Notes under the pieces: model-generated
Database searches by the model: none
Told to the model about the DNA's origin: nothing
Seen by the model: the letters and a program-made list of their open reading frames with translations, nothing else
Shown: positions 1-64,000 of the stretch, in pieces
Layout of the letters: every line of letters starts with the position of its first letter
Numbering within the stretch: the first letter of the stretch is position 1
Assembly (NCBI RefSeq): GCF_002261225.1
Contig: NZ_NEVM01000002.1
Span: 1,302,001 to 1,366,000, forward strand
Length of the DNA stretch: 64,000 nucleotides
Direction of reading: 5' to 3'
DNA from: Bordetella genomosp. 10
GTDB taxonomy: Bacteria > Pseudomonadota > Gammaproteobacteria > Burkholderiales > Burkholderiaceae_B
Made by a program: the position numbers and the translations under genes

Positions 1-114
1 GACCGCGCGCAGATCGACGACCTGCTCTCGCTCTGCATTACCTCCCTGGACCTGCTGAATTCGAAGATCGAAGCCGTGGCGGACTTGATGACCGCGCGCT
101 ACGGCTTGCAATAG
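1..114 (+). CDS. C-terminal end of an unidentified protein (partial)
   Basis: An open frame enters from the left edge and stops at TAG 112-114. It gives the last 37 residues of a protein whose start lies outside the window. The tail is helical and leucine-rich (begins DRAQIDDLLSLCIT, ends TARYGLQ). It carries no motif that I can assign to a family. The stop is followed by a short intergenic gap before the frmR promoter. Confidence 0.55.
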   Translation, partial: DRAQIDDLLSLCITSLDLLNSKIEAVADLMTARYGLQ

Positions 115-175
115 CCCTTCGATCCAGTCTTCCGCCGCGCCGGTCTCCGGCATCCGCAATGCGGGTGTCGAGCGC

Positions 176-211
176 TTGCCCGGACACTCCCCGGGGGTGT
201 AGTATTCGCCC
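176..211 (+). promoter_or_regulatory. Putative frmR promoter with FrmR-type operator in the spacer
   Basis: A -35-like TTGCCC (176-181) and a -10-like TAGTAT (200-205) are separated by 18 bp. The spacer holds a GC-rich imperfect palindrome, ACACTCCCCGGGGGTGT (184-200). CsoR/RcnR/FrmR-family repressors recognise G/C tracts flanked by short A/T-containing inverted arms, so autoregulation by FrmR is likely. The predicted transcription start falls at or next to the ATG at 212 and no Shine-Dalgarno is seen, so the mRNA may be leaderless. Confidence 0.5.
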
Positions 212-1671
<1,460 letters not shown>

Positions 1672-1708
1672 GGTCAGGACCTAAACTCTAAGCGCGCCCC
1701 ACGCGCCG

Positions 1709-1750
1709 CGCCCCGGAAACCGGCCTTCCGTCGGCTGCCGGGGCGTTTTT
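1709..1750 (+). terminator. Rho-independent terminator after frmA
   Basis: A perfect 8-bp stem (CGCCCCGG 1709-1716 with CCGGGGCG 1738-1745) is followed by five T residues (1746-1750). It lies 37 bp after the frmA stop, between convergent genes. Confidence 0.85.
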
Positions 1751-1799
1751 GCATCATCGGGCGTGGCCCTGCACCCGCTCTGTCCGCCCTACCCGCCCG

Positions 1800-4700
1800 C
1801 TACCAGCTATAGCGGTATCCCACCTGCCCGAAGACGCCCTTCCTGTCGGATCCATCCAGGCTCTTGGTGAACTTGATGGCGGCATAGAGCTGGCTGCCCT
1901 TTCCGATGCTCTCGTTCAGGCCGAAACCCAGTTCGCCCCAGGTGCGGCTGAAATTCGGCCGCAGGGACGCCCCGTCCACCGATACCGCCTTGGCCGGCAC
2001 GAAGTCGTGCAGCACGTCGATGGTCATATACGGCGTGCCGGCGCCCGTGCCGTCTTCGGTGTGCACGTTCGGCGAATAGATGCGCACCCCGATGCGGCCG
2101 CGCACGGCATTGTCGCTGGTGCCCGACACGCTGGACACGCCGTCGTCGAAGCGGTTCAGCTTCAGGTATTGATAGATCAACTGCGCCTGCGGTTCGATGG
2201 CCAGCTTGGGCATGACCAGGAAGGGCTTGCCGACTTCCTGCGACAAGGCGATGCCGAAGCCGTTCTGCTTGCCGCTGTCCCCGTAGATGTCGTCGTATTT
2301 GTTGCGATAGTGCGTGACCTGGGCCACGGAATCCCAATACGAGCCGTCCCGCAGGTATTTCGTGTAGTAGCCGCCCACGCTCTGGGCCTGGGTGTTGGCC
2401 TTGCCGGTGCGGTCCGACAGCATGGAATTCAGGTCGCGCGCGCCGTCCTTGAACTTGGCGTCGGTCACGCCCAGGCTCGCCGTGACGCCCGCGTGGGTGC
2501 TGCCCCCTTCCGGATCCTGCGCCAGCGTCCAGTCCTTGCCGAACTGCATGAAGAAGGTGGACTGGTTCACCGAGAAGCGGTCGCCGGCGTCCGCCTGCAC
2601 GCCGTAGCCGCCCATGCGCCCCCATACGCCGTTGCGATTGCCGGTCTGGTTCTGCTCCGTGCTGTAGACGTCGCCCACCCGTTCGTGCAGCCGGCCCAGG
2701 TTGGTGAAACCGTAGTCCAGGTTCATCGCGGGCGTCAGCGTATAGCCCACCACGCCCGGCCGGTAGGCGACCGGGGCGCTGCCGCCGCCGGAACCGCCGC
2801 CGCCCTGCGGATCCTGCAAGGTGGAACGCAGGAAATAATCGTCGGGATTGCTGCTGCCGCCGCGGTACAGCAGGTACTCATAGGCGCCGGCCTGCACCGG
2901 CCCGGCCAGGCGGAAGGCGCCGGGCGCGGTGCTGCCGCCGCCGGTCACGGCGACCACGTTGATGCCGTCGCCGGTGGTCGCCGCGCCGGGGCCGCCGGTA
3001 TTGGCGACACGCAGCGCCGTGGCGCCCGTCGCCGTCCCGCCGTTGACGACGAGCCGGTCCGAGGGCGAGCCGTCGCCGGCCAGCCAGGTGTTCAAGGCCA
3101 CGGTGCCGTTGGCGCCGACGTAGCTGGAGGCCGTCACGGTCTTGTAGCTGGCGGCCTGCCTGGGATCGCCCGTGGGCGGCACGAAGGCCACCGTGCCGGC
3201 GTTGGACAGCGCGCCGGTGACGGAGCTCGCCGACACGTTCCACGTGCTGGAGGCGTCGACGTTGACGTCCAGGGGATCGATGCGGCCCGTGAGGACGGTG
3301 CCCTGGCTCAGGTTGACGACGCCGTTGCTGCTGGCGTCGGCGATCAGGTCGCCGTTCAATATCACCCCCTGGGCCGACAGGTTGACGGTGCTGGCGTTGG
3401 CCACGTTCAACAGCGTGCCCGAGGCGGCGGTGACGTTCGCGCCGTCGGCCAGCACGATATTGGCGCGGGCGCCCGTGACGTCGATGGCGTTGCCCGCCGT
3501 GGCGGCCAGCGTCCCGCCGGACACCGCGATGTTGGACGCCTGCCCGTTGCCCTTCGTATCGGTGACGGCGAGGCCCGAGGTCGCGCCGGCGACGGTGGCG
3601 CCGCGCAGCGACAGCGTGCCGCCGGAATTGGATTGCGCGCCGGCGCCCGCCGCGCTGGCCAGCGTGGTGCCGGCGACCGTGGCGGCGCCGTCGGGCCCCT
3701 CGACGTACAGGGCCGCCGCGCCCGTCCCCTGGGTCGAGACGGCGCCGCGCGACAGCGCCGCCGTGGCGCCGTTGTCCAGCAGGATGCCGTGCGCGCCGCC
3801 GCCCTGCGTGGTGAGCGTCGTGTCCGTCATCTGCAGGCGTCCCGCGCTGCTGACGTAGATGCCGACGGCATTGGTCCCCGCGGTGCTCACCGTGCCGCCC
3901 GACAGCACGATCTCGCCGTTCGAGCCCGACGAGCTGATGCCGGCCGCGCCATTGCCGTTGGTGCGTATCGACGTATCCGTCAGCGTGATCGCGCCGCCCG
4001 CCGCCCGGTTGTCCAGCGCCATCCCGCTGCCGTCGATCACGATGGTGCCGGCGGTGCCGGTAACGCGGCCGTTGACGGCGGTGTCGTCGATGAGAATGCC
4101 GTCGGCGGCGCCGCCGGCCTGCACCAGGCCCGACCCGGAAAACGCCACGGAGGCGCCCGCGCCGGTCAGGTGGACCGCCGCCGTGCCGTCGTCGGCCCGT
4201 ATGATGCCGTTGTTCGACAGGCTGGCCTGCGCGCCCTGCACCAGGGCGCCGTCGCCGTTGGCCACGCGGATCGTGGCGGTGTTGTTCACCGTGCCCAGCG
4301 GGCCGACGATCACCCCGGTGGAACCCGCGCCGGTCAAGGCGATGTCGGCGTTGTTGACCAAGGTGCCCAGGTTGCGCGCGACGAAGCCCACGGCGCCGCC
4401 GGTATCCGAGCGGATGGCGGCGTTGTTGGTGAGCGTGGTGGCCACGGGATCGCCGACCGCGGCGTTGGTCAAGTCGTGCGCCTGGCCGTCGACGATGCCG
4501 GCCGTGGCGCCCGCGTTCGCCAGCACGATGGTGGTGCCGGCGTCGATGGTGCCCGTGGCCCCGCCTTCCGCCACCACCGCCGCGGCCCCGCCCGCGCTGC
4601 CGGCCGCCCCCGTGACGCGATAGGTGGACATGCCGGTGGACAGCGTCGTGCCCATGCCCGTGGCCACGACGCCGCGGCCGTCCTTGCCGGCCACGGTGAT

Positions 4701-7019
4701 GTCCAGCGCCCCGGCGGTCGAAGAACCGGTGAAGGCCGCGCCGTCGGCGACGCGGAACAGCGTGGAGCCGTCCGTCGCCACCGACAGCACGCTGGCGTTG
4801 ACGTTGATGCTGGAGCCGGCGCCCGCCGCATAGAAGCCGATCTGGTCCGTGCCGGCGAGGAATTGCGGCACCGCGCCCGCGTCGACGTTGATGGTGCCGC
4901 CGTTCTGCGCGAAGACGCCCACCGCCCCCGTGCCCGTCAGGTTGACGGCCCCGCTGACCTGCGCGACGCCCTGCGCGCCGTTCACCCACACGCCGAAATT
5001 GCGCGTGCCGGAGGCGACGTCGGCGCCGCCGTCGACGTTGATGGTGCCGGTGGATTCGGCGTTGGCGGCGATGCCGGGATCCGCGTTGACCATCACCCCC
5101 ACCCCGTTGACGCCGGTGAGATTGATCGTGCCCGCGTTGCGCACCACCGCGCCCGTGCCGGCCGCGCCGTTGTCGTCGGCCATCATGCCGATGTTTGCAA
5201 GAGGCATGCCGGCGGCGCTGCCGGTGACGTCGATGGTGCCGGTGTTCAGCAGCAGCGAGTTGACGGGCGCGGTGGAATACATGCCCACCGCCCCTTGCGC
5301 CTGGCCGCCGATGACGATATGGCCCACGTTGACGGCGCTGTCGCCCGTATCCATGATGCGCACGCCGTAGGTCGGCGCGGAGATGGCGACGTCGGGCGCC
5401 GCGTCGGCCAGCCCGTATTGCGCGGCGCGGCCGATGTAGATGGTGCCGCCGGCGGCGTTGGTGAAGCTGCTGCCGCCGCTGACGTTCACGCCCACCGCCG
5501 TCGTCACGTAGCCCGGGTTCACGCCGACGTTGATATTGCCGTCGTTGTTGCCGCTGGCGCCCTGCGCCAATCCCATCCCGACCGAGGTGTTGCCGGTATA
5601 GGCGAAGCCCGAGACGTTGATCACGCCGCTGTTCTGCACCGTGCTGCCGGCGCCCGAGGCGATCACGCCGGACCCCGTGTAGTAGAAGGTGTCGGCGGTG
5701 GCGGTGTCCAGCTTGTCGCCGGCCAGGTAGCCGCTGGACACCACGCCGTCGGCCGCGTTGATGAAATGCGCGCCGTTGTCGACCCGCACGAGCTGCTCGA
5801 TGACGTTGCCGGACAGCGTGCCGTGATTGGTCGCGGTGGCGCCGTCGGTCGCCTTGATGGCGCCCGAGGCGCGCGTGATGTCGATCTGCCCGCCGGCGGC
5901 GACGACGGCCGAGCCGTTGCGGCCGGACGCCAGGATGGCGTAGCGGTCGCCGTTGGGCGCGCGCGCCAGGTCGCCGGCCGTCGTATTGGTGTTGTAGGTG
6001 ACCGGCGTGTCGACGGTCGTGTAGGCCTGCGCGAAGGCGGCGTCATAGGCCTGCTGCGAGGTCAGCGTGCCGTTCTTCAGGGCCGCGACGAGCACGTCGT
6101 TGTAGGCGGCCAGCTCCGCGGCATTGGTGACCGTGTAGGCGACGCCGTTGAACGTCACGCTGCCCGCGTAGGTGGTCACCGGCACGCTGACGGTCAACTG
6201 TCCCGTGTTGACGTCGGGCGTGGGCAGGCCCGGATCGATGCCCATGTCGATGGCGTTGCGCGAGCGCCAGACGACGCGGCTGTCGGCGTTGCCGCTGCCG
6301 TCGGCGGAGGTCAGATAGGTCTGCTTGGAAACCATCAGGATGCCGTTGGACGATGGCGCGCCACTGGGCGTGGCGCCCAGGTTCACGTTCAGGGTGCCGC
6401 CGGTCTTGTCCACGCGGCCCAGCGAGGCGTGGTAATACATATCGCCGGCGACGTCCTCGAACTGGTTCACCGGCGTGGCGAGATTGGACTGGTCCGTGAA
6501 CGCGCCCGAATCGTAGGTGCGGTAGGTCACGTTGGCGCCCGTGGCGGGGTTCCTGGCGCTGACGGTCACGTTCTGCGGGCCGGTCACCACGGCGCTGGAG
6601 TCGAAGGTGCCGGCGACGACGTTCACCGAGTCGGCCGGCACGGTCGTGTTGCCGCTGTAGCCGGTGCCGACGACCGAGGTGCCCGTCAGCGTGACGGTCT
6701 GCCCATGATTCACCACCGCGCCGCCCGCGCCGTTCTGGCTGACGGGCGGGTTGTAGTCCGCGATGGCGCAATGCCCGCCCACCGGCGCCGATTGCTGGGC
6801 GGTTCCCGTCTTGCAGCTCGACGCCATGGCCAGCGCGGGGCCGGCGATGCCCGCGGCCAGGACCGTCAGGACCATCGCACGATGCAGCGCGCGCGGCGCC
6901 GGGCGGGCGCCCGATCGGCGCGAGGCGGATGTGGATCGTGTCTTGCCCTGGGCAAATTCCGAGGCGACGATATATTGCTGCCGGGAAACATTCCAGACGA
7001 TCTTGTGAAACCTGTTCAT
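1800..7019 (-). CDS. Large autotransporter (type Va secretion) with beta-helix passenger
   Basis: A 1739-residue secreted outer-membrane protein. The start at 7019 (MNRFHKIVWNVSRQQYIVAS...) reproduces the extended signal peptide region of large autotransporters, followed by a hydrophobic core (MVLTVLAAGIAGPALA). Longer upstream starts would bury this. The passenger, about residues 65-1400, is built of repeated Gly/Asn/Thr-rich GTI-x-V/NxGTI strands typical of a pectin-lyase-like beta-helix, with only two cysteines near its N-terminus. A Gly/Ser linker (GGGGSGGGS) precedes the C-terminal autotransporter beta-barrel, roughly the last 280 residues. That barrel begins near VWGRMGGYG and ends in an aromatic residue (GYRYSW). 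No protease triad or adhesion motif was recognised, so the passenger's role (adhesin, biofilm or serum resistance) is unknown. Confidence 0.93.
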   Translation of the reverse strand: MNRFHKIVWNVSRQQYIVASEFAQGKTRSTSASRRSGARPAPRALHRAMVLTVLAAGIAGPALAMASSCKTGTAQQSAPVGGHCAIADYNPPVSQNGAGGAVVNHGQTVTLTGTSVVGTGYSGNTTVPADSVNVVAGTFDSSAVVTGPQNVTVSARNPATGANVTYRTYDSGAFTDQSNLATPVNQFEDVAGDMYYHASLGRVDKTGGTLNVNLGATPSGAPSSNGILMVSKQTYLTSADGSGNADSRVVWRSRNAIDMGIDPGLPTPDVNTGQLTVSVPVTTYAGSVTFNGVAYTVTNAAELAAYNDVLVAALKNGTLTSQQAYDAAFAQAYTTVDTPVTYNTNTTAGDLARAPNGDRYAILASGRNGSAVVAAGGQIDITRASGAIKATDGATATNHGTLSGNVIEQLVRVDNGAHFINAADGVVSSGYLAGDKLDTATADTFYYTGSGVIASGAGSTVQNSGVINVSGFAYTGNTSVGMGLAQGASGNNDGNINVGVNPGYVTTAVGVNVSGGSSFTNAAGGTIYIGRAAQYGLADAAPDVAISAPTYGVRIMDTGDSAVNVGHIVIGGQAQGAVGMYSTAPVNSLLLNTGTIDVTGSAAGMPLANIGMMADDNGAAGTGAVVRNAGTINLTGVNGVGVMVNADPGIAANAESTGTINVDGGADVASGTRNFGVWVNGAQGVAQVSGAVNLTGTGAVGVFAQNGGTINVDAGAVPQFLAGTDQIGFYAAGAGSSINVNASVLSVATDGSTLFRVADGAAFTGSSTAGALDITVAGKDGRGVVATGMGTTLSTGMSTYRVTGAAGSAGGAAAVVAEGGATGTIDAGTTIVLANAGATAGIVDGQAHDLTNAAVGDPVATTLTNNAAIRSDTGGAVGFVARNLGTLVNNADIALTGAGSTGVIVGPLGTVNNTATIRVANGDGALVQGAQASLSNNGIIRADDGTAAVHLTGAGASVAFSGSGLVQAGGAADGILIDDTAVNGRVTGTAGTIVIDGSGMALDNRAAGGAITLTDTSIRTNGNGAAGISSSGSNGEIVLSGGTVSTAGTNAVGIYVSSAGRLQMTDTTLTTQGGGAHGILLDNGATAALSRGAVSTQGTGAAALYVEGPDGAATVAGTTLASAAGAGAQSNSGGTLSLRGATVAGATSGLAVTDTKGNGQASNIAVSGGTLAATAGNAIDVTGARANIVLADGANVTAASGTLLNVANASTVNLSAQGVILNGDLIADASSNGVVNLSQGTVLTGRIDPLDVNVDASSTWNVSASSVTGALSNAGTVAFVPPTGDPRQAASYKTVTASSYVGANGTVALNTWLAGDGSPSDRLVVNGGTATGATALRVANTGGPGAATTGDGINVVAVTGGGSTAPGAFRLAGPVQAGAYEYLLYRGGSSNPDDYFLRSTLQDPQGGGGSGGGSAPVAYRPGVVGYTLTPAMNLDYGFTNLGRLHERVGDVYSTEQNQTGNRNGVWGRMGGYGVQADAGDRFSVNQSTFFMQFGKDWTLAQDPEGGSTHAGVTASLGVTDAKFKDGARDLNSMLSDRTGKANTQAQSVGGYYTKYLRDGSYWDSVAQVTHYRNKYDDIYGDSGKQNGFGIALSQEVGKPFLVMPKLAIEPQAQLIYQYLKLNRFDDGVSSVSGTSDNAVRGRIGVRIYSPNVHTEDGTGAGTPYMTIDVLHDFVPAKAVSVDGASLRPNFSRTWGELGFGLNESIGKGSQLYAAIKFTKSLDGSDRKGVFGQVGYRYSW

Positions 7020-7394
7020 GGGCGGGCCTACGGTATCGAGCGGTATCGGGATCCCCCTTGGTCGTAGGCGATCCACGCCAGGAGGTGTGATCCATGATTC
7101 GTTCGAAATGCGTCCCGACCAATTGACAACTCGTCCTAGGCCGAACAGACATCGGAAAGGTGGCGGAGGAACAGGCGATGCGCGCGGGTTGAGGGAAGGA
7201 CGAGCCCGCCGGGCCCGTGCCGGCGCCATGCCAGGGTTGTGCGGCGCACCCTGGCCGCGGTCGCGGCGGAGCGCGGGAGAAATGTCCTAGGCCATGGGAA
7301 GAAGGCCGGGCGTATGCTCTAGCCCTTGCGGCGGTGAGGCTGATTTGCGACAGACCGTATCAAAATAGCAATTCGACATCTCTTGGAGCGCGCA
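7020..7394. other. Divergent intergenic region, autotransporter / OsmC gene
   Basis: A 375-bp gene-free stretch between two divergent genes. It should hold both promoters. A TTGTCA-like -35 for the minus strand lies around 7122-7127, but I see no convincing -10 for either gene. It contains a perfect Shine-Dalgarno plus a short plus-strand reading frame (listed separately). No repeat or RNA gene was recognised. Confidence 0.5.
7080..7126 (+). other. Perfect Shine-Dalgarno plus 10-codon reading frame (possible leader peptide)
   Basis: AGGAGGTG (7080-7087) is followed at 6-nt spacing by ATG 7094 and a ten-residue frame (MIRSKCVPTN) ending at TGA 7124-7126. It is about 270 bp upstream of the OsmC-family gene and antisense to the autotransporter leader. 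Expression is not shown. On the minus strand the same bases read GGATCACACCTCCT, resembling the 3' end of 16S rRNA, so the match may be chance or may act in the autotransporter 5' leader. Confidence 0.25.
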
Positions 7395-7889
7395 GTGGCA
7401 CATGGCAAGCACATTTACCGGGTCTCCGTGCAGTGGACGGGAAACAAGGGCAGCGGCACGTCCGGCTATCGCGAATACGGCCGCGACCACCTTATCCGGG
7501 CGGGCGCCAAGCCCGACATTCCGGGCTCGGCCGACCCGGCTTTCCGCGGCGACGCCGCCCGCTGGAATCCCGAAGACCTGCTGGTCGCCGCCACGTCCGC
7601 CTGCCACAAGCTCTGGTACCTGCATCTGTGCGCGGACGCCGGGGTGCGCGTGCTGTCCTATATGGACGACGCCGTCGGCGCCATGGCCGACGACCCGGCC
7701 GGCGGGCGTTTCACCGACATCGTCCTGCGGCCGCGCGTGACGATCGCGGCCGGCGGCGACGCCGAACTGGCGGCGCGCCTGCATCACGCCGCCCATGAGA
7801 AGTGCTATATCGCGAATTCCGTGAATTTTCCCATCCGGTGCGAACCGGTCATCGATATCGAGTCGGCCGTCGAGCCGGCGGAACGCTGA
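7395..7889 (+). CDS. OsmC/Ohr-family peroxiredoxin-like protein
   Basis: A 164-residue OsmC-like protein. The family uses two cysteines to reduce organic hydroperoxides in the cytoplasm. Both conserved cysteine contexts are present: SACHKLWYLHL (peroxidatic position) and HEKCYIANS (resolving position). The motif WNPEDLLVAA is typical of the fold. The GTG at 7395 is preferred because GGAG (7385-7388) sits 6 nt upstream; a TTG at 7383 would overlap this site. The exact subfamily (OsmC, Ohr or YhfA-like) cannot be settled by eye. Confidence 0.85.
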   Translation: MAHGKHIYRVSVQWTGNKGSGTSGYREYGRDHLIRAGAKPDIPGSADPAFRGDAARWNPEDLLVAATSACHKLWYLHLCADAGVRVLSYMDDAVGAMADDPAGGRFTDIVLRPRVTIAAGGDAELAARLHHAAHEKCYIANSVNFPIRCEPVIDIESAVEPAER

Positions 7890-8225
7890 CGGCGCGCTGA
7901 CCTCGGCGGCTACCGGACGCCGGATTGGCTGCGCGCCGCCGGCGGCGCGGCGATTCGACGGCCGCCCCGGACGGACGACGGGGAATTTAATTGGGGGAAA
8001 CCGCCGCTCCCCGGGGCGCGCCCGGGCGTGCTAGTCTTGAAACCTTGCGTCAATCTTCGGAGACGAACCCTCATATATCCGACCCGATATCCTGCACGCT
8101 CGACCCTCAATGGGCTCTGACGAGCCTCCTTTTGGCCAGCGGCCCCGCCCCTCGCCCGGTGCACGGCATTCTCGATGCCCCGCGCCCCCGGGATGCCGGT
8201 TCGCGTTACCTAAGGCAAAGCATCC
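7890..8225. other. 336-bp intergenic region, no gene recognised
   Basis: Contains a very GC-rich hairpin-prone stretch (about 7928-7952, GCGCCGCC/GGCGGCGC) just after the OsmC-family gene, without a T-run. A more AT-rich segment around 8036-8090 probably carries the promoter of the next gene. No reading frame here has credible coding character. Confidence 0.4.
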
Positions 8226-8462
8226 ATGGAGACGATCGACATTGAAGGCCTCACCCACGTCACCAGCATCGACGTCGGCGCCTTGGCAGGACCGAGCGAT
8301 ACCATCCTGTTGCGCATCGGCCGGTCGGAGCCGGGCGCCGAATCGGCGGTGGAATCGACCGAAGTATTTCTGCTCAGCCACGAGCAGGTCGAGGACCTGG
8401 TTACAAAGCTGCGAAAGTCGCTGCGTTGGATTGATGAGAAGCCGTTTGAGCGATTTCACTAA
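8226..8462 (+). CDS. Small conserved-looking hypothetical protein (78 aa)
   Basis: A small acidic cytoplasmic protein beginning METIDIEGLTHVTSID and ending DEKPFERFH. The sequence alternates strand-like and helix-like segments, without signal peptide or membrane segment. A weak AAGG (8213-8216) precedes the ATG. It sits immediately upstream of the cold-shock gene's promoter. The codon pattern is consistent with real coding, but I do not recognise the family. Confidence 0.6.
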   Translation: METIDIEGLTHVTSIDVGALAGPSDTILLRIGRSEPGAESAVESTEVFLLSHEQVEDLVTKLRKSLRWIDEKPFERFH

Positions 8463-8498
8463 TTTTTGACTTTATACGCACGAAATCGCGAATAAAAC

Positions 8499-8527
8499 TT
8501 GACTCGCCGCTGACTCGCCCCCATAGT
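8499..8527 (+). promoter_or_regulatory. Promoter of the cold-shock gene
   Basis: TTGACT (8499-8504), a 17-bp spacer, then CATAGT (8522-8527). The predicted start near 8534 gives a 5' untranslated leader of about 128 nt. Long leaders of this kind are typical of CspA-family mRNAs, where they control stability and translation at low temperature. Confidence 0.7.
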
Positions 8528-8623
8528 GAACGCCAGATTTTCAAGTGCCCTGATATTGTTCCTCCGCGCACGAGTAAGTGGTGCGCACATTTGTCCATGT
8601 TCTTGCCTTGATCATCTCCCTCC

Positions 8624-8637
8624 CGGACACGTGTCCG
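8624..8637. promoter_or_regulatory. 14-bp perfect palindrome in the csp leader
   Basis: CGGACACGTGTCCG is a perfect palindrome ending 24 nt before the csp start codon. In RNA it can form only a very tight or intermolecular hairpin, so it is either a protein-binding site or part of the thermosensitive leader structure. Confidence 0.4.
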
Positions 8638-8661
8638 TAACTCATCAAGGTACCGCAATTC

Positions 8662-8865
8662 ATGGAAACCGGAATCGTCAAGTGGTTTAACTCGGAAAAG
8701 GGTTTTGGCTTCATCACCCCCGAAAAGGGCGGCAATGACCTGTTCGCCCATTTCTCCGAAATCCAGGGTGAAGGCTACAAGTCGCTGCAAGAAAACCAGC
8801 GCGTCAGCTATGTCCCCGCCATGGGCCAGAAAGGTCCCCAGGCCACCAAGATCACCGTGCTGTAA
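8662..8865 (+). CDS. Cold-shock protein, CspA family
   Basis: A 67-residue single cold-shock domain, the usual length for bacterial Csp proteins. It binds single-stranded RNA/DNA and acts as an RNA chaperone. The RNP1 motif KGFGFI (residues about 13-18) is exact, and the RNP2 segment reads DLFAHF (normally VFVHF). The start [16 protein letters not shown] is standard. It has its own promoter, long leader and terminator, so it is monocistronic. Which Csp paralogue it is cannot be told from the sequence. Confidence 0.95.
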
Positions 8866-8892
8866 GTCTTCGGACTAGCTGAACGGTAGTCG

Positions 8893-8918
8893 AAAAGCCC
8901 TCTTCGGAGGGTTTTTTT
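8893..8918 (+). terminator. Rho-independent terminator of the cold-shock gene
   Basis: CCCTC (8898-8902), a TTCG tetraloop, GAGGG (8907-8911) and seven T residues (8912-8918). An upstream AAAA can pair with the T-run. Confidence 0.9.
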
Positions 8919-8944
8919 CATCGCCGGGCCGCTCCCAAGATGAA

Positions 8945-8995
8945 AAGCGCCCCCTCGGGGGGCAGCAAGCGGCGCAGCCGCGCGGCGTGGGGGCC
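8945..8995. repeat. GC-rich dispersed repeat (type A), copy 1
   Basis: Contains the core CGCCCCCTCGGGGGGCAGCA starting at 8948, an internal C5/G6 hairpin, and a terminal GGGGGCC followed by seven T residues (8996-9002). The same core recurs at 26594-26616. Read through, it encodes a spurious N-terminal extension ([17 protein letters not shown]) on the LysR gene that follows. Confidence 0.7.
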
Positions 8996-9020
8996 TTTTT
9001 TTATCGCCGGGAGCCTTGCC

Positions 9021-9923
9021 TTGGACCTGATGCAGGCCATGAAGACCTACGTCGCCGTGGTCGAAAGCGGTGGTTTCACCCCGGCCGCCCGCAAGCTCGA
9101 CGTCTCCTTGTCGGTCGTCAGCCGCGTCGTGACCGAGCTGGAGACCCATCTCGGCGTCCGCCTGCTCACCCGCACGACGCGCGTCGTCCGCCCCACGGAC
9201 ACCGGCGCCGCCTATTTCGAGAACTGCAAGCGCATCCTGGGCGAGATCGAGGACGCGGAGCTGGCGGCGGCCGGCGCGCACGCCACGCCGCGCGGGCAGT
9301 TGGCGGTGACGGCGCCGGTGCTGTTCGGCGCCCGGCACGTGACCCCCATCGTGGTCGAGTACCTGCGGCGGTATCCGGAAGTGGACGTCAACTGCCTGCT
9401 GCTGGACCGCAACGTGAATCTGATCGAGGAAGGCATGGACGTCGGCGTGCGCATTGGCGAATTGCCGGATTCCACCTTGCGGGCCATCCCGGTCGGCCGG
9501 GTGCGGCGTGTCGTCTGCGCGGCGCCGTCGTATCTGGAGGCGCACGGCCTGCCCCGGACGCCGGACGACCTGGCCCGGCACACGCTGATCCAGGTCACCG
9601 GCATCAGCACCCTGCCCGAATGGCGTTTCGCGCACCAGGGCGCCCCCTTGCCCTACCGTTACGCGCCCCGCTTCGCCACCACCACCAACGATTCCGCCAT
9701 CGCCGCCGCGACGGCCGGGCTGGGCCTGGCGCGCGTGCTGTCCTACCAGATCACCGGCGAGCTGCGGGACGGCAAGCTGCGGGTGCTGCTGGCCGACTAC
9801 GAGCCGCCGGCCGCCCCCATCCATCTCATTCATCGGGAAGGCCGGCACGCCTTGCGCAAAGTGCGCGCTTTCCTGGACCTGGCGGTCGACCGGCTGCGCG
9901 CGGACGAGTCCCTCAACGGCTAG
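9021..9923 (+). CDS. LysR-family transcriptional regulator
   Basis: A 300-residue regulator. The N-terminal winged helix-turn-helix is clear ([44 protein letters not shown]), followed by a substrate-binding domain. The TTG at 9021 is chosen. It gives the standard [10 protein letters not shown] start and has GGGAG (9009-9013) 7 nt upstream, whereas an ATG at 8940 would translate the upstream repeat. It lies in the same direction as the glutathione transferase and flavin-binding genes that follow, which are plausible targets. The effector is unknown. Confidence 0.9.
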
Positions 9924-9965
9924 GCGCAAATCCCAATTATTGCTGTTTCAAGAAGAATATCTTGT

Positions 9966-9986
9966 CCCGGAAGCCGTTTTTCCGGG
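9966..9986. other. Stem-loop between the LysR gene and the GST gene
   Basis: CCCGGAA (9966-9972) and TTCCGGG (9980-9986) form a perfect 7-bp stem with a 7-nt loop. No T-run follows, so it may be a weak terminator or a regulatory structure in the region upstream of the GST gene. Confidence 0.35.
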
Positions 9987-10066
9987 CGGCGCGGACTCCT
10001 AACATTCGTTTCACCCTTGCATTCGCTGCCATTGGCCGCGAAAACCGAAACGATAGGACTACCGCC

Positions 10067-10678
10067 ATGAAGCTCTACCACCACCCGCTCTCCGGCCACT
10101 CCCACCGCGTCCACCTGTTCCTCTCGCTCCTGGGATGCCCCCATGAGCTGGTCGAGGTCGACCTGGCCGCGCGCGCCCACAAGCAGCCCGAATTCCTCAA
10201 GCTCAATGCCTTCGGGCAGGTTCCGGTGCTGGTAGATGGGGACGCCGCCATCGCGGATTCCAATGCCATCCTGGTTTATCTGTGCAAAAAATACGGCAAG
10301 ACGGACTGGTTGCCGGAAACGCCCAAGGAAGCCGCCGCCGTGCAGCGCTGGCTGACCGTCGCGGCCGGCGACATCATCTTCGGGCTGGCCGCCGCCCGCC
10401 TGGCCACCGTGTTCGCGGCGCCGGTCGACACCGAGGCGGCCATTGCCCGCGCCCACGTCGTCCTGCGGCGGATGGACGACGCGCTGGCCGGCAGCCCGTG
10501 GATCGCCGGGCCGAAGCCGACCATCGCCGACGTGGCGCTGTACGGCTACACGGCGCGCGCCCCCGAAGGCTATGTGGACTTGAAGGATTACGCCCATGTG
10601 CGGGCCTGGCTGGCGCGGGTCGAAGCCCTGCCCGGGTTCGTGGAATTCCGGCGCACCCCGGTCGGCCTGGCGGCCTGA
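10067..10678 (+). CDS. Glutathione S-transferase family protein
   Basis: A 203-residue cytosolic GST. The N-terminal thioredoxin-like domain ([20 protein letters not shown]) contains the conserved cis-Pro segment [10 protein letters not shown] and the glutathione-binding [10 protein letters not shown]. The C-terminal helical domain carries the N-capping motif ([11 protein letters not shown]). The usual role is conjugation or glutathione-dependent isomerisation of electrophiles; the substrate is not predictable. It lies 44 bp upstream of a flavin-binding gene, probably in one transcript, with a LysR regulator upstream. Confidence 0.92.
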
Positions 10679-10722
10679 GCGAACGGGTACTCCCCGCCGA
10701 GGAAACACGCCGAGGAAACCTC

Positions 10723-11625
10723 ATGGCCTCCCCTTCTCCCTGGCACGCCGGCGAACTGGCCCTGCAAACGCAGGCGGGCGCGATCGACGCGATGGACGGC
10801 CTGGGCCGCCGCCTGATTCGCGACCGCATGCCCGACCAACACCGCGAATTCTTCGCGCAGTTGTCCTTCGTCGTGCTGGGAGCGGTGGCGCGCGATGGCG
10901 CGGCCTGGGCCACGCTGCGGGCGGGACGGCCCGGTTTCCTGGCGTCTCCCGATCCCGGCCGCCTGGACATCGCGCTCTCGCGCGAAAGCGACGATCCGGC
11001 CGACGAGGGGTTCGACGACGGCAATGCGGTGGGCCTGCTGGGCATCGACCTGGCCACCCGCCGGCGCAACCGCATGAACGGCGTGTTGCGCCACGCCCGG
11101 GGCATGCCGTCCCATATCGAGGTGGCGCAGAGCTTCGGCAATTGCCCGCGCTACATACACCAGCGCGCCATCGCCTATACGCGCGACCCCGCGGAACAAA
11201 GCGACGCCCCGTCCCAAATGCTGGATACGTTGGATGCCGAGGCCAGGGCGTTGATCGCCAGGTCCGACACCTTCTTCGTGGCGTCCTACGCGGACCTGCC
11301 CGACGGGGCGCGGCAGGTCGACGTTTCCCATCGCGGCGGCACGCCGGGCTTCGTCCACCTGGATGCCGACGGCGGCATGACGATCCCGGATTTCAACGGC
11401 AACCGCTTCTTCAACACCCTGGGCAACATCATGCTCAACGCCAGGGCCGGTCTCGTCTTCGTCGACTTCGCCAACGGGGACCTGCTGCAGATAAGCGGAC
11501 GCGCCGAGGTCGTCGCCGATACGCCCGACGTTGCCGCGTTCGACGGCGCGGAGCGGCTGTGGCGCTTCATGCCCCTGCGCATCGTCCGCCGTCCGCGGGC
11601 CTTGCCGCTGCGCTGGGCCGGCTGA
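10723..11625 (+). CDS. Pyridoxamine 5'-phosphate oxidase-like FMN-binding protein
   Basis: A 300-residue cytoplasmic protein. The C-terminal half has the split-barrel signature of the PNPOx-like superfamily (TFFVASY, GTPGFVHLDADGGMTIPDFNGNRFFNTLGNIMLNARAGLVFVDF). The ATG has GAGG (10712-10715) upstream. It is probably a flavin-dependent reductase or oxidase acting with the adjacent GST. The N-terminal 150 residues are an additional domain seen in the longer members of this family. It is not a canonical PdxH, which is about 210 residues. Confidence 0.85.
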   Translation: MASPSPWHAGELALQTQAGAIDAMDGLGRRLIRDRMPDQHREFFAQLSFVVLGAVARDGAAWATLRAGRPGFLASPDPGRLDIALSRESDDPADEGFDDGNAVGLLGIDLATRRRNRMNGVLRHARGMPSHIEVAQSFGNCPRYIHQRAIAYTRDPAEQSDAPSQMLDTLDAEARALIARSDTFFVASYADLPDGARQVDVSHRGGTPGFVHLDADGGMTIPDFNGNRFFNTLGNIMLNARAGLVFVDFANGDLLQISGRAEVVADTPDVAAFDGAERLWRFMPLRIVRRPRALPLRWAG

Positions 11626-11627
11626 CG

Positions 11628-11840
11628 CTACAGCGCCACCGCCAAAGCCTCGACCGGTTCGTGCTTCCTGGTCACGGCGGGTTTCACCGCCACCGGCTTG
11701 CTCGCCGCGGGCAGCATGTCTTCCGCGGCCCTGAGCACTTCGATCGCTTCGTCGCGCGAGACGCCGACCGTCGTCAGGAAATGGATCAGCATCGACGCCA
11801 GGCAGGCGATGTCATAGGATTCGGTATTCGCACTCTTCAT
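11628..11840 (-). CDS. Small hypothetical protein (70 aa), FNR/ANR-box upstream
   Basis: A short protein, MKSANTESYDIACLASMLIHFL and onward, with a helical N-terminal half and an Ala/Val/Pro-rich tail. A strong GAGGAG lies 6 nt upstream of the ATG, which argues that it is real. It converges on the flavin-binding gene with a 2-bp gap. An FNR/ANR-like box centred about 62 bp upstream of its start codon suggests oxygen-responsive expression. The family is unknown to me. Confidence 0.65.
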   Translation of the reverse strand: MKSANTESYDIACLASMLIHFLTTVGVSRDEAIEVLRAAEDMLPAASKPVAVKPAVTRKHEPVEALAVAL

Positions 11841-11895
11841 TTTCAGCTCCTCTCGGTCTCTGCCCCTACTGTTGCCGTCAACGCCGTCCCGGATG

Positions 11896-11909
11896 TTGAT
11901 CTACGTCAA
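11896..11909. promoter_or_regulatory. FNR/ANR-type box
   Basis: TTGAT-CTAC-GTCAA matches the ANR/Dnr form of the FNR consensus (TTGAT-N4-GTCAA) at every defined position. It lies between the divergent small gene (11840) and the P-type ATPase gene (12086). Placing a class II start 41.5 bp away on the minus strand puts transcription near 11861, just upstream of the small gene's ribosome binding site. Confidence 0.65.
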
Positions 11910-11967
11910 ATGCGGCCACATGCCCGCGCGCGCGGGTGCAACAAGCCGCTTCCGCGCCCGGCTTGCC

Positions 11968-11996
11968 TTGCCGCGGCGCGGGACGGCCGCTATCAT
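11968..11996 (+). promoter_or_regulatory. Putative promoter of the P-type ATPase gene
   Basis: TTGCCG (11968-11973), 17-bp spacer, TATCAT (11991-11996). The predicted start near 12003 gives a leader of about 83 nt. The FNR/ANR box would be centred around -100, too far for a simple class II activation. Confidence 0.5.
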
Positions 11997-12085
11997 CGGT
12001 CGGCAACGCCCGGGGATAGCCACCACGCGTGAGTTCCGGTTCCGCTGCCCCCGCCCTCGAATGCATCGCAACAGGAGAGACGGGG

Positions 12086-14830
12086 ATGAAAGCAGCCCAG
12101 CAGCTTGCCGCGGAAACGGACGGGACGCCTTGGCACGCCTTGCCGGCCAACGAGGTCGAGCGCCAGTTGAAGGTCAGCGCCGACCAGGGGCTCGATGCGG
12201 CGCAAGCCCTCGAACGGCTGGACGCCTGCGGCCCCAACCGCCTGCCGCAAGGCAAGAAGAGAGGCCCTGTCGCCCGCCTTCTCGGCCAGTTCAACAACAT
12301 CCTCATCTACGTCCTGCTCGTCTCCGGCTTCATCAAGCTGATGTTGAGCCTGTGGCTGGACGCCTCCATCATCTTCGCCGTCGTCGTTCTCAATGCCCTG
12401 CTGGGCTTCGTGCAGGAAGGCCGCGCGGAGAAGGCGCTCGACTCGATCCGCAACATGCTATCGGCGCACGCCCGCGTGCTGCGGGACGGCGCGGCCCGTC
12501 TCATTTCCGCGGACGACCTGGTCCCGGGCGACATCGTCCTGCTGGAATCGGGCGACAAGATTCCGGCCGACCTGCGCCTGCTCGAGGTCAAGAACCTGCG
12601 CACCGAGGAAGCCGCGCTGACGGGCGAATCGATTCCCGCCGAAAAGACGGCCGCCACGGTATCGGCCAACGCCACCGTGGGCGATCGCGCGAACATGGCC
12701 TTCTCCGGCACGCTGGTCGTCTCGGGCCGCGCGACGGGCGTGGTCGTGGCCACCGGCAACCACACGGAGCTGGGCCGCATCAACCAGTTGCTGGGCGAAG
12801 TCACCTTGCTGGAAACCCCGCTGCTGCGCCAGATCAAGAAGTTCGGCTACACGATCACGGCCGTGATCGGCGTCGTCAGCGTGTTGCTCTTCGCCTGGGG
12901 CCATTGGCTGGGACACATGACCTTCGTCCAGTTGTTCCAGGCCATCGTCGGCATCGCGGTGTCGGTCATCCCGGAGGGCCTGCCGGCGCTCATCACCATC
13001 ACGCTGGCCATCGGCGTGCAGCGCATGGCGCGGCGCAACGCCATCATCCGGCGCCTGCCCGCGGTCGAAACCCTGGGATCCGTATCCCGGATCTGCTCGG
13101 ACAAGACCGGCACGCTGACCTTGATGGAGATGATGGCGACCTCCGCGGTGACGGCGGACGGCGCCTACGACGTGACCGGCGACGGCTATGCCTGCGAAGG
13201 CGAAGTCAGCCAGGACGGCCGGCCGGTCGCGGGCGCGGTGCCGGACACGCTGAAGATGATGTGCCTGGTTTCATGCCTCTGCAACGACGCCGAACTCTTC
13301 CAGGCCGACGGCAAGTGGAAAGTCGAGGGCGACCCCACCGAAGGCGCGCTGTACCCCTTCGCCGCCAAGCTGGGCATGGACCGCGGCGAGGTCGCCGCCG
13401 CCGCGCCGCGCGTGGACGCCATCCCCTTCGAATCCGAGCACAAGTTCATGGCGACGCTGAACCGCTCGGCGGACGGCGACATGCTGCTGGTCAAGGGCGC
13501 GCCCGAAGTCATCCTGGAACACTGCGACCGGCAGCAGACGTCAGGCGGGGCGGTCCTCATCGATCGCGGGCATTTCGCGCGCGAAGGCGAACGGCTCGCC
13601 GCGCGGGGCGAACGGGTGCTGGGACTGGCCTGGCTGCCGAACCCGGGCCTGGCCGGGCGCCCCGACGGCCTGGACCCGCGGGACCTGCCGCGCGACCTCG
13701 TGTTCCTGGGCCTCGTGGGCCTCATGGATCCGCCGCGCAAGGAAGCCATCGAGGCCGTGCGCGAGTGCCATGACGGCGGCATACGGGTCACGATGATCAC
13801 CGGCGACCACAAGACCACCGCCGCGGCCGTCGCCCGCCGGCTGGGCATCGGCGACGGCAGGACGGCGGTCGCCGGCGTGGAGATCGAAGCCATGAACGAC
13901 GCGGCGCTGCGGGAATGCGTGCGCGAGGTCGACGTGTTCGCCCGCGCCAGCCCGGAGCACAAGCTGCGGCTGGTGAAGGCCATCCAGGCCAACGGCCAGG
14001 TGGTGGCCATGACGGGCGACGGGGTCAACGACGCGCCCGCGCTGAAGAAGGCGGATATCGGCGTGGCGATGGGCGTCAAGGGCACCGAGGTCACGAAGGA
14101 GGCGGCCGGCATGATACTGGCCGACGACAATTTCGCGTCAATCTCGGCCGCGGTGAAGGAAGGCCGCACGGTCTACAACAACATCGAGAAGGCGATACTT
14201 TTCATGCTGCCGACCAACGTCGCCCAGGGCGCCGTGATCGCCTCGGCCATCCTGTTCGGCTTCGCCCTGCCCATTACCGCGCCGCAGGTGCTGTGGGTGA
14301 ACATGATCACCTCCGTCGCCCTGGGGCTGGTGATTTCCTTCGAGCCGCACGAGTCCGACGTGATGAAGCGGCCGCCGCGCGCGGTCGACCGGCCCATCCT
14401 CAACCGCTTCGGCATCTGGCGCATCCTGTTCGTCGGCGCGGCGCTGCTGATCTATACGCTGCTGACCTTCTTCGCGCTGCAGACGCAGGGGGCGTCCGAA
14501 GCCATGGCGCGCACGGCGGCGGTCAACGCCATTACGCTGGGACAGGTGTTCTACCTGCTCAACAGCCGGCACCTGATCCTGTCGTCGCTGTCCACCCAGG
14601 CCCACGGGGGCAATCCGCTGCTCTGGTACGGCATCCTCGCCGTGGTGGTGTTGCAGTTGCTGTTCACCTACGCCCCGCCCTTCCAGGCCATTTTCTCGAC
14701 CGAATCGCTGCCCTTGTCGGTCTGGGCCCGGCTGCTCGCGGGCGCGGTGCTGTTCTTCCTTTTCGTCGAGGCGGAGAAGCTGGTCATCCGTTCGGTGCCC
14801 GCCTGGCGCAATGCCGTGATGGCGCGATAG
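12086..14830 (+). CDS. Cation-transporting P2-type ATPase
   Basis: A 914-residue inner-membrane pump with the full P-type ATPase order: N-terminal cation-ATPase domain, actuator TGES (about 178), PEGLP in M4, phosphorylation motif SDKTGTLT (Asp near 339), TGDGVNDAPALKKADIGVAMG (about 642), and a C-terminal block of about six membrane helices. It resembles the SERCA/PacL group. However, two ion-binding acidic residues of calcium pumps are replaced: the M5 NVGE position reads NVAQ, and the M6 TD position reads TS. The ion is therefore uncertain. AGGAG upstream supports the ATG at 12086. Two short envelope-protein genes follow. Confidence 0.93.
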   Translation: MKAAQQLAAETDGTPWHALPANEVERQLKVSADQGLDAAQALERLDACGPNRLPQGKKRGPVARLLGQFNNILIYVLLVSGFIKLMLSLWLDASIIFAVVVLNALLGFVQEGRAEKALDSIRNMLSAHARVLRDGAARLISADDLVPGDIVLLESGDKIPADLRLLEVKNLRTEEAALTGESIPAEKTAATVSANATVGDRANMAFSGTLVVSGRATGVVVATGNHTELGRINQLLGEVTLLETPLLRQIKKFGYTITAVIGVVSVLLFAWGHWLGHMTFVQLFQAIVGIAVSVIPEGLPALITITLAIGVQRMARRNAIIRRLPAVETLGSVSRICSDKTGTLTLMEMMATSAVTADGAYDVTGDGYACEGEVSQDGRPVAGAVPDTLKMMCLVSCLCNDAELFQADGKWKVEGDPTEGALYPFAAKLGMDRGEVAAAAPRVDAIPFESEHKFMATLNRSADGDMLLVKGAPEVILEHCDRQQTSGGAVLIDRGHFAREGERLAARGERVLGLAWLPNPGLAGRPDGLDPRDLPRDLVFLGLVGLMDPPRKEAIEAVRECHDGGIRVTMITGDHKTTAAAVARRLGIGDGRTAVAGVEIEAMNDAALRECVREVDVFARASPEHKLRLVKAIQANGQVVAMTGDGVNDAPALKKADIGVAMGVKGTEVTKEAAGMILADDNFASISAAVKEGRTVYNNIEKAILFMLPTNVAQGAVIASAILFGFALPITAPQVLWVNMITSVALGLVISFEPHESDVMKRPPRAVDRPILNRFGIWRILFVGAALLIYTLLTFFALQTQGASEAMARTAAVNAITLGQVFYLLNSRHLILSSLSTQAHGGNPLLWYGILAVVVLQLLFTYAPPFQAIFSTESLPLSVWARLLAGAVLFFLFVEAEKLVIRSVPAWRNAVMAR

Positions 14831-14981
14831 GACGCCGGCGCAGGCGTCCTTGGACGGTCTCATCGCCGCCTTGTTCATCAGGCGGGCGCGCGGCGCCCGG
14901 GACGCGGTTCACGGGCACGGCGCCTGCTCCCGGACGGCCAGCCGCGGCAATGGGCGGCGGCTGGCTCAGGGAGAGACGGAA

Positions 14982-15410
14982 ATGCACATCGACGGACCCA
15001 GGAACAAAGGCGGCAGGCGCCCCGCCATGCTCATCTCGCTGGCCGCCCTCGCGGCGGCCGTATCGTCGCCCGGCGGGCTGTCGCTCTCGCTGGCCGGCGT
15101 GGGCGCGGCCGGGCTGATGCTGAGCCCGCCGGCCCTTGCCCAGGGCGCCGGCTCCGGCAAGGAGGGAGAAGGCCAGCACCAGGAAGGCGGGCAAGGCGGC
15201 GGCGGCCTGGGCGCTTCCGGCAGCGGGCCGCAAGGCAGCGGCGCGCAAGGCGATTCCCATGCCCCGCCCGGCACGCCGCCCGCGTCTTCGGCCGGCGGCA
15301 AGCCCGGCGACGACAACGACGCGGTCACCAACAAGGACGTGCAGCGTCTTTATACGCCGCCGCCCCAGGACCGCGCCGCGCCCGCCAACGCGGAAAAACC
15401 GGCGCGCTGA
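14982..15410 (+). CDS. Exported Gly/Ser-rich hypothetical protein (142 aa)
   Basis: Begins MHIDGPRNKGGRRPAMLISL and continues with a long hydrophobic signal segment ending near PPALA. The mature part is rich in Gly, Gln and Ser (low complexity) and ends in a short Pro-rich tail with VTNKDVQRLYTPPPQ. It is presumably periplasmic and intrinsically disordered. GGGAGAG upstream supports the ATG at 14982. It lies 151 bp after the P-type ATPase gene, perhaps in the same transcript. No family recognised. Confidence 0.65.
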   Translation: MHIDGPRNKGGRRPAMLISLAALAAAVSSPGGLSLSLAGVGAAGLMLSPPALAQGAGSGKEGEGQHQEGGQGGGGLGASGSGPQGSGAQGDSHAPPGTPPASSAGGKPGDDNDAVTNKDVQRLYTPPPQDRAAPANAEKPAR

Positions 15411-15483
15411 CCGCGGCGCCAGCCCGGGTATGCGGTTTGCGTAGGCCCGCGCCACCATCACCCAATTGAACGAGGTAACCCAA

Positions 15484-16407
15484 ATGGAAACCAGTCCTTC
15501 GTATGTCGCCGGATCGCCGGCCTCCATCGGCAAGCGCGAGTCCTTCGGGTCCGCGGTATCGTGGGGCGCCGTCCTGGCTGGCGCCTTCGTGGCCACCGCC
15601 ACGTATCTGATGTTGCTGGTCGCCGGCGCCGGCCTGGGGCTGGCGTCCTCCTCTCCCTGGAGCGGCGACGGCGCATCGGCCAAGGCCATAGGCATCGGCG
15701 CCATCGTGTGGCTGGTGGTCATCCAGATCATCTCGGCCGGCCTGGGCGGCTATATCGCCGGCCGCCTGCGCACCAAGTGGGTCGACGTCCATTCCGATGA
15801 AGTGTTCTTCCGCGACACCGCCCACGGCTTCCTGGTGTGGGCGCTGGGCGCCACCGTCAGCGCCTTCCTGATGACGGCCGGCGCCTCGTCGGCCATCAGC
15901 GGCGTGGCGAACGTCGGCGCGAGCGCGGCGTCGGGCGTCGGCACGGCGGCCACCTCGGCGGTGGCGGCGGGCGCGGCCAGCAGCGCCGGCAGCGGCAATG
16001 CCGGCGGCATGTCGTCGTCCACGCAATACTTCACCGACATGCTGTTCCGCTCCGACCGTCCGGACGCCACGCAAGGCGACGCGGCCAAGGCCGAAGTCGG
16101 ACGCATCGTGGCCGCCAGCATCGCCCGCGGCAACGTCACGCCGGAGGACAAGACCTATGTGGCGCGCGTGATCTCGGCGCAGACGGGCGTGGACCAGCCC
16201 ACGGCCGAAAAGCGCATCGACGACGCCATCAACAGCGCCAAGCAGGCGGCCGACCAGGCCAAGCAAAAGGCGCTCGAAGCCGCCGACGCCGCCCGCAAGG
16301 CCGCGGCCGGCTTCGCCCTGTGGGCCTTCATTTCGATGCTGATCGGCGCCTTCTCGTCCACCTACGCCGCAACGCGCGGCGGCCGCACGCGGGATGCGTG
16401 GCAGTAA
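15484..16407 (+). CDS. Inner-membrane protein of unknown function (307 aa)
   Basis: Three hydrophobic segments in the first 150 residues (AVLAGAFVATATYLMLLVAG, IGAIVWLVVIQIISAGLGGY, FLVWALGATVSAFLMTAGA) are followed by a long Ala-rich, charged, probably coiled-coil periplasmic or cytoplasmic region. The protein ends with a fourth segment (FALWAFISMLIGAFSSTYAA). GAGGTAA upstream supports the start at 15484. Neighbouring genes are an exported protein and a P-type ATPase. I recognise the general architecture of proteobacterial envelope proteins but no characterised family. Confidence 0.75.
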   Translation: METSPSYVAGSPASIGKRESFGSAVSWGAVLAGAFVATATYLMLLVAGAGLGLASSSPWSGDGASAKAIGIGAIVWLVVIQIISAGLGGYIAGRLRTKWVDVHSDEVFFRDTAHGFLVWALGATVSAFLMTAGASSAISGVANVGASAASGVGTAATSAVAAGAASSAGSGNAGGMSSSTQYFTDMLFRSDRPDATQGDAAKAEVGRIVAASIARGNVTPEDKTYVARVISAQTGVDQPTAEKRIDDAINSAKQAADQAKQKALEAADAARKAAAGFALWAFISMLIGAFSSTYAATRGGRTRDAWQ

Positions 16408-16466
16408 GTACGCGGCGCTGAGCTCGCCGGGCCGGCCTTCCCGCGCATGGGATGCCCCATCGCACC

Positions 16467-16518
16467 GCGCGGGGACCGGCCGCCGCTCCCCGCGCGCCGT
16501 GCGTCACGACGCACGGCG
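16467..16518. terminator. Overlapping GC-rich hairpins between convergent genes
   Basis: Two stems share bases: GCGCGGGG (16467-16474) with CCCCGCGC (16488-16495), and CGCCGTGCGTC (16495-16505) with GACGCACGGCG (16508-16518). The second abuts the stop codon of the minus-strand Bug gene. There is no T-run, so factor-independent termination is not certain. Confidence 0.45.
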
Positions 16519-17622
16519 TCATTCGAACTGTATGCCCGATTGCTTGGCCAGCGGCGCCCAGAATGCCTGCTCGGTGCGCACGCGCTGCGCCAGTTGCGCG
16601 TGGTCCATCGGCTTGACCACCAGGCCGTTGTCCTGCAGCTTCTTCACCAGCGACGGATCGCGCGCCGCCTTCAGGAAGACTTTCTCCAGCGCCGCCGCGG
16701 TCTTGTCGGGCAAGCCGGCCGGCGCGAAGATCGCATAGAAGCTGGTCGCCGCCTCGAACTGCGGATAGCCCTGCTCCTTCGCCGTCGGGACGCCGGGCAA
16801 GGAAGCCAGGCGCTCCGATCCGCTCAATCCCAGGAATCGGATCTTGCCGCCCTGGTACAGCGGCACCATGCTCGCCGCCGCATCCCAACCCATGGAAACG
16901 CGCGAACTGACCACGTCCACCAGCATGGGAGAGGCGCCCTTGTAGACGACCGGAGCGAAGTCCACGCCGATGGCCTTGCCCAAGGCGATCGTCCCAAGTT
17001 GACCCGAACTGCCCTGCGCCGCCAGGCCTATCGTGGCATTGTTCGGATGCTGTTTGGCCCAGGCGACGAACTCCTTCATGTCCTTGTAGGGCTGGTCGAC
17101 GCCGGTGACGATGGCTGTCGGGATATCGACCAGCAGCGCGATCGGGCGGAAATCCTTCTCGACGTCGTAGCCGAGGTTCTTGTAGGTGTAGGGATAGATC
17201 GTGAAAGCCGGCGACGTCGCCAGCAACAGCGTCAGGCCATCGGGCGCGGCGCGCTGCACGTAGCTGTTGGCGATGCGCGTCGACGCGCCGGGGCGGTTGT
17301 CGACGATGACTTCCTTGACGCCTTCCCGGGACAACTGCTCGGCGAAGGTGCGCGCGGTCAAATCGGCGGCGCCGCCAGGGGCGAAACCGACCACGATCTT
17401 GATCAATCCCTTGGGCAGGTCCTTGGGCGCGTCGTCGGCCCGGGCGCGCGGCGCCGAGGCCGCCAGCGCGATGCCCAGCAGCGCCAGGCCGGCGAGGTAA
17501 CGCAGCTTGCCGGGTCTTGCCTGTGCCGCCACGCCGGCGCCCGTCGGGGAACTTGCCTGGCGCCGCTTATCGAAGGTGAAAGTGAAAGCGCCCGGGAACT
17601 GCGTGGAAAATGGCTTCGTCAT
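16519..17622 (-). CDS. Bug/TctC-family tripartite tricarboxylate transporter substrate-binding protein
   Basis: A periplasmic binding protein of the Bug family. It shows the core motifs IKIVVGFAPGGAADLTAR, VIVDNRPGAS, APDGLTLLL and YPQFEAATSFYAIFAPAGLP. Bug proteins bind carboxylates or amides for TTT importers or signalling. The ATG at 17622 gives 367 residues with an unusually long pre-hydrophobic region. An internal GTG at codon 31 (MAAQARPGKLRYLAGLALL) would give a normal signal peptide, so the start is unsettled. No TctA/TctB membrane partner lies nearby. It is divergent from an amidase, which may act on the same compound. Confidence 0.9.
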   Translation of the reverse strand: MTKPFSTQFPGAFTFTFDKRRQASSPTGAGVAAQARPGKLRYLAGLALLGIALAASAPRARADDAPKDLPKGLIKIVVGFAPGGAADLTARTFAEQLSREGVKEVIVDNRPGASTRIANSYVQRAAPDGLTLLLATSPAFTIYPYTYKNLGYDVEKDFRPIALLVDIPTAIVTGVDQPYKDMKEFVAWAKQHPNNATIGLAAQGSSGQLGTIALGKAIGVDFAPVVYKGASPMLVDVVSSRVSMGWDAAASMVPLYQGGKIRFLGLSGSERLASLPGVPTAKEQGYPQFEAATSFYAIFAPAGLPDKTAAALEKVFLKAARDPSLVKKLQDNGLVVKPMDHAQLAQRVRTEQAFWAPLAKQSGIQFE

Positions 17623-17640
17623 GCCAACTCGCTTGTGGGG

Positions 17641-17730
17641 GGCCTCCGCCTGGAGGCCTTTTCAGGATTTTGGAACTTTCCGGATTCCCCTTGGAGGCCC
17701 GTATCCCGGATTTTGGATTTTCTGGGATAC
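17641..17730. promoter_or_regulatory. Divergent control region, Bug gene / amidase gene
   Basis: Contains a hairpin GGCCTCC-gcct-GGAGGCC (17641-17658) next to TTTT, a duplicated GGATTTTGGA (17665-17674 and 17708-17717), and a perfect inverted repeat GTATCCC (17701-17707) / GGGATAC (17724-17730). The last is a plausible dimeric regulator site between the two divergent genes. The regulator is not known. Confidence 0.4.
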
Positions 17731-17800
17731 TACGGACGCCGCAATTGTATCTACATTGGTACTTACCCCAGTGCCACCGAGCACCCTGAATGAGGAAGTC

Positions 17801-19222
17801 ATGAGCGATTTGAGCTATCTGTCCACCGTCGAACTTGCCGGGCTGATCGAAGGGAAACGCCTTTCTCCCGTCGAACTCACCCGGGCCGTGCTCGATCGGG
17901 CCGAACGCTTGCAACCGGCGCTCAACTGCTTCATCACGCTATGCGGCGAGGCCGCCCTCGACGCCGCCAGGGCCGCCGAGCAGGAGATCATGGCGGGGCG
18001 CTATCTCGGTCCGCTGCACGGCATCCCCTATGCGGTGAAGGACCTGGTCGATACCGCGCGCGTGCGCACCACCTACGGCACCGTGGCCTACAAGGATCAC
18101 GTGCCGACGCAGGATGCCGTGGCGGTCGCGCGGCTCAGGCAAGCCGGCGCGATCCTGGTCGGCAAGACGACCACGCCGGAATTCGGCAGCCAGTGCATCA
18201 CGCGCTCGCCCCTGTTCGGCGACACGCGCAATGCCTGGAGCGCCGCTCACTCCAGCGGCGGATCGAGCGGCGGCGCGGCCGTGGCGGTCGCGGCCGGCAT
18301 CGGGTCCATCGGCATCGCCACCGACGGCGGCGGGTCGACCCGGATTCCCGCCTCTGTCAACGGCGTGGTCGGCCTGAAGCAGAGCCTGGGCGTGGTCCCG
18401 CACAGCCAGGCCCAGGACGCCTTCGGCAACCAGACCTACGTGACGCCGATTTCGCGCAACGTCATGGACACCGTGCTCATGCTGGACGCGATGGCCGGCG
18501 GCGACGCCTGCGATCCGTGGTCCCGGGCGCGCGGCACGGCGCCGGTGCGGGACGAAGAGACGGTCACCTCGTTCCACGGCCGCAGGATCCGGTTCTGCCT
18601 GGCGCCCCGCGGCAAGCTGGTCGAGCCCTCGGTCCGGCAAGCCTTCATGGCGGCGCTGAAGACCATGGCCGCCGCCGGCGCGCAGGTCGAACCCTTCGAG
18701 GCGGGCGAGGAATTCGACGTCGAACCCATCTGGCGGACGGTCAACCACACCGTGTGGCGGTCGCGTTTCGGCAAGCTGGTCCAGGAGCGGCCGTCCGACT
18801 TCAGCGCCACCTTCATCCGCCAGATCGAATCCGCGCAGCACTTCACCGCGGCTGACTACCAGGAGGCCATGTTCAGCCGCACCCGGCTGTTCCGCCACGT
18901 CGAGAACCTGCTGGCCGACGCCGACATGCTGGTCACGCCCACCCTGCTGCGTCCCGCCCTGCCCCTGGAGCAGGACTTGTACTCGCCCATCGAGATCGAC
19001 GGCCAGCGCGTCGAAGGCATACGCAGCAATTGGTTCCCGTGGACCATGCCCTTCAACATGACAGGCAATCCCGCGATCAGCCTGCCCAACGGCTTCGACG
19101 ACGCGGGACTGCCGATCGGCATACAGTTCGTCGGCTCGCTGGGCCAGGACAAGGAGCTGCTCAAGCTCGCCCTGGCCTTCGAAGCGCTGACGCCGCAGCA
19201 TTACAGGCGGCCCATCGCCTGA
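17801..19222 (+). CDS. Amidase (amidase signature family)
   Basis: A 473-residue cytoplasmic amidohydrolase. The Ser-cisSer-Lys triad context is intact: Lys near residue 80 in [12 protein letters not shown], the Gly/Ser-rich signature [20 protein letters not shown], and the nucleophile Ser near 179 in [15 protein letters not shown] lies 6 nt before the ATG at 17801. It is flanked by a Bug binding protein and a hydantoinase/oxoprolinase, suggesting breakdown of an imported amide or cyclic amide. The substrate cannot be read from the sequence; GatA is unlikely because no gatB or gatC is adjacent. Confidence 0.92.
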
Positions 19223-19247
19223 GCCGGTGGCGAGCCGCGACGAGCGG

Positions 19248-22200
19248 TCAATTGGCCAGCAACGCCCGCGCGTCGTCTTCCGTCCAGCCGGCCTGGCCGA
19301 AACCGCCGCCGCCCGGGGTGCGGACGATGAGCACGTCGCCGGCCTTCAGGTCGTGGCTCTTGCGCAGGTCGATCTGCACGCCGTTGAGCAGCGCCTGCCC
19401 GGTCTGGCCGGCGGCGCCGCCGAACAGGCCCGGCGCGCCATGGTGGACGCGATCGCCCACCATGTTCAGCGTATAGGTCCCCGGGCGCGTAATCAGGAAC
19501 TCCATATCCACGCCGTCGCCGCCGCGACGCCAGCCCTGGCCGCCGGAGCCGGCGCGCAGGCGGCGGTAGTTCACGCGCACCGGGCCCAGCCGCTCCAGGA
19601 CTTCGACGGGCGCGCCGGAGATGTTGCTGGGCCAGCTCAGGGTGGACAGGCCGTGGCGGGCATACGATCCGCCCACGCCGCCGTTGAAGAAGCCCTTGAT
19701 CATCACGTTCTCGCCGTCGTCGGTCTTGCCCTTGATCAGCATGGCCCAGATGGGCGCGCCGGCGCTGGCCTGGATCTTGCCCGGCAGCGCGGGCGCCAGG
19801 GCCTGGAACACCAGCGACGGCAGGTAGTGCCCCACGGTGGCGCGATTGCCGCCCGACAAGGGGAAGCGATGATTCAGGATGCTGCCCTCGGGCGCCCGCA
19901 CCTCCAGGGCGCGGAACGAACCCTCGTTGTTCGGGCTGTCCGGGTCCAGCAGGCACTTCAGCGCGTAGACCGTGAAGGCGTGCGTGTAGCAGTAGGCGAC
20001 GTTCAGGGCCGCGCGGACCTCGTCCGACGTGCCCTCGTAGTCCACGGTGACGCGCTCGTCTTCCACGATCACCCTGGCGTCCAGCTTGAGCGGCGCGCCC
20101 AGGCCGTCCATCCACTGGCTGGCCGGATACACGCCGTTCGGGATGGCGCGGATGCTGTTGCGCGTGGCGTTATCGGTGCGCGCGAACGACTCGCGCGCGA
20201 AGTCCTCCAGATGGTCCAGGTTCCATTCCTGCATGACGGTCTTGAGGCGGCGGGTCATGACGGACAGCGCGGAGATCTGGCCGAACAGGTCTCCCACCAC
20301 CTGGTCCGGCGCGCGCACGTTCTTCGACAGCAGTTGCAGGATGGCGCCGTTGACGACGCCGCGCTCCTTCAGCTTCATGATCGGAATCTGGAAGCCTTCC
20401 TGGAAAATGTCCGGAATCGCGTAGGCGTTGGAGTTGCCGCCGATGTCCACGGCATGGGCGGTGCTGGCCGCGAAGGCCACCAGCTTGCCCTGGTGGAAGA
20501 TCGGCGCGGCGACGTTGATGTCGGACAGGTGGCCGGTGCCCAGCCACGCGTCGTTGGTCACGTAGACGTCGCCCTCGTGTATGTCGTCCAGGCCGAAATG
20601 CGCAATGAAATGGCGCACCGTGCGCGGCAGGCTGCCGATGAAGACGGGAATGCTCTTGGTGCCCTGCGCGAGCGCGTGGCCCTGCGCGTCGGTAAGCACG
20701 ACGGAGAAGTCGTCGGATTCACGCACCACCGTGGAAAACGAGGTACGGACCAGCGCCGCCGCGGCCTCGTCGACGATGGCGATCAGCCGCCGCCAGAAAA
20801 TCTCGAGGCTGACGCTGTCGAACTGCGTGTTGTGCGAGGTCGCGCCGGCGATGCTGACGACGGCCGTTCCGCCCTTGCCCATGCGCAATCTGTCGCCGCG
20901 CGCCAGCACCAGCGTGGAGCCGGGCTGTTCGACCACCGCGGGACCGTCGACCTCTTGCCCCTCGGCGATGGCGTGCCAACGATAGACGCTTGCCCTGCAG
21001 GCCCCGGCGTCGCCCGGAATGAGGATGTCGCGTTCGGCGACCTTGGCGTCCGCGCCGCCGTCCGGGCCGGACTCGGGGAAGCTGAGCACCGCGTCCGGAT
21101 CGACCAGCGTCACCGTGGCGGTCACGCGCAGCATGGTCAACTCGATCACGCCCCAGGCCAGGGTCTGGCCGAAGACGGCGCCGTACTGCGCCTCGAACGC
21201 GGCGCGGATGGCCGCGGCCGGGTCGCTCGCGGCCAGGGCCTCGGTCAGGCTCACGGACAGCTCGAACCCCTGGCCGGCGTAGCGCATCTCGGCCACGCAG
21301 GTTAGCTGCGCCGCGCCCTGCCCCGGCAGCATGCCCGAGACCTGGGTGACCGCCTCGTCGCCGAGGCTGGCGTACGCCGCCAGGATCGCCGGCAAGGTGT
21401 CCGCCGCGAGCTTCGCGCCCAGGAAACGGGCGCAATCCACGCGCACCGGCGCCAGCACCAGGCCGATGGCGGAGGCCACGCCGGCCGCCGCCGGACATAT
21501 CAGCGTCGAGATCTTGAGCTTGCGGGCGACGCCGCCGCCATGGATGGGGCCGCCGCCGCCCGTCACCAGCAAGGATAGGCGCGACGGATCCTGGCCCCGC
21601 TCGGCCGCATGCACGCGCGCCGCGGCCGCCATGCTTTCGTTGGCCAGGTCGTGCACGCCGCAGGCCGCCGCGTCCATGGCGACGTCCAGTTGCCCGCCGA
21701 GCCGGCCGAATACGTCCTCCGAACGGCCGCGGTCCAGCGTGATCTCGCCATTGGCGAAGTAGCCGGGGTTCAGGTAGCCGAGCAGCAGGTTGGCGTCGCT
21801 GACCGTCGGCTGGTCGCCGCCGCGGCCATAGGCCGCCGGGCCCGGCTCGGAACCCGCGCTGGTCGGGCCGACCTTCAGCAGGCCCAGGTTGTCCACGCGG
21901 GCGATGCCGCCGCCGCCCGCGCCGATCTCGATGAGATCGACGGTGGGAATGCGGATGGGCAGGCCGCTTTCGGGCGTGAAGCGCTTCTGCCGCGCCGCCT
22001 CGAACACGTGGGAGACCAGCGGCTCGCCCTTCTCCACCGCGCACAATTTGGCCGTGGTGCCGCCCAGGTCCAGCGCCACGAAGTTTTCCGATCCGCAGGT
22101 CCTGGCGAAATAGGCGGCCGCCAGCGTACCCGCCGCGGGCCCGGATTCCAGCAATTGGATGGGCGCGCGCGCGGCCTCCTGCACCGTGGTCAGGCCGCCG

Positions 22201-22943
22201 TTCGAACGCATGACGAACAAGGGGCAGGCCAGGCCCAGTTGCTTCAGTTCGCCGGCCAGGACGTTCAGATAGCCGATGGCCAGCGGCTGGATGTAGGCAT
22301 TGGCCATGACCGTGCAGAAGCGGTCGTATTCGCGGACCTCGTTGGCGATCTCATGTGAGACGGACAAGGGAACATCCGGGAAACGGCGCTCGATCGCGCG
22401 CCGGGCCTGTTTCTCATGCGCCGGGTTGACGTAGGCATTGACCAGGCCGACCGCCAGGCTCTTGCAACCGTCGGCGAGCGCTTGCTCCACCGCGGCCAGC
22501 AAGGCGGATTCGTCCAGGGGCGCGACCGCCGCGCCGGCGGCGTCCATGCGTTCGGCCACTTCATAGCAGGCATCGCGGCCGCATAGGGGGGCCACCATCT
22601 CGATCTGCAGATCGTAGATGTCGTACTTGCGCTCGCGTCCGATCGCCACCAGGTCGCGGAAACCCGCGGTGGTGATGAAGCCCACCTTGGCGCCGCGGCG
22701 CTCGATCAAGGCGTTGGTGAACAGGGTGGTGGCGTGCACGACGCGCCCCACCTGCGCCATCTGGAATCCCTCGCGCTCGAACAGCTTGGCGATTCCCCGG
22801 ATGACGCCTTGCGCGGGCGCCTGCGGCGTCGTCAGTTCCTTGAACGACCACACCCGGTGGGTGGCCTCGTCGAGCACGACGATATCGGTGAAGGTGCCGC
22901 CGATGTCCACACCTAGCGACAGGCGCATTTGATTGAGCTTCAT
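19248..22943 (-). CDS. Fused hydantoinase/5-oxoprolinase (HyuA-HyuB in one chain)
   Basis: A 1231-residue ATP-dependent cyclic-amide hydrolase. The N-terminal HyuA part (about 1-690) has the actin-like ATPase motifs GVDIGGTFTDIV and ALDLGGTTAKL. The C-terminal HyuB part (about 710-1231) has RRLIAIVDEAAAALVRTSFS, NDAWLGTGHLSDINVAAPIF and the final GGGGFG. Bacterial hydantoinases are usually two genes, and fusion is the arrangement of 5-oxoprolinases. The ATG at 22943 is used because AGGA lies just upstream and translation there starts MKLNQMRLSLGVD. It converges with the amidase and is divergent from a Bug protein gene with an RpiR regulator. Confidence 0.93.
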   Translation of the reverse strand: MKLNQMRLSLGVDIGGTFTDIVVLDEATHRVWSFKELTTPQAPAQGVIRGIAKLFEREGFQMAQVGRVVHATTLFTNALIERRGAKVGFITTAGFRDLVAIGRERKYDIYDLQIEMVAPLCGRDACYEVAERMDAAGAAVAPLDESALLAAVEQALADGCKSLAVGLVNAYVNPAHEKQARRAIERRFPDVPLSVSHEIANEVREYDRFCTVMANAYIQPLAIGYLNVLAGELKQLGLACPLFVMRSNGGLTTVQEAARAPIQLLESGPAAGTLAAAYFARTCGSENFVALDLGGTTAKLCAVEKGEPLVSHVFEAARQKRFTPESGLPIRIPTVDLIEIGAGGGGIARVDNLGLLKVGPTSAGSEPGPAAYGRGGDQPTVSDANLLLGYLNPGYFANGEITLDRGRSEDVFGRLGGQLDVAMDAAACGVHDLANESMAAAARVHAAERGQDPSRLSLLVTGGGGPIHGGGVARKLKISTLICPAAAGVASAIGLVLAPVRVDCARFLGAKLAADTLPAILAAYASLGDEAVTQVSGMLPGQGAAQLTCVAEMRYAGQGFELSVSLTEALAASDPAAAIRAAFEAQYGAVFGQTLAWGVIELTMLRVTATVTLVDPDAVLSFPESGPDGGADAKVAERDILIPGDAGACRASVYRWHAIAEGQEVDGPAVVEQPGSTLVLARGDRLRMGKGGTAVVSIAGATSHNTQFDSVSLEIFWRRLIAIVDEAAAALVRTSFSTVVRESDDFSVVLTDAQGHALAQGTKSIPVFIGSLPRTVRHFIAHFGLDDIHEGDVYVTNDAWLGTGHLSDINVAAPIFHQGKLVAFAASTAHAVDIGGNSNAYAIPDIFQEGFQIPIMKLKERGVVNGAILQLLSKNVRAPDQVVGDLFGQISALSVMTRRLKTVMQEWNLDHLEDFARESFARTDNATRNSIRAIPNGVYPASQWMDGLGAPLKLDARVIVEDERVTVDYEGTSDEVRAALNVAYCYTHAFTVYALKCLLDPDSPNNEGSFRALEVRAPEGSILNHRFPLSGGNRATVGHYLPSLVFQALAPALPGKIQASAGAPIWAMLIKGKTDDGENVMIKGFFNGGVGGSYARHGLSTLSWPSNISGAPVEVLERLGPVRVNYRRLRAGSGGQGWRRGGDGVDMEFLITRPGTYTLNMVGDRVHHGAPGLFGGAAGQTGQALLNGVQIDLRKSHDLKAGDVLIVRTPGGGGFGQAGWTEDDARALLAN

Positions 22944-23014
22944 GGATGTTCCTGGGTTGCGGGCCGGGCCCTGCCGTATGTTCCAGGCTGAATTCTTGCG
23001 CAAGTTTTTCTTCT

Positions 23015-23045
23015 TTGCAATAAATTAAATGACTAATTTCTTGCA
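23015..23045. promoter_or_regulatory. AT-rich candidate operator between hydantoinase and Bug genes
   Basis: AAATTA (23022-23027) and TAATTT (23034-23039) form an inverted repeat flanked by direct TTGCA elements (23015 and 23041). The stretch is strikingly AT-rich against the surroundings and lies between divergent genes, so it probably contains promoter elements. Confidence 0.35.
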
Positions 23046-23116
23046 CTGATTTGGCGGATATGCTCCACTTCAGTCTCGACTCATCCAAGGATTTTGTGGT
23101 TTTTATAGGTATAAGC

Positions 23117-23141
23117 CCTGGCTTTATGGATGGAAGCCAGG
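23117..23141. promoter_or_regulatory. Perfect inverted repeat, candidate RpiR operator
   Basis: CCTGGCTT (23117-23124) and AAGCCAGG (23134-23141) are perfect 8-bp arms separated by 9 bp. They lie 93 bp upstream of the Bug gene that precedes an RpiR-family regulator. RpiR proteins bind inverted repeats, so this is the best local candidate; it could equally be a hairpin in a leader. Confidence 0.45.
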
Positions 23142-23233
23142 TGTGTAGATTTCGGTCCTGATAAGCATAAATTCAGTCATCAACCAAACATCAATGATTT
23201 TTTTATCTCATTAAAGAGACGAAGGGGAATGCA

Positions 23234-24214
23234 ATGAATCGCTTCGGCATCTGGAGCAGGGTCTTGCTGATCGGCGCGGCCTTGTTGTTCGCGAACGCGC
23301 GGGCCGCGTCGCCGGCGGACGGGTTTCCGTCCCATCCCATCCAGCTCTACGTCCCCTTCAGCGCCGGGGGCTCGATCGACGTGACGGCGCGCGCCCTGGG
23401 ACGCGCGCTGGAAAAGACGCTGCCCGGCGCCTCGGTGGTCATCGTCAACAAACCGGGCGCCGGCGGCGCCATCGCGCTGGGCCAGGTCGCGCGCGCCAAC
23501 CCGGACGGCTACACGCTGGGCGTCTTCATGCCGCCCAACGCGGTGATCGCGCCGCATATGCAGGCCGTGGCCTACGATCCGAAGAAGGATTTTTCCCTGA
23601 TCGCGAACTATGCGCTGACCACGCTCTACATCGCGGTGCCGGCCGATTCGCCCTACAAGACCTTGAACGACCTGCTGGCGGACATGCAGGCCAATCCGGG
23701 CAAGATCATGTTCGGCATCACCACGCTGGGCGCCGGCACCCACCTGGCCACGGCGCGCATGATGAAGGAACGCGGCCTGAAGACCGAATACATCACCTAC
23801 GGCGGCGGCGCGCAGATCCTGACCGCCATGCTGGGCGGCCAGATCAAGGTCGCCACGCTGGCCGGCGAGGCCCTGCCCTACGTCCTGTCGGGCAAGATCC
23901 GTTTCCTGGCGTCGTTCTCGTCGCAGAAGATCGCGGCCATCAAGAACGTTCCCTCCATCCGCGAACTCGGCTTCGACTGGGACGCCGACGTCTGGACCGG
24001 CCTGGCGGCGCCGCGCGGATTGGACGAGTCCATCCGCAAGAAGCTGGAGAACGCCGTGGCGCAGGCGGTCAAGGACCCCGAATTCCAGCGCGTCATGGAA
24101 AGCATGGCGATGATCCCGCAGTCGATGAGCGGCGCGCAGCTCCAGGCGCAATTCGAGCAGAGCGACAAGACGCTCGGCCCGCTCATCGAAGCGGCGGGCC
24201 TGGCGCAAAAGTAG
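23234..24214 (+). CDS. Bug/TctC-family substrate-binding protein
   Basis: A 326-residue periplasmic binding protein with a clear signal peptide (MNRFGIWSRVLLIGAALLFA, cleavage near ARAAS). It has Bug motifs IQLYVPFSAGGSIDVTARAL, VIVNKPGAGGAIALGQVA and NPDGYTLGVF. It lies 62 bp upstream of an RpiR regulator, probably in one transcript, and is divergent from the fused hydantoinase, so a lactam- or hydantoin-like ligand is possible. No TctA/TctB genes are present here. Confidence 0.93.
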   Translation: MNRFGIWSRVLLIGAALLFANARAASPADGFPSHPIQLYVPFSAGGSIDVTARALGRALEKTLPGASVVIVNKPGAGGAIALGQVARANPDGYTLGVFMPPNAVIAPHMQAVAYDPKKDFSLIANYALTTLYIAVPADSPYKTLNDLLADMQANPGKIMFGITTLGAGTHLATARMMKERGLKTEYITYGGGAQILTAMLGGQIKVATLAGEALPYVLSGKIRFLASFSSQKIAAIKNVPSIRELGFDWDADVWTGLAAPRGLDESIRKKLENAVAQAVKDPEFQRVMESMAMIPQSMSGAQLQAQFEQSDKTLGPLIEAAGLAQK

Positions 24215-24276
24215 GTGGTATCCTTCGCCGGACGGCATCCATCCCGGGCGCGGGCGCCGCGCCCTTTCGACATCCC

Positions 24277-25155
24277 ATGCTGACTTCCCAGCTCAACGAC
24301 CGCATCCGCAAGAATCTCGACAACATGAGCGATGGCGCGCGCGCCGTCGCGCATTTCGTGCTGGAGAAGCCGGAAGACGTGGCCATGCTGCCGGCGGCGC
24401 GGGTGGCCGAGCGCCTGGGCGTCAGCGAATCGACCGTCACCCGTTTCGCGGTCCTGCTCGGCTACAAAGGCTATCCCGCCTTCCGCCGGGATCTGCAAAG
24501 CGACATCCGCCGCCACCTGGAGCCGCTGCAACGCCTGGCGATCAGCTCGCGCGAGCGGCAGCAGGACGTGCGGCCGTATTCGCAACTGTTTCACCAGGAC
24601 ATCGAGGACATCCTGCGGACCGAGCGCGGCATTTCCCCCGCGCTGATGGACCGCGCCGTCGACATCATCTCCAATGCCCGCACCATCTACATCATGGGCT
24701 TGCGGACCACCTTCTGCCTGGCGCACTCCCTCTACTTCCAGTTGCACCAGATGCTGGGCAACGCCGTCCTGATGGACGCGGTGGCGGGCGAGGCGCTGGA
24801 GCCCATACAGAACATCGGCGTGCAGGACGTGCTCATCGGCATCAGCTTCCCGCGCCATGCGCGCCTGACGGTCGCCGCCATGCAGTACGCGCACGAGGCC
24901 AACGCCAAGCTCATCGCCATTACCGACGGCCCGCTGTCGCCCACGGCCGCCGTGGCCGACGTGCTGCTGCCCGTGCACACCTCGGTGCTCAGTACGGCCA
25001 CCTCGCTGACGGGCGGATTGTCGCTGGTCAATGCCCTGTGTTCCGAGGTGCTGATCAGGAACCGCAAGCGCGCCGCGAAGAACCTGGCCGACGTCGAACG
25101 GCTGTTCAAATTCAGCCAGGTGCATCACCCGGCGGCGGGCGGCGAAGGCCGCTGA
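24277..25155 (+). CDS. RpiR/MurR-family transcriptional regulator
   Basis: A 292-residue regulator. The N-terminal HTH_6 domain (about 1-77) carries the recognition region VAERLGVSESTVTRFAVLLGYKGYPAFRRDL. The C-terminal SIS domain (about 120-255) includes ARTIYIMGLRTTFCLAHSLYF and IGISFPRHARLTVAAMQYA. SIS domains sense phosphosugars in the founding members, but many relatives near amidases and hydantoinases sense other ligands. It is likely to regulate the adjacent Bug gene and possibly the divergent hydantoinase. Confidence 0.92.
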   Translation: MLTSQLNDRIRKNLDNMSDGARAVAHFVLEKPEDVAMLPAARVAERLGVSESTVTRFAVLLGYKGYPAFRRDLQSDIRRHLEPLQRLAISSRERQQDVRPYSQLFHQDIEDILRTERGISPALMDRAVDIISNARTIYIMGLRTTFCLAHSLYFQLHQMLGNAVLMDAVAGEALEPIQNIGVQDVLIGISFPRHARLTVAAMQYAHEANAKLIAITDGPLSPTAAVADVLLPVHTSVLSTATSLTGGLSLVNALCSEVLIRNRKRAAKNLADVERLFKFSQVHHPAAGGEGR

Positions 25156-25177
25156 ACGCATCCCGTTGAACGCATCC

Positions 25178-25213
25178 AATAAGAAAGGGGGGCCGAAGCC
25201 CCCCTTTCTTATT
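25178..25213. terminator. Bidirectional terminator between convergent genes
   Basis: A perfect 16-bp stem (25178-25193 with 25198-25213; arm AATAAGAAAGGGGGGC) has a CGAA loop. The AT-rich outer part supplies A/T tracts for both directions. It serves the RpiR gene and the minus-strand Bug gene. Confidence 0.88.
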
Positions 25214-25266
25214 CCTGGCGCCGGCTCGCGGGTAGTCCGCGAGCCGGGTCCGGCGGCAATCCCGGA

Positions 25267-26244
25267 TCAGGTGTCCTGGTGCATGCCGGTGGCCTTCACC
25301 ACGGCGCCCAGGCGCGCGCGCTCTTCATCGCAGAACTTGATGAAGTCGGCGCGCGTGCCGCCGACGGGCTCGATGCCCTGCTCGGTGAAGCGCTTGACGT
25401 TGGCCGGGTCCTTCATGGCGGCGTCGACGCCGGCGGCGACCTTGTCCAGGATGGCGTCCGGCACGCCCTTGGGCGCGTGCACGCCGGCCCAGTGGGCGAT
25501 CTTGATGTCGGGGAAGCCCTGTTCAGCCGCCGTCGACAATTCAGGATAGGCCTTGATGCGCTCCGACCACGTGCAGGCCAGCGCCTTGACCTTGCCGCTC
25601 TTGACCATCGGCAGGACCACGATGCTGGCCTCCGAGGTCGCGTCGACCTGGCCGCCGATCACCGCGGACACCGATTCGCTGCCGCTCTTGTAGGGCACCA
25701 GGTCCAGCTTGGCGCCGTAGTTGGTGGTCAGGATGCCTTCGACGAAGTGCGGCGTGCTGCCCGTGCCGGCGGTCGAAAAGTGCAGGCCGTGCCCCTTCTT
25801 CGAGCCTTCGACGAATTCCTTCAGGGTGTTGTACGGCGAGTTGGCGGGGGCGATCACCACGGACGGCGCCAGGCCCACCATGACCACCGGCACCAGGTCG
25901 CTGTCCTTGTAGTGGACCTTGCGGATCATGCTGTTCGAGATCACGCCGGCGGCGCTGATCAGGAAGGTGTAGCCGTCCGGCTCGGCGCGGGCCACGTAGT
26001 CGGTGCCGATCACGGCGCCGGCGCCCGGCTTGTTCTCGACCACGACGCTGACGCCCAGCGCCTTGGAGATGCCTTCCGCGGCCGCGCGGCCCAGCAGGTC
26101 ATTGGCGCCGCCGGGCGCGAACGGCACGACGACGCGGATCGGCCGGGAGGGCCACTTGTCGTCCGCGAAAGCGATTTTGGGAGCCACGGCGACGGACGCC
26201 AGACCGAAGGCGGCCGTATTGAAACGGCGACGGGTAATGTTCAA
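25267..26244 (-). CDS. Bug/TctC-family substrate-binding protein with Tat-like signal
   Basis: A 325-residue Bug protein. A TTG start at 26244 is preferred: AGGAG lies 6 nt upstream, and the product begins MNITRRRFNTAAFGLASVAV, a twin-arginine-type signal. An in-frame ATG at 26268 (MNRYQEK...) would place the AGGAG inside the gene. Core motifs are IRVVVPFAPGGANDLLGR, VVVENKPGAGAVIGTDYVA and IAHWAGVHAPKGVPD. It is separated from the aldolase gene behind it by a 399-bp repeat-filled gap, so it probably has its own promoter. Confidence 0.9.
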   Translation of the reverse strand: MNITRRRFNTAAFGLASVAVAPKIAFADDKWPSRPIRVVVPFAPGGANDLLGRAAAEGISKALGVSVVVENKPGAGAVIGTDYVARAEPDGYTFLISAAGVISNSMIRKVHYKDSDLVPVVMVGLAPSVVIAPANSPYNTLKEFVEGSKKGHGLHFSTAGTGSTPHFVEGILTTNYGAKLDLVPYKSGSESVSAVIGGQVDATSEASIVVLPMVKSGKVKALACTWSERIKAYPELSTAAEQGFPDIKIAHWAGVHAPKGVPDAILDKVAAGVDAAMKDPANVKRFTEQGIEPVGGTRADFIKFCDEERARLGAVVKATGMHQDT

Positions 26245-26406
26245 GGTTTTCTCCTGATACCTATTCATCGATATATCGCCCATTTGATCCACTCTTTCTC
26301 GCCTGACGGGAACGCCCCCACGTTCCTGGCCGTCAGCGGTGGTTGTTGCTCTGATAGGGCTGCGGACAGAATAGTAAGCGTATTGGAAGTTTTTTGCTGA
26401 GGAAGT

Positions 26407-26527
26407 CCACCCCGTACCCGCTTCGCGGGCCCCCTCAAGGGGGCGACACCGGCGGACCGGAAGGATGGGCCCACCCCCTACCGCGCTGCGCGCGGCCCCC
26501 TCAAAGGGGGCGACACCGGCGGACCGG
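26407..26527. repeat. Two near-tandem copies of GC-rich repeat type B
   Basis: Copy 1 (26407-26460) and copy 2 (26471-26527) share CCACCCC, a G/C hairpin, GGCCCCCTCAA(A)GGGGGCG and the exact tail CGACACCGGCGGACCGG. They differ in the hairpin loop. The palindromic CCCCCTCAAGGGGG suggests a folded transcript or a REP-like element. Confidence 0.65.
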
Positions 26528-26593
26528 GGGACCCGGCTCCGCGGTGTCTTCAATGGGCGTTGCTTCTTGCCGCTGCGCGCCCCAAGGCAAAAA

Positions 26594-26616
26594 CGCCCCC
26601 TCGGGGGGCAGCAAGG
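26594..26616. repeat. GC-rich dispersed repeat (type A), copy 2
   Basis: The core CGCCCCCTCGGGGGGCAGCA matches the copy at 8948 exactly, again with a preceding A-run. It lies 28 bp beyond the stop codon of the aldolase gene. Confidence 0.65.
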
Positions 26617-26643
26617 GGCGCGGCGGCGCCCTGCCCGTTCCGG

Positions 26644-27429
26644 TCAATAGCGCAGTCCGCCGTCCTTCCCCGCCGCGGCGGCCTGCGCCAGCGCCCGGGT
26701 GATGATGCTGGTCGATACGTTGGCGAAATACCGCGCGCCCCAGGCGCCGTATTTCTCCTCGTCCGCCGGGGTCAGGGCGATGATGCCCGGGCATTTGCCC
26801 GCGTCGGCGACGGCCTTCAGGCCGCGTTCGATCGCCCGCTGCACCGGTTCGGCGTTCCAGTCGCTGCCGTGGCCCATGGCGTGCGCCAGGTCGTTGGGGC
26901 CGATGAACACCGCATCGACGCCGTCCACCGCGGCGATGGCGGCGGCCGCGTCGATGGCCTCCGGCGTTTCTATCATGGCGATGAAGGCGATGCCGTCGTT
27001 GCTGCGCTGCGTATGTCCCGCCCCGCCGAACGCGCCGTAGCCCGCCGCCCGCGTGCTGAACGCGCTGCCGCGGCTGCCCAGCGGCGGATAGCGGGTCATG
27101 CCCGCCAGGCGCCGCGCCTGTTCCGCGGTCTGCACCATGGGCACCTGCACGGCGCTGGCGCCCATGTCCAGGATGCGCGGCAGATCGTGCTCGAAGCAGC
27201 GCACCACCGGCGCGATGCCCGAGGCCCGCGCCGCCCGCAGCATATGCTCGGTGACGCCCAGGTCGGCGCTGCCGTGCTCATTGTCCAGGATCACGAAATC
27301 GAAGCCGGCATAGGCGCACATTTCGACGATGGCCGGGCTGGGCAGCCCATTGAACAGCCCCCGCAAAGGCTGGCCGCCGCGCAACATCGCGGGAAGGCGG
27401 CCGTCGATGGGAAAACGGGTATCGGTCAT
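26644..27429 (-). CDS. HpcH/HpaI-family aldolase (2-oxo-3-deoxy-acid type)
   Basis: A 261-residue class II (divalent-metal) aldolase of the HpcH/HpaI/citrate-lyase family. It should cleave a 4-hydroxy-2-oxo acid into pyruvate and an aldehyde. Recognisable elements are FDFVILDNEHGSADL (catalytic His), the metal-binding Glu in AMIETPEAID, and FIGPNDLAHAMG. AAGGAG precedes the ATG. It sits between two Bug protein genes in the same direction, so the substrate is probably derived from an imported hydroxy- or oxo-acid. The precise substrate is not predictable. Confidence 0.92.
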   Translation of the reverse strand: MTDTRFPIDGRLPAMLRGGQPLRGLFNGLPSPAIVEMCAYAGFDFVILDNEHGSADLGVTEHMLRAARASGIAPVVRCFEHDLPRILDMGASAVQVPMVQTAEQARRLAGMTRYPPLGSRGSAFSTRAAGYGAFGGAGHTQRSNDGIAFIAMIETPEAIDAAAAIAAVDGVDAVFIGPNDLAHAMGHGSDWNAEPVQRAIERGLKAVADAGKCPGIIALTPADEEKYGAWGARYFANVSTSIITRALAQAAAAGKDGGLRY

Positions 27430-27530
27430 GCATGTCTCCTTGTTCCACGTTGCCGTGGCGATTCGGCGGGCCGGGACGCGGGGGGCGCACCGGCCACCGA
27501 TCGGTCATCAATCGGTAAGTCAACCGGCCA

Positions 27531-28520
27531 TCAATCGGCCTGGATGCCGGCGTCCTTGATCACCTTGCCCCATTTCTCGATTTCACTGCGCTGGAACGCG
27601 GCGAATTGCGCCGGGCCCCGGCCATCCGGCGTGACGCCCAGCATCAGCAATTTAGCGCGAACCTCGGGCGTCGCCACGGCGGCGGCGATCTCATGCGCCA
27701 GCCGCTCCACCACCGGCGCGGGCGTCCCCGCCGGCGCGAAGATGCCCTGCCAGGACTGCATCTCGAAACCCGGCAGGCCCAGTTCGGCCAGGGGCTTGGC
27801 CTGCGGCAGGTCCGCCAGCGGCTTGGCGGACGTGACGCCCAGCACCTTCACCTTGCCGGAATCTATCATGGGACGTTCCGCCGCGACCGTATCGAACACC
27901 ATGTCGATCTGGCCGCCGATCAGGTCGATCATGGACTGCGAACCGCCCTTGTAGACGATCTGCCGCAAGTGGGTGCCCGAGATCGACTGGAACAACTGGC
28001 CCGACAGGTGCTGCGACGTCCCGGGACCGGCGGTGCCGTAGGTCAGCGTGTCCGGCTTGGCGCGGGCGGCGTCGATCACGTCCTGCACCGAGTTGTAGGG
28101 ACTGTTGGCCCGCACCACCAGCGCATTGCTGACCATGCCCACCAGCGCGACCGGCGCGAAGTCCTTGACCGGGTCATAGCCCAGCGACTTGACGAAGAAG
28201 GGATTGACCGCGTGGGTCGTGATCGTGCCGCCGACGATGGTGTAGCCGTCCGGATCGGCGCGGGCGGCGAGCTGCGTGCCGACGATGCCGGACACCCCGG
28301 GCTTGTTCTCCACGATGACGGACTGGCCCAGGCGCGTCGTCAGTTGCTCGGCGATCAGCCGGGCCACGCCGTCGGACACGCCGCCCGGCGAAAAAGGCAC
28401 GATGTAGCGGATCGTGTGGGTCGGCCAGGCGCCCGCCGCGTGGGCGGACGTGGCGACGGCGCCCATGGCGAATCCGAGCGAGGCCGTAGCGGCCAGCGCG
28501 CCTAAGAACTTGCGATACAT
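27531..28520 (-). CDS. Bug/TctC-family substrate-binding protein
   Basis: A 329-residue periplasmic binding protein. It has a signal peptide (MYRKFLGALAATASLGFAMG, cleavage near SAHAA), then IRYIVPFSPGGVSDGVARL, VIVENKPGVSGIVGTQLAA, DPDGYTIVG and FEMQSWQGIFAPAGTPA. GGAG precedes the ATG. It lies between the aldolase gene and the LacI/SDR/HisD-like operon on the same strand, which suggests that this protein delivers the substrate of that pathway. Confidence 0.93.
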   Translation of the reverse strand: MYRKFLGALAATASLGFAMGAVATSAHAAGAWPTHTIRYIVPFSPGGVSDGVARLIAEQLTTRLGQSVIVENKPGVSGIVGTQLAARADPDGYTIVGGTITTHAVNPFFVKSLGYDPVKDFAPVALVGMVSNALVVRANSPYNSVQDVIDAARAKPDTLTYGTAGPGTSQHLSGQLFQSISGTHLRQIVYKGGSQSMIDLIGGQIDMVFDTVAAERPMIDSGKVKVLGVTSAKPLADLPQAKPLAELGLPGFEMQSWQGIFAPAGTPAPVVERLAHEIAAAVATPEVRAKLLMLGVTPDGRGPAQFAAFQRSEIEKWGKVIKDAGIQAD

Positions 28521-28597
28521 AGTTGTCTCCTGCGGTTGAAATGCGGACGGATATGGCGCCCGCCGTGGTTATTTGATTTATGTGGATGCTCGTTGCG

Positions 28598-29632
28598 TCA
28601 TGGATGCGTGGATCCCGCGGCGATGGCCGGACGCACGGTCGCCCGCTCGACCATCACGCACGGCACGACGACGTCGCGCGGCCGCAGTTCGGCCTGCATC
28701 TGTTCGCGCAGCAGCGCGACGGTGGCGTCGACCATGGGCTCGAGTTGCTGTCGCACGGTCGTCAGGCGATAGGCGCCCCAGGCGGCCTGCGGCACGTCGT
28801 CGAAACCGATCACGCCCACGTCCTCCGGCACGCGCAGCTTCAGCTCCAGCCGCAGGACGTCCAGCGCGGCGATGGCCATGTGATCGTTGGCGACGAACAG
28901 GCCATCGATGCCGCCGCCGTCGAACAGGCGCCGCGCCGCCGCCTGCGCCCGGTCGAAGTCGTAATGGCCCGCTTCGCGGCGGCGCAGGTCGTGGCCGAGC
29001 GCGGCCAGCTCCTCGCGGAAGCCGCGCTCGCGCTCGATGCTGGTCGACGAATCCTCCAGTCCCGCGAGATAGCCGAAACGGCGGTAGCCGCGCGCTGCCA
29101 GCAGGCGCGCGGCCAGGCGGCCCCCGGCCCGGTTGTCGGACGTGACGGAGCTGCTGGCGTGGCGCGCCAGCCCGCCCAGCATGGAGATGCGGTTGAACTG
29201 CACCACCGGCACCCCCACCTCGGCGCAGCCGCGCGCGATATTGGGCGACAGCATGGCCGACGCCATCACGATGCCGTCCACCTGGTATTGCAGGATCTCG
29301 GCCAGCACGCCGTCGGCCGCCTCGTCCACTTCCGCGATGAACATCAGGACGTGATAGCCCTCTTTCTGCAGCTTCTGGGACAGCTTCTCGATGACCAGCG
29401 GGTAGAACTGGTTCTCCAGATAGCTCATGACCAGCGCCACGATGCGGCTGCGGCGGGTGATCAGGCTGCGCGCCAGCGCATTGGGCCGGTAGCCCAGCTT
29501 CTGCGCGGCCGCGAGCACCTTGCGCCGCGTCTCTTCCGAGACGCTGGCGCCCGGCGTGAAGGTGCGGCTGACCGCGGACTGCGACACGTTGGCGAGATCC
29601 GCAACGTCCTGCGCCCGGGGAGAGGTCTTCAT
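28598..29632 (-). CDS. LacI-family transcriptional regulator
   Basis: A 344-residue regulator with an N-terminal LacI HTH (AQDVADLANVSQSAVSRTFT) and hinge (GYRPNALARSLITRRSRIVALV), then a periplasmic-binding-protein-like effector domain. Its ATG overlaps the stop of the SDR gene (ATGA), so it is the last gene of the HisD-like/SDR/LacI operon. The perfect palindrome at 31780-31795, upstream of that operon, is a strong candidate for its own operator. The inducer is unknown. Confidence 0.94.
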   Translation of the reverse strand: MKTSPRAQDVADLANVSQSAVSRTFTPGASVSEETRRKVLAAAQKLGYRPNALARSLITRRSRIVALVMSYLENQFYPLVIEKLSQKLQKEGYHVLMFIAEVDEAADGVLAEILQYQVDGIVMASAMLSPNIARGCAEVGVPVVQFNRISMLGGLARHASSSVTSDNRAGGRLAARLLAARGYRRFGYLAGLEDSSTSIERERGFREELAALGHDLRRREAGHYDFDRAQAAARRLFDGGGIDGLFVANDHMAIAALDVLRLELKLRVPEDVGVIGFDDVPQAAWGAYRLTTVRQQLEPMVDATVALLREQMQAELRPRDVVVPCVMVERATVRPAIAAGSTHP

Positions 29633-30396
29633 GCGGCGGTCCACCCCGCGTCCAGCATCAGGGCGCTGCCCGTCACCAGGCTGGAGGCCTCGCCGGCGAG
29701 GAAGACGATGGCGCCCATCACCTCGTCCAGCCGGCCGACCCGGCCCAGCGCGTTGCGCGCGCAGATCCATTCCCGGAAGCCCGGCTGCGCCAGCATGGCC
29801 GCCGTCATCGGGGTTTCGATGAAAGTAGGACAGATCGTGTTGACGCGGATGCCGGCCGATCCCACTTCCCAGGCCAGCGCCCGCGTCATGCCTTCCAGCG
29901 CATGCTTGCTGGCGCAGTACACGGTGCGCCGGGGGCTGCCCACGTGTCCCATCTGCGAGGACACGTTGATGATGGAGCCGCCCCGCCCTTCCCGCAGCAG
30001 GCGGCGCGCCGCCGCGCGGCAGGTGCGGAAAGCTGCCTTCACGTTGAGATCGAAGACCGCGTCGATATCCTCGTCCGGCTGCTCGACCAGGAGCTTGGGA
30101 CGGTTCATGCCGGCATTGTTGACCAGGATGTCGTACGCCTCGCCCTGCGTCATGACGCGGTCGACGGCCGTCGCGTCCGTGACGTCGAGCACCTGCGCGG
30201 CGCAATCTATGCCCTCGGCCCGCAGCGCCTCGCACACCTGCTCGAGTTCGGCGCCGCGGCGGGCCGCCACCGTGACGTGCGCGCCCGCGCGGCCGAGCGC
30301 GGCGGCCGCCGCCAGGCCGATGCCGCCGCTGCCGCCGGTCACCAGCGCGCGGCGCCCTTCCAGGCCGAAACCCGGCCCCTTGGGCAAGGCGATCAT
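29629..30396 (-). CDS. SDR-family NAD(P)-dependent oxidoreductase
   Basis: A 255-residue classical short-chain dehydrogenase. It shows the cofactor motif [12 protein letters not shown], the catalytic Ser in INVSSQMG and YxxxK (YCASK). It starts in an ATGA overlap with the HisD-like gene and ends in an ATGA overlap with the LacI gene, so the three are translationally coupled. It probably oxidises or reduces an alcohol/ketone in the same pathway as the HisD-like dehydrogenase. Confidence 0.94.
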
Positions 30397-31718
30397 GCCT
30401 GCCCTCCGGCCGCCACCGGCTGGTACCAGGGCAGGTCCGGCCGGTCGCCGTAGCGGCGCACGCGGATGTTGGCCTGCTCGCCGTGCCCGGCGAAATTCTC
30501 CATATGGCACAGGCGCGAGCAATATTCGCCGATGGCGGCGCTGGCGGCGTCGGTCAGCACGCGCTGGTAGGTGCACGTCTTCAGGAACTTGCCGACCCAG
30601 AGACCGCCGGTATAGCGCGCGTTGCGGTTGGTCGGCAGCGTGTGGTTGGTGCCTATCACCTTGTCGCCGAAGCTGACGTTGGTGCGCGGGCCGAGGAACA
30701 GGGCGCCGTAGTTGGTCATGTTGCGCAGGAAGTAGTCGGGGTCCCGCGTCATGACCTGCACGTGCTCGTAAGCGAGATCGTCGGCCACCCGCAGCATTTC
30801 CTCCTGCGTATCGCAGACGATGACCTCGCCGCAGTCGGCCCAGCTCTTGGCGGCGATCGCCGCGGTCGGCAAGGCGGCCAATTGGCGTTCGACCTGTTCC
30901 AGGGTGTCGCGGGCCAGCTTCTCGCTATCGGTCAGCAGGATGGCCGGCGAGGTGGGGCCGTGCTCGGCCTGCCCCAGCAGGTCGACCGCGCACAGTTCGC
31001 CATCCACGCTGTCGTCGGCGATCACCAGGGTCTCCGTGGGCCCGGCGAACAGGTCGATGCCCACGCGGCCGTACAACTGGCGCTTGGCTTCCGCCACGAA
31101 CATATTGCCCGGGCCCACCAGCATGTCCACGGGCGCGACGGTGGGCGTGCCCACCGCCATCGCGACGACGGCCTGCACGCCGCCCAGCACGAGGATTTCA
31201 TCGGCGCCGGCCATGTCCATGGCGGTGACGATGGCCGGATGCGGCTTGCCCTGGTACGGCGGTGCGGTGGAAACCACGCGCGGCACGCCGGCGACCTTGG
31301 CGGTGAGCACGCTCATGTGGGCGGAGGCCAGCATGGGATATTTGCCGCCCGGGATGTAGCAGCCCACGGCGTTCACCGGGATGTGCTTGTGGCCCAGCAC
31401 CACGCCGGGATAGGTCTCCACCTCGACGTCGCGCATGGATTCGCGCTGGATGCCGGCGAAGTGGCGGATCTGGGCCTGGGCGAAGGCGATGTCCTCGATC
31501 TCGCGCGCCGACAACTGCTTGCGCGCGGCCTCGATCTCGGCGCGCGACAGGCGGAAATCCGCGGGATCCCATTGGTCGAATTTGCGGCTATATTCGCGCA
31601 CCGCCTCGTCGCCGCGGGTTTCGATGTCGCGGATGATGCCTTCGACGGTGGCGCGCACCTTGGCGTCGTCTTCGGTCTTCACGGCGGCGGTGCGGCCGCG
31701 CTTGAGATAGCGGATCAT
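30393..31718 (-). CDS. Histidinol-dehydrogenase-family enzyme (HpsN-like, catabolic)
   Basis: A 441-residue zinc- and NAD-dependent dehydrogenase that can oxidise an alcohol to an acid in two steps. The HisD zinc and catalytic positions are kept: Gln and His in GQAEHGP, Glu-His in YEHVQV, Asp in [13 protein letters not shown], and a C-terminal His in AGHGEQA. Overall it looks closer to the catabolic HpsN/sulfopropanediol 3-dehydrogenase branch ([21 protein letters not shown]) than to biosynthetic HisD, and no his genes are nearby. GGAG precedes the ATG at 31718. It is the first gene of the operon with the SDR and LacI genes. The substrate is inferred only as a diol or polyol. Confidence 0.85.
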
Positions 31719-31779
31719 GGGTCTCCTGCCCTGCAAAAGATATCGTGGGAACTGCTCGATGCGGGGCAGTTTTGAATCC

Positions 31780-31795
31780 TTGCATACGTATGCAA
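31780..31795. promoter_or_regulatory. Perfect 16-bp palindrome, candidate LacI-family operator
   Basis: TTGCATACGTATGCAA is fully self-complementary with a central CG, as in many LacI-family operators. It lies 62 bp upstream of the HisD-like start codon, at the head of an operon whose last gene is a LacI regulator. Confidence 0.7.
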
Positions 31796-31822
31796 ATAGG
31801 TGGAAACCCTAGGATTCGCGTC

Positions 31823-32614
31823 CTAATCGTCCTTCAGGCGGACGCCGGAACATTCCTCGGCGCGCATGCGGCCGGCCAGATAGGCGATCTTGCGCGCGGC
31901 GTCGGGCAGCGCGAAACCCTGCGGGCGGATGTTCGAAACGCAATTCCTCTCGGCATCCGTGCGGCCGACCCTGGGCATCCAGGTCATGTACGCCCCCAGC
32001 GAATCGGGCGACGTCAGGCCCGGCCGCTCGCCGACCAGGATGATCATGCATTTGACGTCCAGCGCCTCGCCGATGTCGTCGCCCGCGGCGACGCGGCCCT
32101 GCTCCAGCAGGACCAGGGGCGCCAGCAGCCATCCCTCGTCCCGCAGCAGCGGCACCAGATGCTCCAGCAAGGGCGCCGCATGATGCTGCGCCGCCGTCGC
32201 GGACAGCCCGTCGGCGACGACGATGCAGAGATCCAGTCCGCGATGTCCGGAAGACGCCAGCCTGTCGCGCGAATCGGCGTCCAGCCGGCGTCCGAGGTCG
32301 GGCCGCAGCAGATATTGCTGCCGCTGCGCGGCCTCGGTGCGGCAATGCAGCACCGGCAGGCCCAGGGGCAGCAGGTCGGCGCGCAAGGCGTCAGTGTCCA
32401 GCGCGGCATGCACGGCATCGCGCGCCCGCGCGTGCGACAGGCGGAAATCGAGCAGGGACTCCGTGGCCAGCGACGCCCCGGAACGCGGCAAGCCGATGCG
32501 CGCCGCCGTCAATTGCCGCAAGCGTTGCCACAGCGGGGCCGCGGCCGCGGTGCCGGTGTCGATGCCCGTGCCGGGCAAGTCCGGGCGCCTGTCTTTCATA
32601 TCGTCCGTGGGCAT
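31823..32614 (-). CDS. eutC: Ethanolamine ammonia-lyase small subunit
   Basis: A 263-residue EutC. With EutB it forms the adenosylcobalamin-dependent lyase that converts ethanolamine to acetaldehyde and ammonia. Family segments are visible: LLDFRLSHARARDAVHAALD, CIVVADGLSATAAQHHA, CMIILVGERPGLTSPDSLGAYMTW and the C-terminal ERNCVSNIRPQGF. It starts 13 bp after eutB ends, so it is co-transcribed. There is no microcompartment, EutA reactivase, EutR regulator or acetaldehyde dehydrogenase in the window, so this is the minimal eutBC form seen in many proteobacteria. Confidence 0.95.
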   Translation of the reverse strand: MPTDDMKDRRPDLPGTGIDTGTAAAAPLWQRLRQLTAARIGLPRSGASLATESLLDFRLSHARARDAVHAALDTDALRADLLPLGLPVLHCRTEAAQRQQYLLRPDLGRRLDADSRDRLASSGHRGLDLCIVVADGLSATAAQHHAAPLLEHLVPLLRDEGWLLAPLVLLEQGRVAAGDDIGEALDVKCMIILVGERPGLTSPDSLGAYMTWMPRVGRTDAERNCVSNIRPQGFALPDAARKIAYLAGRMRAEECSGVRLKDD

Positions 32615-32627
32615 GGTCGAAGGGCCC

Positions 32628-34007
32628 TCACGCGGCGGGCAGCAAGGCGGTGAATGCGGGCGGCAAGGACGCCGGACGTATGCGGCCGTTCCCGTCGCAC
32701 AAGCCCTGCCTGGCCAGCCACGCCTCGAATTCGGGCGCCGGCCGCCGGCCCAGCAGTTCGCGCATCGCCAGGGCGTCGTGAAACGAGGTGCTTTGGTAGC
32801 CCAGCATGATGTCGTCGGCGCCCGGCACGCCCATGACGAAGTTCACGCCGCACGCCACCAGCAGCGTCAACAGCGCGTCCATGTCGTCCTGGTCGGCCTC
32901 CGCGTGATTCGTATAGCAGACGTCGCATCCCATGGGCAGGCCCAGCAGCTTGCCGCAGAACTGGTCTTCGATCCCCGCCCGCGTGATCTGCTTGCCGTCA
33001 TAGAGATATTCCGGCCCGATGAAGCCCACCACCGTGTTCACCAGGAACGGCGAGTACGCCCGCGCCACCGCGTAGGCGCGCGCCTCCAGGGTCTGCTGGT
33101 CGACGCCGTGGTGCTGGCCCGCCGACAGCGCGCTACCCTGCCCGGTCTCGAAATACATCACGTTCGATCCCACCGTGCCGCGTCCGAGCGAGAGCGCGGC
33201 GTCGCGGGCCTCGGCCAGCAAGGCCAGGTCGATGCCGAAGCCGCGGTTCGCCCCTTCGGTGCCCGCGATCGACTGGAAAACCAGGTCGACGGGCGCGCCG
33301 CGCTCGACCAGCTTTATGCCGGTGGTCACATGCGTCAGCACGCAGCTCTGGGTGGGAATATCCAGGCGCTCCCGCACTTCGTCCAGGCGGCAAAGCAGGT
33401 CCCTGGCCATGGCGGGGCTGTCGGTGGCGGGATTGATGCCGATGACCGCGTCGCCCGCGCCCAGCAGCAGGCCGTCCAGGATGCTCGCGGCGATGCCCTG
33501 CGGACTGTCGGTGGGATGGTTCGGCTGCAGGCGCACCGAAAGCCGTCCCGGCAAGCCGACCGTATTGCGGAAGCGGGTCACCACGCTGCATTTGGCCGCG
33601 ACCAGCATCAGGTCCTGCAGGCGCATCAATTTGCTCACGGCCGCCGCCATCTCCGGCGTCACGCCCGGCGCGACCCGGGTCAGGACCGCGGTATCCGTCG
33701 TATCGGCCAACAGCCAGTCGCGAAACTCGCCGACCGTCATATGGGATATGGGAGCGAACGCCCGCGCATCGTGGGTATCGACGATCAGCCGGGTCACCTC
33801 ATCCGTTTCGTAAGGCACCAGCGCAATATCCAGGAAGGTGCGCAGCGGCAGATCGGCCAGCACGTACTGCGCGGCGACGCGTTCCTCGCCGGAGCGCGCG
33901 GCGACGCCGGCCAGGACGTCGCCGCTGCGCAGCGGCGTGGCGCGCGCCATGACTTCCTTCAATCCTTCGAACACATGGCGGACATTGCCTATCGTCGCGG
34001 CGTACAC
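32628..34007 (-). CDS. eutB: Ethanolamine ammonia-lyase large subunit
   Basis: A 459-residue EutB, the catalytic TIM-barrel subunit that binds substrate and cobalamin with EutC. Recognisable stretches include NPATDSPAMARDLLCRLDEV, PVDLVFQSIAGTEGANRGFG, MYFETGQGSALSAGQHHGVDQ and GCDVCYTNHAEADQDDMD. The start is GTG at 34007, with a purine-rich GAGGGTGA just upstream. It is divergent from the N-formylglutamate amidohydrolase operon. The 18-bp palindrome in between could regulate both directions. No ethanolamine permease is adjacent. Confidence 0.96.
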   Translation of the reverse strand: MYAATIGNVRHVFEGLKEVMARATPLRSGDVLAGVAARSGEERVAAQYVLADLPLRTFLDIALVPYETDEVTRLIVDTHDARAFAPISHMTVGEFRDWLLADTTDTAVLTRVAPGVTPEMAAAVSKLMRLQDLMLVAAKCSVVTRFRNTVGLPGRLSVRLQPNHPTDSPQGIAASILDGLLLGAGDAVIGINPATDSPAMARDLLCRLDEVRERLDIPTQSCVLTHVTTGIKLVERGAPVDLVFQSIAGTEGANRGFGIDLALLAEARDAALSLGRGTVGSNVMYFETGQGSALSAGQHHGVDQQTLEARAYAVARAYSPFLVNTVVGFIGPEYLYDGKQITRAGIEDQFCGKLLGLPMGCDVCYTNHAEADQDDMDALLTLLVACGVNFVMGVPGADDIMLGYQSTSFHDALAMRELLGRRPAPEFEAWLARQGLCDGNGRIRPASLPPAFTALLPAA

Positions 34008-34116
34008 GGCTCACCCTCGTTGTGGCGTCGTCGTTCATTCTAGTTGCGTTCGGCGGCGGCGCGGCGGCCGGCCCCGCGAATCGGCGACTAGGGGTTTTTC
34101 CGAAGCCCTCGGCGTA

Positions 34117-34145
34117 TTGACCGCCGCCGGCTCGGGGCGCAGAAT
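34117..34145 (+). promoter_or_regulatory. Promoter of the amidohydrolase / ABC importer block
   Basis: TTGACC (34117-34122), 17-bp spacer, CAGAAT (34140-34145). The predicted start is near 34152, which is the first base of the adjacent palindrome. Confidence 0.6.
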
Positions 34146-34151
34146 TTGCCT

Positions 34152-34169
34152 AAGGAAAACGTTTTCCTT
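34152..34169. promoter_or_regulatory. Perfect 18-bp palindrome at the predicted transcription start, candidate LacI operator
   Basis: AAGGAAAACGTTTTCCTT is fully self-complementary with the central CG of LacI/GalR/PurR-type sites. It covers about +1 to +18 of the promoter at 34117-34145, an ideal position for repression. The LacI-family gene at 40629 in the same block is the likely regulator. Confidence 0.75.
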
Positions 34170-34268
34170 GTTTTCCTTTTTTATCTCCCCACCGCCGCCC
34201 TCCTCTCGCGGTCCTTGTTTGCTGGCCTCGCATCCGCTGCCGGGATGCCCTACGGAGCTTGAGCAACG

Positions 34269-35129
34269 ATGAAAGTCCTTCCTGGCGTGTTCCTGCGGCG
34301 CGATCCGGACGGCGCCGGCGTCCCCGTCGTCTTCGACATCCCGCGCAGCGGCACCTGGTATCCCTGCGAATTCACCCCCGCCGCGCCCTTCCTGGACCTG
34401 CACCAGTCGGTGTCCATGCACGTCCCGGATCTCTACGCGGACGTGGTGGACAGCGGCGCAAGCTGGCTGGCCGCCACATTTCCCAATACCTATATCGACG
34501 CCAACCGCCACGAGCGGGATATCGATCCCACCTTGTTGGACGGCCCCTGGCCCGGCGCGCTGGAGACCACGGAGAAATCCCGCCTGGGCATCGGCCTCAT
34601 CCATTCCCGATGCGGCAAGCGCGGCGTGGCCATCTATGACAAGCCGCTCAGCGTGCAGGACGTCCAGCGGCGCCTGGACCGCTACTACTGGCCCTATCAC
34701 AATGAACTGGCCGGCATGCTGGCCGAGCGCAGGAAGAAATTCGGCGGCGCCTATCACGTCAGTTGCCACAGCATGGCCTCGATCGGCGGGCCGTCCACGC
34801 TGGATCGCGGCAAGCCGCGCTCCGACTTCGATATCGGCGACCGCCACGGCAGCACTTGCGATCCGGCGCTCAGCGAACTGATCGCCGACACGCTGGGCGG
34901 TTTCGGCTACCGCGTCACCCGCAACTTCCACTATCCCGGCGCCGAGTCGGTGCGCAAGCATGCCCGGCCCGCGGAAGGCATCCACAGCGTGCAGATCGAG
35001 ATCAAGCGCGGGCTGTATATGAACGAGGACACCTTCGAACCAGGCTCGGGCTTCGCGGAAGTCAGGAAACACCTGGGCCAACTGGCCCAGGCCATCGCGC
35101 GCTTTGCCACGGAACGGACGCGCGCCTGA
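34269..35129 (+). CDS. N-formylglutamate amidohydrolase family protein
   Basis: A 286-residue cytoplasmic metal-dependent amidohydrolase of the FGase family. The reference reaction is N-formylglutamate to formate and glutamate, as in one histidine-degradation route. Visible family elements are PVVFDIPRSGTWYP, NTYIDANRHERDIDPTLLDG, VSCHSMASIG and FDIGDRHGSTCDPALSELI. No hut genes are adjacent. It heads a block with a peptide-type ABC importer, a LacI regulator and a gamma-glutamyltransferase-family protein, so the natural substrate may be a different N-acyl-glutamate or glutamyl compound. A weak GGAG precedes the start. Confidence 0.92.
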   Translation: MKVLPGVFLRRDPDGAGVPVVFDIPRSGTWYPCEFTPAAPFLDLHQSVSMHVPDLYADVVDSGASWLAATFPNTYIDANRHERDIDPTLLDGPWPGALETTEKSRLGIGLIHSRCGKRGVAIYDKPLSVQDVQRRLDRYYWPYHNELAGMLAERRKKFGGAYHVSCHSMASIGGPSTLDRGKPRSDFDIGDRHGSTCDPALSELIADTLGGFGYRVTRNFHYPGAESVRKHARPAEGIHSVQIEIKRGLYMNEDTFEPGSGFAEVRKHLGQLAQAIARFATERTRA

Positions 35130-35218
35130 AACGGCGATCTTCGCGACCCGCCGCCATGGCGGCCCGCGAGTGGCGCGGCCGGGAAAACCGCACTCGCGCC
35201 TACAAGGGGATACACATC

Positions 35219-36727
35219 ATGAAAGTGCTTCTTCGTATCGCAAGCGTACTGGCGGCGGCCTGCCTGTCCCTGGCCGCGGGACCGATGGCGCACGCCGCGC
35301 CCAAGACCGAATTGGTGGCGACGATCAATTCGAACGTGAACTTCCTCTATCCCGGGCGCGGCGTGGCGGCCGAGGACTACAACTTCGGCATGCTGGTCTA
35401 TAACGGCCTGGTCGGCATCGACGAAAAACTGCAACTGGTGCCCGAACTGGCGACGAGCTGGAGCTCGGACGCCGCCGCCCGGGTATGGACGTTCAAGCTG
35501 CGCCAGGGCGTGAAGTTCTCGGACGGCAAGCCTTTCGTCGCCGCCGACGTCACCCACACCTTCGCCTTGCTCGCCGACCCGGCGCTGGCGTCGCGGGCCC
35601 GCTCCACCACGGAGATGGTGGACCACATCGAGACGCCCGACGACCACACGGTCAAGTTCGTGCTCAAGGAGCCCTACGGCGCCTGGCCCAACATGCTGAT
35701 CGAACGGCAACTGAAGATCGTCCCCGACGGCCACAGCGCCGAGGACCTGATGAAGAAGCCGGTAGGCACCGGGCCCTTCATGCTGGAAAGCTACACGCCG
35801 GGCGACCGCCTGGTGGTGAAGAAGAATCCCAATTATTGGGAGCCCGGCCTGCCCAAGCTGGACAAGGTCACCCTGCGCATCATGCCCGAGGACGCCGCCA
35901 AGGTGGCCGCCCTCTCCGCGGGCGACGTGGACATCCTGTGGAATGCGCCGCTGGAATCGATCAAGGAACTGAAGGCCATCCCGAATGTCGTGGTCGACGA
36001 AGCGCCCACCTCCACCTGGGACGGCTTCGTCATGAACAACCAGGTCAAGCCCTTCAACGACGTGCGCGTGCGGCGCGCCTTCGAACTCGCCGTCGACAAG
36101 AAGCAACTGGTGGAGTTCGCCCTGTTCGGCGCCGGCGCCCCCACCCATACGCCCGTGCCGCCGAACAGCCCGGCCTTCAACAAGGACATCTCGTTCACGC
36201 CCGACCCCGACGGCGCCCGGAAACTGTTGGCGGAAGCGGGTTACCCCAAGGGATTCTCCATCACGCTCAACGTCCCCGTCGGCCGGCCGACGCGCGAGCG
36301 CGCCGCCGTCGCGCTGCAGCAGATGCTGAAGCAGATAGGCGTGACCGTGAAGCTGGAGCGGGTGCCCTACAGCCGCTGGGGCGCCACCATCGCCGGCAAG
36401 TCGCCTTTCTACATGGACGGCTACCTGGCCCGCCCCACCCTGGATACGGCCATCTATCCCTGGTATCACAGCACGGGTTCCTGGAACAACCAAATGTGGC
36501 ATTTCAAGAGCGAACGCATCGACGCCGTGCTGGACAAGGCGCGCCTGGAAACGGATCCCGACAAGCAGAACGCCCTCTACAAGACCTTCCAGCAATATGC
36601 CGTGGAAGACGTGCCCGGCGTCGTGATGTACACGATCAACTTCGTCACCGCCTACACGAGCTCCCTGAAGGGCTACCACACGCATCCCTATTCCTGGATG
36701 GACCTGCGCTCGGCCTATTTCGAATGA
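35219..36727 (+). CDS. ABC transporter substrate-binding protein, family 5 (peptide/opine type)
   Basis: A 502-residue periplasmic receptor. It has a signal peptide (MKVLLRIASVLAAACLSLAA, cleavage near HAAPK). SBP family 5 signatures follow: YNGLVGIDEKLQLVPELATSW near the N-terminus, WTFKLRQGVKFSDGKPF, VGTGPFMLESYTPGDRLVVKKNPNYW, and NDVRVRRAFELAVDKKQLV. It is followed at 46 bp by the two permease genes and the fused ATPase gene. Family members bind di/oligopeptides, glutathione, opines or nickel. The neighbouring amidohydrolase and gamma-glutamyltransferase genes favour a glutamyl-containing ligand, which is inference. Confidence 0.94.
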   Translation: MKVLLRIASVLAAACLSLAAGPMAHAAPKTELVATINSNVNFLYPGRGVAAEDYNFGMLVYNGLVGIDEKLQLVPELATSWSSDAAARVWTFKLRQGVKFSDGKPFVAADVTHTFALLADPALASRARSTTEMVDHIETPDDHTVKFVLKEPYGAWPNMLIERQLKIVPDGHSAEDLMKKPVGTGPFMLESYTPGDRLVVKKNPNYWEPGLPKLDKVTLRIMPEDAAKVAALSAGDVDILWNAPLESIKELKAIPNVVVDEAPTSTWDGFVMNNQVKPFNDVRVRRAFELAVDKKQLVEFALFGAGAPTHTPVPPNSPAFNKDISFTPDPDGARKLLAEAGYPKGFSITLNVPVGRPTRERAAVALQQMLKQIGVTVKLERVPYSRWGATIAGKSPFYMDGYLARPTLDTAIYPWYHSTGSWNNQMWHFKSERIDAVLDKARLETDPDKQNALYKTFQQYAVEDVPGVVMYTINFVTAYTSSLKGYHTHPYSWMDLRSAYFE

Positions 36728-36773
36728 CGCCTGGCGCCTTGGCCGGCCATCGGTAAGAAAGGGGGGAACCGCG

Positions 36774-37733
36774 ATGCTGGAATACGTCGTCAAGCGGCTG
36801 CTGCACGTGATCGCCATCGTGGCGGTCATGTCCATGCTGGTATTCCTGATCACCCAGATCATGCCGGGCAATATCGCCCACCTGATCCTGGGCGACTTCG
36901 CGACGCCCGAGGATATCGCCACCCTGGAATCCCAGATGGGACTGAACGACCCCTGGTATGTCCAGTACCTGAGATGGGCCTGGGCGATGTTGCACGGGAA
37001 CATGGGCGACTCCCTGTCCATGAACCAGCCGGTCGCCGAGGTGGTCTGGGGCGCCGTGGGCCGCTCGGCGGTCCTGGCCGGCACGTCCATCGTCCTGGTG
37101 GCCATCCTGGGCATCGGCCTGGGCGTCTATACCGGCGTGCGGCGCGGATCGAGGGCGGACCAGGCCGTTTCCATGGTCACCTACGTGAATATCGCGATAC
37201 CGGAGTTCTTCTGGGCCATCGTGGTCATCATGCTGTTCGCCGGCTACCTGCGCGTCCTGCCCGCCACGGGCTATGCCAGCCTGGACGACGGCGTGTGGAA
37301 CTGGCTGCGCCATCTCATCCTGCCCGTCTTCACGCTGGTGACGGGATTGATCGCGCACGTGTCCCGGCTCACGCGCTCCAGCGTGATCGACGTCATGAAT
37401 AGCCAGTACATCCGCGTCGCGCGGGCGCGCGGGTTTTCCGAGCGCCGCATCGTGCGCCACCATGCCTTGCGCAACACGCTGCTGCCCGCCATTACCGTGC
37501 TGGCGATCGACGTGGGCGTGCTGATGGGCGGGGTGGTGGTCGCGGAATCCATTTTTTCGTATCCGGGGCTGGGCCGAACCCTGCTCTACGCGATCCAGCA
37601 TATGGACCTGCCCTTGCTGCAGGCCTGCATGATGATCGTCACCTTCGTCTATGCCCTGGCCAACCTGGCGGCGGACCTGCTCTATGCCTTCCTCAATCCC
37701 AGAATCCGATACGGGAGCGGCCGCGATGCCTGA
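36774..37733 (+). CDS. ABC transporter permease, DppB/OppB type
   Basis: A 319-residue inner-membrane protein with about six helices. The first helix is typical for DppB (MLEYVVKRLLHVIAIVAVM). The EAA loop that contacts the ATPase is YIRVARARGFSERRIVRHHALRN, followed by VVVAESIFSYPGLGRTLLYAI. A purine-rich GGGGGGAA precedes the ATG. Its end overlaps the next permease gene by 8 bp. Confidence 0.95.
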   Translation: MLEYVVKRLLHVIAIVAVMSMLVFLITQIMPGNIAHLILGDFATPEDIATLESQMGLNDPWYVQYLRWAWAMLHGNMGDSLSMNQPVAEVVWGAVGRSAVLAGTSIVLVAILGIGLGVYTGVRRGSRADQAVSMVTYVNIAIPEFFWAIVVIMLFAGYLRVLPATGYASLDDGVWNWLRHLILPVFTLVTGLIAHVSRLTRSSVIDVMNSQYIRVARARGFSERRIVRHHALRNTLLPAITVLAIDVGVLMGGVVVAESIFSYPGLGRTLLYAIQHMDLPLLQACMMIVTFVYALANLAADLLYAFLNPRIRYGSGRDA

Positions 37734-38592
37734 TCATGCCGGGCCGTCCCAAGGGCGAAGTCTTCTTCGGGGAAAGTCCCGGATCACCGGCCTGCACGTC
37801 GGCCTGGGACTGCTGCTGCTGGTCCTCCTGGTCGCGGCCATCGGCCCGGTCATCTCGCCCTACCCCATGGACGCCACCTCGCTGGCGCAGCGCCTGGCGC
37901 CGCCCGATGCCGCCCATTGGCTGGGCACCGACGAGTTCGGCCGCGACGTCCTGAGCCGCCTGCTCAACGGCGCGCGCTCGTCCCTCGCCATGGGATTCGG
38001 CGCGACGGCCTTCAGCATCCTGGCCGGCGTGCCCCTGGGACTCTCGGCGGGTTATTTCAAGGGCCGCGTGGACGACCTCATCATGCGCGCGGTCGACGTG
38101 ATGATCTCCGTGCCGCCCGTCATCCTGGGCCTGCTCATTCTTTCCATCACGACGCCCAGCCTCTGGAAGACGACCCTCGCGGTCGGCCTGGTCTACGTGC
38201 CCATCATGGTGCGGCTGACGCGCAGCGTGACGCTGGAAGTGTGCGGCGAGGAATACGTGCAGTCCGCCAGGGCGCGCGCCGAACGCACGTCCTACATCCT
38301 GTTTTCCGAGATCCTGCCCAATGCCTGGCCGGCCATCATCGTCGAATCCTCGCTGCGCGTGACGTTCGCCATCCTGCTGGGCGCCGCGCTCAGCTTCCTG
38401 GGACTGGGCGTGCAGCCCCCCGCCTCGGACTGGGGGCTGATGATCGCCGAAGCCAGGCCCTTCATCGCCTCCGCGCCATGGATCGCGTGCGCCCCGGGCA
38501 TCGCCCTGTGCGTCACGGTCATGGCGATCAACCTGATCGGCGACGGCCTGCGCGAGCGGCTGGATCCCCGCCTGCGCCGGAGCCGCGCATGA
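37726..38592 (+). CDS. ABC transporter permease, DppC/OppC type
   Basis: A 288-residue inner-membrane partner permease. It shows the OppC N-terminal pattern PDAAHWLGTDEFGRDVLSRLLNGARSSL, and the EAA loop EYVQSARARAERTSYILFSEILPN. It begins inside the end of the first permease gene (GGAG upstream) and ends in an ATGA overlap with the ATPase gene. The tight overlaps argue for coupled translation of the importer. Confidence 0.95.
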   Translation: MPDHAGPSQGRSLLRGKSRITGLHVGLGLLLLVLLVAAIGPVISPYPMDATSLAQRLAPPDAAHWLGTDEFGRDVLSRLLNGARSSLAMGFGATAFSILAGVPLGLSAGYFKGRVDDLIMRAVDVMISVPPVILGLLILSITTPSLWKTTLAVGLVYVPIMVRLTRSVTLEVCGEEYVQSARARAERTSYILFSEILPNAWPAIIVESSLRVTFAILLGAALSFLGLGVQPPASDWGLMIAEARPFIASAPWIACAPGIALCVTVMAINLIGDGLRERLDPRLRRSRA

Positions 38593-40562
38593 ACGCCCCG
38601 CTGCTATCGATACGGGACCTGTGCATCGACTTCACGGGCGGCCCGATGCCCGTCCAGGCCTTGCGCGGCATCGACGTCGACATCGCCCCGGGCCAGGCGG
38701 TGGGACTGGTGGGCGAGTCGGGCTCGGGGAAAAGCACCGTGGCCCTGGCCGCGCTGGGCCTGCCCGACAAGGATGCGCGCATCCGGCGCGGCGCGGTGCT
38801 TTTCAAGGGCCGCGACATGTACGCGATGCCGGAGGAGGAGCGGCGCAAGCTGCGCGCCAGCGTCATCAGCATCGTGTTCCAGGATCCTTTCACCAGCCTC
38901 AATCCCTCCCTGCGCGTCGGCAGCCAGATTTGCGAAACGCTGTGGGTGCACCGCGGATTCGATGCGGCACGGGCCGATGCCGAGTGCCGGCGCCTGCTGA
39001 AAGAAGTCGGCATCGCCGATCCCGGCAAGATGATGCGCAGCTATCCGCACCAGTTGTCCGGCGGCATGAAACAGCGCGCCCTCATCGCGGCCGCGCTGGC
39101 CTCCGACCCGGAACTGCTGATCCTGGACGAGCCGACGACCGCCCTGGACGTGACCGTCGAGGCCCAGATCCTGGACCTGCTCGCCGAATTGCGCGTCACC
39201 CGCAAGCTGTCCATGCTGTTCATCAGCCACAATCTGGGCGTGATCGCCCGGATATGCGACGAGGTCTGCGTCCTGTATGCGGGCGAAGTCCTGGAACGCG
39301 GCCCCACCGCCCGGGTCCTGGCGGATCCGCGGCATCCCTATGCCAAGGGATTGCTGGCCGCCCTGCCCCGCCTGGACGACCGGCGCAAGCGGCTGCTTCC
39401 CATCCCCGGCCGCCTGCCGCCGCCGTCGGCGCGTCCGGCGGGATGCGTCTTTTCGGATCGCTGTCCCTTCATGCGGCCCGAGGCCTGTACGGCGCCCCAG
39501 GCAATGACCGAACAGGCGCCCGACAACGGCTGCTCTCCCCTCCCCGAGGAAGCATTCGCGCTTGGAACGGTCCGGTCCGTCCACGTCGCGCGTTGCTGGC
39601 GCGCCCGCGATCTGGCCGGCCAGCCCTGGCCCGCGGCCGAGCCGGGCGCGGCCGGCGAAACGGCGCCGCGAACCAATGTCGAGGCTCTACCCATGGTCAC
39701 CGTCGAACGCCTGGAGCGCGCCTTTGACGCGGGCGGCTGGCGCCTGCGCCTGCCTCGCCTGTTCGGCGGCCGGTCCCACGCCGCGCCTGCCCGGGACAGC
39801 GTGTTCAAGGGCGTGGACGGGGTATCGCTGACGGTCGGCGCGGCCGAGGTGGTCGGCCTGGTCGGCGAAAGCGGGTGCGGCAAGACCACGCTGGGCCGCT
39901 GCATCGTCGACCTGATACATCCCACGGCGGGCCAGGTGCGCATCGACGGCCGGGACCTGGTATCCGCCGACGCCGGGACCCGGCGCGCGATCCTGAAGGA
40001 CGCCCAGATGGTGTTCCAGAATCCCGATTCGTCGCTCAATCCGCGCAAGACGGTGCGCGAAATCCTCGCGCGTCCCATGCAGTTGTTCGGCCTCGCGGCG
40101 ACCCAGGCCGAAGCGCGCCGGCGGGTCATGGAACTGCTCGAACGGGTGCGCCTGGGGACGCACTACGCCGACCGCTACCCGCACCAGTTGAGCGGCGGCG
40201 AAAAACAGCGCATAGGCATCGCGCGCGCCCTGGCGACCGAGCCGCGCTTCATCGTCTGCGACGAGGCGGTCTCCGCGCTGGACGTCTCGGTGCAGGCCTC
40301 GATCCTGAATCTCCTGCGTGACCTGCGCGACCAGCTCGGCGTCGCCTATCTCTTCATCTCGCACGACCTGGCCGTCGTGGCCCATATCGCGGATCGCATC
40401 TGCGTGATGTACAAGGGCCGGATCGTGGAGGAAGGCCAGACCGACGCCTTGATCGGCGCGCCCCGCCATCCTTATACGCAAAAACTCCTGGCCTCGGCGC
40501 CGTCGATGAGCGGCATCCTGCCGGACGCGGCCGCCCAGCCCCGGCGCGGTATCGCCGGCTGA
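38589..40562 (+). CDS. Fused double ATPase of a peptide-type ABC importer (OppD-OppF in one chain)
   Basis: A 657-residue cytoplasmic protein carrying both nucleotide-binding domains that are often separate OppD and OppF subunits. Domain 1 has Walker A GESGSGKST near 40 and signature LSGGMKQR near 155. Domain 2 has Walker A GESGCGKTT near 424 and signature LSGGEKQR near 534. The OppD-type C-terminal Cys-rich segment (CVFSDRCPFM...CTAP) follows domain 1. It is interrupted just before its last Cys-Trp by about 17 residues (GCSPLPEEAFALGTVRS) encoded by a decayed dispersed repeat (39531-39579). The start is in an ATGA overlap with the permease gene. Confidence 0.94.
   Translation: MNAPLLSIRDLCIDFTGGPMPVQALRGIDVDIAPGQAVGLVGESGSGKSTVALAALGLPDKDARIRRGAVLFKGRDMYAMPEEERRKLRASVISIVFQDPFTSLNPSLRVGSQICETLWVHRGFDAARADAECRRLLKEVGIADPGKMMRSYPHQLSGGMKQRALIAAALASDPELLILDEPTTALDVTVEAQILDLLAELRVTRKLSMLFISHNLGVIARICDEVCVLYAGEVLERGPTARVLADPRHPYAKGLLAALPRLDDRRKRLLPIPGRLPPPSARPAGCVFSDRCPFMRPEACTAPQAMTEQAPDNGCSPLPEEAFALGTVRSVHVARCWRARDLAGQPWPAAEPGAAGETAPRTNVEALPMVTVERLERAFDAGGWRLRLPRLFGGRSHAAPARDSVFKGVDGVSLTVGAAEVVGLVGESGCGKTTLGRCIVDLIHPTAGQVRIDGRDLVSADAGTRRAILKDAQMVFQNPDSSLNPRKTVREILARPMQLFGLAATQAEARRRVMELLERVRLGTHYADRYPHQLSGGEKQRIGIARALATEPRFIVCDEAVSALDVSVQASILNLLRDLRDQLGVAYLFISHDLAVVAHIADRICVMYKGRIVEEGQTDALIGAPRHPYTQKLLASAPSMSGILPDAAAQPRRGIAG
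39531..39579. repeat. Decayed type-C dispersed repeat inside the ABC ATPase gene
   Basis: Matches the intergenic copy at 53078-53132 over about 45 bp, including TCCCCGAGG and ATTCGCGCTTGG. It is translated in frame as part of the interdomain linker. Several substitutions relative to the other copy suggest an old insertion tolerated in a flexible region. Confidence 0.6.
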
Positions 40563-40628
40563 CCTTCCGTTCCGACTATGCTTGCGCTTTATCCACGGTC
40601 GAATGACAGGCCAAAATGACGGGACACC

Positions 40629-41666
40629 ATGAAGCGTAACCAGGATGCGTCGCAGCGGCGGGCCAGGCTCGCCGACATCGCCGAACGGGCCGGCGTGGCG
40701 ACGTCGACGGTATCGCGCATCCTGATCGGCGAGAAAACCCTCTCCATCCGGCCGGAGACCCGCGAGCGCGTGCTGGAACTGGCGCGCGCGCTGTCCTACC
40801 GGCCGAACCCCCGCGCCCGCAGCCTGCAAGCCCGCAAATCCTTCTCCATCGGGCTGGTCATCCCGGAAATCGACAACCCTGTGTTCGGGGCCATCATCCG
40901 GGGCGCCCAGCGCGTCGCCATCGAGCGCGGCTACTCGCTGCTGATCGCCTACGCGGACAAGGACTTTCCGGACCAGGACCTCTACGCCCGGCTGGTCGAG
41001 GACAACCAGGTGGACGGCCTGCTGGTGACCACCCTGCAAACGGCGCCGCCGTTCGACCCGGGGCGCTGGAGCATTCCTTATGTCCTGGTCAATCGCGACA
41101 GGGGCGCCGACGATCCCAAGGTGATGGTCGATTACCGGCACGGCACGCGCGACGCGGTGCGCTACCTGGCCGCCCTGGGCCATCGCCGCATCGCCTACGT
41201 CAGCGGGCCGCTGGAGCACTATACGGGCAGGACCCGGCTGGAAGGATACCGGGCCGGCCTGGAGGAAGCGGGTCTCGAATTCGACCGGGCGCTGGTGGTG
41301 GAGTGCGACTATGGACGCGCGAAAGCGGAATCGGCCATGTCCCAATTGCTGAAACCCGAGGGATCAGCGCCGACGGCGGTATGCGCGGCGAACGTCGCCG
41401 TGTCGGCGGGCATCCTGGCGGTGCTGGCGCGCGCGGGCCTCGCGGTGCCGCGGCAGGTATCGGTGCTCGCGCTGCTGGACACCTTCGTCGCCGACATGCT
41501 CACTCCCCCGGTGACGGCGGTCAGCTATCCTTTCATCGATCTCGGGCGCGCGTCCGCTTCCTATTTGCTGGATATGATCGAACTCGGCAAGCCGTCGGCG
41601 GCGGCGCCTCCGCTGCCGCGGCACGGCATCACGGTCCGCGGCTCATGCGGACCGGCGCCGGCATAA
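40629..41666 (+). CDS. LacI-family transcriptional regulator
   Basis: A 345-residue LacI/GalR-type repressor. The HTH and hinge are clear (RLADIAERAGVATSTVSRIL; SYRPNPRARSLQARKSFSIG), followed by the ligand-binding domain (IGLVIPEIDNPVFGAIIRGA, VDYRHGTRDAVRYLAALGHRRIAYVSG). It lies between the ABC importer and the gamma-glutamyltransferase-family gene in the same direction, as expected for a local regulator. The 18-bp palindrome at 34152-34169 is its most likely operator. Confidence 0.94.
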   Translation: MKRNQDASQRRARLADIAERAGVATSTVSRILIGEKTLSIRPETRERVLELARALSYRPNPRARSLQARKSFSIGLVIPEIDNPVFGAIIRGAQRVAIERGYSLLIAYADKDFPDQDLYARLVEDNQVDGLLVTTLQTAPPFDPGRWSIPYVLVNRDRGADDPKVMVDYRHGTRDAVRYLAALGHRRIAYVSGPLEHYTGRTRLEGYRAGLEEAGLEFDRALVVECDYGRAKAESAMSQLLKPEGSAPTAVCAANVAVSAGILAVLARAGLAVPRQVSVLALLDTFVADMLTPPVTAVSYPFIDLGRASASYLLDMIELGKPSAAAPPLPRHGITVRGSCGPAPA

Positions 41667-41763
41667 ACACCGGCATAGACGACGCCGGAAAATGGACTGG
41701 AACATCTCGCCGCGCCCAACGCCTCCACGGGACGCGCGGCCCGAATCTCTTGGAGCGAAGCAC

Positions 41764-43383
41764 ATGGAAAATCCGCAATCCCCCGCCATCGCGGCGAGCA
41801 CCGAGAACCTGTCGCGCACGCAGGTCGTGGACAAGCCCATGGTCGAGAGCCGCGGCGGCATCGTCGCCTCGCAAAGCCGCCGCGCGGCCCTGGCCGGCGT
41901 CGCCGTGCTGGACGCGGGCGGCGACGCCGTCGACGCCGCGGTCGCCACCTCCTTCGCGCTGGGCGTGGCCGAGCCCTGGATGAGCGGCGCCGGCGGGGGC
42001 GGCGCGATGGTCGTCTGGCGCGCCGACGAGCAGCGCGCATACGCCGTCAACTTCGGCCTGCACGCGCCCGGCCGCCTCGATCCGGCCGCCTATCCCCTGG
42101 CGCCCGAGGCGCCCCGCAGCGAATTCTTCGGCTGGCCGGCGGTGCTGGAAGACCGCAACGTGCGCGGCCCCAAGGCCATCGCCGTGCCGGGCACGGTCGC
42201 CGGCATGGGCCTGGCCCACGCCCGCTACGGCCGCATGCCCTGGCGCGACGTGCTGGCGCCCGCCGTCGGCATGGCCAGGCAAGGCCTGCTGGTCGACTGG
42301 TACGCCGGACTGCTGATCTCGTCGTGCACGCGCGAACTGGCCCAGGATCCCGATGCGGCGGCCATGTTCCTCGACGAAGGGAAATGGCCCATCGTGGGCG
42401 GATGGACGGCGCTGGCCGAGCGCCGGCTCGACCAGGGCAAGCTGGCGCACACCCTGGACCACCTGGCGGACCAGGGGCCGGCGGCGTTCTACACCGGCGA
42501 CATCGCCGAGGCCCTGGCCCGCGACATCCAGGACAAGGGCGGCTACCTGTCCGCCGAAGACCTGCGCGGGTACGCCGCCCGGCTGGAGGATGCCCTGGCC
42601 ATCCCCTACCGCGGCGCGCGCATCCACGCGACGCCGGGCCACACCGCCGGCCCCAGCCTGAAGGTGGCCCTGGACGAGCTGCAGGCGGCGCTGCGCACGC
42701 CCGCCGCCGGGCGCGACCGGCCGGGCCCGGAGGCCTACGTCGCCATGGCGCGCGCGCTGGACCGTTCCTTCAAACAACGGCTGACGCAGATGGGCGACCT
42801 CGATTCGCCCACGGCGCCCGCCTGCACCAGCCATTTCTCCGTGATCGACCGGCACGGGAATATGTGCGCCGTCACGCAGACCCTGCTGTCCGCCTTCGGT
42901 TCCAAGGTGGTGTCGCCGTCGACGGGGCTGCTGATGAACAACGGCATCATGTGGTTCGATCCGGAGCCGGGCCGTCCCAATTCGCTGGCGCCCGGCAAGA
43001 AATGCCTGATGAACGTGTGCCCCGTGGTGGGCGAAACCGCGGGCGGCGACCGCTACGCCGTGGGCGCTTCCGGCGGCCGCAAGATCATGAGCGCGGTGCT
43101 GCAATTGTCCGTCTTCCTCAGCGACTATGGCCTGACGCTGGAGGACGCGTTCCGGCAGCCGCGCATCGACATGAGCGGCAGCGGCACCGTCATCGCCAAC
43201 AGCAAGCTGCCCCCGGCGGTGATCGCCGCGCTGCGCGAGGCGTTTCCGACGGTGCAGACGCAGGCGACGCTGTATCCCTACGCCTACGCCTTCCCCTCGG
43301 CCGTCATGGCCAGCCGGGGCCGGCATTTCGGCGCCACCGAGATCACCTCGCCCTGGTCGGACGCCGTCGGCCAGCAGGAATAA
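41764..43383 (+). CDS. Gamma-glutamyltransferase-family Ntn hydrolase (cytoplasmic)
   Basis: A 539-residue GGT-family enzyme. These proteins self-cleave before a nucleophilic Thr to give two subunits and hydrolyse or transfer gamma-glutamyl (or related acyl) groups. The nucleophile context is present: Thr355 in TSHFSVIDRHGNMCAVTQTL. The GGT-type N-terminus (GGIVASQSRRAALAGVAVLDAGGDAVDAA; SGAGGGGAMVVW) is also clear. No signal peptide is seen, so unlike classical periplasmic GGT it acts on an imported substrate, consistent with the upstream ABC importer. The ATG at 41764 has GGAG upstream; an in-frame start at 41692 is less likely. Confidence 0.9.
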   Translation: MENPQSPAIAASTENLSRTQVVDKPMVESRGGIVASQSRRAALAGVAVLDAGGDAVDAAVATSFALGVAEPWMSGAGGGGAMVVWRADEQRAYAVNFGLHAPGRLDPAAYPLAPEAPRSEFFGWPAVLEDRNVRGPKAIAVPGTVAGMGLAHARYGRMPWRDVLAPAVGMARQGLLVDWYAGLLISSCTRELAQDPDAAAMFLDEGKWPIVGGWTALAERRLDQGKLAHTLDHLADQGPAAFYTGDIAEALARDIQDKGGYLSAEDLRGYAARLEDALAIPYRGARIHATPGHTAGPSLKVALDELQAALRTPAAGRDRPGPEAYVAMARALDRSFKQRLTQMGDLDSPTAPACTSHFSVIDRHGNMCAVTQTLLSAFGSKVVSPSTGLLMNNGIMWFDPEPGRPNSLAPGKKCLMNVCPVVGETAGGDRYAVGASGGRKIMSAVLQLSVFLSDYGLTLEDAFRQPRIDMSGSGTVIANSKLPPAVIAALREAFPTVQTQATLYPYAYAFPSAVMASRGRHFGATEITSPWSDAVGQQE

Positions 43384-43415
43384 GGCGCGGCGCGCTCCTT
43401 CGATCCCGCGCAAGA

Positions 43416-43457
43416 TTGATCTGGCGCAAAAACCCCGGCGCTGGCAGCCGCGATACT
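43416..43457 (+). promoter_or_regulatory. FNR/ANR box and -10 of the universal stress gene
   Basis: TTGAT-CTGG-CGCAA (43416-43429) matches 8 of 10 defined FNR-box positions. GATACT (43452-43457) is a -10 whose start point near 43464 would place the box at -41.5, the classic class II spacing. This fits anaerobic or microaerobic induction of the downstream gene. Confidence 0.68.
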
Positions 43458-43560
43458 GTCAGCGCATTGTCAGCTTTCCGGCACGGCGCCCCGCCGACGA
43501 TGCATACCTGTCCTTCCCATGATCGCCGCGCCGCCGCGCGGCTTGCCACAAGGAGGTTGC

Positions 43561-43986
43561 ATGAGCTGCCTACTCGTCCCCGTCGACGGTTCCGACAATG
43601 CGCTTCGGGCGCTGCGCTACGTCATCGACCACAAGCCGATGTTCGAGCCGCTGACCCTGCATCTGCTGAACGTCCAGATCCCCATCACGTCCGCGTCCGT
43701 GCGCCGCTTCATCGACAGCGCCACCATCCACAAATACCACCAGGAAGAAGGCGAGGCGGCCCTGGCCAACGCCAAGGCGCTGCTCGACGGCAGCGGCATC
43801 CCCTACACCGCGCACATCCAGGCCGGCAGCAGCGCCGAGACCATCGTCGCCACGGCCGATGAGAACCATTGCGACCACATCGTGATGGGCACGCGCGGCC
43901 TGGGCTCGGCCGCCGGCATGTGGCTGGGCTCGGTGACCACCAAGACCCTGCACCTGGCGAAAGTGCCCGTCACCGTGGTGAAGTAG
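43561..43986 (+). CDS. Universal stress protein (UspA family)
   Basis: A 141-residue single-domain cytoplasmic protein, MSCLLVPVDGSDNALRALRY at the start. It keeps the ATP-binding motif G-2x-G-9x-G-S (in MGTRGLGSAAGMWLGSVT), so it belongs to the nucleotide-binding subgroup. AGGAGG lies 6 nt before the ATG. The FNR/ANR-type promoter suggests a low-oxygen role. It converges with the LysR gene, with a 2-bp gap. Confidence 0.94.
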   Translation: MSCLLVPVDGSDNALRALRYVIDHKPMFEPLTLHLLNVQIPITSASVRRFIDSATIHKYHQEEGEAALANAKALLDGSGIPYTAHIQAGSSAETIVATADENHCDHIVMGTRGLGSAAGMWLGSVTTKTLHLAKVPVTVVK

Positions 43987-43988
43987 GC

Positions 43989-44909
43989 CTACGCCCCGGG
44001 GCGCGCGGTTCCGTAGCGGCGTTTCAGCCACGCCACCGCCGCGTCCACCAGGGGATGCGCGCGCTCCGCCGACCAGGCCAGGGCGGCGGTCACGACCATG
44101 ACCTTTTCCCTGAGCGGCCGCACCACCACGTTTTCCGGCGCCAGCTTCTTCATCGAGGACGGCACCAGCGCCACGCCCTGCCCGCAGCCGACATAGGCCA
44201 CCTGGGACGCCACCGAGCGCACCTCGTGCAGCACGCGCGGCATCAGGCCATGGGCGCGGCAGGCGGCCGTCAGCATATCGAAATAGGCCGGACTGACCTG
44301 GCGCGAGGACATGACCAGCGGCTCGTTCGCCAGCGATTGCAGGCGGATGCGCGTCATCGCGGCCAGGGGATGCTCCCGCGGCAAGGCGACAGCCAGCCGG
44401 TCTTCGGTCAAGGGCAAGGTGGCAATGCCTGGCCCGGCTTCGCCGTCCAGGCGCACGAAGGCCATGTCCAGTTCGCCGGCCAACAGGGCCGGCACGGCCT
44501 CGGCGCTGTCGATCTCCCGCACGAATACCGTCAGATGAGGATGGCCGCGGCGCAGCGCGTTGAGCAAGGGCGGCACGGTCTCCAGCATCGCCGACGTAAT
44601 GGCGCCGACGTGCAGCACGCCGGACTGCCCGGCCGCGACCTCCCGCACCACCCGCTCCAGGTGCTCGACCTGGCCGGCGAACTGGCGCACCGCGGGAAGG
44701 ATGGCCGCCCCCGCCGCGGACAGACGCGTGCCGCGGCGCGAACGCTCGAACAGCCGCAGCTTGAGCGAATGCTCCAGCACCTTGATCTGCTCGGTCAGCG
44801 GAGGCTGCGACATGCCCAGCCTGAGCGCGGCGCGGCCGAAGTGCTTTTCCTCGGCCACGGCGAGAAACATCCACGACTGGCGGATCAGGCGGAAATCGAT
44901 GGTGCTCAT
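43989..44909 (-). CDS. LysR-family transcriptional regulator
   Basis: A 306-residue LysR protein with an N-terminal HTH (MFLAVAEEKHFGRAALRLGMSQPPLTEQIKVLEHSLKLRLFERSRRG). The C-terminal co-inducer domain resembles the BenM/CatM-like branch (GVLHVGAITSAMLETVPPLL). It is divergent from two rraA-like genes and a Bug gene, which it probably controls from the 117-bp shared region. Confidence 0.94.
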   Translation of the reverse strand: MSTIDFRLIRQSWMFLAVAEEKHFGRAALRLGMSQPPLTEQIKVLEHSLKLRLFERSRRGTRLSAAGAAILPAVRQFAGQVEHLERVVREVAAGQSGVLHVGAITSAMLETVPPLLNALRRGHPHLTVFVREIDSAEAVPALLAGELDMAFVRLDGEAGPGIATLPLTEDRLAVALPREHPLAAMTRIRLQSLANEPLVMSSRQVSPAYFDMLTAACRAHGLMPRVLHEVRSVASQVAYVGCGQGVALVPSSMKKLAPENVVVRPLREKVMVVTAALAWSAERAHPLVDAAVAWLKRRYGTARPGA

Positions 44910-44943
44910 GGCATGTGTTCCGGAATTCGTATCACGGCGATAT

Positions 44944-44958
44944 GAAATTAGAAATTTC
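44944..44958. promoter_or_regulatory. Inverted repeat, candidate LysR site
   Basis: GAAATT-aga-AATTTC lies between the divergent LysR and rraA-like genes, framed by GATA (44939) and TATC (44961). LysR proteins bind T-N11-A-type inverted repeats in such positions. Confidence 0.5.
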
Positions 44959-45026
44959 GCTATCAGTGGGGCCTCCAGATAATACGGCGACTTTCCTGCT
45001 TTGCTTCCTCGTGGATCGACCGACGC

Positions 45027-45680
45027 ATGACATCTCTCCTGGACCGCCTGGCCTCCCTGGACACCAACACCGTGTCCGACGCCCTCGATTTCCTCGGCCT
45101 GCCCGGCGCCACCTGCGGCCTGCGCCCCTTATGGGACTGCCCGAAGGTGGCCGGACGCGCCAGCACCATCCAGCTCGGCCCCAAGCGCGACGACCGGCCG
45201 ACGGTCCATCTCATCTCGCCGGTGATCGACGCCATCGACCGCAACGACCGCGTGCTGGTGATCGCCGGCGGACTCGACGGCATTTCCTGCTGGGGCGACA
45301 TCCTCGCCAACGCCGCCCACGCCAAGGGCATACGCGGATCGATCATCGACGGCCTGAGCCGCGACATCGAAGGCAGCGAATCCATCGGCTATCCCGTGTT
45401 CGGACGCGGCGTGACCATGATCAGCGCCCGCAATCGCGTGGTGCAGACAGGCGCGGGCGAGCCGATCACGATGGCCGGCGTCACCGTGCACGAGGGGGAC
45501 TACGTGATCGCCGACCGCTGCGGCGCCGTGTTCGTCCCGGCCGCGCACATCGACGCGGTCCTGGACCTGGGGGAACGCATCGCGCGCCGGCAGGACGGCA
45601 TGGTGGCCGCGGTGCGCCAGGGCCGGCCGGTGGCCGAGGTGATGCACGACGAGGAATTCGAAGCCATCCGGGCGCGATAA
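45027..45680 (+). CDS. RraA-like protein (HMG/CHA aldolase or RraA family), copy 1
   Basis: A 217-residue protein of the RraA/demethylmenaquinone-methyltransferase-like fold. Many members outside enterobacteria are class II aldolases for 4-hydroxy-4-methyl-2-oxoglutarate or 4-carboxy-4-hydroxy-2-oxoadipate, or oxaloacetate decarboxylases. The active-site region reads WGDILANAAHAKGIRGSIIDGLSRDIEG with the conserved DGxxRD. Binding to RNase E, as for E. coli RraA, is not indicated by context. A second homologue follows 44 bp later. Confidence 0.88.
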   Translation: MTSLLDRLASLDTNTVSDALDFLGLPGATCGLRPLWDCPKVAGRASTIQLGPKRDDRPTVHLISPVIDAIDRNDRVLVIAGGLDGISCWGDILANAAHAKGIRGSIIDGLSRDIEGSESIGYPVFGRGVTMISARNRVVQTGAGEPITMAGVTVHEGDYVIADRCGAVFVPAAHIDAVLDLGERIARRQDGMVAAVRQGRPVAEVMHDEEFEAIRAR

Positions 45681-45690
45681 GGGCGCAACA

Positions 45691-45716
45691 AGGACACAAC
45701 GAGGACACAACGAGGA
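45691..45716. repeat. 2.4 copies of an 11-bp tandem repeat at a ribosome binding site
   Basis: AGGACACAACG is repeated at 45691-45701 and 45702-45712, followed by a partial AGGA that is the Shine-Dalgarno of the next gene. Each unit brings another AGGA, so copy number could alter translation initiation. Confidence 0.6.
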
Positions 45717-45724
45717 AAACCGCC

Positions 45725-46411
45725 ATGACCACGAACACCCTTCGCAAACCCCACCCTGAGGACCAGGAACTCGTCGCGCTGTTCGCCGGCCTGGACACCG
45801 CCGGCGTATCCGACGCGCTGGACAAGCTGGGCCTGCATGGCCAGGCGCTGGGCATCCTGCCGCTGGCCGACTACCGCCGCACGGTGGTGGGCCCCGCCTA
45901 CACGGTGAAGTACGTGCCCGCCACCGTCCCCGCCGGCACGGTGGGCGACTACATCGACGACGTCGCCGAGGGCGACATCGTCGTGCTCGACAACGACGGC
46001 CGGCTGGACTGCACGGTCTGGGGCGACATCCTGACCCAATACGCCGGACTGCACGGCGTCGCGGCGACCGTGATCGACGGCGTCTGCCGCGACGTCGGCC
46101 GCGCCCTGGCCGACGACTACCCGATGTTCACCGCCGGACGCTCCATGCGCACCGGCAAGGACCGGGTGCAGGTCGAGGCCGTCAACGTCACGGTAACGGT
46201 AGGCACCGTGCGCGTGGCCGCGCGCGACATCGTGGTCGCCGACGCGAACGGCGTGGTGATCGTGCCGCGCCATCGCGCGCGCGAGGTGGCGGCCCTCGCC
46301 CACGAGATCGAAGGCGTCGAAGCCGCCATACGCGCGCGCATCGCCCAGGGCGACACCCTGCGCGCCGCGCGTGAAGCGCTGGGGTATCACACGCTGCAAC
46401 GGAAGGCCTGA
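45725..46411 (+). CDS. RraA-like protein, copy 2
   Basis: A 228-residue paralogue or partner of the preceding gene product. The active-site segment is VWGDILTQYAGLHGVAATVIDGVCRDVG, again with DGxxRD. The two proteins are clearly divergent from each other (N-terminal MTTNTLRKPHPEDQELVALF here), so they may have different substrates or form a heteromer. GAGG precedes the ATG. It is followed by a Bug protein gene, suggesting uptake of the oxo-acid or its precursor. Confidence 0.88.
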   Translation: MTTNTLRKPHPEDQELVALFAGLDTAGVSDALDKLGLHGQALGILPLADYRRTVVGPAYTVKYVPATVPAGTVGDYIDDVAEGDIVVLDNDGRLDCTVWGDILTQYAGLHGVAATVIDGVCRDVGRALADDYPMFTAGRSMRTGKDRVQVEAVNVTVTVGTVRVAARDIVVADANGVVIVPRHRAREVAALAHEIEGVEAAIRARIAQGDTLRAAREALGYHTLQRKA

Positions 46412-46506
46412 GACGGCCGCATCCGGCGGCAGCGATGACGCGGCGCCGCCGCATCGAACGCCGTACCGAACACCGTGGCAAACACGGAAAAACAAGAGGA
46501 GACACC

Positions 46507-47520
46507 ATGAATACCCGCCCCATCACGACCAGGCTGCCGCGCATCGCGGCCGGCCTGTTCCTCTCGGCGATGACGGCCGCCGCGGCCACCGCGGCCCCGG
46601 CAAGCGCGCAGGCCGCCCCGGAATCGGCGTGGCCCGCGAAACCCATCGTCCTCGTCGTCGCCTATCCCGCCGGCGGCACCTCGGACTTGCTGGCCCGCCT
46701 GCTTTCCGCCGGGCTCAACAAGCGATTCGGCCAGCCCGTCATCGTCGAGAACCGTCCGGGCGCGGGCGGCACCATAGGCACCGAGTACGTCAGCCGGGCC
46801 AAGCCGGACGGCTATACCTTCCTGGTCGGCTCCAGCAGCCCCATCACCATCGCCGGCGCCCTGTATCCGAAATTGGGCTACCAGCCGGCGCGCGACCTGA
46901 CGGACGTCGCGCCCCTGGTGGCGACGCCCTTCTTCCTTACGGTCAATGCCGCCACCGGCATGCGCACCGTGCAGGACGTCATCGACGCCGGCAAGGGCGG
47001 CAAGCTCAACTTCGGCTCCGCGGGTTCCGGGTCGCCGCAGCACATCCTCGGCGAAATGTTCAATACCGCCACGCATACCCGCTTGCAGCACATTCCCTAC
47101 AAGGGTTCCGGTCCCTTGCTCACCGACCTGGTGGGCGGCCAGGTGCAGCTCACCTTCGAAAGCCCCGTCGTGGTCATGCCCCAGGTGCAGACCGGCAAGC
47201 TGAAAGCCCTGGCCGTGACCGGCGAGGCGCGCACGCCGCTGTTTCCCGACATTCCGACCTTCAAGGAACTGGGCGTGCACGGCCTGGAGGCCCAGCCCTG
47301 GTACGGCGTATTCGGCCCTGCCCGCCTGCCGCCGGCGATCGCCGGCAAGATGAACGAAGCAGTGCAGGACATCCTGCGCCAGCCCGACGTGCAGGCAGGC
47401 CTGCGCACCCTGGGCGCGGACGCCATGCTGATGGATCCGGCCCCGTTCAAGGCCATGGTCGACCGCGACATCGCGACCTGGTCCAGCGCGGTGAAGAAGG
47501 CCGGCGCGACCATCGACTGA
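46507..47520 (+). CDS. Bug/TctC-family substrate-binding protein
   Basis: A 337-residue periplasmic binding protein. It has a Tat- or Sec-type signal (MNTRPITTRLPRIAAGLFLS, cleavage near AQAAP), then IVLVVAYPAGGTSDLLAR, VIVENRPGAGGTIGTEYVS, KPDGYTFLVG and GLEAQPWYGVFGPARLPP. GGAG lies 5 nt before the ATG at 46507. It is last in the rraA-rraA-bug block under the divergent LysR regulator. Confidence 0.94.
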   Translation: MNTRPITTRLPRIAAGLFLSAMTAAAATAAPASAQAAPESAWPAKPIVLVVAYPAGGTSDLLARLLSAGLNKRFGQPVIVENRPGAGGTIGTEYVSRAKPDGYTFLVGSSSPITIAGALYPKLGYQPARDLTDVAPLVATPFFLTVNAATGMRTVQDVIDAGKGGKLNFGSAGSGSPQHILGEMFNTATHTRLQHIPYKGSGPLLTDLVGGQVQLTFESPVVVMPQVQTGKLKALAVTGEARTPLFPDIPTFKELGVHGLEAQPWYGVFGPARLPPAIAGKMNEAVQDILRQPDVQAGLRTLGADAMLMDPAPFKAMVDRDIATWSSAVKKAGATID

Positions 47521-47651
47521 GCGCCGAGCGGCCGTGAACGAGGGGGAAGGCCGTGCGCGTCGCGCAAGACGGCGCGCCCCCTCGCGGCAACCCCTCGGCA
47601 AGCAGGTACACTCCAACTCATCCATAACGATGATGTCGATACCTGCCGTCC

Positions 47652-48146
47652 ATGTCGCATTCCTCGTCACGCCTTCGGCGCGTGCTGGTTGCCTGGCTAT
47701 ACGCCGTGGCCTTGGGCCATCTGGCCGTCAGCCTCTTCCTGACCTGGGGCGGCCACGCCGCCGTGGTGACCGACTATCTGGCCACCGTCGGGCACGCGCT
47801 GCGGCCTGACGCCGCGCCCGCGCAGGAACAGGCGCTGCAACGCTGGTGGCTGGCCCTGTTCGGCGCGACCCTGCAGAGCTATTCCCTGTTCATGCTGGCG
47901 CTGGTGCACCTGGGCAATACCTTGCGCGCGCCCGCCGCCTGGCTCGGCCTGATGGCGGGCGTGCTGCTCTGGGCGCCCCAGGACATGCATCTGTCCATCG
48001 CTTCGGGCGTCTGGATCAATCTCTGGTTCGACGCCGCCGCTCTGCTGGTCCTGCTGCCGCCCCTGGCCTGGCTGTACCGGCACGACCGCCGGTGCATCGG
48101 CACATCCCCCGTCTCCCCTCTCCCGCATCGCCCCGACCATGGCTGA
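47652..48146 (+). CDS. Membrane protein of unknown function (164 aa)
   Basis: Four hydrophobic segments: LVAWLYAVALGHLAVSLFLTW, LALFGATLQSYSLFMLALVHL, AAWLGLMAGVLLWAP and LWFDAAALLVLLPPLAWLY. The end is short, basic and His-rich. It overlaps the next gene by 8 bp, so it is translationally coupled to the membrane-epimerase fusion. No Shine-Dalgarno is clear. I do not recognise a named family; the topology suggests an inner-membrane scaffold or small-molecule handling protein. Confidence 0.7.
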   Translation: MSHSSSRLRRVLVAWLYAVALGHLAVSLFLTWGGHAAVVTDYLATVGHALRPDAAPAQEQALQRWWLALFGATLQSYSLFMLALVHLGNTLRAPAAWLGLMAGVLLWAPQDMHLSIASGVWINLWFDAAALLVLLPPLAWLYRHDRRCIGTSPVSPLPHRPDHG

Positions 48147-49581
48147 TTTCTCCGTGCTGACCCTCGCGCTCGATCTGCTGATCATCCAGGCGATCCTCGG
48201 CGCCCTCGACACGATCTACCACCATGAGCTCACCGTCGCGCTGCCCTATCGCCGCAGCGCGCGACTGGAGCTGAGCATCCACGCCATGCGCTCCTGCTTC
48301 TACGGCGTGCTGTTCCTGGGCATCGCGCACCGGGCCTTCCAGGGCGGCTGGGCCGTCACGGTGGCCGTGCTGTTCTCCCTCGAAATCTGCCTGACGCTGT
48401 GGGATTTCGTGATCGAGGACCGCAGCCGCAAACTGCCCGCCATCGAACGCATCATGCACACCGTGCTGGCCATCAACGCGGGGGCCTTCTTCGCGCTCTA
48501 CGGCATGCAGCTATGGGCCTGGTCCCACCTGCCCACGGCGCTCGCGCCCCTGGACCTGGGCTGGCGCGGCTGGGTGCTGACGCTGTTCGCCATCGGCGTC
48601 ACCGCTTCCGGCATACGCGACGGCGTCGCCGCCCTGCGCCTGCGACGCCAGCGGCCGCGCGCGAATCCCTTCGCCGGCCTCGGCCACCAGCGCGTGCTGG
48701 TGACGGGCGGCACCGGCTTCATCGGCGAACAACTCGTCGCGCAACTGCTGGAGGCTGGCCATGCGGTCACCCTGCTCACGCGCGATCCCTTGCGCGCCGC
48801 CTACCAGTTCGACGGCCGCGCCCGTTGCGTGCGCGATCTCGGCCAGCTCGCCGCCGCCGACGCCTACGACGCCGTCATCAACCTGGCCGGCGCGCCGATC
48901 GCCGGCGGCCCATGGCGCCCCGGGCGCAAGGCCAAGCTGCTCGCCAGCCGGATCCGCACCACCGAAGCCCTGCTGCAATGGCTCGCGCGCGCCGCGCACA
49001 AGCCCGCGCTGTGGGTGCAGGCCTCGGCCATCGGCTACTACGGCGTGCGCGATCCGGAGGAGCGATTGGACGAGAACGCCGCCCAGGGCGAAGGTTTCAT
49101 GGCGGAGCTGTGCGCCCGCTGGGAAGCGGCCGCGCGGCCGGCGGCGGCCATGGGCGTGCGCCAGGTGACCTTGCGCCTGGGCATCGTCTTCGGCGCCGGC
49201 GGCGCGCTGCTGCCCTTGCTGATTCCCTTTCGCCTGGGCGTCGGCGGCCGCATGGGCGACGGCCGCCAGATCATGAGCTGGGTGCATCGCGACGACGTCA
49301 CGCGCGTGATCGCCCATGCCTTCGAGGACCCCGCCATGCGAGGCGCCTACAACCTGGTGGCGCCCGACGCCGTCAGCCAGGCGGTTTTCGCCGAGCGCGT
49401 CGGCAAGATCCTGCGGCGGCCGGTCTGGCTGCACGTACCCGCGCGCCCCGTGCGCGCGATCGCGGGCGAGATGGCGCAATTGTTCTTCGACGGCCAGCGC
49501 GTCGTGCCGAACCGGCTGACCGCGGGCGGCTACACCTTTCTCTACCCCACCCTGGATCTCGCGCTGCGCGATGTCGTCTGA
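48139..49581 (+). CDS. Membrane domain fused to a TIGR01777-type NAD(P)-binding epimerase
   Basis: A 480-residue two-part protein. Residues 1-170 form about four transmembrane helices (LALDLLIIQAILGALDTIYHH, FYGVLFLGIAHRA, WVLTLFAIGVTASGIRDGV). Residues 178-480 are an extended-SDR/YfcH-like domain with the cofactor motif VLVTGGTGFIGEQL, LAGAPIAGGPWRPGRKAKLLASRI, SAIGYYGVRD and the WVHRDDV region. The usual YfcH homologues are soluble and about 300 residues, so membrane tethering is unusual. It overlaps its upstream neighbour by 8 bp, and the next gene begins 9 bp downstream. Confidence 0.85.
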   Translation: MADFSVLTLALDLLIIQAILGALDTIYHHELTVALPYRRSARLELSIHAMRSCFYGVLFLGIAHRAFQGGWAVTVAVLFSLEICLTLWDFVIEDRSRKLPAIERIMHTVLAINAGAFFALYGMQLWAWSHLPTALAPLDLGWRGWVLTLFAIGVTASGIRDGVAALRLRRQRPRANPFAGLGHQRVLVTGGTGFIGEQLVAQLLEAGHAVTLLTRDPLRAAYQFDGRARCVRDLGQLAAADAYDAVINLAGAPIAGGPWRPGRKAKLLASRIRTTEALLQWLARAAHKPALWVQASAIGYYGVRDPEERLDENAAQGEGFMAELCARWEAAARPAAAMGVRQVTLRLGIVFGAGGALLPLLIPFRLGVGGRMGDGRQIMSWVHRDDVTRVIAHAFEDPAMRGAYNLVAPDAVSQAVFAERVGKILRRPVWLHVPARPVRAIAGEMAQLFFDGQRVVPNRLTAGGYTFLYPTLDLALRDVV

Positions 49582-49590
49582 GAACGCGGC

Positions 49591-52080
49591 ATGACCAAGC
49601 CCCTGCTATACCTGCTGGCCGGCAACGGCAGCGCCACCGACTGGTGGGACGATGTCCTGCCCTGCTTCCGGCGCTATGAGGCCCGCCCGCTGGAACTGCC
49701 GGGCTTCGGCGACAATCCCCTGCCGCCATGCGCCGATCTTGCCGAGTATGCGCGAGCGCTGCTGTCCATGACGGAACGGGGCCACGCCATCGTCGCCGTG
49801 GGCGTCAACGCCCTGCTGGTCCTGCACGCGCTGCAACGGCAACCCGGCCATTTCTCGCGGACGGTGCTGCTGGCGCCGGTCGGCGCCTTCCTGTGGCAAC
49901 GGCGCCTGCCGGCCTTGATGGCGCCCCTGCCGCTGCGCAAGACCGTGCACTGGCTACTGTCGCGCCGGCCGGCCCTGTTCGCCCGCAAGTTCTCGCGGCA
50001 GCGCTGGACCGGCGAGCAATACCGCCGCATGGGCCGCGGCTACGCGCGCTGCCGCGCCTTCGTGCCGCACTGGGACCTGGTGCGGCCGGACACCGCCCTG
50101 CCCCTGCTGGAATGGGTGCGCGATCCCATCGAACTGGTCTGGGGCGACCAGGACCGGATGCTGGGCGTCGCGCAGGCGGCCGCCTGGTCCGCCATCCTGG
50201 CGCGGGCGGAACTGACCGTCAGCCTGCAACGAGGCTGGGGCCACTATCCCTGGATCGACGCGCCAGCCGAATTCGCCGGCTGGCTGGAATCGGGACCGCC
50301 GGCGCGCGGTTTCATCGCGCACACCAAGGGCGGACGGCTGCGGCTCGCCACCCTGGCGGGACAACCCGTACCGCCGGCGATCACCGTGACGGACCCGGGC
50401 GACGCGCGCTTGCCGGGGCTGTTCGCCGATCATCCCAACGCCGCCTGGGCGGTGCGTTCGTCCAGCCACACGGAAGACCAGGCCGATGCCGCCAACGCGG
50501 GCCTGCATACCACCTACCTGCGCGTGCCGGCCGCCGACGTGCCGGCGCGCATCGCCGACCTGCGCGCCAGCGGCGTCGAAGAAGCGGTGGTGCAGCGCTA
50601 CGTCGCGCCGGCGCTTTCGGGCATCGCCTTCGTGCGCCACGTGGCGGTGGAACTGGAATGGGTCGAGGGCCATCTGGAAGGCCTGGCCGACGGCACCGCC
50701 ACGCCGCGGCGCGCCGTGCTGTCGCCGCTGGGCGAGGCCTGGCGCGAAGGCGCGTTCTCGGCGTCCCACGGCTTGACCGCGGCCGCGCTGTGGCGTTTCC
50801 TGCAATCCGTATTGCGCACCTTCCACTATGTCCATGGCGATATCGAATGGGCGTGGGATGGACGGCAATTGTGGCTGCTGCAATACCGTCCCATCAGCGC
50901 CTATCCCTGGCGGCGCAACCTGACCTCCGCCAACATCGGCGAAATCCTGCCGCCGCGCCCCAGCCGGCTGACCGAATATGCCCAGCGGCGCGCGGCGGGC
51001 AGCATTCCCGCCATCATGGCGCGCTGGGATGCGCGCGTCCTGATGGACAACGAACCCTTCACCGCGACCTTCGCCGGCGCGTCCTATATCAACAGCGACC
51101 TGTTCCTGGCGCGCATGGCCGACTGGGGCATGTCGTCGCGCGGCTATGCGGCGGAGATAGGCGGCTCGGCGCCGCGCCTGCCCTGGCGTCCGCTGCGGCT
51201 GCTGCGCTCGCTGCCGCTGTTCGCGCGCATGCAGCGGCGCGCCCGCGCGCACCTGTACACGCTGGAGGCAGGACTGCGCCGCCATGACGACGAACTCAGC
51301 GGGCTGATCGCGCAAGGCGCGGACGGACAGCAACTGGCCGACTGGTTCACGCGCTTCTACGTCTTCGTCGTGCAGGGCAACCTGTGCATCGCCTCGGCGC
51401 TGGCCGGCAGCGGCGGCGACATGCTGGGACGCCCGGCCACGGCCTACGGCGATCTCGCGGACAGCCCGCACCGGGTGCCCTACGAAGCCGATCCGGCGTC
51501 GCCGCGGCCCGCGCTCGCCGCGCTGCCATTGCAGGCCTTTCCCCGATGGCCGCGCCTGATCGGGCTTGCCCATGCCTTGGGACTGCCCGGCATGCGCGGC
51601 TACTACCTGCAGGTGCGCGAGTGGTATCGCGACAACCTGATGCGGGTGTGCTTCCGCCTGCACCACGCCATGCCCGCGGCCGACCGCGCGCACTGGTTCG
51701 CGCCGCACGAGGACAGCCGCGACCGCCAGGGCAGCTTCTGGCAGGACGGGCGCGAGAGCGCGGAGCGGGCCGCCGGCTTCATGATCTACCCGGGGCGGGT
51801 GCGAGGCACGCTGGGCGCGGACATCCTGCTGGTGGATGCGCTGGAGCCCGGCATGTATGCCCGCTACCAGGCGGCGCGCGCCGTCATCGCGCGCATGGGC
51901 GGGCGCCTGTCGCACGGGTCGACGCTGTTGCGCGAACTGCGCAAGCCGTCGGCGGTGCTGCCGGACGTGGATCCGTCGTGGTTGGGCAGGACGGTGCTGT
52001 ACGAGGATGGGAAACTGGCGCTGGTCGACGAGGCCGGCGAGGCTGGCGACGGCGCCGGACAGGCTGGCGCGGCGTCCTAG
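49591..52080 (+). CDS. Alpha/beta-hydrolase fold fused to a PEP-synthase/rifampin-phosphotransferase-like protein
   Basis: An 829-residue multidomain protein. Residues 1-232 resemble an alpha/beta hydrolase, with the late Asp (VWGDQDRM) and His (GWGHYPW). The nucleophile elbow reads G-V-N-A-L, so Asn73 replaces the usual Ser. Residues about 235-435 look like a shortened ATP-grasp (PPDK-N) domain: GQPVPPAITVTD, WAVRSSSHTEDQADAANAG and the terminal LLQYRPIS. A long helical middle part follows. Residues about 740-820 resemble the swivelling phosphohistidine domain, with His775 in GGRLSHGSTLLREL. It is the third gene of a unit with a membrane protein and a membrane-epimerase fusion. Function unknown. 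A phosphotransfer or ligase-like reaction on a small molecule is inference. Confidence 0.8.
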   Translation: MTKPLLYLLAGNGSATDWWDDVLPCFRRYEARPLELPGFGDNPLPPCADLAEYARALLSMTERGHAIVAVGVNALLVLHALQRQPGHFSRTVLLAPVGAFLWQRRLPALMAPLPLRKTVHWLLSRRPALFARKFSRQRWTGEQYRRMGRGYARCRAFVPHWDLVRPDTALPLLEWVRDPIELVWGDQDRMLGVAQAAAWSAILARAELTVSLQRGWGHYPWIDAPAEFAGWLESGPPARGFIAHTKGGRLRLATLAGQPVPPAITVTDPGDARLPGLFADHPNAAWAVRSSSHTEDQADAANAGLHTTYLRVPAADVPARIADLRASGVEEAVVQRYVAPALSGIAFVRHVAVELEWVEGHLEGLADGTATPRRAVLSPLGEAWREGAFSASHGLTAAALWRFLQSVLRTFHYVHGDIEWAWDGRQLWLLQYRPISAYPWRRNLTSANIGEILPPRPSRLTEYAQRRAAGSIPAIMARWDARVLMDNEPFTATFAGASYINSDLFLARMADWGMSSRGYAAEIGGSAPRLPWRPLRLLRSLPLFARMQRRARAHLYTLEAGLRRHDDELSGLIAQGADGQQLADWFTRFYVFVVQGNLCIASALAGSGGDMLGRPATAYGDLADSPHRVPYEADPASPRPALAALPLQAFPRWPRLIGLAHALGLPGMRGYYLQVREWYRDNLMRVCFRLHHAMPAADRAHWFAPHEDSRDRQGSFWQDGRESAERAAGFMIYPGRVRGTLGADILLVDALEPGMYARYQAARAVIARMGGRLSHGSTLLRELRKPSAVLPDVDPSWLGRTVLYEDGKLALVDEAGEAGDGAGQAGAAS

Positions 52081-52433
52081 GCCGGCGGCGAGTAAGACAC
52101 CGGCGGCGGTTGGCCGCCCTGGTCGTCGCGGGTGTAATAGTCGACGCCGCTCAGGGCGAACATGATGACCAGCATCAGGCCCGCGAGCGCGCAGACCAGG
52201 CGGGGCACCGCCTGGGGCGCGGCCAGGTGCATGAAGAAGACGCCGATCAATACGGCCTTGATCCCGGCAATGAGGATGTTCAGCGGCATGTTGAGGCTGC
52301 CCAGGGGAATGTAGGCGGTGCCCACCGTCAAGGCCGCCAGGAACAGCAGCAGCGCCCATATCGCCAGCAGTCGCCGCCGGCGGCGGCGCAAGCCGTCATC
52401 CAGGATTTGGGATTCGGGATTCTCGATCTTCAT
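52077..52433 (-). CDS. ctaF: Cytochrome c oxidase subunit IV
   Basis: A 118-residue membrane protein of the CoxIV/CyoD type with three helices ([64 protein letters not shown]). The conserved GVFFMH pattern is present. It is the last gene of the oxidase operon and starts in an ATGA overlap with subunit III. Its stop codon overlaps the stop of the convergent fusion gene by 3 bp in a CTAG sequence. Confidence 0.88.
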
Positions 52434-53062
52434 GATGCGCGTCCCGCCAGATAAAGGATGGGAAACAGGAAAACCCATACCGCGTCGACGAAATGCCAGT
52501 ACAGGCCCACGATCTCCAGGCGCCGGGCCCACGGCGTCCCCGGCGCGCGGCCGCCCGACGCCAGGATGTAGGAAACCAGGGCCAACCCGACGATCATATG
52601 CACCGCGTGCATGCCGGTGGCGACGAAATAGACGAAGAAGAACAGGCGCATGCCCCCTGCCGAATCGGCCCCGGCCGCGTGGAAGGCCGCGGTGGGGAAC
52701 AGGCCTGCCCCGGCATCCTTGGCGTATTCGAAGCCCTTGATGGCGAGGAAGACGCCGCCGAGGAGCAGCGTCAGCCACAGCAGGCGCCTGGCCCGCGACG
52801 GCACGCCCGCGTGGCCATATTCGACCGCCAGCGCGATGGCCGCGCTGCTGCTCAGCAGGACCATGGTGTTGATGGCGCCCAGAGTAACGTCGGTCAGGCG
52901 GCTGGCCGCCGAAAAGGCCTCCAGATGATGGAAGCGCCCGATGGCGTAGGCGAAGAAGACGGGCCCGAAGAACATCGCTTCCGACGCCAGGAACACCCAC
53001 ATCGCGAGCCGCGATTTGTAGGCATGCAGGACGTCGGATGCCGAAAGCGCCGCTTCGCTCAT
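52430..53062 (-). CDS. ctaE: Cytochrome c oxidase subunit III
   Basis: A 210-residue subunit with five predicted helices. It shows the family segments [41 protein letters not shown] and the C-terminal [23 protein letters not shown]. The ATG at 53062 has GGAG 9 nt upstream. It is the only gene of the operon separated from its upstream neighbour by a real gap (73 bp), and that gap contains a dispersed repeat. Confidence 0.95.
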
Positions 53063-53077
53063 GGTGTGCCCTCCTGT

Positions 53078-53132
53078 CGCTTCGCTCCCCCCTCCCCGAG
53101 GGAGGATTCGCGCTTGGGGCGGCCCGGCGCGC
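53078..53132. repeat. Type-C dispersed repeat in the coxA-coxC gap
   Basis: CGCTTCGCTCCCCCC, TCCCCGAGGGAGG and ATTCGCGCTTGGGGCGG read in order. A diverged copy lies inside the ABC ATPase gene (39531-39579). It fills nearly the whole space between the subunit I stop and the subunit III start. Confidence 0.65.
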
Positions 53133-53135
53133 TCA

Positions 53136-54776
53136 TCACTCGTTCCCCCGTGAGTAATCGTAGGGATCATGCCCACCGTCAGGAGGCGTGTCGAAGTTCT
53201 GCGTGGGCGGCGGCGAACGCGTCTGCCATTCCAGGCCGGTGGCGCGCCAGGGATTGGGACCGGCGGGCTCGCCCCGGAACCAGGACCAGAGCAGGTAGCA
53301 CAGCGGCAACACGTAGCCGACGGCCAGCACCGCCGCGCCCAGCGAGGAGACGACGTTCAACGCCTGGAATTCCGGGGGATAGGCGTGGTAGCGGCGCGGC
53401 ATCCCTTCATATCCCAGGATGTATTGAGGAAAGAACGTCAGGTTGAAACCGATGAAGATCGTCAGCGCGGCAATGCGTCCCAAGGTTTCCGGATACCGTC
53501 GTCCGCTGATCTTGGGCCACCAGAAGTGCACGGCCCCCAGATAGGCCATGACCGCGCCGCCCACCATGATGTAGTGGAAATGGGCCACGACAAAATAGGT
53601 GTCGGTGACGTGCACGTCGATCGCCAGCGTCGCCAGGAACAGCCCGGTGAGTCCGCCCACCATGAACAGGCCGACGAACCCCAGCGCGTACAGCATGGGC
53701 GCCTCGAAGGTGATCGACCCTTTGTACAGGGTCGCCGTCCAGTTGAAGACCTTGATCGCCGACGGCACCGCGACCAGGAAGCTGAGGATGGAGAAAGTCA
53801 TATTCGCGTACACCGATTGCCCGCTGACGAACATGTGGTGGCCCCACACCAGGAAGCCGATGACGGCGATGCCCAGGATGGCGTAGGCCATGGTGCGGTA
53901 GCCGAAGACGCGCTTGCGCGCGAAGCAGGGAATGATCTCGCTGGCCACGCCCATCGCGGGCAGCACCATGATGTAGACGGCCGGATGCGAGTAGAACCAG
54001 AAGAGATGCTGGAACAGCAGCGGATCGCCGCCCAGCGCCGGATCGAAGAAGCCGATGCCGAACAGGCGCTCGGCGGCCAGCAGCAGCAAGGTAACGGCCA
54101 GCACGGGCGTGGCCAGTACCAGGATGATGCTGGTCGCGTACAGCGCCCACACGAACAGCGGCATGCGGAACCAGCCCATGCCCGGCGCGCGCATGGTATG
54201 GACCGTGACGATGAAGTTCAGTCCCGTCAGGATGGAGGAAAAGCCCACGATGAATACGCCGAACAAGGTGACGATCACGTGGCTGTGGGAAAACATGCTG
54301 GAGAACGGCGTATAGAACGTCCAGCCCGTGTCCACGCCGCCCAGCACCAGCGCGGCGAGCGTGAAGCAGCCGCCGATGACGTAGAGATACCAGCTCATGA
54401 GGTTCAGGCGGGGAAACGCCAGGTCCTCCGCGCCCAGCATCAGGGGCACCAGGAAATTGCCCAGGACGGAGGGGATGGAGGGAATCAGGAACATCCAGAC
54501 CATGATCACGCCATGCGCCGTGAACAGTTTGTTATAGGTGTCGGCGCTGACCAGGTCCCCCTGCGGCGTGACCAGTTCCAGGCGCATCAGCGCCGCCGCG
54601 CAGCCGCCGAGCACGAAGAATGCCGTGATGCTGAGCGCATACAGGATGGCGATGCGCTTGTGGTCGCGCGTCAACAGCCAGGAACGCAAGGTGTGGCCGG
54701 CGTTCAGATACGTGCGCACGGCCGGCGACGCGGGCAAGGGGGATGCCGGCGCGGCCGGCCCGGGAATGGTGCTCAT
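53136..54776 (-). CDS. ctaD: Cytochrome c oxidase subunit I (A2-type, caa3)
   Basis: A 546-residue catalytic subunit with 12 or more helices holding low-spin haem, haem a3 and CuB. Ligand regions are present: [38 protein letters not shown] and [16 protein letters not shown]. The helix VI motif reads YSHPAV, in which the Glu of A1 oxidases is replaced and Tyr/Ser precede the His. This is the hallmark of A2-type enzymes such as caa3. It starts at ATG 54776 in an ATGA overlap with subunit II. Confidence 0.96.
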
Positions 54777-55720
54777 CGCGGCGGCGCCTCCTTGGGCCGG
54801 TTGGAGCGCAGGTACTGCACCAGCGCCATCAGGTCCGATTCGCTGAACTGGCCGGCGAAGGACGGCATGACGGGGGCATAGCCGGCGACGACATCCTTGC
54901 CCGGCTCCAGGATGGAATCTCGGATATAGGTCTCGTCGGCGACGACGACGCGGCCGTCCTGCAGGAACACCCGCCGGCCGAACAGGTTCGTCAGGTCCGG
55001 CGCATGGACCGTGGAGCGGGCATCGTGGCAGCCCGCGCAGCCGTGTTCGCTGAACAGCCGGTAGCCGCGCTCGGCCAGGTCGGGTCCCGCCCTGCCCTGC
55101 GCCGCCCATTGGCGGTACTGTTCCGGCGGCATGGCGACGATGCCCCCGCCCATGGACGCATGGTCGGTCCCGCAGAACTCGGCGCACAGCAAATGATAGG
55201 TCCCGGCCTTGGTCGCCGTGAACCAGATGGCGGTGTAGCGTCCGGGAACCACGTCCTGCTTGATGCGAAACGCCGGCACGTAAAAGCTGTGGATGACGTC
55301 CTGCGACGTCATGAGCAGGCGCACGGGTTGGCCCACCGGCACGTGCAGTTCATCTATCTCGCGCGTGCCGTCTTCGTGCTCCAGCGTCCAGACCCACTGC
55401 TTGGCGACGACGTAGACCGGCATCGCGCCGGCGGGCGCGCGCGTCAAGGCCGCGTAATCGTAGGCGCCCCACAGGAAAAGCCCGATGAATATCAGCAACG
55501 GCGCGATCGTCCAGGTCCATTCCAGGCCGTTGGCGTGGTCCGGCGCCCGGCTGCGATCCGCCGTGGAACCGCGCCGGTAGCGCACGCAGAAAACGATGGC
55601 CAGCACGGTCAGCGCCAGGGCCATCGTCCCCGCCACGCCGACAAGGGTCAGGAAAAGATGGTCGGTGCCCGGCGCCACCGACGACGCCGCGACCGGCAGC
55701 AGGAATGGCGTATCGCTCAT
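54773..55720 (-). CDS. ctaC: Cytochrome c oxidase subunit II with fused cytochrome c domain
   Basis: A 315-residue subunit with two N-terminal membrane helices. The CuA domain carries the site in [18 protein letters not shown]-terminal cytochrome c domain contains the haem motif CAGCH and a later Met in PVMPSFAG. The fused haem c makes this a caa3-type oxidase that can accept electrons directly from the Act complex encoded upstream. It overlaps the SCO and subunit I genes by 4 bp each. Confidence 0.96.
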
Positions 55721-56529
55721 GCGCGCCTCCCGTTCCCGCGCCGGCGGCAGCGCAGCATCCAGAGCCCCATCGCCAGGACGGCCAGCGTACCCAGGCCCGC
55801 CGCCCGCGCCATCGTCATGGCGGCGACGCTATAGCGGCCCGTCCGGGGGTCATAGTGGGAGCACAGCAGGATCAACTGGTCCGCCAGGCCGCCCACTTTT
55901 CCGCCCGAGGCCTCCACCAGGGCCAGCCGCACGTCGCGCGCGGACTGGCCGACGCCCAGCAGGTAGCGGGAGATGCGCCCTTGCGGGGTCAGGACGAGAA
56001 AGCCCGCCGGATGCAGGTATTGGCCGGTCGCGGGGTCGCGCCGGTAGGGAAAGCCGGCGGCGTCGGTCAACGCGGCGATGGCGGGCGCGGAGGCCGTCAG
56101 CAAGTGCAGACGGCCACGTTGTCCCGCGGGCATCAGGCTGGCGTAGTACGGGTATTTGCGCGCGGCGTCGGCCGGAGTCTCCGCCGGATCGATGCTGACG
56201 GCGACCACCTCATGGGGGACGTCGACGGTCTGCAAGGTCTGGAGCACGGAATCCATGAGCGTCGAACAAAGCACAGGACAGCGGTAGTAGCCCAGCACGA
56301 AGATCACGGGCCGCCGGCCCAGATAATCGGACAATCCCCTTTCCTGCCCCTGCGCATCGCGCAAGCCCTGGACCATGGGCATCATCCGTCCCGGATGCTG
56401 GCGGAAGGCGAAGTCGGAGGCATCCAGCCCGGCGGCCAGGTCCGATGAAGCGAACGACGGCCCCGCGCCGGCGAGACCGAGCAGCAGCGCCGCGATCCAG
56501 CGTCTCATTGCCGCACTTCTCGTGGTCAT
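55717..56529 (-). CDS. SCO1/SenC-family copper chaperone
   Basis: A 270-residue periplasmic thioredoxin-like protein anchored by an N-terminal signal segment and a C-terminal helix (GLGTLAVLAMGLWML). The copper site is intact: CPVLC (CxxxC) and the His in YLHPAG. It delivers copper to the CuA site of subunit II, encoded next to it. The start at 56529 is fixed by an ATGA overlap with the preceding small gene. Confidence 0.94.
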   Translation of the reverse strand: MTTRSAAMRRWIAALLLGLAGAGPSFASSDLAAGLDASDFAFRQHPGRMMPMVQGLRDAQGQERGLSDYLGRRPVIFVLGYYRCPVLCSTLMDSVLQTLQTVDVPHEVVAVSIDPAETPADAARKYPYYASLMPAGQRGRLHLLTASAPAIAALTDAAGFPYRRDPATGQYLHPAGFLVLTPQGRISRYLLGVGQSARDVRLALVEASGGKVGGLADQLILLCSHYDPRTGRYSVAAMTMARAAGLGTLAVLAMGLWMLRCRRRGNGRRA

Positions 56530-56843
56530 GGCCGCGCTCCTTGAACGAGCGCCTGCATCGCGACGTCCAGCGGGACGCGGGCGATGCCGCGTGCGCGGTC
56601 GACCCAGGCGTAGCCGTCGAGCAGCTTGCGCTTGCCGGCCAGGTAGCGGGCCATGTCCACCTGCGGTTCGGTCTCCAGCAAAGGGCCCTTGACCCAGGCC
56701 GCGGGCGGCGTCGAGGCCGACGGCGGATGGTCTCCGTCCCAGCGCGAGGTCAGCAGCATGGCGGCCGTCACGACCGCCGCAAGGACGACCAGTCCTCCCA
56801 GACCGATGCGGACGACGCTGCGCACGCGAATGCCGTCATGCAT
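56526..56843 (-). CDS. Small membrane-anchored protein of the Act/oxidase operon (105 aa)
   Basis: One N-terminal transmembrane helix (IGLGGLVVLAAVVTAAMLL) is followed by a periplasmic tail with a conserved-looking amphipathic stretch (DMARYLAGKRKLLDGYAWVDRARGIARVPLDVAMQAL). It overlaps actF by 8 bp and the SCO gene by 4 bp, so it is a genuine operon member. The tail pattern VDRARGIARVPLDVAM resembles proteins often found beside SCO in such operons. No function is assigned. Confidence 0.8.
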   Translation of the reverse strand: MHDGIRVRSVVRIGLGGLVVLAAVVTAAMLLTSRWDGDHPPSASTPPAAWVKGPLLETEPQVDMARYLAGKRKLLDGYAWVDRARGIARVPLDVAMQALVQGARP

Positions 56844-57975
56844 GATCCGCCTCCTGTTCCGGCCGCGCGGTGGATGGCGACGGCGCCGGCGGCAATCGCG
56901 CGGGAAAGCACATGACGGCGCCCCGCACCAGCAAGCCCATACCCAGCCAGGCGAGGACCGTCATCCATGCGGCCTGTCCGCCGAGGCCCTCGATCGAGGG
57001 AAATATCCACCATGCGATCTCGCACGCGCCGACCATGAGCAGCAGCAACGACAGCCCGCGCAGGCATGCCGCATCGCGCTTGAAACCGCGCGACAGCAGG
57101 ACGGCCAGCGGCAGCGCCAGCCCCAGCAGCGCCAGCCCCAGGGCGACGCCGGCCCACGGTCCCGCCACACGCGGCAGATACCAGGAGATTTCCGCCGGCA
57201 GGTTTTCCGCCCAGATGATCTGGAATTGCGTGAATGCGATGTAGGACCAGGTCAGCACGTACATCAGCAGCAGGTTTCCCAGATCGCCGCGCGTCTCCGG
57301 GGCGGCAATGCGCGCGCCCCGATACGCCGCGGCCGCCATGGCCATCTTCAGTTGTGCCACCAGCACCACGAGGCCGAAGGCCGTCGAATACCAGGGCGGC
57401 GTCAGGGACATCAACAAGTCGACCGCGGCGAGGCTGATGCTGACGGCGTAGAGCGCCAGGCCGGCGGCCGCATAGCCCTGCCGCCGCGCCGCCGTGCCGC
57501 CCCGGCCGTCCAGGCATGCCAGCACGGACCAGAGAAGGACGTAGATCACGATTCTTCCCATGAATCCCGAAGGTTGAAGCCAGGCGCCACGGAACACAGT
57601 CTCTTTCGCGGCGTCGACCCAGTCGGGACGCGCCCAGGGATACAGCGCGCGCAGGCAGGGAAAGACGGGAAGGATGAGTATGGCCAGGGCCGGCGTTCCC
57701 GCGCGCAGGCGGCTCAAGGTGTCCGCGATGGGCGCGAGCCAGCGGCCGCCGGTCAGGCGCTGCATCCACAGCGTGGCCTGCGCGCCGAGGGCCAGGCCCG
57801 CCCAGAACCACCAGGCCGCCAACCAGGCCGCGCCGAAGGCTCGCTTGTCCGCGATCAATCCGTACGCGCAGAGCGGCAACGCAAGAATCCCGCCGGCGGC
57901 CAGCAGGAGAACGCCATGGCGCAGTGGCGTGGCGCCCGGACGCGCCAGTTGGCGGAGCAGCCGCGGCGTCTTCAT
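56836..57975 (-). CDS. actF: Alternative complex III subunit ActF (NrfD-like membrane protein)
   Basis: A 379-residue inner-membrane protein with about ten helices, smaller than ActC. Segments such as HGVLLLAAGGILALPLCAYG, GFMGRIVIYVLLWSVLACL, YVLTWSYIAFTQFQIIWAENLPAEISWY and the C-terminal helices match ActF of quinol:electron acceptor oxidoreductase complexes. It overlaps actE by 4 bp and the next small gene by 8 bp. Confidence 0.92.
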   Translation of the reverse strand: MKTPRLLRQLARPGATPLRHGVLLLAAGGILALPLCAYGLIADKRAFGAAWLAAWWFWAGLALGAQATLWMQRLTGGRWLAPIADTLSRLRAGTPALAILILPVFPCLRALYPWARPDWVDAAKETVFRGAWLQPSGFMGRIVIYVLLWSVLACLDGRGGTAARRQGYAAAGLALYAVSISLAAVDLLMSLTPPWYSTAFGLVVLVAQLKMAMAAAAYRGARIAAPETRGDLGNLLLMYVLTWSYIAFTQFQIIWAENLPAEISWYLPRVAGPWAGVALGLALLGLALPLAVLLSRGFKRDAACLRGLSLLLLMVGACEIAWWIFPSIEGLGGQAAWMTVLAWLGMGLLVRGAVMCFPARLPPAPSPSTARPEQEADHA

Positions 57976-58850
57976 GGAAGGCTCCCCGGCTTGGCGTGGC
58001 CGGCGGCGGGCGATTCCTGTCCTTTGGGACCGTCGCTTGTGCCTGTCCCTGCTGTGCCTGTCCCTGCTGTGTCTGCCTCTGCTGCCTTTGTCATGCCAGC
58101 CCCTGTGCCCGTATCCACGCCTGCTTTCGTGTCCGCCCCTGCGCCGGCGCGCGCCAAGCCGTCCCGGACGGCGTCCCGCATCGCCGGCGGCAAGGTATCC
58201 GGCGTGGCGTGCTGGCTCAGTTGCAGCGCGCGGACGAAGGCGACGATGGCCCAGCGGTCCGCGGGTTCGATGCGGTTGCCGTACGCGGCCATGACGCCAT
58301 AGCCATTGCTGATCACGTCATAGAAATGCCGGTCCGGCGCGGCGCGCAGGCGATCGCTGTGATACGTGGGCGGCGCCGGGAAGCCCCGCTGGACGATACG
58401 CCCGTCGCCATCGCCCACTGGACTATGGCAAGGCATGCAATACACCCCGTAGAGGGTCTGTCCATGGCGCAGCATCGCCGGCGTGATCGGATCGGGCAAC
58501 GCCGTGGCGGCCTGCGCCCGCTGGTCGTCATCGACGCCGGCCGTGCCGTTCCTGCCGCTGCTCGTGTCCGCCTCGCTGCCGCGGGCGTAGGCCTGGACGC
58601 CGGGCGGCGGCGTGCGGGACAGGGCGCCGTCCGGGAACAGCGTCCCCGCCTTGTAGGGTTTGCCGCGTGGCTGGTCGTACATATTCTGCGCGGCGCGTTC
58701 GCAACCGGCCAAGGCCAACACGGCGAGCAGCGCCAGCGCCGGACCCAAGGCGCCGAGCGATCGCCGGCCCCGTGCCCGCTCGCCCGTCCCCGTCCTGCGA
58801 ACAGGACCGCCCGGCGACGGGCGGCGCGGCCATTTCGCCTCGCGCCTCAT
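57972..58850 (-). CDS. actE: Alternative complex III subunit ActE (monohaem cytochrome c lipoprotein)
   Basis: A 292-residue exported cytochrome. The start at 58850 is fixed by an ATGA overlap with actCD. The N-terminus carries basic residues, then a lipobox (LAVLALAGC). The ActE signature [20 protein letters not shown] follows, with the haem motif CMPCH and a later Met region ([12 protein letters not shown]). The last 50 residues are low complexity (Gly/Thr/Ala-rich), encoded partly by 15-bp tandem repeats (58038-58082), and are absent from the core domain. Confidence 0.92.
58038..58082. repeat. 15-bp tandem repeats in the 3' part of actE
   Basis: TGTGCCTGTCCCTGC occurs twice exactly (58038-58052, 58053-58067), then a degenerate third unit. 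On the coding strand it yields repeats of AGTGT. Confidence 0.7.
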
Positions 58851-60811
58851 AGCGGCACCTCCCGTATCGCCAGGGCTTCCTGGCCCTCCAGCACCGCACG
58901 GGCGGCCTGGCAAGCCCGATCGCCCTGGACGGCCTTCTCCGGCAGGCGCAGGCACAGGAAGAAGCGGTCGCGGCTGGCAAGATCGAAATCCGGCGCGTCG
59001 AACAGCGGATGGTTCAGGCGCGGCAGGCCGTTCGCCCACAGCATGCCGAGCACGGCGCAGACCGCCGCGCAAAGGATGGTCATTTCGAAGGCAATGGGAA
59101 TGAACAGGGGCCAGCTATGCAGCGGCCGGCCGCCGACGTTGATGGGGTAGTCCAGCGTGGCGGAATACCACTGCATGGCATAGCCGATGACGCCGCCCAG
59201 GACGCCGCCCGCCAGCGCCGCGCGCGGGACCGAGCGGTTCTCCCCGTAGCCCACGGCCTCGGGCAGGCCGGGCACGGGGAACGGCGCGTAGGCCTCGAGC
59301 GTGAAGCCGCCACCCGCCCGCGCCTGCCGCGCGGCTTCCAGCAAGGCCTCCGGGGTCCTGAACTCGGCGATCAGACCGTACAGGCGGGACGGCAGTCCGG
59401 TGGCCGGGACTTTCGCCAAGCCGACGCCCCCCGCGGATATACCACCATCTTCCGCCGCCACCTCGCCCTCCTCCTCATACGCCATCTCCCGCACTTCGCT
59501 CATCGAAATCATCGGAACGAAGCGCAGGAAGAGCAGGAACAGCCAGGCAAAGAAGCCGATGGACGCCAGCAGGAAAGTCCAATCCCAAATCGTGGGATGA
59601 AAAATGCCCCAGGACGAGGGCAGGAAATCCCGATGCGTGCTCTGCACCACGATCATGAACCGCTCCATCCACATGCCCAGGTTGATGACGAGGCTCACGG
59701 CCAGCAGCCAGACGGGGCTGGTCCGTACGCGGCGCGACCAAAGCACCTGAGGAATCAGCACATTGCACAGCAGCACGGACCAATAGACCGGCGCATAGGC
59801 GCCGAACCAGCGGTCCCGGACCATGGCGATCTCGAATTCATCGCCGCCGTAGAAGGCCATGAAGACTTCCGACGCATAGCCGTAGGCGACGATGGCGCCC
59901 GTGGCCAGCAGCACGCGCGCCGCCAGCGACAGATGCCGGATGGTGATCAGGTCCTGCAGGCGGAAAACGTGCCGCAGCGGGATCGCCAGCGTCAACACCA
60001 TGGCGAATCCCGAATAAAGTGCGCCGGCCACGAAATACGGCGGAAAGATCGTGGAGTGGTACCCGGGCGTATTGCCGATCGCGAAGTCCAGCGACACCAC
60101 CGTATGCACGGATACGACCAGCGGCGTCGCCAGGCCGGCCAGCAGGAGATAGGCCGTTTCGTAGCGGGCCCAATGCCGCGCCTCGCCGCGCCAGCCCAGC
60201 GCGAACAGGCCATAGACGATCCGCCTGGCCCGGCGCTTCGCGCGGTCGCGCAAGGTGGCGAGGTCCGGCAGCAAGCCGACGTACCAGAACATCAGCGACA
60301 CCAGCAAATAGGTGCTGATCGCGAAGATGTCCCACACCAGGGGGCTGCGCCATTGGGGCCACAGGTCCATGCGGTTGGGATAAGGCATCAGCCAATAGGC
60401 GAACCATGGCCGCCCGAGATGCAGGATGGGAAACAAACCCGCGATGCCCGCAGCGAACAGCGTCATCGCCTCGGCGAAACGGTTGATGGAGGTGCGCCAT
60501 TTCTGGCGCAGCAACAGCAGCACGGCGGAAATGAAGGTGCCGGCGTGCCCGATGCCTATCCACCAGACGAAGTTCGCCAGCGCGAAGCCCCAGGCCACGG
60601 GAATGTTCACGCCCCACAGGCCCACGCCCCTGTAGAACAGCCAGGCGCTGGCCCCGAACAGCGTCAGGGTCGCGGCGGAGGCGAGCAGGAACAGCGTGCG
60701 CCAGCGCCAGTGGGCCCGCCAACCGGCGCGGAAACCCGCGCCGCGCCCCCGTCCGCGCGCCAGCACGATGTCGGAGATGCGGTCGGTGATGCTGGCGTAG
60801 GTGTCAGGCAT
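58847..60811 (-). CDS. actC: Fused ActC-ActD subunit of alternative complex III
   Basis: A 654-residue fusion. Residues about 1-465 are the ActC/NrfD-like quinol-binding membrane protein, with ten helices including [49 protein letters not shown] and [20 protein letters not shown]. After an acidic linker, residues about 490-654 are the ActD (DUF3341) domain ([33 protein letters not shown], two helices, then [26 protein letters not shown]). In most described Act operons these are separate genes. It overlaps actB by 8 bp and actE by 4 bp. Confidence 0.94.
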
Positions 60812-63800
60812 CGTCGGGCTCCAGGCGGGCGGCGCGGTCTTCGCGGCGCGCCAGATAGCGCGTGCGCGGCCGCGTATTCAGCTCTTCCAGCAAGGCATAG
60901 GCGCGGGGCGAGGCGCGGCTGGCGGCGACCTGGCTATCCGGGTCGTTGAGATTGCCGAAGACGATGGCCTGCGTGGGACAGGCGGCCTGGCAAGCCGTGA
61001 CGACCTCGCCGTCGCGCAGTTCGCGGTTCTCCTTCTGCGCCTGGATGCGCGCGCGGCTGATGCGCTGGACGCAATACGTGCACTTCTCCATCACGCCCCG
61101 TTGGCGCACCGTGACGTCGGGATTCTGATGCGCGGCGGCGGCCTCGCCGTGATCCGCGAAGTCGAAGAAATTGAAGCGGCGCACCTTGTAGGGACAGTTG
61201 TTGGAACAGAAGCGCGTTCCCACGCAGCGGTTGTAGACCTGCGCGTTCAGTCCTTCCGAATCGTGCACCGTGGCGCCCACCGGACAGACCGCTTCGCAAG
61301 GCGCGTCCTCGCAATGCATGCACGGCACGGGCTGGAACAGCGTGTCTTCGTCCTCGCGATAGACGTCGACGCGTATCCAGTGCATGACCCGGCCGCGCAT
61401 CACCTGCTCCGCGCCCACCACGGGAATGTTGTTCTCGGCCTGGCAGGCGACGGTGCAGGCATTGCAGCCTATGCATTGGTCGAGGTCTATGGTCATGGCC
61501 CAGGCGTAGTCCGGATAATCGACCTTCGGATAAAGCGACGGCGGTTCGGGGGTCGGCGCGAGCGGCGGCGCGCTCAGGTCTTCGACGCGGACGATGTCGC
61601 GGCCGTGCATGGACATCTCCGTCTGGACATGCGCGTAGGCATGGCGGCGCCCGGTGCGCGCCAGGACCGCCTGCACCGTGGGCAAGGGGTCGCCCCGCGC
61701 ATCGCAGTCCTGCAGAGCATAGGCGTCCACGCCCACGCCGGTTCCCACGCTGCCCGCGTTGCGCCGGCCGTAGCCGAGATGCAAGGTGACCACGCCTTCG
61801 GCATGGCCGGGCAGGACGTGAACGGGCGCATCCACGCCGGCGTCGCGCGACACGGCCGTCAGCGTGACGACGTCGCCGGTGTCGAGTTGGTATTTGCGCG
61901 CCGTGTCAGGTCCCATGAAGGCGGCGTTGTCCCACGTCAGGCGCGTCAACGGCCGCGGCAATTCCTGTAGCCAGGCGTTATTGGCCATGTCGCCGGCGCC
62001 GAGATAGGGATCGGGCAGCAGTTGCACCGTCAATTGCGCCGTCGGTTGCACTGTCACGCTTGGCTGTGAGGCTGGGCTGTCATCCGACGAGGCTGCCGGC
62101 TTTCCCAGGGTGGCAGTGGGCGTAGCCAATACAGCCGGAGCAGTCGGAGCAGTGGAAACAATGGGAGCAGCAGCATCTGGAGCCTGTGCATCAGGAGCCC
62201 GCGCATCTGAAGCCCGCGCATCGGGGGCGTGCGCGTCCGCCACGTCGGCCTGCCCCGCCATGTCGACGTAGCCGTTGCGCAGCGCAGCCTGCCACCGTTG
62301 CTCCAACTCAGGGGTCCAACCGGAGGCACCTCCCCATCGCGCCTGCCAGGTTCGCTTCACCACCGCCAGCGCATCCGGATCCTCGCCATCCACCAGCACC
62401 TGCAACACCGTGTGCGGCGATATCCCGCCGTGCAGCGGCGCAATCATGGGCTGCTGGATCGTCGCCGTCCCATCCCAGGCGAGCGCATCGCTCCATGTCT
62501 CGAGCTCATGCGCGCGCGGCACGTGCCACGCGCAGGCGCGCGCCGTCTCGTCGCGATAGAGGCCGACGTGCATGGACCACGGCACCCGCCGCAGCGCATC
62601 GGCGAACGCTGCCTTGCCGGGCGCGTCGTAGACGGGGTTGACGTCCAGCACCATCAAGGTCTCCACGTCGCCGGCACGCATCGCCTCGACCAGCGCGCCC
62701 AGTCCGGCGGGAGACCGCACGGAGACGGGCGTGACGAACTTGCCTACCGCGCCCAGGCGCGCATTGATGGCCCACGCCAGCGCGTGCGCCTCGGCCGGGA
62801 GCGAGGGCCCCGCGACAAGCACCGCATTCCCTACACCCCCGCGCAGAAGATCGACGAGGCGATGCGCCCACGAAGGCCATGCAGGCGTGACGTCGCCGTG
62901 TCCGTGTGCATCATCGCCGTGTCCGTGTGCATCTCCATGTGTTTCCCCACGTTCGTCCTCATTCCCATCCCCCTTCCCATTCGCCGCGCCGCCCACGCCC
63001 AACTCCGCTGCCAGCCATTCGACCAGCCCGCCCATTTCCGCGGGGTTCATGGGCCAGCGCTGATCCGCCATCGCGCCGGTCAATCCCGGCATGGCTTCGA
63101 TCGCGTACAGCCGCGTCCGCGCCTCGGCCCGCGGCTCGCCCCGTCCGCGCGCGAACTCGCGGGCCAGGCGCACGCCCGCCGGCGTATCGACGAAGATATC
63201 CGCCCCCAGCGTCACGACGACACGCGCGTGTTCCAGGCGATACATGGGCTGCGCGGGCCGCCCCAATGCGCGCCTCGCGCCCTCCTCGGCCGCCGCCGGA
63301 TACGCGGGGTCATGCCGATGCCAGCGCATCCCCGGATACCGCGCAGCCAGCGCATCCAGTTGCCGCAGCAAGGTCGGCGACGTGACATGGCCCGTCAATA
63401 CGCGCAGTCCGGCGCCGCCGCGAGCCGCCATCGCCGCGCGCCGCGCCAGCAACGCTTCCCGCGCCGCATCCCAGCCGGACACTGCTTCTCCTCGCCGCAC
63501 CATGTCCGACCGGTCCGGATCCCACAACTGCCAAAGCGCTGCCTGCGTCCGTGCATCGGTAGACCCCATGCTCATCGGATGGCGCGGATTGCCCTCGATC
63601 TTGGTCGGCCGGCCATCGTGCGTCTCCACCAGCACCGGCAGCGCGTAGCCCGCCCGCGTCACCGCCGAGGCATAGAACACGGGATCGTTGCCAGGCCCGC
63701 CTTCGGGCATGTGCGCGTACGGCACGATCGCTTCCTCCGGCGGCCCGCTGCACCCCGCCCCCGCCAGCGCCGTGGCCACCGCCATCCATTTCAGCAAGAC

Positions 63801-63911
63801 GCGCCGGGAGGGGCTGGCGGGCGCATCCGGCGCGCCGCCGGCCGCGGCCTCCCCTGCCTGGGAGCCGTGAACGGGAAGGATGGGTATCGTCCGCGGGCGG
63901 TCCATGGTCAT
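60804..63911 (-). CDS. actB: Alternative complex III subunit ActB (molybdopterin-like plus iron-sulfur protein)
   Basis: A 1035-residue periplasmic-facing subunit. The N-terminus has a twin-arginine-like [10 protein letters not shown] and a lipobox-like LAGAGC. The large first part resembles a molybdopterin oxidoreductase that has lost its cofactor. The C-terminal third is a four-cluster ferredoxin-like domain ([55 protein letters not shown] and [13 protein letters not shown]). Two lineage-looking insertions are present: a His-rich segment ([16 protein letters not shown]) and an Ala/Asp/Pro repeat ([15 protein letters not shown]). The start at 63911 overlaps the actA stop. Confidence 0.94.
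62173..62232. repeat. Four 15-bp tandem repeats in actB
   Basis: Units begin GCATC at 62173, 62188, 62203 and 62218 and encode five-residue repeats of the type DAxAP on the minus strand. They extend into a longer Ala/Pro/Thr-rich linker. Confidence 0.75.
62893..62933. repeat. 21-bp tandem repeat encoding a His-rich segment in actB
   Basis: TCGCCGTGTCCGTGTGCATC is repeated exactly at 62893-62912 and 62914-62933. On the coding strand each unit gives D-A-H-G-H-G-D, producing the only His-cluster in the protein. Confidence 0.75.
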
Positions 63912-64000
63912 CGATGACAGGTCGTGCAACTGGTCATGCGCGCCTCGCTTTCGAAATGAAAGACGCGCTGCAAGGTGGCGACGTCGGCGTCGGACAGGGG
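63908..64000 (-). CDS. actA: C-terminal end of alternative complex III subunit ActA (partial)
   Basis: The last 30 residues of a multihaem cytochrome c run in from the right edge and stop at TGA 63910-63908, overlapping the actB start (ATGA). The fragment reads PLSDADVATLQRVFHFESEA, then [10 protein letters not shown]. It therefore ends with a complete CxxCH haem motif (CTTCH) one residue before the stop, as expected for the last haem of ActA. The rest lies outside the window. Confidence 0.85.
   Translation of the reverse strand, partial: PLSDADVATLQRVFHFESEARMTSCTTCHR

Follow-up and report, generated by a model that had tools for sequence, protein, structure and literature searches.

The protein encoded at 49591–52080 on the plus strand (open reading frame and translation; positions are those of the window, the whole 64,000-nucleotide stretch of Bordetella genomosp. 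10 DNA that was analyzed) has 829 residues. It consists of a hydrolase-shaped domain, mostly without the catalytic serine, joined to an ATP-powered phosphate-carrying machine that resembles the rifampin-inactivating one. The N-terminal alpha/beta-hydrolase fold (residues 1–238; 49591–50304) is followed by a shortened ATP-grasp (PPDK_N) domain (residues 239–436; 50305–50898), a central domain (residues 437–728; 50899–51774), and a swivelling phosphohistidine domain of the PEP-utilizers type (residues 729–815; 51775–52035). The central domain is mostly helical in the structural model, and given its location between the ATP-grasp and the His domain it is presumed to bind the substrate.

Pfam recognizes the PPDK_N domain (37.4 bits, cut-off 27) and the PEP-utilizers domain (PF00391; residues 744–789, 27.1 bits, cut-off 23.1), with 40 residues after the latter match; profile alignment with hhalign also supports the His domain (94.6%). 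The N-terminal domain has the fold of the alpha/beta-hydrolase superfamily. Pfam found no hydrolase domain in the window copy at E values up to 1 and NCBIfam returned a BioH match below cut-off, whereas residues 3–229 matched an alpha/beta hydrolase in a phmmer search against PDB sequences (E 3.8e-7). Precomputed annotation assigns PF00561 to many of the listed homologues. A sequence-only reading of this DNA had proposed a hydrolase-like N-terminus fused to ATP-grasp and phosphohistidine segments. All the motifs it named occur, in the order claimed, in this reading frame, and the three parts were recovered by Pfam and, for the hydrolase fold, by phmmer. The same reading passed over the large central domain (about residues 437–728) and the genes upstream. 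Computation shows the domain order, the folds of the hydrolase-like and ATP-grasp domains, the assignment of the His domain by profile, the conservation of the phosphotransfer residues, and the gene linkage.

Operon and Gene Neighborhood

The fusion gene is the last of a three-gene operon. The first gene (47652–48146, plus strand) encodes a 164-residue membrane protein of an unnamed family with three hydrophobic segments by hydropathy and no match in Pfam or NCBIfam at E values up to 1. The second (48139–49581, plus strand) encodes a 480-residue dehydrogenase of the TIGR01777 family (YfcH/ThyD-like; NCBIfam, 308.9 bits, cut-off 207.35), with two hydrophobic segments before residue 90. Their reading frames share 8 bp; the fusion gene begins about 10 bp downstream of the dehydrogenase gene. 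To our knowledge, the function of the TIGR01777 family is unclear.

We searched for both partners by tblastn upstream of the fusion gene in the best 80 of 204 confirmed loci. Of these 80 loci, 70 have the membrane protein and 50 have the dehydrogenase: both are present in 48, the membrane protein alone in 22, the dehydrogenase alone in 2, and neither in 8. These last loci are exactly the eight Burkholderia loci in the sample, so the partners are not obligatory neighbors. In 21 loci the two partners form a single protein, in which the membrane protein takes the place of the dehydrogenase's own hydrophobic part, and 25 loci share the separate arrangement of the window. This classification covers 46 of the 50 loci with a dehydrogenase, because L014, L015, L060, and L070 did not pass a filter on size and position; the match in L060 is a short fragment. 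The membrane protein and the hydrophobic part that it replaces show no match to each other, and a common origin of the two was rejected. In Cupriavidus metallidurans (L121:5621-9779) and Burkholderia arboris (L122:5219-9473), a DoxX_3 dehydrogenase is followed by a member of the 164-residue membrane protein family and a TIGR01777 dehydrogenase without the kinase fusion. Hence, the membrane protein and the dehydrogenase also occur together where the kinase is absent.

Outside the three-gene cassette, the flanks vary between lineages, as seen with an ad hoc gene caller that misses some genes. In the window, a gene for a TctC-type binding protein (46435–47520, plus strand) lies immediately upstream of the operon, preceded by an RraA-like protein (45027–45680) and a further reading frame up to 46411 that resembles a second RraA-like protein by eye. 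Downstream on the minus strand (52430–63929) are cytochrome oxidase genes (COX3, COX1, and COX2 with a cytochrome c domain) followed by further genes; the stretch ends in a 1041-residue reading frame with 4Fe-4S domains (60804–63929, minus strand). Together these genes resemble a cluster for alternative complex III and an oxidase. A link to the flanking genes was rejected because the flanks vary by lineage and the oxidase genes lie on the other strand. A role in antiphage defense was rejected as well, since none of the three operon proteins matched PADLOC at E values up to 0.1.

Homologues and Distribution

Among about 5.8 billion proteins searched, 197 matched the fusion at E values up to 0.001. 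The best 120 of these cover 97–99% of the query with 64–98% identity; the nearest among the matches listed are from Achromobacter aloeverae (98%) and Bordetella sp. N (86%). All 120 are full-length fusions, in searches restricted to proteins with 0.55 to 1.75 times the query length, so that short unfused pieces could not appear. A profile search with alignment A1 found no protein beyond those of the first homologue search. In the homologue from L042, an odd residue at position 138 reflects an unread base rather than a stop. The L110 stretch contains only an antisense-looking frame.

Among the sampled genomes of the Pseudomonas protegens genus group, 79 of 398 contain a match to the fusion at an E value of 1e-50 or better. 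The match in G645 starts at a contig end, and in three Pseudomonas-group genomes (G379, G382, and G406) it falls into two pieces, which would fit a disrupted gene. Some match was present in 46 of 369 genomes from the class of a Burkholderia, in a search that scored no more than two candidates in each genome. The whole protein occurred in this class only in the centre genome, and the others contained short-domain matches. Based on these two surveys, the fusion is a conserved accessory gene of certain genera and Pseudomonas-type bacteria. A literature search over the main texts of open-licence PMC papers found no paper on this fusion.

Phosphotransfer Residues

According to a study on Listeria RPH (PMC4844700), Lys22, Arg117, and Thr136 of this enzyme act at the ATP site, Arg666 and Glu667 in the second transfer, and His825 as the phosphate carrier. 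The counterparts of Lys22, Arg117, Thr136, and His825 are identical in all 121 sequences (the window copy and the 120 listed homologues), and the fusion thus contains a PPDK_N-type ATP-grasp domain with the catalytic Lys, Arg, and Thr. Invariant across all 121 are K246, R289, T308, E419, R433, R676, E677, and H775, while Q431 is kept in 120 of them. The sequence-only reading had singled out an RSS motif and His775 (codon 51913–51915, plus strand), the predicted phosphate carrier; R289, S290, S291, and H775 are indeed identical in all 121 sequences. The ATP-grasp domain, which looked shortened in that reading, lacks about 50 residues relative to RPH between the Lys and the Arg. E419 may correspond to Glu297 of RPH. 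We regard this residue as weak evidence because, in the same study (PMC4844700), changing Glu297 did not abolish activity.

The earlier comparison had named both PEP synthase and RPH as relatives, and the domain order is that of RPH: the His domain lies at the C-terminus and the PEP barrel is absent. PEP synthase and PPDK can be ruled out, since the protein ends after the His domain and its score against the PEP synthase model TIGR01418 is far below the cut-off (27.1 vs 739.75 bits, NCBIfam). The position two residues before His775 is Leu (L773) in 121 of 121 sequences, in contrast to the regulatory Thr of PEP synthase. PMC12167813 describes a family motif, T/SXXGGXXXH, with Thr or Ser eight residues before the catalytic His; this position is Ala in 114 of 121 fusion sequences. 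The NCBIfam model for rifamycin-inactivating RPH (NF041857) gave 19.2 bits, far below its cut-off of 999.

The central domain is harder to place. Aligned alone, it matched neither the RPH group nor a group of Roseobacter-type proteins by profile (0.1% each, no better than three shuffles). A structural alignment of the whole module with RPH runs in order over 499 residues, but with an rmsd of 12.4. In a global alignment, which has low confidence in this region, the invariant R676-E677 falls on the REYPKY stretch of Streptomyces RPH. This stretch is very probably the Arg666-Glu667 site, because the spacing from Arg to His in the Streptomyces enzyme (159) is the same as that from 666 to 825 in Listeria RPH. 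R676-E677 may therefore be the counterpart of Arg666-Glu667. Since the central domain alone matches neither group by profile, this mapping is a lead that could be wrong.

The Hydrolase-Fold Domain

The nucleophile position, assigned by the motif GVNAL, is residue 73 (codon 49807–49809, plus strand). Where a serine is expected, the window copy contains Asn73 and thus no Ser, Cys, or Asp at the elbow. Of the 121 sequences, 86 have Asn at this position, 32 have Ser, and 3 have Gly, while the catalytic acid and His, assigned by motif as Asp188 (WGDQD) and His218 (GWGHYPWID), are identical in all. This pattern suggests that the domain is probably not a serine hydrolase and that ordinary hydrolysis is not its main job. 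The word hydrolase in the earlier reading therefore stands for the fold and not for the enzyme. On the other hand, the domain is probably needed by the protein, because it is as conserved as the other domains (mean majority fraction 0.834, compared with 0.803 for the ATP-grasp, 0.842 for the central, and 0.848 for the His domain).

A quick tree was built from 97 rows, comprising the 80 loci, the window copy, and 16 of the 120 listed homologues (85 Asn, 11 Ser, and 1 Gly). Serine at position 73 requires at least five changes on this tree. All Ser and Gly rows are from Pseudomonas, and the other sampled lineages have Asn.

Possible Functions

We favor, with moderate confidence, the interpretation that the fusion is a small-molecule dikinase that works like RPH and carries a usually Ser-less hydrolase fold. 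Its chemical steps, its kind of substrate, and the roles of the central and hydrolase-fold domains we infer as follows. ATP would bind to the ATP-grasp domain. His775 would attack the beta-phosphate to form phospho-His, with release of AMP and Pi. The His domain would then swing to the central domain and phosphorylate a hydroxyl (or enol) group of the substrate. The hydrolase fold, with its Asp-His pair kept, presumably binds or presents the substrate or performs nonhydrolytic acid-base chemistry. The co-encoded membrane protein and dehydrogenase may supply this substrate or receive it. The points against a dikinase are the central domain without a profile match, the Ala at the motif Thr/Ser position, the low NCBIfam scores, and the Burkholderia loci without partners. 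The earlier suggestion of small-molecule phosphorylation or ligation nevertheless holds as the most economical one, as far as the chemistry can be read from sequence.

The alternatives differ mainly in what they ask of the hydrolase fold. The protein could be an ATP-driven ligase or condensing enzyme like the prodiginine ligases PigC and RedH, in which an RPH-like module is used for bond formation. The module would phosphorylate one substrate, the hydrolase fold would hold a second one (or its Asp-His pair would serve as base), and a new bond would form as the phosphate leaves. Weak NCBIfam matches to RedH and PigC at residues 408–442 and 407–446 (E 2.1e-5 and 3.4e-5) point in this direction, as do the conservation of the fused domain and the invariance of Asp188 and His218 despite the variable nucleophile position. 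We still consider this rather unlikely, as the PigC and RedH models score 21.9 bits against a cut-off of 1300 and 22.7 against 1350, and what they match is the LQ.RP end of the ATP-grasp domain, which PEP synthases have as well. A related and equally speculative idea is a one-chain synthase that phosphorylates and then eliminates or joins: the phosphorylated substrate would meet the Ser-less hydrolase fold, where Asp-His acid-base chemistry would expel the phosphate or make a bond. The three genes of the operon would then form a pathway, so far undescribed, for a lipid-like metabolite.

Two further readings assign the domains more conventional or more passive roles. An active esterase or thioesterase working in series with the kinase would suit the fold, which is that of esterases, the 32 sequences with Ser, and the invariant Asp and His. 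We consider this quite improbable. Asn (86 of 121, including the window copy) or Gly (3 of 121) occupies the position in most sequences, and the tree shows exchange between Asn and Ser that looks like drift rather than like a kept nucleophile: the 11 Ser rows are confined to Pseudomonas and need at least five changes, and the other lineages sampled have Asn. A nonenzymatic descendant of a PEP-synthase-like enzyme, serving as regulator or scaffold, has a precedent in PspR, reported as a PEP-synthase-like regulator (PMC10948481). A scaffold would have no need for the counterparts of the ATP-grasp catalytic residues and the His that are identical in 121 of 121 sequences, which makes this reading very improbable indeed.

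Comparison with Known Systems

BioH-type alpha/beta hydrolases share the fold and the Asp and His positions with the N-terminal domain, but their nucleophile Ser is replaced by Asn in most fusion members, and the fusion domain is attached to a kinase module. In all 120 listed homologues, a hydrolase fold that is mostly Ser-less but retains the Asp-His pair is part of the same polypeptide as a kinase module, which would provide a concrete case of this fold in a nonhydrolytic role. Prodiginine ligases resemble the fusion weakly at the end of the ATP-grasp domain, and we know of no hydrolase domain in PigC or RedH.

An unrelated domain in front of an RPH-like module also occurs on Ruegeria and Phaeobacter plasmids (L086:6318-10169 and L088:6312-10172), which encode proteins of about 1,285 residues that combine such a module with two rhodanese stretches and a 60KD_IMP (YidC-type) membrane domain. 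A metal ABC transporter is encoded nearby, and the L091 protein is of similar look by eye. Profiles of these Roseobacter proteins match the ATP-grasp (99.4%) and His domains (90.7%) of the fusion. Their N-terminal partners and length differ, and their central domain gives no match. A local profile alignment of the whole fusion with this group spans residues 247–817 at 99.4%, with the ATP-grasp and His parts alone carrying the match. A Halorubrum plasmid (L116:1159-5334) contains two genes for PEP/pyruvate-binding domains in tandem behind a TetR-type regulator.

The best structural match of the module is RPH (5HV1/5FBS), with the same order of ATP-grasp, central domain, and C-terminal swivelling His domain. 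The fusion differs from RPH by its extra N-terminal hydrolase fold, its shorter ATP-grasp domain, a central domain that is unrecognizable by profile, and its low score against the RPH model. Pyruvate is not a substrate of Listeria RPH, according to PMC4844700. The two-component phenol dikinases HpeHI, CreHI, and PpsAB follow the same plan, as described in PMC12167813. These enzymes consist of two chains, while the fusion is a single chain with a hydrolase domain in front and mostly Ala in the T/SXXGGXXXH motif. RPH-like modules form a growing class of small-molecule kinases with roles in drug inactivation and phenol catabolism, for which substrates are identified case by case. The fusion ties such a predicted kinase to a membrane protein and a dehydrogenase, and it is carried by about a fifth of the sampled P. 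protegens-group genomes.
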